A stretch of 33,434 nt of DNA from Gammaproteobacteria bacterium (GTDB taxonomy: Bacteria; Pseudomonadota; Gammaproteobacteria; SZUA-140), in the NCBI GenBank assembly GCA_026982565.1, contig JALSGV010000008.1, positions 1-33,434 of the forward strand, given 5' to 3'. Within the stretch, counting starts at the first letter, position 1, and every line of letters starts with the position of its first letter. Under the pieces are notes generated by a model. It was not told where the DNA came from, searched no databases, and worked only from the letters and a program-made list of their open reading frames with translations. Made by a program: the position numbers and the translations under genes. Positions 1-33,434 of this stretch are shown here, in pieces.

Positions 1-937
1 CCACCTCGTCCGTGGCCGCGGACAGGCCATCCGTCGCCGTGAACGTCAGTGTGTAGGGGCTGCCCGCCGCATCGCCCAGGGCAGGCGTCCAACTGTAGCT
101 GCCCGTGCCGTCTCCATTGTCCATCAGCACCGCGCCCGGCAGGGCCGGCATCACGCTCAGCGTCAGCGGCAGCGGGCCGTCGGCGTCGCTCGCCGCCAGC
201 GGGAGGGTCAGCGTCTGTCCCTCCACCACCGTCTGGTCGCCGATGGGCGTCCACACCGGGGGCTGGTTGACGGCCGCCACCTGCAAGCTCGCCGCCTGCA
301 GGGTCACGTTGCCCGTCCCGCCCGTCATGGTGTAGCGGAAGGTCAGGCTCTGGCCCGCGGCGGACGCGCTGTAGGTGATCGTCACCACCTGGTCGTACAC
401 TCCCGCCAGGTCACCCACCGTCACGCTGTACGGCAGCGCGCTCCCGTCGCTCAGGCTCGCCTCCACCAGTCCCTGCGCCTTGAAACCGCCTACATACACC
501 TTCAGCGTCCGCGTCGACGTGTCCGCCGGCGCCGTCAGCTCGAACCCATTGTTCAATCCCGGAAAGTAAAGCCCCGCCGTCGTCGATGCCCCTGCCGTCG
601 GGACACCGTCGCTCCACTGGTAGCTCACACGAACCCCTGCCGGCGCCTGGAATCGGCCCGGCGCCGTCCCGCCCAGCAGCGTGTAGTCGCTGATCTGCGC
701 GCCGCCGCCCGCCTTGCGGTTGATATCCGTCACCGCCGCCTCGCCCCAGTGCGCCCAGTCCGACGTCCCCTCCGCCGTCAGGTCAACCACCCCGGGCGGC
801 GCCACCGCGCTCCCGCTCAGGCCGGCAAATGCGCCAGCGGCGGGCAGCAGCGATATCAATATCAGAAGGAAACTAAGGGCAATGGCAAACGGTAAGCGGG
901 CGGGCTTGTCTGGTGTGGCATGAGGGCGATTGATCAT
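1..937 (-). CDS. Secreted Ig/cadherin-like repeat protein, N-terminal part (runs off left edge)
   Basis: The reverse strand is open from an ATG at 937-935 to the window edge (312 codons, no stop). Residues 1-38 form a signal peptide: basic start, a hydrophobic stretch around LSFLLILISLLP, and an AFA cleavage site at 36-38. Residues about 50-220 form a Gly/Thr/Val-rich beta module starting near VVDLTAEGTSDWAHWG. From about residue 224 a cadherin/Ig-like repeat begins (NQPPVWTPIGDQTVVEGQ, later YSWTPALGDAAGSPYTLTF and FTATDG), typical of large adhesins and PEP-CTERM surface proteins. Its G+C is clearly higher than that of its neighbours. The ribosome site is weak (GGAA about 10 bases upstream). 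With an XrtA-type polysaccharide locus nearby it could be an exosortase substrate, but the C-terminus that would carry the sorting signal is outside the window. Secretion is well supported; function is inferred. Confidence 0.8.
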   Translation of the reverse strand, partial: MINRPHATPDKPARLPFAIALSFLLILISLLPAAGAFAGLSGSAVAPPGVVDLTAEGTSDWAHWGEAAVTDINRKAGGGAQISDYTLLGGTAPGRFQAPAGVRVSYQWSDGVPTAGASTTAGLYFPGLNNGFELTAPADTSTRTLKVYVGGFKAQGLVEASLSDGSALPYSVTVGDLAGVYDQVVTITYSASAAGQSLTFRYTMTGGTGNVTLQAASLQVAAVNQPPVWTPIGDQTVVEGQTLTLPLAASDADGPLPLTLSVMPALPGAVLMDNGDGTGSYSWTPALGDAAGSPYTLTFTATDGLSAATDEV

Positions 938-1264
938 ATAAGCGATTCCAACTTTTTTCAGACTGTTATTTATCCGGCGCTTCGACGGAATCAGCACTGC
1001 CGGATTCGCTTCCACGCGCATCCGTTGACTCCCAGGCGCCTTTCAGGCGTTGGTTGTTGTGCCGATCTACTGCAGGTATGATTCGGAGTGGGCGCACGCC
1101 CTTTTGAGCGATGCAATAATAAGCAATTTCATGATTAAAAGCCAGGGATTCATCGTCCATCCGACGAACGGCAAAAGATAAAAAAACCAACCACGACTCT
1201 CTGGAACCCTGTAAACCACAGGTAATACAATAGATTACAAAACCACCATCAACCCCCTATTGAA
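938..1264. other. Divergent intergenic stretch between secreted protein and epimerase
   Basis: Besides the doubtful 74-aa frame, this 327-bp stretch should hold the two divergent promoters. A small palindrome CCTGT-aaacc-ACAGG lies at 1208-1222, followed directly by a TACAAT box (1226-1231) that could be a -10 for the plus-strand epimerase; the matching -35 is poor. The stretch is A+T-richer than its flanks. No terminator or repeat was found. Confidence 0.35.
966..1190 (-). CDS. Possible small hypothetical ORF (74 aa)
   Basis: This is an open frame upstream of, and on the same strand as, the secreted repeat protein; its stop lies 28 bases before that gene's start. The 74-residue product is polar, with no signal peptide, membrane segment or motif I recognise (MDDESLAFNHEIAYYC near the start, an acidic serine-rich tail). 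No convincing ribosome site is seen. It could be a chance frame in the intergenic stretch. It is listed because nothing else covers this DNA. Confidence 0.2.
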   Translation of the reverse strand: MVFLSFAVRRMDDESLAFNHEIAYYCIAQKGVRPLRIIPAVDRHNNQRLKGAWESTDARGSESGSADSVEAPDK

Positions 1265-2203
1265 ATGAACATGAGCACAGACTATGCCGGGAAACGCGTA
1301 CTGGTCACTGGCGGAAGCGGCTTCATTGGATCAGCGCTCTGCCTTCGCCTCCATCATCTCGGCGCGCGCATCCACGCGGTCTCACGCCAGTCATACCGGA
1401 GCGGGCACAACCATGTCCAATGGTGGCGGGGCGACCTGGCCGACCGGGTCTTCGTCCAGGAAGTTTTCAATACGGTAGAACCCGATATTGTCTTCCATCT
1501 TGCCAGCGCGGTCACCGGCCAGCGGGATATCTCGCTGGTACACCCGACGCTCACCAGCAACCTGGTGAGCACTGTCAATCTTCTTGAGGCGGCTACCAGG
1601 ATAGCCTCCCGCAGGATTGTCCTGGCGGGTTCCCTGGAAGAGCCGGATAACCGCGACCCGGCACAGGTTCCCAGCTCTCCCTATGCCGCCGCCAAATGGG
1701 CCAGCAGCGGCTACGCCCGCATGTTTCATGCACTCTATGAGACGCCAGTCACCACGGCTCGCCTGTTCATGGTTTATGGCCCTGGCCAGAAAGACCTCAA
1801 TAAGCTGATACCCTACGTCTCGCTCTGCGTGCAGCGCGGGGAACAACCCAGGCTCGCCAGCGGCGACCGGGAAGTGGATTGGATCTATATCGACGATGTC
1901 ATCGACGGCCTGCTGGTTTCGGGCGCCGCCGATGATATCAACGGCAAGACCCTGGATATCGGATCAGGAAAATTGACGACGACCGGCGCCGTTGCGGAGA
2001 TCTTGTGCGGCTTGTCTGACCAGGAGATCACGCCTGCGCTGGGCGCGCTGTCCGACCGCCCACTGGAACAGGTGCGCCGCGCTGATATACAACGCACGCA
2101 TGCGCTGACCGGATGGCAACCGGCCATTTCCCTGGAGGCCGGACTGAAAAAAACAGCGGCGTGGTATTGGGAACAGGCCAGGCTTGGCCGCTTACCGCTT
2201 TGA
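1265..2203 (+). CDS. NAD(P)-dependent epimerase/dehydratase (extended SDR)
   Basis: This 312-aa extended short-chain dehydrogenase probably acts on a nucleotide-linked sugar in the cytoplasm. The Rossmann motif GGSGFIG is at 16-22, the catalytic Ser region (AGS) at about 121-123, and the Tyr-Lys pair YAAAK at 140-144. The downstream ARLFMVYGPGQ segment and the DWIYIDDV motif are typical of the sugar epimerase/4,6-dehydratase superfamily. The length is closer to epimerases/4-reductases (about 310 aa) than to CDP-glucose 4,6-dehydratase (about 360 aa), so I do not call it RfbG. The start could also be the Met at residue 3; neither has a clear ribosome site. It converges with the glycosyltransferase and overlaps its 3' end by 12 bp. 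Family is confident; substrate is unknown. A role as reductase or epimerase for the CDP- or UDP-sugars made elsewhere in the locus is plausible. Confidence 0.85.
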   Translation: MNMSTDYAGKRVLVTGGSGFIGSALCLRLHHLGARIHAVSRQSYRSGHNHVQWWRGDLADRVFVQEVFNTVEPDIVFHLASAVTGQRDISLVHPTLTSNLVSTVNLLEAATRIASRRIVLAGSLEEPDNRDPAQVPSSPYAAAKWASSGYARMFHALYETPVTTARLFMVYGPGQKDLNKLIPYVSLCVQRGEQPRLASGDREVDWIYIDDVIDGLLVSGAADDINGKTLDIGSGKLTTTGAVAEILCGLSDQEITPALGALSDRPLEQVRRADIQRTHALTGWQPAISLEAGLKKTAAWYWEQARLGRLPL

Positions 2204-3202
2204 TCCCATGCCTGAAGCCGCCGCCTGACGGCCTGGGAAAAGGGCATTTTTCATCAGATACGCGGACCTCCTGGGCCAGAAGACAAGCTCGCGCAGCACC
2301 GACTTGACGAGCCGGGGCCTGTCGAATGAGCAGCCGATTTTCTCCAACTCCTCTATCTGGTTCCGCCAGAAAGGTCTCTTGTAGAACCGCAGCGCATGCA
2401 GGGCCAGTTGTTGGTAGTACCGTTTCCAGAGTTCAGCCTCACGGTCGCGACATTCCGCCTGCTCCAGATATACAGGACCATACTTGCGCAACAGGCGGAT
2501 ATGACTCAGAAGCTGGGAGTTGGCGCCCTTTTTGTCCCTGGCCGTGACTGAATCCGGATTCCGCCTGACATAGGTCAGAATCTGATAGATGAATCCAAAA
2601 TCGCACTCCGTGAAATCCCTGAATATCGCCTCCATATCCGCATCGAGCTTTTCTCCGCAATAATAGGGGTTGTTCTTGTGGATAAATGAAGCGCGGACCA
2701 TGCTCGACGAGGGAGAAAGAAAAGGGTAAATCTGGCCCAGCAGCGTCCTTTTCGCCACTTCCCTTCCAGGAAATATGGATTCGGGATATTCCAGGCCGCC
2801 GCTCTTGACCACATTGCCCGTCAAGCTGTAGGCCCCCACGACACCGACACCGGGGTTTTCCTCGCACAGCGCAACCATGCGGGCAACGCACTCTGGAAAC
2901 AGGAGGTCATCGGCCTGAACAATCTTGCAATATTTGCTGCTCCCGGAAATACTCTGAAAGGCGATATTGTGATTCTGAATGACATCGACGAATGTCTCGT
3001 TGTCAATAATCCTGATGCGGTCATCCTTCCCGGCATAGGATCTGGCAATCTCCAGCGTACGGTCCGTGCTGCGGTTGTTGACGATAATGTATTCCCATTC
3101 CTGGTAGGTCTGGGCAAGCACGCTCTCGATACACTCTGCCAGATAACTCTCCCCGTTGTATACGGGGGTGACGATACTTACCAATGGCCTTGTTTCAGAC
3201 AT
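2192..3202 (-). CDS. Glycosyltransferase family 2
   Basis: This 336-aa GT-A fold glycosyltransferase would transfer a sugar from a nucleotide donor onto a growing polysaccharide at the inner face of the cytoplasmic membrane. It opens with the classic VSIVTPVYNGESYLAECIES motif (residues 8-26), continues with EYIIVNNRSTDRT (38-49), and has the metal/donor-binding acidic pair in KIVQADDLLFP (D98-D99). No membrane helix is evident, so it is a soluble or peripheral enzyme. A strong ribosome site (AAGGAG, 5-6 bases before the ATG) fixes the start. The reading frame ends inside the convergent epimerase gene. About 170 bp upstream lies inverted-repeat element copy A. Donor and acceptor cannot be told from sequence. 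Confidence 0.9.
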   Translation of the reverse strand: MSETRPLVSIVTPVYNGESYLAECIESVLAQTYQEWEYIIVNNRSTDRTLEIARSYAGKDDRIRIIDNETFVDVIQNHNIAFQSISGSSKYCKIVQADDLLFPECVARMVALCEENPGVGVVGAYSLTGNVVKSGGLEYPESIFPGREVAKRTLLGQIYPFLSPSSSMVRASFIHKNNPYYCGEKLDADMEAIFRDFTECDFGFIYQILTYVRRNPDSVTARDKKGANSQLLSHIRLLRKYGPVYLEQAECRDREAELWKRYYQQLALHALRFYKRPFWRNQIEELEKIGCSFDRPRLVKSVLRELVFWPRRSAYLMKNALFPGRQAAASGMGSKR

Positions 3203-3369
3203 ATTTCTCCTTAGGTATATTATTTCGAAACACGGGTTAACCCTTCTGTTTACAGACCCTTAAACGCACCAGATCACAAAAAAGTTCCGGCGGCAACAAT
3301 TCTGCTGTTGTGGAAGGAGCATATACGGGGAGCATCGCCCTTATCCACTCATTCCCAAGGCGGCTTTAT

Positions 3370-3652
3370 TATTAACCCGGCAACCACATATATCGTATTC
3401 AGGACTTCAGGCCTGTGCTGGAACAAGGCGCGGTGCGCAGGCAATGGAATTCCATTGGCAAGCGCCGCAACGCCATGCCGGCGCAGGCCTGAAGTCCCTA
3501 ACAGATTGAAATCAAAGGACAGGCCATTGCGTGCCAGCCCGCTGACTGCGTTGGCGAAATTTGCTGTAGAATGACTACAGCGGCATTTCGCTGCCTTGCA
3601 GCGAACCGGCACGCAATGGCTGAATACGATATATGTGGTTGCCGGGTTAATA
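3370..3652 (+). mobile_element. 283-bp MITE-like inverted-repeat element, copy A
   Basis: The ends are perfect inverted repeats. The left arm is 3370-3402 (TATTAACCCGGCAAC... to ...CGTATTCAG) and the right arm 3620-3652; the match continues three bases outward, giving 36 bp in this copy. Inside are two further long inverted repeats: 3403-3497 (arms GACTTCAGGCCTG / CAGGCCTGAAGTC) and about 3524-3619 (arms CCATTGCGTGCC / GGCACGCAATGG). They are separated by a ~26-nt linker starting CCTAACAGATTG. The whole would fold as a three-armed cloverleaf. A second copy lies inverted at 21965-22248. Each copy has TA immediately outside TTAACCC...GGGTTAA, which fits a TA target duplication as made by IS630/Tc1-type transposases. 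No coding capacity is credible, so it would be non-autonomous. It lies between the glycosyltransferase start and the VanZ remnant. Confidence 0.85.
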
Positions 3653-3705
3653 ATACCATTTTCATTCCGTATGATGCACGGCGGAAGTCCCACGAAACGA
3701 AGCCT

Positions 3706-4197
3706 ATGCTTGGCCTGCTTCTGATCATAGGCTACTTGGCGTATGTGTCGGCCCGGCGCGCATCTTCATCATTTCGCGCAACACTATGCTGCGCAATCCG
3801 GTGACCGGCCAACAGAATGTGGACCTGTCTCTCAGGCTGCGCGCGCCGGATACCGATCTCAACGGCCTGCCGGGCATAGTAATCCCCAATGTTTTCCAGG
3901 ACAAGCAATGGCGGAAGATCAAAAAAATCATCCTCTATGAAGACACACTGACCGTCAGTATTGATGACAAAGTAAAACGTCTCCAGGCTTTGGCGCCCTT
4001 TTCGCCCTGCTGTTCTCGCCACGTATACCCCCTTTCTTATCTTACTGGGCGGCACAGGACTCAGTGCCGCTACTGAAGTGACGCAGATCCACCTCCGCTG
4101 GCGATATCCCTCTCTGCTCGACTGGATATTGAATTCGTCTGGCACTGTCATTGGCATCTGGCTTGGCCTTGCCTTGCTGAAAAGAAAGACGCTATGA
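3706..4197 (+). pseudogene. Decayed VanZ-family membrane protein with LamG-like insert
   Basis: Pieces of one protein family appear in different frames. Frame 1 from 3706 gives a membrane-like start (MLGLLLIIGYLAYVS). The frame in register with 3750 gives a LamG/concanavalin-like segment (GPARIFIISRNTMLRNPVTG, later APDTDLNGLPGIVIPNVF). From about 3992 the other two frames give a VanZ tail (FALLFSPRIPPFL, then GLSAATEVTQIHLRWRYPSL and LDWILNSSGTVIGIWLG), ending at a TGA at 4195-4197. The conserved VanZ pattern E-x2-Q...R-x-PS-x2-D-x3-N is visible. VanZ proteins carrying a LamG insert are known from exosortase-type polysaccharide loci. Compared with that architecture, the C-terminal half of LamG and the first VanZ helices are missing and at least two frame changes are needed, so it is non-functional. 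Copy A of the repeat element ends only ~50 bp upstream. Confidence 0.65.
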
Positions 4198-4198
4198 T

Positions 4199-4918
4199 GT
4201 GTTGACTTCACAGCACCCTGCGCAAAACATGCTCCCACCGAGACTCAAAAAATCCTGGGCCAGATTCTGGATGCGCTTCTCCGGCATAACGCCCGGCGGA
4301 AAGGTGGCGGCCTGGCTGGCGGGGCTTGCGTCCCCTCCCTTCTATGGCAGGATCGGCCTGTCCCGCCTCAACAGAAAAGGCTATGTCTCTCCCCGCTGCA
4401 CCATTCATCACCGCGGACTCTCGACCGGGGAGCACGTCTTCATCGACGACGGGGTTCTCATTTATCAGGACAGGGACGGCGGACAGGCGGATATTGGCAA
4501 CCGCGTCCACATTCACCGGATGACCACGCTGCAAACCGGCATGGGGGGAAACCTGCGCATTGGAAACGACACTCATATCCAGCCCCGCTGCCAGTTCTCG
4601 GCCTACAAAGGCCCCATAACCATTGGAGAGAGAGTCGAGATAGCGCCCAACTGCGCCTTTTATTCCTATAACCACGCCATACAACCGGATGCCCCGGTCA
4701 GGGAACAACCGGTTTATTCGACCGGAGGAATTTCTGTCGGGGACGACGTATGGCTGGGATATGGCGTCATTGTGCTGGATGGCGTCACAATAGGGAAGAA
4801 CGCGGTAGTGGGCGCGGGCGCCGTCGTCACATCGGACATCCCCGAAGGCGCGATTGCCGTGGGCACGCCCGCCCGGGTGATAAAGATGCGTGACGAGCTG
4901 GCGGCGGAAACCGGCTGA
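4199..4918 (+). CDS. Left-handed beta-helix (hexapeptide) acyltransferase
   Basis: This is a 239-aa WbbJ/LacA-type O-acetyltransferase (230 aa if the ATG at 4229 is used instead of the GTG at 4199; neither has a good ribosome site). It would add acetyl groups from acetyl-CoA to a sugar of the exopolysaccharide or its precursor. Imperfect hexapeptide repeats run from about residue 80 (HVFIDDGVLIY, VHIHRM, DTHIQPRCQFSAYKG). The likely catalytic His is in FYSYNHAI. The C-terminal signature is VWLGYGVIVLDGVTIGKNAV followed by VGAGAVVTSDIPEGAIAVGTPARVIK. It starts one base after the stop of the VanZ remnant, suggesting an old VanZ-acyltransferase operon, and converges with the DUF4910 gene with only 6 bp between stops. 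Family is clear; substrate is not. Confidence 0.88.
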   Translation: MLTSQHPAQNMLPPRLKKSWARFWMRFSGITPGGKVAAWLAGLASPPFYGRIGLSRLNRKGYVSPRCTIHHRGLSTGEHVFIDDGVLIYQDRDGGQADIGNRVHIHRMTTLQTGMGGNLRIGNDTHIQPRCQFSAYKGPITIGERVEIAPNCAFYSYNHAIQPDAPVREQPVYSTGGISVGDDVWLGYGVIVLDGVTIGKNAVVGAGAVVTSDIPEGAIAVGTPARVIKMRDELAAETG

Positions 4919-4924
4919 TGCCGA

Positions 4925-6220
4925 TCAGGCGGCCTTGACCAGACCCGCCTCTTCCAGCAGGCGGGCCGCGTTCAGGACCACATCGAAGTCAATACCGGCA
5001 CGCTCGGCAATATCCAGCAGGGTGTGGTCGCCATCCGACTGATTCAATACCCAAAGCAGGGCCATCTGTTTCCGGGCCCGGTCCTTGTCTCCGCCTATGG
5101 TGTCGTACAGGCCTCTCCTGCCGAGCTGCGGCTCGCACATCGGGGATTGATTGATATATTTCCGATTGTTCTCCAGGATGTTCACTATGCGAAGAATCAT
5201 GTGGAAACTCTCATCAAGATCCTCCGCCGTCACAAAATCGAGGTTGTCGGCAGAGGTATGATATTCAGGGAATTCGGCGTATTTGCTGCGCTCGAAGAGC
5301 CCAACGGGAATATTGACGCCGGGCGAGCAATACTGGCGTTCATCATAACCGTAAGGAGAGAAGTCAAGCAGACTGGCCCGCCGGCCACAATGCTTGAGCA
5401 CGTGGCGGGCCGCCAGATCCACCTCGGCGTCGCCCTGGCGGCTGTACTTGTAGGTCGGTCCGCCGCTGTCGCCGACGCACGCGACCACCAGGCCCTGCTT
5501 GACATGCCGGATGCTTGCCTCATTTTGCGCCAGCCAGGTTATGGAACCTATGGTCCCCGGTATAAATAGAAAACGATAGGTGTATTTGCGCGGCAGATCG
5601 GCCAGGCGCCGGGCCAGAAAGGTCAGCATGGCGATACCGGACAAGTTATCGTTCGCCAGCGAAGGATGGCAGACATGGGTGGACAACAGCACCTCTTCCC
5701 CGGACTCACCCGGCAACACGTATTCGCCATAAGTCAGACTGCCCTTGCTCAAGGAGGCATCAATAAAAACCTCATACATGCCATCCTCAAGTTGTTCCAA
5801 CAGGGTGTGCGGAATGCAGAACCCCCATGTCTCGTTATAGTAGGATGTGCGGTAGGGAATCCAGTCCGGATGTTCAGGCAGGGTATGCAGGTGTGTTTTC
5901 AGCTCCCGCAGGTCCACTTTCTTGTGCACGGGCATGCTGTAATTGACGACATGCAGATTGTTATTGTCGAAATCGACGATACGCCTGCCCTTGGGGTCTT
6001 TTATATAGGCCTCGCGGATATTCCACTCCTTGGGCACCTCCCAGTCGAAAACCCGGGTTCCGGTCGGGACCTCGTGAACTTCCAGGGGAATAAACTCATT
6101 GACGATGGACAAGGTCTCCCTGACGCCATTTCCGGTAATACTGCGGCAGATGGGGAACAATCTGACGATCAGATCGTACATGTCCCGCCCCAGATTACTT
6201 CCTATATCAACAGACATCAT
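4925..6220 (-). CDS. DUF4910/DUF2172 aminopeptidase-like protein of polysaccharide loci
   Basis: This 431-aa protein has the architecture of the DUF4910 family: an M28-like aminopeptidase fold with an inserted DUF2172-type domain and a C-terminal winged helix. The start LIVRLFPICRSITGNGVRET is diagnostic of the family. Likely metal ligands lie in LLSTHVCHPSLANDNLSG (His and Asp, about residues 178-195), in YGYDERQYCSPG, and in EFPEYHTSADN (about 318-328). Residues about 365-431 form the winged-helix tail. No signal peptide is present, so it is cytoplasmic. It is the last gene of the long minus-strand polysaccharide operon, 40 bp after wzt, with AAGGAT just before an ATGATG start. The family recurs in polysaccharide clusters, but I know of no firmly established reaction; cleavage of an amide on a sugar is a guess. 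Confidence 0.82.
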   Translation of the reverse strand: MMSVDIGSNLGRDMYDLIVRLFPICRSITGNGVRETLSIVNEFIPLEVHEVPTGTRVFDWEVPKEWNIREAYIKDPKGRRIVDFDNNNLHVVNYSMPVHKKVDLRELKTHLHTLPEHPDWIPYRTSYYNETWGFCIPHTLLEQLEDGMYEVFIDASLSKGSLTYGEYVLPGESGEEVLLSTHVCHPSLANDNLSGIAMLTFLARRLADLPRKYTYRFLFIPGTIGSITWLAQNEASIRHVKQGLVVACVGDSGGPTYKYSRQGDAEVDLAARHVLKHCGRRASLLDFSPYGYDERQYCSPGVNIPVGLFERSKYAEFPEYHTSADNLDFVTAEDLDESFHMILRIVNILENNRKYINQSPMCEPQLGRRGLYDTIGGDKDRARKQMALLWVLNQSDGDHTLLDIAERAGIDFDVVLNAARLLEEAGLVKAA

Positions 6221-6260
6221 TCAATCCTTAGAAATACGGCAGCCTGCTGGCCCGCATTTT

Positions 6261-7634
6261 CTATATCGCCGCCCGTCCAATCCGAGAGACCTCCCGGCCT
6301 TCCTCGTAATAGACCGTCTCCCATTTCAGGAGCGGCCTGGTCACGCCCGGAAGATCGCCGACGTAATCGCCCCTTGCGGAATCACCTTCCAGGCTGTCTA
6401 TGACGTGGAAGGCCAGTACGTCGGTCACATGATATTCCTGGTTGCGCACCGGCTCCTGCAGCCACAAGGTGGTGTTCAGGGTAAAGGCCCCCTCGGCAAG
6501 GAAATTCCCCGGTATCCAGCCGGTGCACACATACCGGCCCGGAGGACGCGCCCGCTTTCTCCAGGCCGGGTCCACATCGACCGCCACGCATACATTGATG
6601 CCCTCGCTGTTCCATACGGAAAAGGTCGGCAGGATAACATGGCCATCCTCCAACACCTCTATTTCTATCTCGACGCCAATGGGCCTGCGTATATCGAAGG
6701 CATCGGTGGTGCGCTGATCCTCGGTCTTCAATCTCAATGCCCTGAGCCGCACCACCTTGCCGCCAGGGGCCGCAGACAGGTCCTCCCAGCGCTTTTCCGC
6801 CGCGCTCTCGCGGCTGCCCCGGATATATTCACTCACCACTTGATGCGGCTCGCCATCCGCCGCCACCTGGCCACGATCCAGCAGGATGACGCGCTCGCAC
6901 ATGCGGGTAATCGCCGGCATGCTGTGAGACACAAAGAGCACCGTTCTGCCCTGGCTGCCCACTTCCTGCATCTTGTTCATGCACTTTCTCTGGAAGGCGA
7001 CGTCGCCGACGGCCAGCACTTCATCGACGATGAGAATCTCCGGCTCCAGATGGGCCGCCACGGCAAAGGCCAGGCGGACACGCATGCCGCTGGAATAGCG
7101 CTTTACCGGCGTATCGAGAAAGGTCTCCACGCCGGAAAACTCGACGATCTCATCGAACTTTCTATCGATCTCCGCTTTGCGCATCCCCAGGATGGTGCCA
7201 TTCAGATAAACGTTCTCCCGCCCCGTAAGCTCGGGGTGAAAGCCCGTCCCCACCTCCAGCAGGCTGCTGACCCGGCCGCGAATCATGATCTCCCCCCTGC
7301 TGGGCGGCGTGATCCTGGAAAGTATTTTCAGCAGGGTCGACTTGCCCGCGCCATTGGTCCCGATGATGCCGACGACCTCTCCCTGCCTGACCTCGAAGGA
7401 AACTCCACGCAACGCCCACAGAATATCATCGCGGTCCGCGCCACCCGATGAATCCATGTCGATATCGTCGAATTGATAGAGAGATTTGTATTTCTTCAGA
7501 TTCTTAAGCGGCTTGCGCAGGAAGCTCATGACAGTCTTGCCAAAAGTGTCATGCATCTCGTCCTTGACGCCCAGGCGGTATACCTTCGCGATATCCTCGA
7601 CCCTGATCGCTAAATCTCTTTTGCTCCCATTCAT
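6261..7634 (-). CDS. wzt: ABC exporter ATPase for polysaccharide (Wzt) with C-terminal glycan-binding domain
   Basis: This is the ATP-binding subunit of a polysaccharide ABC transporter that moves lipid-linked glycan across the inner membrane. The nucleotide-binding domain has Walker A GTNGAGKST (92-100), signature RYSSGMRVRLAFAVAAHL (179-196), Walker B ILIVDE (200-205) and the H-loop VSHSM. Between residues 25 and 70 it has the long lead-in typical of O-antigen/teichoic-acid exporters. Residues about 295-457 match the Wzt C-terminal carbohydrate-binding beta sandwich, which in characterised O-antigen systems recognises the modified non-reducing end of the chain. The full length (457 aa) agrees with that two-domain form. 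It starts 9 bp after the wzm stop, with GAGG upstream of the ATG. Such a domain implies that the exported glycan carries a terminal modification. Confidence 0.93.
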   Translation of the reverse strand: MNGSKRDLAIRVEDIAKVYRLGVKDEMHDTFGKTVMSFLRKPLKNLKKYKSLYQFDDIDMDSSGGADRDDILWALRGVSFEVRQGEVVGIIGTNGAGKSTLLKILSRITPPSRGEIMIRGRVSSLLEVGTGFHPELTGRENVYLNGTILGMRKAEIDRKFDEIVEFSGVETFLDTPVKRYSSGMRVRLAFAVAAHLEPEILIVDEVLAVGDVAFQRKCMNKMQEVGSQGRTVLFVSHSMPAITRMCERVILLDRGQVAADGEPHQVVSEYIRGSRESAAEKRWEDLSAAPGGKVVRLRALRLKTEDQRTTDAFDIRRPIGVEIEIEVLEDGHVILPTFSVWNSEGINVCVAVDVDPAWRKRARPPGRYVCTGWIPGNFLAEGAFTLNTTLWLQEPVRNQEYHVTDVLAFHVIDSLEGDSARGDYVGDLPGVTRPLLKWETVYYEEGREVSRIGRAAI

Positions 7635-7643
7635 AGTCCGGCC

Positions 7644-8474
7644 TCAGATGACATCGACGATAACGCGCTCCATGCGCTTGAAATACAAGGCCCCGCCTAC
7701 CATGCCAATGATGCAGACGACGAGCCCGGGCACGATATACTCCCAGGGCATGGGCAGACCCAGCAGGCTGGCCCGGAACCCCTCGATCACGCCTACGATA
7801 GGGTTCAGGGAATAAAAGAAGCGGTAGGTCTCCGGTATGGACGAGGCCGTATACACGATGGGCGCGCTGTACATCAGCATGCGAATGACGAACTGCATGG
7901 CGAACCTGACATCGCGGAACCGGATGGACAGTGATGACAACCAAAGTCCCGCCATCATGGGCACACACATCATCATCAAAATAAAGAGGGGCAGGTAGAG
8001 CAACTGCATGGTCGGCGCCACCTGGTAATAGACCATCACCGCGACGATGATCAGCAGTGATATGCCAAAATCCACCAGCTTGGTCAGCACGGGCGTCACG
8101 GGATAAATCAGACGGGGAAAGTACACCTTGCCCAGCATATTCTGCCCGGTGATCAGGCTGAGCCCGGACAGGCTCATGGACGTGGACATATATGTCCAGG
8201 GAATAATGGCCACCGTGGCAAAAAGAAAATAGGGAATGCCGTCCGTCGGTATTTTCGCGACCTTGCCGAAAATGATGGTGAATATGAGGATCTGTATGAG
8301 CGGCTGCAGTATTGCCCAACCAAACCCGAGAATGGTCTGGGCGTACATGGCCTTGATGTCTTTCCACACCAGAAAATAGAACAAATCCCGGTATTCAAGA
8401 AGCTCCCTGAGATTGATGAGTTCCCATCCCCTGGGAGGACGGATGATGCTGACCTGCTCTTTGCCTGCATTCAT
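7644..8474 (-). CDS. wzm: ABC exporter permease for polysaccharide (Wzm)
   Basis: This is the membrane subunit partnering the ATPase encoded just downstream; it forms the channel for lipid-linked polysaccharide. The 276-aa product from the ATG at 8474 has about six hydrophobic segments (for example ILQPLIQILIFTIIF, IPWTYMSTSMSL, LIIVAVMVYY, LLYLPLFILMMMCVPMMAG). It also has the ABC2-permease features FYFLVWKDIKAMYAQTILG near the start and YSLNPIVGVIEGFR near the end. A longer frame begins at 8576, but its extra N-terminus is arginine/glycine-rich noise from the rfbC frame. The chosen start forms ATGA with the rfbC stop, so translation is probably coupled. Length and topology are normal for ABC-2 polysaccharide permeases. 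Confidence 0.93.
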   Translation of the reverse strand: MNAGKEQVSIIRPPRGWELINLRELLEYRDLFYFLVWKDIKAMYAQTILGFGWAILQPLIQILIFTIIFGKVAKIPTDGIPYFLFATVAIIPWTYMSTSMSLSGLSLITGQNMLGKVYFPRLIYPVTPVLTKLVDFGISLLIIVAVMVYYQVAPTMQLLYLPLFILMMMCVPMMAGLWLSSLSIRFRDVRFAMQFVIRMLMYSAPIVYTASSIPETYRFFYSLNPIVGVIEGFRASLLGLPMPWEYIVPGLVVCIIGMVGGALYFKRMERVIVDVI

Positions 8475-9043
8475 GGTATGGACTCGCATTCCTGTTTCAG
8501 CCCCGCCCCGTCCCTGACCAGATAGGACCAGGCCTGATCCGCCGCGGATATCACCCGTTTTTCCACCGCGGGCCATTCGATCCCGAGGACGGGATCGTCC
8601 CAGCGCACCCCGCTGCCGGATTCCGGAACGTAGAAAGCTGTGTGTTGATAACTGACTTCCGTATTATCGGCCAATGTCTGAAAACCATGGGCCATTCCTT
8701 TGGGAATGTACAGCATTTTATGATTTTCCCCTGTCAGCTCGATCGCAAACCACCGCAAATAAGTGGGGGAATCCGCGCGCAGATCCACGATCACGTCGTA
8801 TATGGCGCCTCGCGTACATCTCACCAGTTTTTCCTCCTCGAAGGGCGGCTTCTGAAAGTGCATGCCCCGCAGCGTCCCCCTGGCAATATTGTATGAAATA
8901 TTGGCCTGCACGAAATTGCTGTTCATGCCGTGGGATTGGAATTCCCGCTGACAGACCAGGCGGGAGAAAAACCCCCGCTCATCCGTAACTGGTTCGATTT
9001 CTATGACATAGGCGCCCGGCAGACGAGACTCTGTAATTTTCAT
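8471..9043 (-). CDS. rfbC: dTDP-4-dehydrorhamnose 3,5-epimerase-like enzyme (RfbC family)
   Basis: This 190-aa cupin-fold sugar epimerase would invert C3 and/or C5 of a 4-keto-6-deoxy sugar nucleotide. Motifs are DERGFFSR (21-28), RGTLRGMHFQ with the catalytic base His62 (55-64), IPKGMAHGFQTL (113-124), the likely catalytic Tyr in EVSYQHTAFY (129-138), and VRWDDPVLGIEWP. Neighbouring genes make a CDP-sugar (rfbF) and C-methylate a keto sugar, not dTDP-glucose, so its substrate here is more likely a CDP-4-keto-6-deoxyhexose, possibly C3-branched; this is inference from context. Its ATG directly follows the TAG of the methyltransferase gene (zero spacing) and its stop overlaps the wzm start, so it is embedded in the operon. 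No rfbA, rfbB or rfbD is present in the window. Confidence 0.87.
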   Translation of the reverse strand: MKITESRLPGAYVIEIEPVTDERGFFSRLVCQREFQSHGMNSNFVQANISYNIARGTLRGMHFQKPPFEEEKLVRCTRGAIYDVIVDLRADSPTYLRWFAIELTGENHKMLYIPKGMAHGFQTLADNTEVSYQHTAFYVPESGSGVRWDDPVLGIEWPAVEKRVISAADQAWSYLVRDGAGLKQECESIP

Positions 9044-10273
9044 CTAATGAACCTGGACCTCGGGTATGGGGGTAATGAACCGCCCGCCCCACGTTCTGAT
9101 CTCCTCCATTTGCTTCATGATTTCATCCTTGATATTCCAGGGAAGAATCAGGACATAATCCGGCCTGGTTTCGAAGATCTTTTGCGGCGCATGCACGGGG
9201 ATATGTGTGCCAGGCAGGTAGAGCCCCTGTTTATGCGGACTCGCATCCACGGTGTATTCAAGAAAGTCGGTACGGATTCCACAATAGTTCAACAAGGTGT
9301 TTCCCTTGGCGGGCGCGCCGTACCCGACGATAACTTTCCCCTTGTTTTTTTCGCCAATGAGAAACGACAGCAACTTCCGCTTCGTTTCCCTGACCTGCCC
9401 GGCAAACCGCGTATAGGCGCCGATTTCTCGCAGGCCGGCCTTCATCTCCTTCTCTCTCAGGCTCATGACTTTTGCGGAGACCTGCTTTTCCCGCTCCTGG
9501 TGGCAGGCGTATATTCTCAAGGATCCACCATGAGTCGGGAGTTCCCTGACATCGAAGATCATGAGGCCATGGCTGGAAAAGATTTCCTCGACCGTGGTAA
9601 GCGAGAGGTAGGAAAAATGCTCGTGGTAAATGGTATCGAATTGATTCTCATCCATAAGCTTCAGGAGGTGGGGAAACTCCATGGTGATCATCCCGTCCTC
9701 CTTGAGCAGGGTCTTCATTCCCAGGACGAAGTCATTGATATCGGGAACATGCGCCAATACATTATTACCAATAACAAGATCAGCGCGCCTGCCTTCCCCG
9801 GCCAGCGCTTTTGCGGTTTCCTCCCCGAAGAACTTCACCAGGGTGGGCACGCCCTTGGCAACGGCCACCTCGGCTACATTTGCGGCGGGCTCGATCCCCA
9901 ATACCGGAATATCACGCTCCGCAAAATATTTCAGCAGATACCCGTCATTGCTGGCAAGTTCTACGACCAGGCTGGACCCGCCAATATCGAAATCACTGAC
10001 GATATGCTCTGCATAGTTTCTGGCATGCGCCAGCCAGGCGTCGGAATAGGATGAAAAATAGGCATAGTCGGAGAAAATATCAGAAGGCGTCTGGAATTCC
10101 TCAAGCTGAACCAGATAACAAGCATCACAGACATAGGCATGCAGGGGAAAAAAAGGCTCCATGGTATGGAGCTGCTCCTCTTTCAAATAGGAATTGGACA
10201 AAGGGGACATGCCCAGGTCGGCAAAACTGTGTCTAAGCTCGGCGTTACAGAACCGGCATTTCCTTTTTTTCAT
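9044..10273 (-). CDS. NDP-sugar C-methyltransferase (TylC3/NovU-like)
   Basis: This 409-aa SAM-dependent enzyme would put a methyl branch on carbon 3 of a 4-keto-6-deoxy sugar nucleotide. Three parts are visible. An N-terminal zinc-binding module has Cys6, Cys9, Cys49 and Cys52. The SAM-binding domain has VVELASNDGYLLKYF (about 103-117). The C-terminal Rossmann-like domain has GYGAPAKGNTLLNYCGI. The segment TIYHEHFSYLSL holds the His/Tyr pair regarded as catalytic in this family. The ATG at 10273 is preferred over an upstream start at 10306 because it has AGGTGA at the right distance and is followed at once by the Cys motif. It sits between rfbF and the RfbC-like gene, as in clusters for C-branched deoxysugars. 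Confidence 0.9.
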   Translation of the reverse strand: MKKRKCRFCNAELRHSFADLGMSPLSNSYLKEEQLHTMEPFFPLHAYVCDACYLVQLEEFQTPSDIFSDYAYFSSYSDAWLAHARNYAEHIVSDFDIGGSSLVVELASNDGYLLKYFAERDIPVLGIEPAANVAEVAVAKGVPTLVKFFGEETAKALAGEGRRADLVIGNNVLAHVPDINDFVLGMKTLLKEDGMITMEFPHLLKLMDENQFDTIYHEHFSYLSLTTVEEIFSSHGLMIFDVRELPTHGGSLRIYACHQEREKQVSAKVMSLREKEMKAGLREIGAYTRFAGQVRETKRKLLSFLIGEKNKGKVIVGYGAPAKGNTLLNYCGIRTDFLEYTVDASPHKQGLYLPGTHIPVHAPQKIFETRPDYVLILPWNIKDEIMKQMEEIRTWGGRFITPIPEVQVH

Positions 10274-10342
10274 ATTCACCTGCCAAAAATTGTATTTTGT
10301 GAGCAACCACCGGCAACGCGCCTGATTGTGGTGGTTATCGTC

Positions 10343-11110
10343 CTACCAGACCTTCCAGGGAGGCGAGCCGGACTCCCACCACGCCTCCAATTGCCGCTTG
10401 TCTCGCAATGAATCCATGGAATACCAGAACCCCGTATGCCTGAAGGCGGAGATATTCTTCTCCTCTACCAGCCTTTTCATGGGCTCGGCCTCGAGCATGA
10501 CGCCCTCATGGTCTATATAGTCCAGGACCCTGGCCGACATGATGAAAAAACCACCATTTATCCAGCCACCCTCCCGGGGCTTTTCCTCGAACTCCTCGAT
10601 TCTGTGGTCCTCATCGACTCTCAGTGCGCCAAACCGGTGGGGAGGTTGCACCATGGTCAGGGTGGCCAGTGATTTCTGTGAACGATGAAACTCAATCAAA
10701 CGGTTCATGTCCACATCCGAAACACCATCACCGTAGGTAAAACAGAAATCCCCGTCACCGATATAGTCCCTGATCGCCAGGAGACGGCCCCCTGTCCCCG
10801 CCTTCAAACCAGTATCCAACAGGGTCACACGCCACGGCTCGGTAGAATTCTGGTGCACTTCCATCTCGTTCCGCCGGAGATCAAAAGTCACGTCGGAAGC
10901 GTGCAACATGTAATTGGCAAAATACTCCTTGATTACATACCCCTTATAGCCACAGCATATGATGAAGTCTTGAATGCCGTAGGCAGAATAGATTTTCATG
11001 ATATGCCACAACATGGGCCTGCCGCCTATTTCCACCATGGGTTTGGGACGGGTATCCGTTTCTTCCGCGAGCCGGGTACCGAATCCACCGGCAAGTATGA
11101 CCGCCTTCAT
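10343..11110 (-). CDS. rfbF: Glucose-1-phosphate cytidylyltransferase (RfbF)
   Basis: This enzyme makes CDP-glucose from CTP and glucose-1-phosphate, the entry step to CDP-linked 6-deoxy- and 3,6-dideoxyhexoses. The 255-aa length is normal. The nucleotidyltransferase signature LAGGFGTRLAEETDTRPKPM (6-25) carries the RfbF-specific AEET-x4-KPM form. GGRPMLWHIMKIYSAYG follows, and the metal/substrate site YGDGVSDVD is at 126-134. WINGGFFIM and FWYSMDSLRDK are also characteristic. A good ribosome site (GAGGA) precedes the ATG. It is the first sugar gene after the XrtA-type export genes, 115 bp from the ATPase stop. The next enzyme in the known pathway, CDP-glucose 4,6-dehydratase (RfbG), is not in the window. 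Confidence 0.95.
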   Translation of the reverse strand: MKAVILAGGFGTRLAEETDTRPKPMVEIGGRPMLWHIMKIYSAYGIQDFIICCGYKGYVIKEYFANYMLHASDVTFDLRRNEMEVHQNSTEPWRVTLLDTGLKAGTGGRLLAIRDYIGDGDFCFTYGDGVSDVDMNRLIEFHRSQKSLATLTMVQPPHRFGALRVDEDHRIEEFEEKPREGGWINGGFFIMSARVLDYIDHEGVMLEAEPMKRLVEEKNISAFRHTGFWYSMDSLRDKRQLEAWWESGSPPWKVW

Positions 11111-11225
11111 ATGATTCCTCAGTTATTATTTCAGCTTTTGGTTTTTGATATCGGCATGGCGTCGCTAATCCTTCAGCGGCAGAAAGAAAACTGCCAGGGA
11201 AATCGGCTCCACCGCTATGACGCGC

Positions 11226-12128
11226 TCACTCTGAGGCCTTCTGGGTATTCTTTTTCACTTCATGAAAATCGAAAACCACTTCGTCCTGCGCCTCTGGTCC
11301 CGCGCTGACGGGAAGGATTCCGCCCACGCTCTTGTCTCTCACCACATCATGAATCAGGTCCGCGTCGATACACTCCCGTTGTTCCGCAAAGCCACAAACC
11401 AGGGCCGTATCGCACAGCACGTTAATCAGGCGGGGCGTCCCTTTGGTATAGTAATAAACAGCAACGCAGGCAGCCGCTTCGAAAAGATCCGGCGCGCCAC
11501 CGGCGACCACCAGGCGGTGCCTGATATACTCGCAGGTTCCCTTGATATCCAGGGTATCCAGGTGGTAATCGATGGCGATCCTTTGGGCAAACTGCTCCAG
11601 TTCGGGCCGACGCAGCATGTCCCTCAGGCCAGGCTGGCCGACCAGCACCAGTTGCAGCACCTGATCCTTGTCGGCGTTGATATTGGCGAGCATTCTGAGC
11701 TCTTCCAGCGCCTCGGTGCTGAGGTTCTGCGCCTCGTCGATAATGAGGACGGTGCGCCGCCCCTTGCCATATTCCGCGGCGATAAACTCGGCCAGCCCCT
11801 GGTACAACTCGACCTTGCTCTTGCCACTATAGTTCAGGTCGAAAGCCAGCATGACCCATTGCATCAATTCACCAAATGACTGGTGCGTATTGGAAACCAG
11901 CCCTACCGTAATATCGAGATCCAGCTCCAACTGAGCGAGCAGCTTCCTGATCAGCGTTGTTTTACCAGCCCCTATCTCGCCCGTAATCACAGTAAACCCC
12001 GCCTGGTTCATCATGCCGTATTCAAGCATGGACAGGGCCTGGCGATGCTTGCTGCTCAGAAACAAAAAGCCGGGATCGGGTAGCAAGGAAAAGGGCTTTT
12101 CATGGAAACCATAGTATGTCTCGTACAT
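11226..12128 (-). CDS. XrtA/PEP-CTERM system-associated AAA ATPase (ExeA-like)
   Basis: This 300-aa cytoplasmic ATPase is of the type always found beside exosortase-A polysaccharide genes. It opens with MYETYYGFHEKPFSLLPDP, the family hallmark shared with ExeA/GspA-like ATPases. Walker A is GEIGAGKTT (50-58), Walker B VLIIDEAQNL (127-136), sensor 1 is in LQLVLVGQPGLRD, and the arginine-rich GTPRLINVLCDTAL segment follows. Residues beyond about 265 are an acidic, variable tail. The ribosome site AGAGG lies about 9 bases upstream. It follows the tyrosine kinase gene by 31 bp. Its precise action in export or assembly is not known to me; regulation or assembly of the export complex is the usual inference. 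Confidence 0.9.
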   Translation of the reverse strand: MYETYYGFHEKPFSLLPDPGFLFLSSKHRQALSMLEYGMMNQAGFTVITGEIGAGKTTLIRKLLAQLELDLDITVGLVSNTHQSFGELMQWVMLAFDLNYSGKSKVELYQGLAEFIAAEYGKGRRTVLIIDEAQNLSTEALEELRMLANINADKDQVLQLVLVGQPGLRDMLRRPELEQFAQRIAIDYHLDTLDIKGTCEYIRHRLVVAGGAPDLFEAAACVAVYYYTKGTPRLINVLCDTALVCGFAEQRECIDADLIHDVVRDKSVGGILPVSAGPEAQDEVVFDFHEVKKNTQKASE

Positions 12129-12159
12129 CTTTATTTACCTCTGGTTTCTTTCCTGTTCA

Positions 12160-12960
12160 TCAGTAATATCCCTCGCCCTGAAAGACATCCTCGGATTTGT
12201 TCAGCACAGTACCCAGAATCTCGACATCGACATCCCGCAACAATTCAACCGCCTTGGTAATCTCGTCTTCAGAACTCTTTCCTTCCTCTATGATGAACAG
12301 CATTGCATCGACATTCGGGGCAAACGCCATCACATCGTCCGTCTGCAACATGGGAGGCAGATCAAACAGGACAATCCTTGAGGAAAAATTGGCCGCGATC
12401 TCCTTGAGCAGGCGCTGCATCCTGGAGGATGAAATTATCTCCGAAGAGTTGCTGATGGCCATATTCCCGGGCAGCAGGGTGATTTCACATGGTTCGGGCG
12501 TCACAAGGACCTCGTTGAAATCCACCACCCCATGCAAATAGTCGCTGATTCCCGCTTCCTGCCAGATACCGAAATACTTGTGGAGACTCGGGCGGCGCAT
12601 ATCAAGATCCACCAATATGATGGATTGCGCCACCCCCATCTTCGACAGGCCGATTGCAAGATTGATCGCCGTCAGCGACTTTCCTTCGCCCGAGTTGGCG
12701 CTGGTAACGCCCAGGGTATTCCAGCCTCGCGTCCGCATCTGCTGCCACACCCGCGTACGGAGGACTTTATAGGCATGCGAGTGCGCATCGTTGACGCCAT
12801 CGATAATAATCCTGTTCTCCCTGAGCACCTGGGGATCCACCGGTATGCGCTTTATCTCAAGCGTCCGGCCCCTGACAGCAGGCTCAACCCGGCTGTTGTG
12901 GGCTGGGCGCGCGGGGTTGGCTTGGCGCGCCTTCTTGATGGCCTTGGATATTCTGTCCAT
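12160..12960 (-). CDS. XrtA-associated tyrosine autokinase (Wzc/CpsD-like BY-kinase)
   Basis: This 266-aa cytoplasmic bacterial tyrosine kinase would control chain length and export together with the membrane protein encoded just upstream. Walker A is SANSGEGKS (87-95), Walker A' is IILVDLDMRRPS (114-125), and Walker B is IVLFDLPP (196-203). The C-terminal end is short of tyrosines (only GYY at the extreme end) compared with the Tyr cluster of enterobacterial Wzc, as is usual for the XrtA-type kinase. It is a free-standing kinase domain rather than a fusion to the Wzz domain, matching the split CpsC/CpsD arrangement. No good ribosome site is visible, and it lies 17 bp after the chain-length gene, so reinitiation or coupling is likely. 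Confidence 0.9.
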   Translation of the reverse strand: MDRISKAIKKARQANPARPAHNSRVEPAVRGRTLEIKRIPVDPQVLRENRIIIDGVNDAHSHAYKVLRTRVWQQMRTRGWNTLGVTSANSGEGKSLTAINLAIGLSKMGVAQSIILVDLDMRRPSLHKYFGIWQEAGISDYLHGVVDFNEVLVTPEPCEITLLPGNMAISNSSEIISSSRMQRLLKEIAANFSSRIVLFDLPPMLQTDDVMAFAPNVDAMLFIIEEGKSSEDEITKAVELLRDVDVEILGTVLNKSEDVFQGEGYY

Positions 12961-12977
12961 ACGTACGATCTATAAGC

Positions 12978-14687
12978 TCAAAAATTTTCCATCAGTGTGG
13001 CCCATATGACATTCATCGGCATCCAGAAAACATGTATAAACGCCAGTATGACAATAAGCAGGAATATGGGCGATATAATAGCGAGCAGCCTCCTGACGCG
13101 CCTCCGCTTGAGATCCTGTTGATTCTCGATACGGGGGATGACCGACAGGGGGGGCATCTGAAGCAGGCGGGTGACGGATTTTGCGCCCCGCACTGTCCGG
13201 TCCATGAACTCCCTGAAGGCGGCGAATGTTACGCTCCCCGCAAACGAAAAAACAGTGCCCAGCAGGACAATCCCCAGGCGGTCAGGCTCTATGGGCAGGG
13301 AAGGAAGCTCCGGTGGATCAATCACTGAAAAGCGCTCCCCCATGCTGTCGCGCTCCAGCTTTTCACTCACTTCGGCCTGGAGCTGTTTCTGCTTGATTTC
13401 TTTATATTTTTTGATCGCGTTATCATAATCCCGCCTGAGAATCAGCCATTCCTGCTCCACCTTGGGCGTGGCGAGGATTCTCGCTTCGTATAAGGCCAGC
13501 TTCTCCCTGAGACGATCACGGCGTTCCTGTTCCGCCGTAATGTTGATCTTGATCCCTTCCAGCTGGGTCAGCAAGGAGATATATGTAGGGTTATCCGGGT
13601 TGATGTCTCCATGAAACGTATTGTCCGCGGGCAAGCGGGCCAATTCATCGTTTAATTTTTCCAGCCTGTTTTCCAGCTTGACGACATCAGGATGCTCCGC
13701 TGCGTATTTTTCCCGCGTACTGGCCAGCTTGGCCTGCACTTCAAGAACCTGTTTCTCCAGGACATCGCGCTCATTGACATCCCCGATCTGGGCCTTGAGA
13801 AATTCGATCTCACGTTGCATGCGCACGACATCGGGATGATCCGGCGAATAGAGTGATGAGGCCCGCAGATATTCCGCCTGCAGATCCTCCAGCCGCTGTT
13901 CCGGACTGTCCGCGGTATTGGGATCAACCTGGGACAACTGGCTTTCCAACACCATTTTTCGTTCTTTCAGGGAATATAGCTGGCGCTCGACCGTCTCTAG
14001 TTCTCTCCCTGTGCGATCCAGCAGTGTCATGTTCATCTGCATTTGTTCGGGCAGGCGCCCTATATTCCTTTCCTTGAATTGCGAGAGCACGGCCTCGAGC
14101 TTGGAAATCTCGGCGCCCAGGCGATTGGATTCATTGGCCAGGAAATCAGAGGTGATTTCCGCCTTCTGTGTGCGCATCCTGATATTTTCCTGCATAAACA
14201 GGTCGACCAGTTCACGCACTACGTCCCGGGTCTTTTCAGGCTTATCGGACTTGAAAGAAATTTCAAAAGCTATGGTTGCCTTACCCGGCCTCCCCCTACT
14301 GGGGTCATAGACATCCGCGCTGACCATGCTTACCCTGATGTTCTCACGCAGCCTCCGAATCAGCATACTGTTGTCCACCTGCTGCCGCTCCTCGGCATAG
14401 AGGTTCTTGTCTTCAATAATCCGCCAGAGATTGGACCGGGTCATGACCCGCTTGCTGATCACCTGGATGCGCTCGGCCGCATAGCTTGTCACGGTGGAAG
14501 GCACCAGATCCTGGGGAATCTCCTGCTGTTCGATCAATATGGTCGCGGTTGACTGATAGACGGGCGGCAAGCCGAAAGCCAATATCAAAGAAATGGACAG
14601 AATGAGAACGAAAGGGAGCATGATGCTCATCTTCCGCCGGCGGATGATGGCAAAATAGTCATCCATGCTGAACTGTTCACTCGACAT
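12978..14687 (-). CDS. XrtA-associated chain-length determinant (Wzz/Wzc-type inner membrane protein)
   Basis: This 569-aa polysaccharide co-polymerase is anchored in the inner membrane and reaches into the periplasm to set chain length. It has an N-terminal Wzz-type segment (SMDDYFAIIRRRKMSIMLPF), a first membrane helix at about 21-40, and the PPVYQSTATILIEQQ motif. A long coiled-coil region follows (about 170-440, rich in E/K/L/R, with two SPDHPDV/AEHPDV-type repeats). The PxxP-like region (ELPSLPIEPDRLG) and a second helix (IISPIFLLIVILAFIHVFW) come before the C-terminus. The start at 14687 has AAGGGG upstream and removes 12 unlikely residues from the longer frame at 14723. It lies 87 bp after the beta-barrel gene and immediately before its partner kinase. 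Confidence 0.92.
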   Translation of the reverse strand: MSSEQFSMDDYFAIIRRRKMSIMLPFVLILSISLILAFGLPPVYQSTATILIEQQEIPQDLVPSTVTSYAAERIQVISKRVMTRSNLWRIIEDKNLYAEERQQVDNSMLIRRLRENIRVSMVSADVYDPSRGRPGKATIAFEISFKSDKPEKTRDVVRELVDLFMQENIRMRTQKAEITSDFLANESNRLGAEISKLEAVLSQFKERNIGRLPEQMQMNMTLLDRTGRELETVERQLYSLKERKMVLESQLSQVDPNTADSPEQRLEDLQAEYLRASSLYSPDHPDVVRMQREIEFLKAQIGDVNERDVLEKQVLEVQAKLASTREKYAAEHPDVVKLENRLEKLNDELARLPADNTFHGDINPDNPTYISLLTQLEGIKINITAEQERRDRLREKLALYEARILATPKVEQEWLILRRDYDNAIKKYKEIKQKQLQAEVSEKLERDSMGERFSVIDPPELPSLPIEPDRLGIVLLGTVFSFAGSVTFAAFREFMDRTVRGAKSVTRLLQMPPLSVIPRIENQQDLKRRRVRRLLAIISPIFLLIVILAFIHVFWMPMNVIWATLMENF

Positions 14688-14774
14688 GATTGCTTGTACC
14701 CCTTGCCGGCATCCCAGCCTCATCCATACTGTATTCCATCCATCCTGAAATCATCAACCAATCCACCATACCCG

Positions 14775-16016
14775 CTACCATGTATATGTCACATTAGCAT
14801 ACACCGAATTGCTGTCGGCGGAACGATTGTCGGTCTTGATCTTTTGACGGCGATAGCCATAGGCGCCGTCGATCTTCCATCTGGGCGTCAGGTTTTTGAC
14901 CAGTCCGGCCCTGAGAAAATAATACCAGCGGTCCCTGCGCGTCGATGCGGCTGCATTGCCTACCTGCTCATTCCTGAAATATCTGCCCAGCAACACAAAG
15001 GACAGGGTGGGCTTGATCTTATGCCTGAAACGGAGATCGACCCTGTCAGTTTCCACCACGTTCCCGATTCCGCTGGGTAGCAGCCTGCGCTGGGCAATGA
15101 GTTGATAGCTGGTTACCTGATGTAATTGCTGGGTCAAAACGAACCGGTAAACCGGATTGTTCGTCTGATCCTTGACCGAGCCTGTCGTGACATCCGTATT
15201 GCGCATGCCCAGTTCAACGAGAGAGGTCAGGTTCTTGGAAAAATCATGCTCGTAGCGGCCCAAGATGGTCACATTTTTCGTGGTCGTGTTGTTGTCCGGC
15301 GCATTGTACTCAGCCACCCCCCCAACCAAGGAAAAGGACGATCGCTGGCTCAACAATCTCTTGAGCCCCAGGTTGCCACCCTGGGATCTGTTGTCGATCA
15401 ATGGAGTGACGCCCGTATCCCCGATGTAAGTGGTGTCATACAAAGTGTAGCCCAAAGTCAGAAAGTTCCTGGACGTGAGACTGCGGGTCCACGACGGCGT
15501 GAGACGCAAGCGGTTCCGGCGCGCATCGTTATCGGCGCCTTCATCCGGGTCCGGAATGGCGCCAGGAAACCCGGGCGTTGCCGATACGGGTGTCAATACC
15601 GTATCGCGAAACAGGTTCCCCTTCAGATCCCACCTGATCCTGGGCGTCTGCTGATACCGGGATAAAATGGTAAACCTCTGAATATTCGTATTATTAACCT
15701 CGTTCTTGGTGTAATTGATATAGCGCAGTTCCGCATCCACTTTTGTCAGGCTCAAAGGACCCTTGGCCTCCACGGCCAGGCGGGGGACAACCACCCGTCC
15801 CCACACAGCATCGTGCTCGCGTGTCACTAGGCGAATATTGTCATTATAGATAATGCCCGCCTTGACTGAGGGTTCGAATGTCCACACAGACTCACCCGCC
15901 GCGGGTAGCACGACCAAAGCCCAGAGCGCCAGGGTGCCGGCCTTGAAGGCGGATATCCATGTCTTCCCCACCGTTCTCCCCTCTATCTTTGATCGTAACA
16001 AATAGGATTTTGCCAT
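14775..16016 (-). CDS. XrtA/PEP-CTERM system-associated outer-membrane beta-barrel protein
   Basis: This 413-aa secreted protein probably forms an outer-membrane barrel taking part in polysaccharide export or anchoring. After a basic start (MAKSYLLRSKIEGR) comes a hydrophobic segment AGTLALWALVVLPAAGES with a signal cleavage site near AAG/ES. FEPSVKAGIIYNDNIRLVT opens the mature part, as in the TIGR03016-type family. The rest alternates polar and aromatic residues in beta-strand patterns (LRYINYTKNEV, FLTLGYTLYDTTYIG), and the protein ends on an aromatic residue (YANVTYTW), the usual outer-membrane insertion signal. The start at 16016 is chosen because the longer frame (16154) would hide the signal peptide. 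It lies between the export porin and the chain-length gene. Confidence 0.88.
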   Translation of the reverse strand: MAKSYLLRSKIEGRTVGKTWISAFKAGTLALWALVVLPAAGESVWTFEPSVKAGIIYNDNIRLVTREHDAVWGRVVVPRLAVEAKGPLSLTKVDAELRYINYTKNEVNNTNIQRFTILSRYQQTPRIRWDLKGNLFRDTVLTPVSATPGFPGAIPDPDEGADNDARRNRLRLTPSWTRSLTSRNFLTLGYTLYDTTYIGDTGVTPLIDNRSQGGNLGLKRLLSQRSSFSLVGGVAEYNAPDNNTTTKNVTILGRYEHDFSKNLTSLVELGMRNTDVTTGSVKDQTNNPVYRFVLTQQLHQVTSYQLIAQRRLLPSGIGNVVETDRVDLRFRHKIKPTLSFVLLGRYFRNEQVGNAAASTRRDRWYYFLRAGLVKNLTPRWKIDGAYGYRRQKIKTDNRSADSNSVYANVTYTW

Positions 16017-16128
16017 GCGGTTATGGCCTACTCTCATTCGGACAGGGCAGGCCGCCCTTCCTGCCAGAACAGTTAATAACAACAGTTTTCGGCAGAGGAC
16101 TCTAAATGATGAGAAACAAGCTGAAATT

Positions 16129-16704
16129 TCAAGGCACCAGAACCACGTCCCCACTCTTCAGGAGGATGTTTTGTTCCAGTTTTTTGCCCTTCTTGAAGGC
16201 TCCATATTCGAAAGGGATGATAGTGGTCCTACCGTCCCGGCGGCGCAAAATCTTGATGTCATTCTCCGAGGCAAAGGAGGTCAGCCCCCCTGCCAGGGCC
16301 AGAGCCTGTATAACGTCCATCCGGCGGCCGACGGTGTACTCTCCCGCCTTCTTGATTTCACCGATGAGGTAGATCTTGAGCGCCGCCACCTTGGAAACGA
16401 TCACTGTAACAACCGGATCGGGAATATATTTCCTGAGCCATTCGGTTATTTCACGGCGTATCTGGTCCGGCGTCTTGCCCCCGGCCTGGATATCGCCTAT
16501 CAGGGGGAAAGTGATCTTGCCATCAGGGCGCACGAGGGCCGTGAGGCTCAGATCCTCTTCCTTCCACACCGAAATATCCAGTGTATCCTGGGGGCCGACC
16601 AGGTATCCCGCCGGTCCGACATCACCGCCCGCCATTTCCGCCACGGCCAATGGCGCCGCCGACAACATGAAAAATATCAACGAAACAAAAAGATGATTCC
16701 GCAT
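16129..16704 (-). CDS. XrtA-associated polysaccharide export outer-membrane protein (Wza/OPX family)
   Basis: This is a 191-aa OPX-type protein that would form the periplasmic/outer-membrane exit channel. It has a signal peptide (RNHLFVSLIFFMLSAAPLAVA), then the Poly_export domain (GYLVGPQDTLDISVWKEEDL, VRPDGKITFPLIGDI) and one SLBB domain (YLIGEIKKAGEYTVGRRMDV, then ALAGGLTSFASENDIKIL). It ends with GDVVLVP. The protein is short compared with Wza (about 380 aa), and no lipobox cysteine is seen at the cleavage site, both as in the XrtA type. The start at 16704 is preferred to 16800 or 16722: GAGAGG lies about 8 bases upstream and the signal peptide follows directly. It is the first gene of the operon, about 60 bp behind the promoter. 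Confidence 0.9.
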   Translation of the reverse strand: MRNHLFVSLIFFMLSAAPLAVAEMAGGDVGPAGYLVGPQDTLDISVWKEEDLSLTALVRPDGKITFPLIGDIQAGGKTPDQIRREITEWLRKYIPDPVVTVIVSKVAALKIYLIGEIKKAGEYTVGRRMDVIQALALAGGLTSFASENDIKILRRRDGRTTIIPFEYGAFKKGKKLEQNILLKSGDVVLVP

Positions 16705-16771
16705 TCTGACGCCTCTCTCCATTCTGGCTCGACCGCCCCTTTCCATCGGGCCATGCAATAATTTCCGCACG

Positions 16772-16800
16772 ATTGTACCCGGTATATCCATACGACTCAA
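16772..16800 (-). promoter_or_regulatory. Predicted sigma70-type promoter of the exopolysaccharide operon
   Basis: Reading the minus strand, TTGAGT (16800-16795, 4/6 to the -35 consensus) is followed by a 17-base spacer and TACAAT (16777-16772, 5/6 to the -10). Transcription would start near 16765, leaving a leader of about 60 bases before the export gene's ATG at 16704. Directly upstream of the -35, at 16803-16813, lies a palindrome TTGTA-t-TACAA that could be an operator. I found no sigma54-type (-24/-12) site in the spacer. Confidence 0.55.
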
Positions 16801-16930
16801 ACTTGTATTACAACCTTATCTTGCAAGCACAAGACATTGAACCTGGGGAAAGGAGGGTGGTGTCACGCAGCTTATTTGTTTATGCTTATGCGCTTTAAAT
16901 CCCCCTCCCAACTGAGCGCGGTTATACAAA

Positions 16931-18274
16931 ATGAACATCACTGTCTTTGGATCCGGATACGTCGGCCTGGTCACTGGCGCCTGCCTGGCGGAAGTAGGCA
17001 ACCACGTCCTCTGCATCGATATCGATGAACATAAAATAAACCTGCTCAAGCAGGGCCAGCTGCCTATTTTCGAACCGGGCCTGGGGGGGCTGCTGTCGGA
17101 CAACCTCGAGTCAGGCCGCCTGGAGTTCACCACGGACTTTGCCCGGGGCGTGGAACATGGCCTGTTTCAATTTATTGCCGTTGGCACCCCCCCAGACGAG
17201 GATGGATCCGCGGATCTGCAACACGTCCTGGATGTTGCCGCGACGATTGGCCGGCACATGGACGAGTATCGCATCATCGTGGACAAATCCACGGTCCCCG
17301 TCGGCACCGCCGACAAGGTCAGGGAGGTCACGCAGGGAGAACTGGACAGGCGGGGCAAGGCCCTGGAATTCGATGTGGTTTCCAACCCGGAATTCCTCAA
17401 GGAAGGGGCGGCTGTAGATGATTTCATGAAACCCGACCGTATCATCATCGGCACGGACAATCCCCGCACCACTGAACTGCTGCGCGCCCTCTATACACCC
17501 TTCAATCGCAGCCGGGAGCGCGTCATTTCCATGGATATCCGCTCGGCTGAACTCACCAAATACGCGGCCAACGCCATGCTGGCCACCAAGATCAGCTTTA
17601 TGAACGAACTGGCAAACATGGCCGAAAGGTTGGGCGCCGATATAGAGAAAGTACGTATCGGCATAGGGGCGGACCCGCGCATCGGCTACCACTTCATCTA
17701 CCCCGGCTGCGGCTATGGAGGATCCTGTTTCCCCAAGGATGTCAAGGCGTTAGCCTATACGGCCAATGATATCGGCTATCATGCGGAACTGCTCCAGGCC
17801 GTCGAGAACGTCAACAACCGTCAGAAGGAAGTGCTCTATCACAAGATCCGCGCTCACTTCGATGATGACCTGGCCGGCAAGACCTTCGCCCTGTGGGGGC
17901 TGTCCTTCAAGCCCAACACCGATGATATGCGTGACGCCCCCAGCCGTACGCTCATGGAGGCCCTGTGGGCCGCCGGCGCCCGGGTCCAGGCCTACGACCC
18001 GGAGGCGATGACCGAGGCCAGGCGTCTGTATGGTGATCAGCCGGCGCTAACGTTATGCGACACGCCTGCCGATGCCCTTGCACAGGCAGATGCCTTGATC
18101 GTGGTCACCGAGTGGAATGAATTCCGCAGCCCGGATTTCGACCACATCAAATCGATGCTCAAGACCCCTGTCGTCTTCGATGGGCGCAATATCTATGACC
18201 CGGGGCAGATGCTGGAAAAAGGGTTTTACTATCATGCTATTGGCAGGCCAACCGGACATTCCCGGCGCGACTGA
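16931..18274 (+). CDS. ugd: UDP-glucose 6-dehydrogenase
   Basis: This enzyme oxidises UDP-glucose to UDP-glucuronate with two NAD+, giving the donor for uronic-acid residues. The 447-aa length is normal. The NAD-binding motif is GSGYVG (7-12), and later motifs are [14 protein letters not shown] (118-130) and [17 protein letters not shown] (154-170). The catalytic Cys266 lies in [18 protein letters not shown], and [18 protein letters not shown] marks the UDP-binding C-terminal domain. It is divergent from the export operon across a 226-bp spacer. No convincing sigma70 promoter or strong ribosome site is seen upstream of the ATG. Together with the epimerase gene downstream it supplies UDP-GlcA and UDP-GalA. 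Confidence 0.96.
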
Positions 18275-18316
18275 ACATAACCGTTTCTCTAAAACCAGGG
18301 CAAGCAATCTTCAACC

Positions 18317-19594
18317 ATGTTCGACATAAAAAAAACAACCATTGGCGTCATCGGCCTGGGCTACGTCGGTCTCCCTCTGGCCGTGGCATTCGGGAACCGC
18401 TTTCCCACGCTGGGTTTTGATATCAACCGCGCCCGCATTGAAGAGCTGGAGGCAGGGCGCGACAGTTCCCTTGAAGTCAGCAGCACGGAACTCGCCGCAG
18501 TCAAGGATCTCTCATATACCAGAAACCCAGAAGATCTGGCACACTGCAATGTCTATATCGTCACTGTTCCGACGCCTATCGACTCCCACAAGCGGCCGGA
18601 TTTGAGCCCTCTGGTCAGCGCAAGCAAGACAGCAGGGACGATATTAAAACCCAATGACATTGTCATTTTCGAGTCCACCGTCTACCCCGGCTGCACCGAG
18701 GAAGTGTGCGTCCCGATCATGGAGGAGATATCGGGACTTGAATTCAACAAGGACTTCCATGTCGGATACAGTCCCGAACGCATCAATCCGGGCGACAAGG
18801 AAAACCGCCTTACCACCATCGTCAAGGTCACCTCTGGCTCCACGCCCGAATCGGCAGACTTTATCGATGCGCTGTACAGAGAGATCATAGAAGCGGGCAC
18901 CCACAAGGCCAGCAGTATCCGTGTGGCCGAAGCCGCCAAGGTCATCGAAAACACCCAGCGCGATGTCAATATCGCCCTCATCAACGAGCTGGCGCTGATT
19001 TTCAACCGCCTGGACATCGATACCCTGGAGGTGCTGGAAGCCGCCGGCAGCAAGTGGAACTTCCTCCCCTTCCGCCCGGGCCTGGTGGGTGGCCACTGCA
19101 TCGGCGTCGATCCCTACTACCTGACGCACAAGGCCGCGGAGATCGGCTACCACCCAGAGGTGATCCTGGCTGGCCGACGCATCAATGACGGCATGGGGGC
19201 CTACGTGGCCGAGCAGGTGATCAAACTCATGACCCGCGCCCGGATCCAGGTCGTCGACGCCCGTATTTTGATACTGGGACTGACCTTCAAAGAAAACTGC
19301 CCCGACCTGCGCAATACCCGCGTGGTGGATATCATTGAGGAGCTTAAGGGGTACCACGCCCATATCGACATCTATGATCCCTGGGTCAGCCCTGAAGAAG
19401 CTGCGCGTGAGTACCAGGTCGAGCCGATTTCGCAGCCGGCGCAGGGCGCCTATGACGCCGTCATTCTCGCTGTGGCCCATGAACAATTCTGCAACGTGGG
19501 TGCGGCTGGTATCCGCGCCCTGTGCAAACCCAATGCGATCCTCTACGATGTCAAATCCATTCTGCCGGCGGACGAGGTGGATGGGAGATTGTAA
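18317..19594 (+). CDS. tviB: UDP-N-acetylhexosamine 6-dehydrogenase (TviB/WbpO type)
   Basis: This is a 425-aa nucleotide-sugar dehydrogenase of the Vi-antigen TviB (VipA)/WbpO branch, expected to oxidise UDP-GlcNAc or UDP-GalNAc to the uronic acid. NAD motif GLGYVGLP is at 13-20, and [11 protein letters not shown] (119-129) and [13 protein letters not shown] (149-161) follow. The catalytic Cys261 is in [19 protein letters not shown], the form that separates this branch from UDP-glucose dehydrogenases. [17 protein letters not shown] is in the C-terminal domain. It follows ugd by 42 bp. The TAA stop at 19592-19594 is part of a TAATA repeat that flanks the inverted-repeat element immediately downstream. 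The exact substrate (GlcNAc or GalNAc) cannot be fixed from sequence. Confidence 0.9.
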
Positions 19595-19596
19595 TA

Positions 19597-19753
19597 CCTG
19601 GATCCGTGGGTTCAGGGCGGATGCAGAGTGCAAGATATTGGTTTCACAGTGGATTCAAAAAATCTTAGCTTCATCCAAAGGTTAAGTGGGCATTTTTTGA
19701 ACCGCTGTGGAAGCAAGAGCGTGGGCTATGCGCCATGTACCCACGGATTCAGG
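19597..19753. repeat. 157-bp imperfect palindromic element flanked by TAATA direct repeats
   Basis: The ends are inverted repeats: CCTGGATCCGTGGGT at 19597-19611 and ACCCACGGATTCAGG at 19739-19753 (14 of 15 paired). Further in, the arms stay partly complementary (GGATTCAAAAAAT near 19653 against ATTTTTTGAACC near 19695, and CACAGTGG against CCGCTGTGG), so nearly the whole stretch can fold back on itself. TAATA occurs directly on both sides (19592-19596 and 19754-19758), like a 5-bp target duplication, and the left copy includes the tviB stop codon. No coding capacity is credible. It does not resemble the 283-bp element. A degenerate miniature transposable element is the likeliest reading. Confidence 0.6.
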
Positions 19754-19781
19754 TAATAACCAACAAAAGCAGAACTACAGC

Positions 19782-20792
19782 ATGAAAGTATTGATTACCG
19801 GAACGGCGGGCTTCATAGGCTCGACTCTCGCCCTGCGGCTCATGGCGCGTGGTGACGAAGTCATCGGCATCGACAACCTGAACGATTATTATGATGTCAG
19901 CCTGAAACAGGCGCGCCTGGAAAGACTCAAGGCGCACAATGGCTTTACTGACATCAGGGCCACGCTCGAAGACCGTGAGGCAATCAACCGGATCTTCGAA
20001 GAACACAAGCCTCACAGGGTCGTCAATCTTGCCGCGCAGGCCGGCGTGCGTTACTCATTGAAAAACCCTCACGCCTATGTAGACAGCAACCTGGTGGGGT
20101 TCATCAACATCCTGGAAGGGTGCCGCCACCATGGCGTTGAGCATCTCGTCTATGCATCGAGCAGTTCCGTCTACGGCGCCAATACCAAAATGCCCTTTTC
20201 GGTACACGATAACGTAGACCACCCCGTCAGCCTCTATGCCGCCAGCAAGAAAGCCAATGAGCTCATGGCCCATACCTACAGTCACCTATATGGTCTGCCC
20301 ACCACGGGACTGCGCTTCTTCACGGTCTACGGCCCCTGGGGGCGGCCCGACATGGCATTGTTTATTTTCACCCGCAATATTCTCGAAGGAAAACCCATCG
20401 ACGTCTACAACCACGGCAAATGCCGCCGGGACTTCACCTATATCGACGATATCGTGGAGGGCGTCATCAGAACACTGGACAAGCTCCCGGAGCCCAACCC
20501 TGACTGGTCAGGCGATCAACCGGATTCCGCCACCAGCAAGGCCCCCTACCGCCTCTACAACATCGGCAACAACCAGCCTGTGGAACTGATGCGTTTCATT
20601 GAGATACTGGAGGACTGCCTGGGCAGGAAGGCAAACAAAAACCTCCTGCCGCTGCAGCCCGGCGATGTGCCCGCCACCTACGCGGACGTGGATGACCTGA
20701 TGCGGGATGTCGGATTCAAGCCAGCGACCGCCATCGAGGACGGCATCGCCCGCTTCGTGGAATGGTACAGAGATTACTACAATATCAAATAA
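19782..20792 (+). CDS. UDP-glucuronate 4-epimerase (LspL/Cap1J-like)
   Basis: This 336-aa extended SDR would interconvert UDP-glucuronate and UDP-galacturonate. The NAD motif GTAGFIG is at 7-13, and the segment [18 protein letters not shown] is characteristic of UDP-glucuronate 4-epimerases. [16 protein letters not shown] precedes the catalytic [22 protein letters not shown] and [12 protein letters not shown] follow. The longer frame starting at 19707 begins inside the palindromic element; the ATG at 19782 places the Rossmann fold at the N-terminus as in the family, although no good ribosome site is visible. Position after ugd and tviB fits a sugar-nucleotide operon, but the inserted element may affect its expression. 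Confidence 0.92.
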
Positions 20793-20798
20793 AAACGA

Positions 20799-20822
20799 GC
20801 TGCGCCCCATTCGGGACGCAGC
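20799..20822 (-). terminator. Intrinsic terminator after fba
   Basis: The stem GCTGCG-x-CCC / GGG-x-CGCAGC has an ATTC loop and one mismatch. On the minus strand it is followed by TCGTTTTTATTT, a good U-tract, so it would end the glycolytic/Calvin operon transcript after fba. On the plus strand the stem lies 6 bp after the epimerase stop but has no clean U-tract. Confidence 0.7.
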
Positions 20823-20833
20823 CCATCTTCTGA

Positions 20834-20857
20834 CTTTCCTCTTTTATCTTTGCTCTT
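20834..20857 (-). repeat. Pyrimidine/purine-rich 24-mer shared with the ahcY-metF spacer
   Basis: The 24 bases here are the exact reverse complement of 32180-32203. Read on the minus strand the core is AAAGATAAAAGAGGAAAG. It lies between the fba stop and the terminator. A related purine-rich sequence also borders the gap-pgk spacer element. Function is unknown. Confidence 0.6.
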
Positions 20858-20867
20858 TCCCTTGAAC

Positions 20868-21932
20868 TCAATTGATGCGGGGGTCCAATTCTCCGCTCTC
20901 ATAACGCTTGTACATGTCTTCCAGGGAAACGGGTTTGATCTTGGAGGCCTGGCCCGCGCAACCAAAAGCTTCATAGCGCGCCTTGCAGATTTCCATCATG
21001 GCCTTGGTGGCTTCCTTGAGAAATTTGCGGGGATCGAAGTTGGCCGGATTCTCGGCGAGATGACGGCGCACTGCTCCCGTAGAGGCCATGCGCAGATCAG
21101 TATCGATATTGACCTTGCGCACACCGTGCTTGATGCCTTCCACGATTTCCTCCACGGGTACGCCATAGGTCTCACCCATGTCGCCGCCATAACTGTTGAT
21201 GATCTTCAGCCAGTCCTGCGGAACCGAAGAGGAGCCATGCATGACCAGATGGGTGTCGGGGATGCGGGCATGAATTTCCTTGATGCGGTCGATGGCCAGG
21301 ATGTCGCCGGTGGGCGGACGGGTGAACTTGTAGGCGCCATGGCTGGTGCCGATGGCGATGGCCAGGGCGTCCACCTTGGTCTTCTTGACGAAGTCAGCGG
21401 CCTCTTCGGGATCCGTCAGCAGTTGATCCATGGACAGCTTGCCTTCCGCGCCATGACCGTCCTCCTCACCCATTTCGCCGGTCTCCAGGGAACCCAGGCA
21501 GCCCAGTTCGCCTTCCACGCTGACGCCGCCGGCATGGGCCATTTTGACGACTTCGCTGGTCACCTCGACGTTATACTCGAAGGTCGAGGGGGTCTTCATG
21601 TCGGCCATCAGGGAGCCATCCATCATTACAGAGGTGAAACCACTCTGAATGGAGCGCAGACAGACCGCCGGCTCGGACCCATGATCCTGATGCATGGCAA
21701 CGGGGATGTGCGGATACATTTCGGTCGCGGCGGTAATCAGGTGCCGCAGAAACGGCTCACCGGCATAGCTGCGCGCGCCGGCTGAACCCTGCATGATGAC
21801 GGGGCTGTCCACCGCATCCGCGGCCTGCATGATGGCATGCACCTGTTCCATGTTGTTGACGTTGAACGCGGGCAGACCGTAGCCATATTCAGCGGCATGG
21901 TCCAGTAACTGGCGCATCGAAATCAGGGCCAT
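20868..21932 (-). CDS. fba: Class II fructose-1,6-bisphosphate aldolase, Calvin-cycle subtype (CbbA-like)
   Basis: This zinc enzyme joins or splits fructose-1,6-bisphosphate (and in the Calvin cycle sedoheptulose-1,7-bisphosphate). The 354-aa length and motifs fit the CbbA-like subtype: [20 protein letters not shown] start, catalytic/metal motif HQDHG (81-85), [40 protein letters not shown] and NIDTDLRMA. The ATG at 21932 has a strong ribosome site (GGAGA, 7 bases away). A longer open frame to 22046 begins inside repeat element copy B, and the extra 38 residues are not part of the family. The element ends only 32 bp before the start codon, so the fba leader lies next to, or is transcribed through, the element. 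It is the last gene of the tkt-gap-pgk-pyk-fba cluster. Confidence 0.96.
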
Positions 21933-21964
21933 AATTATTCTCCTTCCATTTTCATTTATGACAA

Positions 21965-22248
21965 TATTAACCCGGCAACAATATATATCGTATTCAGCCA
22001 TTGCGTGCCGGTTCGCTGCAAGGCGGCGAAAAGCCGCTGTAGTCATTCTACAGCAAGTTTCGCCAACGCAGTCAGCGGGACGGCACGCAATGGCCTGTCT
22101 TTTAATATCAATCTGTTAGGGACTTCAGGCCTGCGCCGGCACGGCGTTGCGGCGCTTGCCAATAGAATCACTATTGCCTGTGCACCGCGCCTTGTTCCAG
22201 CGCAGGCCTGAAGTCCTGAATACGATATATATTGTTGCCGGGTTAATA
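21965..22248 (-). mobile_element. 284-bp MITE-like inverted-repeat element, copy B
   Basis: This is the inverted second copy of the element at 3370-3652, about 93% identical by hand alignment. Terminal inverted repeats 21965-21997 and 22216-22248 match perfectly over 33 bp. The internal hairpins are about 21998-22093 (CCATTGCGTGCC arms) and 22121-22215 (GACTTCAGGCCTG arms). In the terminal stem this copy has GGCAACAATATATATCG where copy A has GGCAACCACATATATCG, and the opposite arm differs correspondingly, so pairing is kept. The small inner stem is CAATAG/CTATTG here and CAATGG/CCATTG in copy A. TA flanks both TTAACCC ends. It is placed between pyk (53 bp away) and fba (32 bp away). Confidence 0.88.
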
Positions 22249-22301
22249 AAACACCTGGCGCTCTTCAGATAGAGGACAATGGGGGCCAGTCCCTCAAGTG
22301 C

Positions 22302-23735
22302 TCAGTAATCCCCTACCCTTACAATCTTCATGACATTTGTCGTCCCATGGATACCCATTAAATCACCTTTTGTGATGATCACCAAATCACCTTCCTCGAC
22401 CGCGCCCTGTTCACGCAGCACATTCAATACGGCGCGGTTGATTTCGACATAATCGGTGCCATTGGGGAAATAAAATGCCTTGGGATAAACGCCGCGATAG
22501 AGCGTCACCTTTCTGCGCGTGGCTTCATGGCGCGTCATGGCATAGATGGGGATGCCGGAACTGATGCGGGACATCCACTGCACGGTGCTTCCCGATTCCG
22601 TCAGGGCCGCAATGGCCTTCACGTTCAGATGATTGGCCGTATACATGGTGGCCATGGCAATGGCCTCATCCACATGATGGAATTCCGTATTCATGCGGTG
22701 CCTGGAAATGATGGCCACTTTCTGTCTTTCCGCGCCGGAACAGATGCGCGCCATGGCCTCGATCACCTTGACGGGGTAGTGCCCCGTCGCCGTCTCGGCC
22801 GACAGCATCACGGCATCCGTACCGTCCAGCACGGCATTGGCCACGTCGAACACCTCGGCGCGGGTGGGAATCTGGTTGTCTATCATGGATTGCATCATCT
22901 GCGTGGCGGTGATGACGACGCGGTTCATGCTGCGCGACAACTGGATCAGGTGCTTCTGCACGCCCGGCAGCTCCGCATCACCGATCTCCACCCCCAGGTC
23001 ACCGCGCGCCACCATGATGGCGTCACTGGCGGCGATGATCTCTTCGATGCCATGCAGGGACTCGGCGCGCTCGATCTTGGCCACCACGCCGCCCTGCCCG
23101 CCGGCCTCGTGCAACAACCGGCGCGCCTCGTTGATATCCGCGGCGTTGCGGGGAAACGAGACGGCGATGTAATCGGCGGAAATCTCCGCCGCGGTGCGGA
23201 TGTCCGCGCGATCCTTGTCGGTAATGGCCGGCGCGGACAGTCCGCCGCCCTGGCGGTTGATGCCCTTGCTGTTGGATAATTCGCCACCCACCTTGACCCG
23301 GCAAGCGATGGTTTCGCCAGAAACATCCTCCACCGCCAGCACGATGGCGCCATCGTCGAGCAACAGGATGTCGCCCGGCTTGACGTCATTGGGAAGCTCC
23401 TTGTAGGTGATGCCGACCCGCTGTTCATCACCATCATTGGCGTCACAGGTGGCGTCAAGCACGAAGCGGTCGCCCTCCTTGAGGAGGACCTTGCCATTGC
23501 GAAATCGTTCGAGACGGATCTTGGGGCCTTGGAGATCGGCGAGCACCCCCACTTCCCTTCCTTCTTCACGGGCGCATTCACGCACCATGTTCACACGGCG
23601 AATATGATCCTCGGCCACGCCGTGAGAGAAGTTGACGCGCACCACGTCGAGTCCGGCGGCAATCATTTCCCTCAGCGTTTCAGGATCATCCGTTGATGGC
23701 CCCAGGGTCGCAACAATTTTCGTTCGTCTTATCAT
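22302..23735 (-). CDS. pyk: Pyruvate kinase
   Basis: This enzyme converts phosphoenolpyruvate and ADP to pyruvate and ATP, the last step of glycolysis. The 477-aa product starts with RRTKIVATLGPSTDDPETL and has VRVNFSHG, the ADLQGPKIR strand, and the catalytic Lys/metal region VAKIERAESLHGIEEIIAAS. MVARGDLGVEIGDAELPGVQ, TATQMMQSMIDNQIPTRAEV and SAETATGHYPVKVIE are also present. The C-terminal allosteric domain is full length (TESGSTVQWMSRISSGIPIY to VVITKGDLMG-like end). AAGGAC precedes the ATG at 23735; the longer frame at 23786 lacks this. It lies between pgk (82 bp upstream) and fba, from which element copy B separates it. The gene content recalls the cbb clusters of autotrophs that also include pyk. 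Confidence 0.97.
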   Translation of the reverse strand: MIRRTKIVATLGPSTDDPETLREMIAAGLDVVRVNFSHGVAEDHIRRVNMVRECAREEGREVGVLADLQGPKIRLERFRNGKVLLKEGDRFVLDATCDANDGDEQRVGITYKELPNDVKPGDILLLDDGAIVLAVEDVSGETIACRVKVGGELSNSKGINRQGGGLSAPAITDKDRADIRTAAEISADYIAVSFPRNAADINEARRLLHEAGGQGGVVAKIERAESLHGIEEIIAASDAIMVARGDLGVEIGDAELPGVQKHLIQLSRSMNRVVITATQMMQSMIDNQIPTRAEVFDVANAVLDGTDAVMLSAETATGHYPVKVIEAMARICSGAERQKVAIISRHRMNTEFHHVDEAIAMATMYTANHLNVKAIAALTESGSTVQWMSRISSGIPIYAMTRHEATRRKVTLYRGVYPKAFYFPNGTDYVEINRAVLNVLREQGAVEEGDLVIITKGDLMGIHGTTNVMKIVRVGDY

Positions 23736-23816
23736 ATAGTCCTTGTCTCGGCTGTCACCTGTCCGGCTCGCCATGCATGCGCACAAGGCGCCTGGCAGGG
23801 ATGCAGCATGATTATA

Positions 23817-24995
23817 TTATTGTGCCCGCTCTTCCAGTATGGCGACCGCGGGCAGTTTCTTGCCCTCCAGGAATTCCAGGAAGGCGCCGCCGCCCGTCGA
23901 AATATAGGAAACCTTGTCGGCAATGCCGTATTTGGCAACGGCGGCCAGCGTGTCACCGCCACCGGCAATGGAAAACGCGGGGCTGTCGGCAATGGCCTGG
24001 GCCAGACGCCGGGTTCCTTCCCCGAACTGGTCGAACTCGAAGACCCCCACCGGGCCATTCCATACGATGGTGCCGGCGTTCTTGATGATCTCGTCGAAAA
24101 CGGCCGACGTATCGGGCCCGACATCGAAGATCATATCACCGTCATTCACTTCGGAGACCGGCTTGAGGGTCGCCTCCGCCGTTTCAGAGAACTCCTTTGC
24201 GCAAACCACATCGCTGGGCACGGGGATGTCACCGCCACGCGCCTGGGCGGTCTCCGTCAGCCTGCGGGCCTCGTCCATCAGGTCCTCTTCATACAAGGAT
24301 TTGCCGACGTTGTAACCCGCCGCCGCAATAAAGGTATTGGCAATCCCGCCCCCCACGATCAACTGGTCTACGATGCCGGAAAGGGATTCCAGCACGGTCA
24401 GTTTGGTGGACACCTTGGAGCCCCCCACGATAGCCACCATGGGCCGCGCCGGGTTGTCCAGTGCCTTGCCCAGGGCCTCCAGCTCTCCCGCCAGCAGCGG
24501 GCCGGCGCAGGCCATGGGGGCGTATTTTGCCACGCCATGGGTCGATGCCTGGGCGCGATGGGCGGTGCCGAAGGCATCCATGACATAGACATGACACAGC
24601 CCGGCATAACGCCGCGACAGCTCTTCATCGTTCTTTTTCTCGCCCGGGTTGAAGCGTACGTTCTCCAGCATCACCACGTCGCCGTCTTCCAGCTCCGGCG
24701 CCGATTCCAGATAATCCTTGACGAGGGGGACACGCTTGCCCAGCAGCCCGGAGAGATGCTCGGCGACCGGCGCCAGCGAAAATGCCTCGTTGTACTCTCC
24801 CTCGGTGGGCCGGCCCAGATGGGACATGAGCATCACCTGCGCCCCGGCGTCCATGGCCTGCCTGATGGTGGGCAGAGAGGCGCGGATGCGCGTATCGTCG
24901 GCGACCTTGCCATCCTTGACGGGCACATTGAGATCCTGGCGAATCAGGACGCGCTTTCCCTCCAGATCCAGGTCGGTCATATTGATTACAGACAT
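23817..24995 (-). CDS. pgk: Phosphoglycerate kinase
   Basis: This enzyme interconverts 1,3-bisphosphoglycerate plus ADP and 3-phosphoglycerate plus ATP. The 392-aa length is standard. Visible are the substrate-binding [17 protein letters not shown] (15-31), [60 protein letters not shown] and the nucleotide-binding [14 protein letters not shown] good ribosome site (GGAG, 6-7 bases before the ATG) is present. It is preceded by a 203-bp spacer from gap that contains a strong hairpin and an inverted-repeat/tandem-repeat element, which is unusual inside an otherwise tight cluster and may set the gap:pgk expression ratio. Confidence 0.97.
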
Positions 24996-25035
24996 GGCTT
25001 ACTCCAAAAATTAGTATTCAGCAAAGGAGAAACAA

Positions 25036-26209
<1,174 letters not shown>

Positions 26210-26260
26210 TCATTTGATTGAAACCGTGTTTGCCCATCGTGGGCGGCGTTGCCGGGATTT

Positions 26261-28258
26261 CTAGCCCATGGCCTCGTTGACGGCCTTGACGACGTTTTCC
26301 ACTGTCACGCCAAAATGCCTGTAGACCTCGGCGGCAGGCGCGGACTCGCCAAAGGTGTTCACGCCGATGATCCTGCCGTTCATGCCGACATACTTGTACC
26401 AGCCATCGGAGACGCCGGCTTCGACGGCAACCCGGGCTGTTATGCTGGCGGGAAGAACGGATTCCTTGTAGCTGTCGTCCTGGGCCTCGAAAACATCCGT
26501 TGACGGCATGGACACCACGCGCACATTCTTGCCGGATGCGGCCAACTGCTCTGCGGCCTCCAGGGCCATGGAGACTTCGGAGCCCGTGGCGACAATGAGC
26601 GCATCGGGCGCAGCGCCGCCATCACGCAACACATAGGCGCCGCGGGCGATATCGGCCATCTGCGCGTCGCTACGGTCAATATGAGGCAGCCCCTGGCGGG
26701 ACAGGATCAGGCTGGTGGGTCCGTTCCTGCGCTCGATGGCGGCCTTCCAGGCCACCGCCGTCTCCACCGCGTCACAGGGACGCCATACGGACATATTGGG
26801 GATCATGCGCAGGGTGGCGGTCTGCTCGACGGGCTGGTGGGTCGGCCCGTCTTCACCCAGCCCGATGGAATCGTGAGTGAACACCAGGATGCTCTGCACC
26901 TTCATCAAGGCCGCCATGCGCAAGGCGTTGCGGGCGTATTCGGAGAACATCAGGAAGGTGCCGCCGAAGGGGATGAAACCGCCATGCAGGGCGATACCGT
27001 TCATCATGGCCGCCATGCCGAACTCGCGCACGCCGTAATGGATATAGTTGCCATCGGCAACCGTGTTGCTGATGGACCTGGAGCCGCTCCACATGGTCAG
27101 GTTGGAACCCGCCAGGTCGGCTGATCCGCCCAGGAATTCCGGCAGGGCCGCGGCATAGCCTTCGATGGCGTTTTGCGAGGCCTTGCGGGAGGCAATATTC
27201 TCCGCCTTCTCATTCACTGACTGAATGAAGGCATTGGCCTGCTCCAGCCAGTTGGCGGGCAGATCACCGGCCAGGCGCCGCTCGAGTTCAGCGGCAAGAT
27301 CTGGATGCGCCTTCTTATAGGCCGCGAATTTGTCGTTCCATTCCTGCTCCTGCCTGGCGCCCTTTTCCTTGGCGTCCCAGGCCGCATAGTATTCATCCGG
27401 GATGACGAAAGGCTCGTAATCCCAGCCCAGGTTTTCCCGGGTGGCGCGAATCTCGTCCTCGCCCAGGGGCGCGCCATGACAATCGTGGCTGCCGCACAGG
27501 TTAGGCGCGCCGAAACCGATCACGGTCTTGCAGCAGATCATGGTGGGTTTGTCATTGACGGAACGGGCCTCGAGGATGGCGTTGCGGATGGCGTCGGCGT
27601 CATGGCCGTCCACATCGCGGATCACATGCCAGCCATAGGACTCGAAGCGCTTGGGCGTGTCATCGGTAAACCAGCCCTCCACGTGCCCGTCGATGGAAAT
27701 GCCGTTGTCGTCCCAGAATGCGATCAGTTTGCCCAGCCCCAGGGTGCCGGCCAGGGAGCAGGCCTCATGGGAGATGCCTTCCATGAGGCAGCCGTCGCCC
27801 AGGAAGACATAGGTGTAGTGGTCGACGATGTGGTGGCCGTCACGGTTGAACTGCCCGGCAAGGATCTTCTCGGCAAGGGCCATGCCCACGCCATTGGTGA
27901 TACCCTGTCCCAGAGGACCCGTGGTGGTTTCAACACCGGGCGCGTAGCCATACTCGGGATGCCCGGGAGTTTTAGAATGCAGCTGGCGAAACTGTTTGAG
28001 ATCCTCGATGGAGAGGTCATAGCCACTCAGGTGCAGCAGGGAGTAGATCAGCATGGAGCCGTGCCCGTTGGACAGGATGAAACGGTCCCGGTCCGGCCAC
28101 TCAGGGTTCGCGGGGTGATGCTTGAGGAAATCATTCCATAGGACCTCCGCAATGTCCGCCATGCCCATGGGCGCGCCCGGGTGGCCCGATTTGGCTTTTT
28201 GCACGGCATCCATGCTCAATGCACGAATTGCATTTGCTAGTTCTCTGCGCGATGGCAT
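26261..28258 (-). CDS. tkt: Transketolase
   Basis: This thiamine-diphosphate enzyme transfers two-carbon units between sugar phosphates in the pentose-phosphate and Calvin cycles. The 665-aa length is typical. [18 protein letters not shown] (24-41), the catalytic [11 protein letters not shown], and the thiamine/metal motif GDGCLMEG (154-161) with Asn185 are present. [37 protein letters not shown] and the C-terminal domain [13 protein letters not shown] follow. A strong ribosome site (AGGAGAGAG) precedes the ATG. It is the first gene of the minus-strand tkt-gap-pgk-pyk-fba cluster, and the 428-bp stretch upstream should hold the promoter. Confidence 0.97.
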
Positions 28259-28686
28259 ATCTCTCTCCTAAATATTATTGAAAAAATTCTGTTTCACTGT
28301 GCGGATTCACCCTTTCGGCGCACATCGCCCGGCAATGCACTGACTGCCGCCGGCGCCTCCTGTTCAATACTGCGTCAGGATGAAAACTGCACGTGATTTG
28401 CTGATCAGGCGCCTGCGGTTTTTCATCCGCATCCCACCCTGTATCAGAAACGTCCTCATACCCGCCAGCCTCCCCCGGCTACTGCGCTGCGGCAGTTCAC
28501 GACAAGATGGGGCGTCCTCCCTCCGACTGGCCAGGCTGAATTTTCAAGCTGTTCTTCCGCCGGTGAGCCGAGCCCGGCATATAAACGTGCTATTTTCTCT
28601 TACCCGGCGCTGTTCAGCAATAGCCTGGGAGATAATATCCCGATAAAAAAACCCAAAACGTCAAATAACCGGCGGACAAGCCAAGC
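28259..28686. other. Intergenic stretch upstream of tkt
   Basis: This 428-bp stretch should carry the tkt cluster promoter and the end of the thioredoxin-like transcript. I see no credible gene; an 88-aa plus-strand frame at 28380-28646 is arginine-rich and has no ribosome site or family resemblance. An imperfect inverted repeat (GATGAAAACTGC around 28379 and GCGGTTTTTCATC around 28420) could form a hairpin in the long tkt leader. A T-rich run follows the thioredoxin-like gene on the minus strand but without a clear stem. No confident -35/-10 pair was found. Confidence 0.4.
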
Positions 28687-29250
28687 TCAATTCGCCTCGT
28701 CACGCCATTTGATAGAACAACCCATGCTCGGTATCTGATCCTGTGGCCCCATGCCGGTCCGGGCCACCTGCACCATGGCCTCAAACAGGTCGCGGCGCAC
28801 ATCGGCGGGGGCAGCTTCTTTTCTGCTGGCATCCAGCCTGCCCCGGTATTGAAGTTCCAGTTTGCCGTTGTAGCCAAAGAAATCCGGTGTACAGACCGCC
28901 CCGTAGGCCTTGGCGACTTCCTGGGTCTCATCCAGCAGATACGGGAAAGGAAAATCAAATTCCTCTGCAATTTTCTTCATATTCTCGAAAGAGTCCTCGG
29001 GATAATCGGCCGGGTCATTGGACATGATGGCCACGCTGTTGACGCCATACCCCTGCAGCTCCCTGGCATCCCTCACGATACGGTCCCGTATGGCCTTGAC
29101 ATAGGGGCAATGGTTGCAGATGAACATCACCAGCAGGCCTTTTTCACCGCGGCAATCGTCAAGCGTCCACACCTTGCCATCCACCCCTGGCAGGGAAAAA
29201 TCAATTGCAGGGGCGCCAAAATCACATACGGGTGTTTCAAGACTGACCAT
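28687..29250 (-). CDS. Thioredoxin-fold redox protein (AhpC/TSA-redoxin family, CNHC)
   Basis: This 187-aa thioredoxin-like protein has the redoxin layout: CDFGAPAIDFSLPGVDGKVW near the N-terminus, LLVMFICNHCPYVKAI with the active-site CNHC (Cys45, Cys48), VAIMSNDPADYPEDSFENM, and the cis-Pro region AVCTPDFFGYNG. This is the widespread single-domain 'thioredoxin family protein' of proteobacteria, thought to be a cytoplasmic disulfide or peroxide reductase. There is no signal peptide once the correct start is used. The ATG at 29250 has an excellent ribosome site (GGAGGA, 7 bases away), whereas the longer frame to 29382 would pass through the promoter. It is divergent from metK. Confidence 0.9.
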   Translation of the reverse strand: MVSLETPVCDFGAPAIDFSLPGVDGKVWTLDDCRGEKGLLVMFICNHCPYVKAIRDRIVRDARELQGYGVNSVAIMSNDPADYPEDSFENMKKIAEEFDFPFPYLLDETQEVAKAYGAVCTPDFFGYNGKLELQYRGRLDASRKEAAPADVRRDLFEAMVQVARTGMGPQDQIPSMGCSIKWRDEAN

Positions 29251-29564
29251 AGATATTCCTCCATTCTCCAGCACGACGGGCAGCCTCAAACCGTGCCTGC
29301 CCGGGGGGCGGCTATTATAACGATGATTTTCCACGAGAAACAGGGCTTTTTTTGCCCGCCACTCAGAAAACACGATTTTCATGAAAACGGAAATCTTGCC
29401 GATACCGACTCTGGTAAACGGGAAACTGAAAGGTTAACATTGGGGATTGCGTTAAAAATGCATAAGAACCCGCGGCGACCGCCAAATCCCAATGCCAACC
29501 ACATATTGATCCATAGTTTCACCAGAGAATTGGGCTGGCAGGCGAAAATCAAAACGAGGAAAAC
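29251..29564. other. Divergent regulatory stretch between thioredoxin-like gene and metK
   Basis: This 314-bp stretch holds the thioredoxin gene promoter (described separately), a small hairpin CGGGCAG...CTGCCCG (29277-29303) that would lie in its leader, and a GGGC-T7-GCCC motif (about 29342-29357). On the metK side only weak promoter-like boxes are visible, and a short frame (29458-29568) overlapping the metK start is probably chance. I looked for SAM and SAH riboswitch consensus segments and saw none. Confidence 0.45.
29314..29319 (-). promoter_or_regulatory. Candidate -10 box for the thioredoxin-like gene
   Basis: The minus strand carries a perfect TATAAT here, with transcription expected to start near 29307 and a leader of about 57 bases. 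The -35 region at 17-bp spacing (TGTTTC) is poor, so the promoter may need an activator. Confidence 0.35.
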
Positions 29565-30725
29565 ATGAGCAAATCCTATCTATTTACTTCCGAGTCCGTA
29601 TCAGAAGGCCACCCAGACAAGGTGGCCGACCAGATCTCCGACGCCATCCTGGACGCCATCCTGGCCGACGATCCCAAATCCCGCGTCGCCTGTGAAACGA
29701 TGGTCAACACGGGCATGGTCATCATCTCCGGGGAAATCACCACATCCGCCTGGGTGGATATGCAGGATATCGTGCGTCAGACCATCAAGCGCATCGGTTA
29801 TAACAGCTCGGAGATGGGCTTTGACTGGGAATCCTGCGCGGTCCTGACGGCCATCGACAAGCAATCCGCCGATATCGCCATGGGTGTGGATGAAAGTAAT
29901 GAACATGAGCAAGGCGCCGGTGATCAGGGCCTGATGTTCGGTTTCGCCTCCAACGAGACGGACGTGCTGATGCCTGCCCCCATTACCTATGCCCACCGTC
30001 TGGTCAAGCGCCAGGCCGAGATGCGCAAGAACGGCGTCCTTCCCTGGCTGCGCCCCGACGCCAAGAGCCAGGTGACCTTCCGCTATGAAGACCACAAGCC
30101 GGTCGGCATCGATGCCGTGGTATTGTCCAGCCAGCACGACCCCGATATCGACAACAAGGTGCTGACCGAGGCCATCATGGACGAAATCATCAAACCGGTG
30201 CTGCCCGCCGAATGGATCGATGGGGACACCAAGTTCTTCATCAACCCGACCGGTCGATTCGTCATCGGCGGGCCGGTGGGCGACTGCGGACTCACGGGAC
30301 GCAAGATCATCGTGGACACCTATGGCGGCATGGCGCGCCATGGCGGCGGCGCCTTCTCGGGCAAGGACCCCTCCAAGGTGGACCGCTCCGCCGCCTATGC
30401 GGGCCGCTACGTGGCCAAGAACATCGTGGCGGCCGGCCTGGCCGACCGTTGCGAGGTCCAGGTCTCCTACGCCATCGGCGTGGCCGAACCCACCTCCGTC
30501 AGCGTGGAGACCTTCGGTACCGGCAGGGTGCCGGACGACAAGATCATTTCGATCATCCGCGATGTCTTCGACCTGCGCCCCAAGGGGCTGGTCACCATGC
30601 TGGACCTGCTGCGCCCCATTTATGGCAACACCGCCGCCTATGGCCATTTCGGCCGTGAAGAAGCCGACTTCACCTGGGAGAAAAGCGACAAGGCCGATAT
30701 CATCAGGGACGCCGCGGGCCTCTGA
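29565..30725 (+). CDS. metK: S-adenosylmethionine synthetase (methionine adenosyltransferase)
   Basis: This enzyme makes S-adenosylmethionine from methionine and ATP. The 386-aa length is standard. [20 protein letters not shown] (11-30) holds His16, [10 protein letters not shown] (117-126) is the ATP signature, and [20 protein letters not shown] follows. [20 protein letters not shown] and [19 protein letters not shown] carry the phosphate-binding loop and Lys residues. GAGGA lies at good spacing before the ATG. It is followed by ahcY after only 32 bp, so the SAM-making and SAH-clearing enzymes are probably co-transcribed; this also supplies the donor for the C-methyltransferase elsewhere in the window. 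Confidence 0.98.
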
Positions 30726-30757
30726 AAACAGACAGTGATTGCAAACAGGAGAATTGA

Positions 30758-32176
<1,419 letters not shown>

Positions 32177-32179
32177 TGT

Positions 32180-32276
32180 AAGAGCAAAGATAAAAGAGGA
32201 AAGAGAAAAGTGAATGCACTTCTTCTCTTTCCTCTTACCTGACCCGCTTTACCCTTTACTCTTTTATCTTTTCTCT
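32180..32276. repeat. Purine/pyrimidine-rich inverted-repeat spacer between ahcY and metF
   Basis: The arms at 32181-32203 and 32254-32276 are complementary at 21 of 23 positions (core AAAGATAAAAGAG). A second, overlapping hairpin spans 32195-32235: a 13-bp stem AGAGGAAAGAGAA/TTCTCTTTCCTCT, then five more pairs around an AATG loop with one bulged C. The left arm shares an exact 24-mer with the spacer after fba. It may act as the ahcY terminator region on the plus strand, although the sequence after the stem is mixed C/T, not a clean U-tract. Confidence 0.6.
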
Positions 32277-32290
32277 TTACTCTGCTTTCT

Positions 32291-33175
32291 ATGGACTCAC
32301 AGAAAAAATATCCCAAGGCCTACAGCTTCGAGTTTTTTCCGCCCAAGACCGAAAAAGGTGAGGAAAAGCTGCGCGCCGTCAGCATGGAACTGGCCAGGCT
32401 GAACCCGTGCTTCTTCTCCGTCACCTTCGGCGCCGGTGGCTCGACCCGCGAGCGCACATTGTCCGCGGTTCAGGATCTCAAGCAACAGACCGGCATCGAC
32501 GTGGCGCCCCACCTGTCCTGTATCGGCTCGACCCGCGACAGCATCCGGGAGATTCTCAATATCTACATGGAGAACGGCATACGCCATCTGGTCGCCTTGC
32601 GTGGCGACATGCCCTCGGGCATGCATACGCCCGGCGCCTTCCGCTATGCCAATGAGCTGGTCGAATTCATTCGCAAGGAGACAGGGGATCATTTCTTTAT
32701 CGAGGTGGCCGCCTACCCTGAATTCCACCCCCAGGCCAAATCGGCGCAGGAAGACCTGCTGAATTTCAAGCGCAAGGTAGAGGCCGGCGCGGACGCGGCC
32801 TTGACACAATACTTCTATAATGCCGATGCCTATTTCAGCTTCGTTGACAGCTGCGAGGCGCTGGGCCTGGACCTGCCCATTGTTCCGGGCATCATGCCCA
32901 TCACCAACCATACCCAACTGGCGCGTTTCTCCGACGCCTGTGGCGCTGAGATTCCGCGCTGGATACGCAAGCGCCTGGAAGGATTTGGAGACGACATCGA
33001 ATCCATCAAGGCCTTTGGCCTCGATGTCACCACAGCCTTATGCCGCAGACTGCTGGAAGGAGGTGCGCCCGGCCTGCATTTCTATACCATGAACCAGACA
33101 GAGGCCACCCTCGCCATCTGGAATGCCCTCGACCTGCCAAGGGAAAAAAGCCAGCGCATGCCGGCGCCATCCTGA
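32291..33175 (+). CDS. metF: 5,10-methylenetetrahydrofolate reductase
   Basis: This FAD-containing TIM-barrel enzyme makes 5-methyltetrahydrofolate for methionine synthesis, feeding the MetK/AhcY cycle upstream. The 294-aa length is normal. It begins YSFEFFPPKTEKGEEKL, continues with FFSVTFGAGGSTRERTL, and has the flavin/folate-binding IRHLVALRGDMPSG, AAYPEFHPQA and ALTQYFYNADAYFSF. PGIMPITNHTQLARFSDACG and LHFYTMNQTEATLAIW close the barrel. The start at 32291 suits the family, but the 35 bases before it are almost pure pyrimidine and contain no Shine-Dalgarno sequence. The TGA stop abuts the stop of the convergent dehydrogenase with no gap. Confidence 0.96.
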   Translation: MDSQKKYPKAYSFEFFPPKTEKGEEKLRAVSMELARLNPCFFSVTFGAGGSTRERTLSAVQDLKQQTGIDVAPHLSCIGSTRDSIREILNIYMENGIRHLVALRGDMPSGMHTPGAFRYANELVEFIRKETGDHFFIEVAAYPEFHPQAKSAQEDLLNFKRKVEAGADAALTQYFYNADAYFSFVDSCEALGLDLPIVPGIMPITNHTQLARFSDACGAEIPRWIRKRLEGFGDDIESIKAFGLDVTTALCRRLLEGGAPGLHFYTMNQTEATLAIWNALDLPREKSQRMPAPS

Positions 33176-33434
33176 TCAGTAAGGCACTTCCCGCCCATCG
33201 AAGGCGACAAAGGCGCCCGGCGCATACGCTTCGACCCTGGCGATCACGTCCGCCATGCCGCCCACCGCCTGCTCCACATCGATCAAGCCTGAATGCCCCG
33301 TCATATCCGTCCTCACCCAGCCGGGATGCAGGGTGATCACGCGCACGCCCTCCGGTGCGAGATCCATGGCCATGGATTTGGAAACGATGACCAAGGCAGC
33401 CTTGGCGGCCCGGTATGCGTAGCACCCGCCACTG
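33176..33434 (-). CDS. Short-chain dehydrogenase/reductase, C-terminal part (runs off right edge)
   Basis: The frame is open to the window edge. The visible 86 residues begin SGGCYAYRAAKAALVIVSKS, with the catalytic Tyr and Lys in YRAAK, followed by LAPEGVRVITLHPGWVRTDM, the loop that closes over the cofactor in classical SDRs. This is the C-factor/CsgA-like branch of NAD(P)-dependent SDRs; the Rossmann N-terminus is outside the window. The end is normal (AFVAFDGREVPY). The substrate cannot be inferred. It converges on metF, the two TGA stops forming the palindrome TGATCA. Confidence 0.88.
   Translation of the reverse strand, partial: SGGCYAYRAAKAALVIVSKSMAMDLAPEGVRVITLHPGWVRTDMTGHSGLIDVEQAVGGMADVIARVEAYAPGAFVAFDGREVPY

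Follow-up and report, generated by a model that had tools for sequence, protein, structure and literature searches.

A cloverleaf-forming, MITE-like element of Gammaproteobacteria with a covarying two-hairpin core, probably moved in trans by IS630/Tc1-mariner-family transposases

In bacteria, MITEs are commonly regarded as degenerate copies of insertion sequences (ISs) that are confined to one genome, and the structured types ERIC, Correia and QMITE2 have been described as forming one stem or as having a middle with little structure. The element analysed here resembles those types in being short, gene-less, intergenic, stem-forming and present in high copy number, but no sequence relation to them was found and its cloverleaf of two inverted hairpins is fixed across many families. 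With REP/REPIN elements and their RAYT transposases it shares paired inverted hairpins and high copy number, but it differs from them in having terminal inverted repeats (TIRs) of 30-35 bp, TA flanks and a total length of about 270 bp, and in that the sequences examined carry no GTAG or CGTC tag. IS630-family elements insert at TA, which is duplicated (PMC2170065), and the reference list of that paper includes a title on a preference of IS630 for CTAG. IS630/Tc1-mariner ISs (IS630, ISY100) and the MITEs thought to be derived from them share with our element the TA at both ends, a CTAG target context in lineages whose ends begin with TAG and, in one genome, ends that match those of a resident IS630-family gene. 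Unlike these ISs, the cloverleaf element has no transposase gene, its two-hairpin core is absent from the IS and the two have no more than the outer ~20-24 bp of the TIR in common.

In the window (the whole 33,434-bp stretch of DNA that was analysed), the element is present at 3370-3652 on the plus strand (copy 1; 283 bp when the TA on either side is counted, 100% self-match) and at 21965-22248 on the minus strand (copy 2; 284 bp, 93% identical to copy 1). These are the positions and approximate identity given by a first-pass annotation made from the sequence alone, and terminal-repeat comparison and folding also recovered the perfect 33-bp TIRs and the two internal hairpins of about 95 nt that it had described. 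Copy 1 begins with the left TIR (3370-3402; TATTAACCCGGCAACCACATATATCGTATTCAG), the first TA of which is probably the target duplication, and continues with hairpin 1 (3403-3496), a linker of ~27 nt, given as ~26 nt in the annotation (3497-3523; CCTAACAGATTG..., alignment A1), hairpin 2 (3524-3619; alignment A2), which is the hairpin 1 motif inverted, and the right TIR (3620-3652), which is 100% complementary to the left one. Copy 2, on the opposite strand, consists of the left TIR (22216-22248), hairpin 1 (22121-22215), hairpin 2 (21998-22093) and the right TIR (21965-21997), both TIRs being placed by terminal-repeat comparison. The TIRs are perfect over 33 bp, with complementarity extending to 36 bp in copy 1. 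Hairpin 1 retains the unpaired motifs CAAGGCGC and CAACGC.

On folding, the element forms three arms, of which one is the outer stem and the others are the hairpins, ~94 nt long for hairpin 1 and ~96 nt for hairpin 2. The predicted free energy of copy 1 folded as RNA is −186 kcal/mol, compared with −94 ± 5 for shuffled sequences (z = −18.5), and copy 2 folded as DNA gave z = −18.0. A covariance model of the hairpin (R1) matched hairpin 1 at 3419-3476 (63 bits) and hairpin 2 at 3545-3603 on the minus strand (53 bits) in copy 1, and hairpin 1 at 22141-22199 (67 bits) and hairpin 2 at 22014-22072 (54 bits) in copy 2. Both hairpins of both copies were thus recovered by the covariance-model check that the annotation had proposed, and the next best score in the window was 10 bits. 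Nearly all bases lie in stems and no long ORF is confined to the 283-284 bp. Without a transposase gene, the element is not a member of the IS630/Tc1-mariner group proper; it can be mobilisable like an IS630 element without being one. It does have several of the features by which MITEs are known, namely perfect 33-bp TIRs, a length below ~600 bp without a transposase gene, and many dispersed, near-identical copies.

The genome from which the window comes (G000; a 2.64-Mb draft in 214 contigs, 91% complete) contains 40 matches of at least 170 bp including copy 1, 21 of them complete and 19 partial, and 239 matches to the terminal 15-mer at up to two mismatches, compared with 2 for the reversed control. 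Many copies per genome had been anticipated, and a lack of further copies had been named as an outcome that would speak against the annotation; full-element and end searches found many, both in this genome and in its relatives. The 21 complete copies have a mean pairwise identity of 96%. Most partial copies end at contig ends, and the elements break assemblies, with many contigs ending in one. TA adjoins both ends in all 21 complete copies, as had been noticed for the two in the window, and the bases flanking it are variable, T and A being the commonest before and after. Internal-deletion forms of about 111, 186 and 212 bp were seen among the ends that we inspected. TIR-only palindromes of 38-47 bp with TA ends are also present (contig C24:37815-37861, C42:4431-4470 and C170:33085-33122; loci L056 and L065), and in these the outer stem outlives the loss of both hairpins.

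Nineteen copies in this genome are intergenic or at gene edges, with 12 in co-directional, 5 in divergent and 2 in convergent settings according to a rough ORF-based call. Insertions occur between core metabolic genes: copy 2 sits between genes identified with Pfam as pyruvate kinase (22302-23786, minus strand) and class II fructose-bisphosphate aldolase (20868-21926, minus strand). The orthologous pyk-fba gap in two relatives (G002 and G008) is about 75-87 bp and lacks the element, for which the simplest reading would be that copy 2 inserted after divergence from these relatives; their intergenic sequence is too diverged to yield a base-exact empty site. In a congeneric genome (G001:C130, locus L249), the gap orthologous to window positions 21947-22305 carries a different inverted repeat, CCCTCTCC...GGAGAGGG.

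The hairpin motif was found with different TIRs in other families of the class, and the window element is one lineage within a large superfamily that appears to be undescribed. The hairpin-1 core pattern occurs on at least 100 contigs of GTDB genomes among the matches listed, nearly all with titles from Gamma- or Betaproteobacteria and many from sulfur oxidisers; the taxa among these listed matches include Thiotrichales, Thiohalomonas, Thiodiazotropha, Thioalkalivibrio, Thiobacillus, Salinisphaera and Lysobacteraceae. One further core-pattern match, on a contig labelled Bifidobacterium (L129), has no cloverleaf. R1 matched 126 of 369 sampled gammaproteobacterial genomes (34%; E ≤ 1e-5), 35 of which reach the 15 candidates scored per genome, so that their copy numbers are lower bounds. 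When 20 R1 loci were fetched, a full TIR-flanked cloverleaf was present in 10 by an automatic test and in 3 more by folding, most of the others being cut or altered, so a hairpin match does not always represent a complete element. Viral contigs gave 0 matches to the TIR and core patterns, and plasmid records gave no match to two whole elements and no relevant match to 18 joined TIRs; host sampling in these collections may explain part of both results.

No Rfam family matched the element above the gathering score, and no matching description was found in Rfam or, by sequence or topic, in the literature outside ISfinder and most subscription journals. Within that coverage, the annotation's failure to recognise the family holds, and a match to a described IS-derived or REP/ERIC-type family, which it had said would count against it, did not appear. 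MITEs reported from Thiomargarita (PMC4853749) appear different, having TATAG or 10-bp direct repeats.

Thirty complete elements obtained by automatic extraction are about 245-298 bp long, mostly 262-273 bp, and share a common layout of a TIR of ~30-36 bp, hairpin 1, usually the junction CCCNNNGGG, hairpin 2 with the inverted motif, and the second TIR; superfamily elements with this layout measure about 265-285 bp. The cloverleaf structure is common to almost the whole superfamily and thus not peculiar to G000. The window lineage has lost the CCCNNNGGG mini-hairpin junction of most relatives, and the ~27-nt linker takes its place.

Covariation was assessed with an alignment of 32 sequences and 93 predicted pairs. 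Over these pairs 91.9% of cells are paired. Two-sided changes occur in 83 of the pairs, giving a covariation score of 0.755, compared with 0.199 for shuffled sequences and 0.12-0.14 for slid partners. The claim that almost every base lies in one of three stems, beyond what is seen in ordinary MITEs, is thus strengthened by a three-arm structure that covariation keeps across lineages. Some covariation of the TIR stem would arise in any case, since a transposon needs inverted repeats at its ends, but the two inner hairpins covary too. Most sequences were chosen by the hairpin-1 pattern, which biases the conservation of that core; the conserved letters of hairpin 2 (GTT, CGCCTTGC) and of CCCNNNGGG are free of that bias. 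When hairpin 2 is reverse-complemented, it aligns with hairpin 1 as a single motif, CAAGGCGC...GCAACGC: the element is made of two facing ends, each of the form TIR plus hairpin.

TIR sequences are entirely different between lineages, whereas both hairpins keep conserved motifs. In sequence pairs with TIR identity of at most 30% (217 of 496), hairpin 2 is on average still 43% identical, compared with 26% for shuffled letters, and TIR and core identity correlate overall at 0.71. Most aligned elements keep the total length and a CCCNNNGGG-type junction. The core thus outlasts the TIR, a pattern that TIR swapping and fast TIR co-evolution would fit equally well.

Evidence for recent mobility comes from Candidatus Thiodiazotropha isolate 3502H_Th2 (G057), which has dozens of copies belonging to several TIR families. 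Twenty aligned copies of one of these, family B (TIR CTAGTGTGGTGTAACGTATAAACTG...), have a mean identity of 98.8% (97.4-100%), and further family B copies were listed beyond those aligned; family B is in a recent burst in this genome. Nineteen of the 20 copies lie in a CTAG context (C-TA[B]TA-G). One orthologous site without B was resolved at the sequence level, the only one of its kind, in G055, where AGAGCGCTGGGTTTAGCATG corresponds to CGAGTGC-TA[B]TA-GTATAGGACACTACACTTAGCATG (C-TG-G versus C-TA[B]TA-G). The flanks agree, but with a diverged target base and ~15 additional bp on the filled side, this site supports TA duplication without proving it. In the comparison of empty with filled sites suggested by the annotation, the orthologous sites in G055 (for a family B copy) and in G002 and G008 (for copy 2) lack the element, but none of them is a clean base-exact site. 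Different cloverleaf families are also chained end to end in Thiodiazotropha (L176:5800-6337, L256, L262, L264, L269 and L270), one element being inserted at the CTAG formed by the end of another.

A candidate partner transposase is present in the same G057 genome. Locus L290 encodes a 380-aa IS630-family transposase (NF033545, 4.8e-77; DDE_3, 3.6e-21), the gene for which lies between CTAGTGTGGCGTAACGAATAAA and CTAGTGTGGTGTAACGAATAAA. The bounds of the locus are CTAGTGTGG[C/T]GTAACGAATAAA, and the family B TIR CTAGTGTGGTGTAACGTATAAA matches its two ends at 19 of 20 and 18 of 20 positions, whereas the best matches of 13 other TIRs to this locus reach no more than 11-14 of 20. This IS lacks the cloverleaf hairpins, and its likeness to family B is limited to the outer ~20-24 bp of the TIR. 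Three other IS630 loci (L286 in G083, L289 and L291 in G080) have, at the gene end or beside it, sequences that agree with the local TIR at 15-16 of 20 positions, but these matches are suggestive only, because unrelated TIRs also reach 15-16. An IS630 end region of L286, at about 615-653, contains TATTAACTCGGCAATAG and is 16/20 like the window TIR, which is within chance. IS630 loci in G040, G001 and G033 (L073-L075) and in G079 (L288) have ends that do not match the local element TIR.

DDE_3 (IS630) matches were found in 7 of 18 searched genomes but not in the G000 draft (91% complete), G007 or G034, all of which have many copies. No autonomous element with the TATTAACCCGGCAAC ends of the window lineage was found (TATTAACCCGGCAA ends also occur in the genome of L307); nor was one found around cores without an automatically detected TIR pair, single TIR ends in G000 or TIRs in G057. 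Two loci with widely spaced inverted cores (L122 and L142) looked autonomous, but the genes between the cores are not transposases. The partner of the window lineage may have been lost, missed in the draft or of another family. The annotation's suggestion of an IS630/Tc1-type partner consequently stands at the superfamily level, through the match between L290 and family B in Thiodiazotropha, but not for G000, where neither an IS630 transposase nor a full-length IS with the same ends was found. Seven cloverleaves (L134, L159, L161, L171, L172, L184 and L264) have IS5-like TIRs (GAGCCT..., GGGCTCG..., GGGCGTG..., GGGCCTG...), the first three of which we take to resemble IS5-type ends; to judge from these ends, such elements may have a non-IS630 partner. 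Since a few lineages have such IS5-like TIRs and no clear TA duplication, IS630 may not serve all members.

We consider it probable (roughly 0.8) that the element is a non-autonomous, MITE-like DNA transposon moved in trans by IS630/Tc1-mariner-family transposases. This reading is supported by a resident IS630-family gene with matching ends, by the TA flanks, by the recent bursts and by an orthologous site from which the element is missing, and the insertions follow the IS630/Tc1-mariner target rule (TA in 21 of 21 G000 copies, CTAG in 19 of 20 family B copies). Such mobilisation is well supported by sequence comparison for the Thiodiazotropha lineage; that the window lineage uses the same enzyme family is an extrapolation. 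The transposase would bind the outer ~20-24 bp of each TIR, excise the element and insert it at TA, with duplication of the TA (CTAG in lineages whose ends begin with TAG), the catalytic steps themselves being presumed. The conserved interior consists of two facing copies of one hairpin and would act at the DNA level: the core would fold in single-stranded or supercoiled DNA and join the two ends, or would bind a factor at both.

Once inserted, copies give no indication that their fold is maintained: copy-private mutations in G000 break stems 21 times, compared with 23.5 expected at random. Such neutral-like decay is what a selfish element would show in its dead copies. In six private cells the change is two-sided and compensated, which arm-templated repair or the survival of older variants could explain. 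Together, the symmetry of the element and the neutral decay of its old copies favour a role at the DNA level.

These patterns also bear on whether the element could be a structured RNA or regulatory element (a terminator, mRNA stabiliser or sRNA) that was spread by transposition and kept by the host for its fold. Its very stable fold and strong covariation are what such a role would produce, and copies do lie between genes, copy 2 between the co-directional pyk and fba. However, old copies decay as neutral mutation predicts, Rfam has no match, and convergent gene ends are not preferred in the rough ORF-based call (2 convergent, 12 co-directional, 5 divergent). Moreover, two-sided changes across lineages outnumber one-sided (G-U type) ones about sevenfold (864 cells versus about 120 in sum), a ratio more in keeping with DNA palindromes than with RNA evolving step by step, and a role as host RNA would not explain why hairpin 2 is hairpin 1 inverted. 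Stem decay, the excess of two-sided changes and the gene orientations thus favour selection during transposition, and we regard a host-kept RNA as improbable. Somewhat less improbable, but still unlikely, is an ordinary MITE, that is, an internal-deletion remnant of one IS630-type insertion sequence with an accidentally structured middle. The size, TIRs, TA flanks, absence of genes and many deletion derivatives are all typical of one. Nevertheless, the element is not an internal-deletion copy of the L290 IS, since that IS has no hairpins and shares only the outer TIR. The covariation of the interior and its conservation across lineages whose TIRs are unrelated (hairpin 2 at 43% versus 26% when TIR identity is at most 30%) count strongly against this origin, and the total length and junction kept by most aligned elements also speak against it. 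Least credible of all is a REP/REPIN-like element whose hairpins, in single-stranded DNA, are the substrate of a Y1 (RAYT) transposase. The pair of inverted hairpin units with its short spacer does resemble the REPIN layout, but long TIRs (30-35 bp) flanked by TA are a sign of a DDE enzyme, an IS630 element has matching ends, and no GTAG-tagged REP unit of 20-40 bp occurs in the sequences examined. An open frame resembling the start of a REP-associated (Y1) transposase at the right end of L259, beside a family B copy, had no Pfam support.

A bolder version of trans-mobilisation, which we hold only tentatively and think somewhat doubtful, is that the core is an independent parasitic module derived from no one IS, which has repeatedly changed its TIRs so as to be moved by different transposases, of several IS630 types and perhaps also of IS5 types, with hairpins that would promote transposition or bind a conserved host factor. 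If so, it would be a transposase-flexible satellite common to much of Gammaproteobacteria. About one in three of the sampled gammaproteobacterial genomes carries the covarying architecture of the superfamily, whose ends have meanwhile been rewritten, in one genome at least to match a local transposase. On this evidence, the interior of a MITE-like element would be a functional part under selection.

The window also contains other repeats. A second inverted-repeat element of ~167 bp lies at 19592-19758 (TAATACCTGGATCCGTGGGTTCAGG ... CCCACGGATTCAGGTAATA), and similar ends occur at several other G000 loci and at three Thiodiazotropha loci (L126, L232 and L263). Pyrimidine/purine-rich repeats (CTTTCCCCTTGTATC...), partly in 14-bp tandem, are found at 25028-25204, 20821-20861 and 32180-32281, and recur between genes in both orientations.
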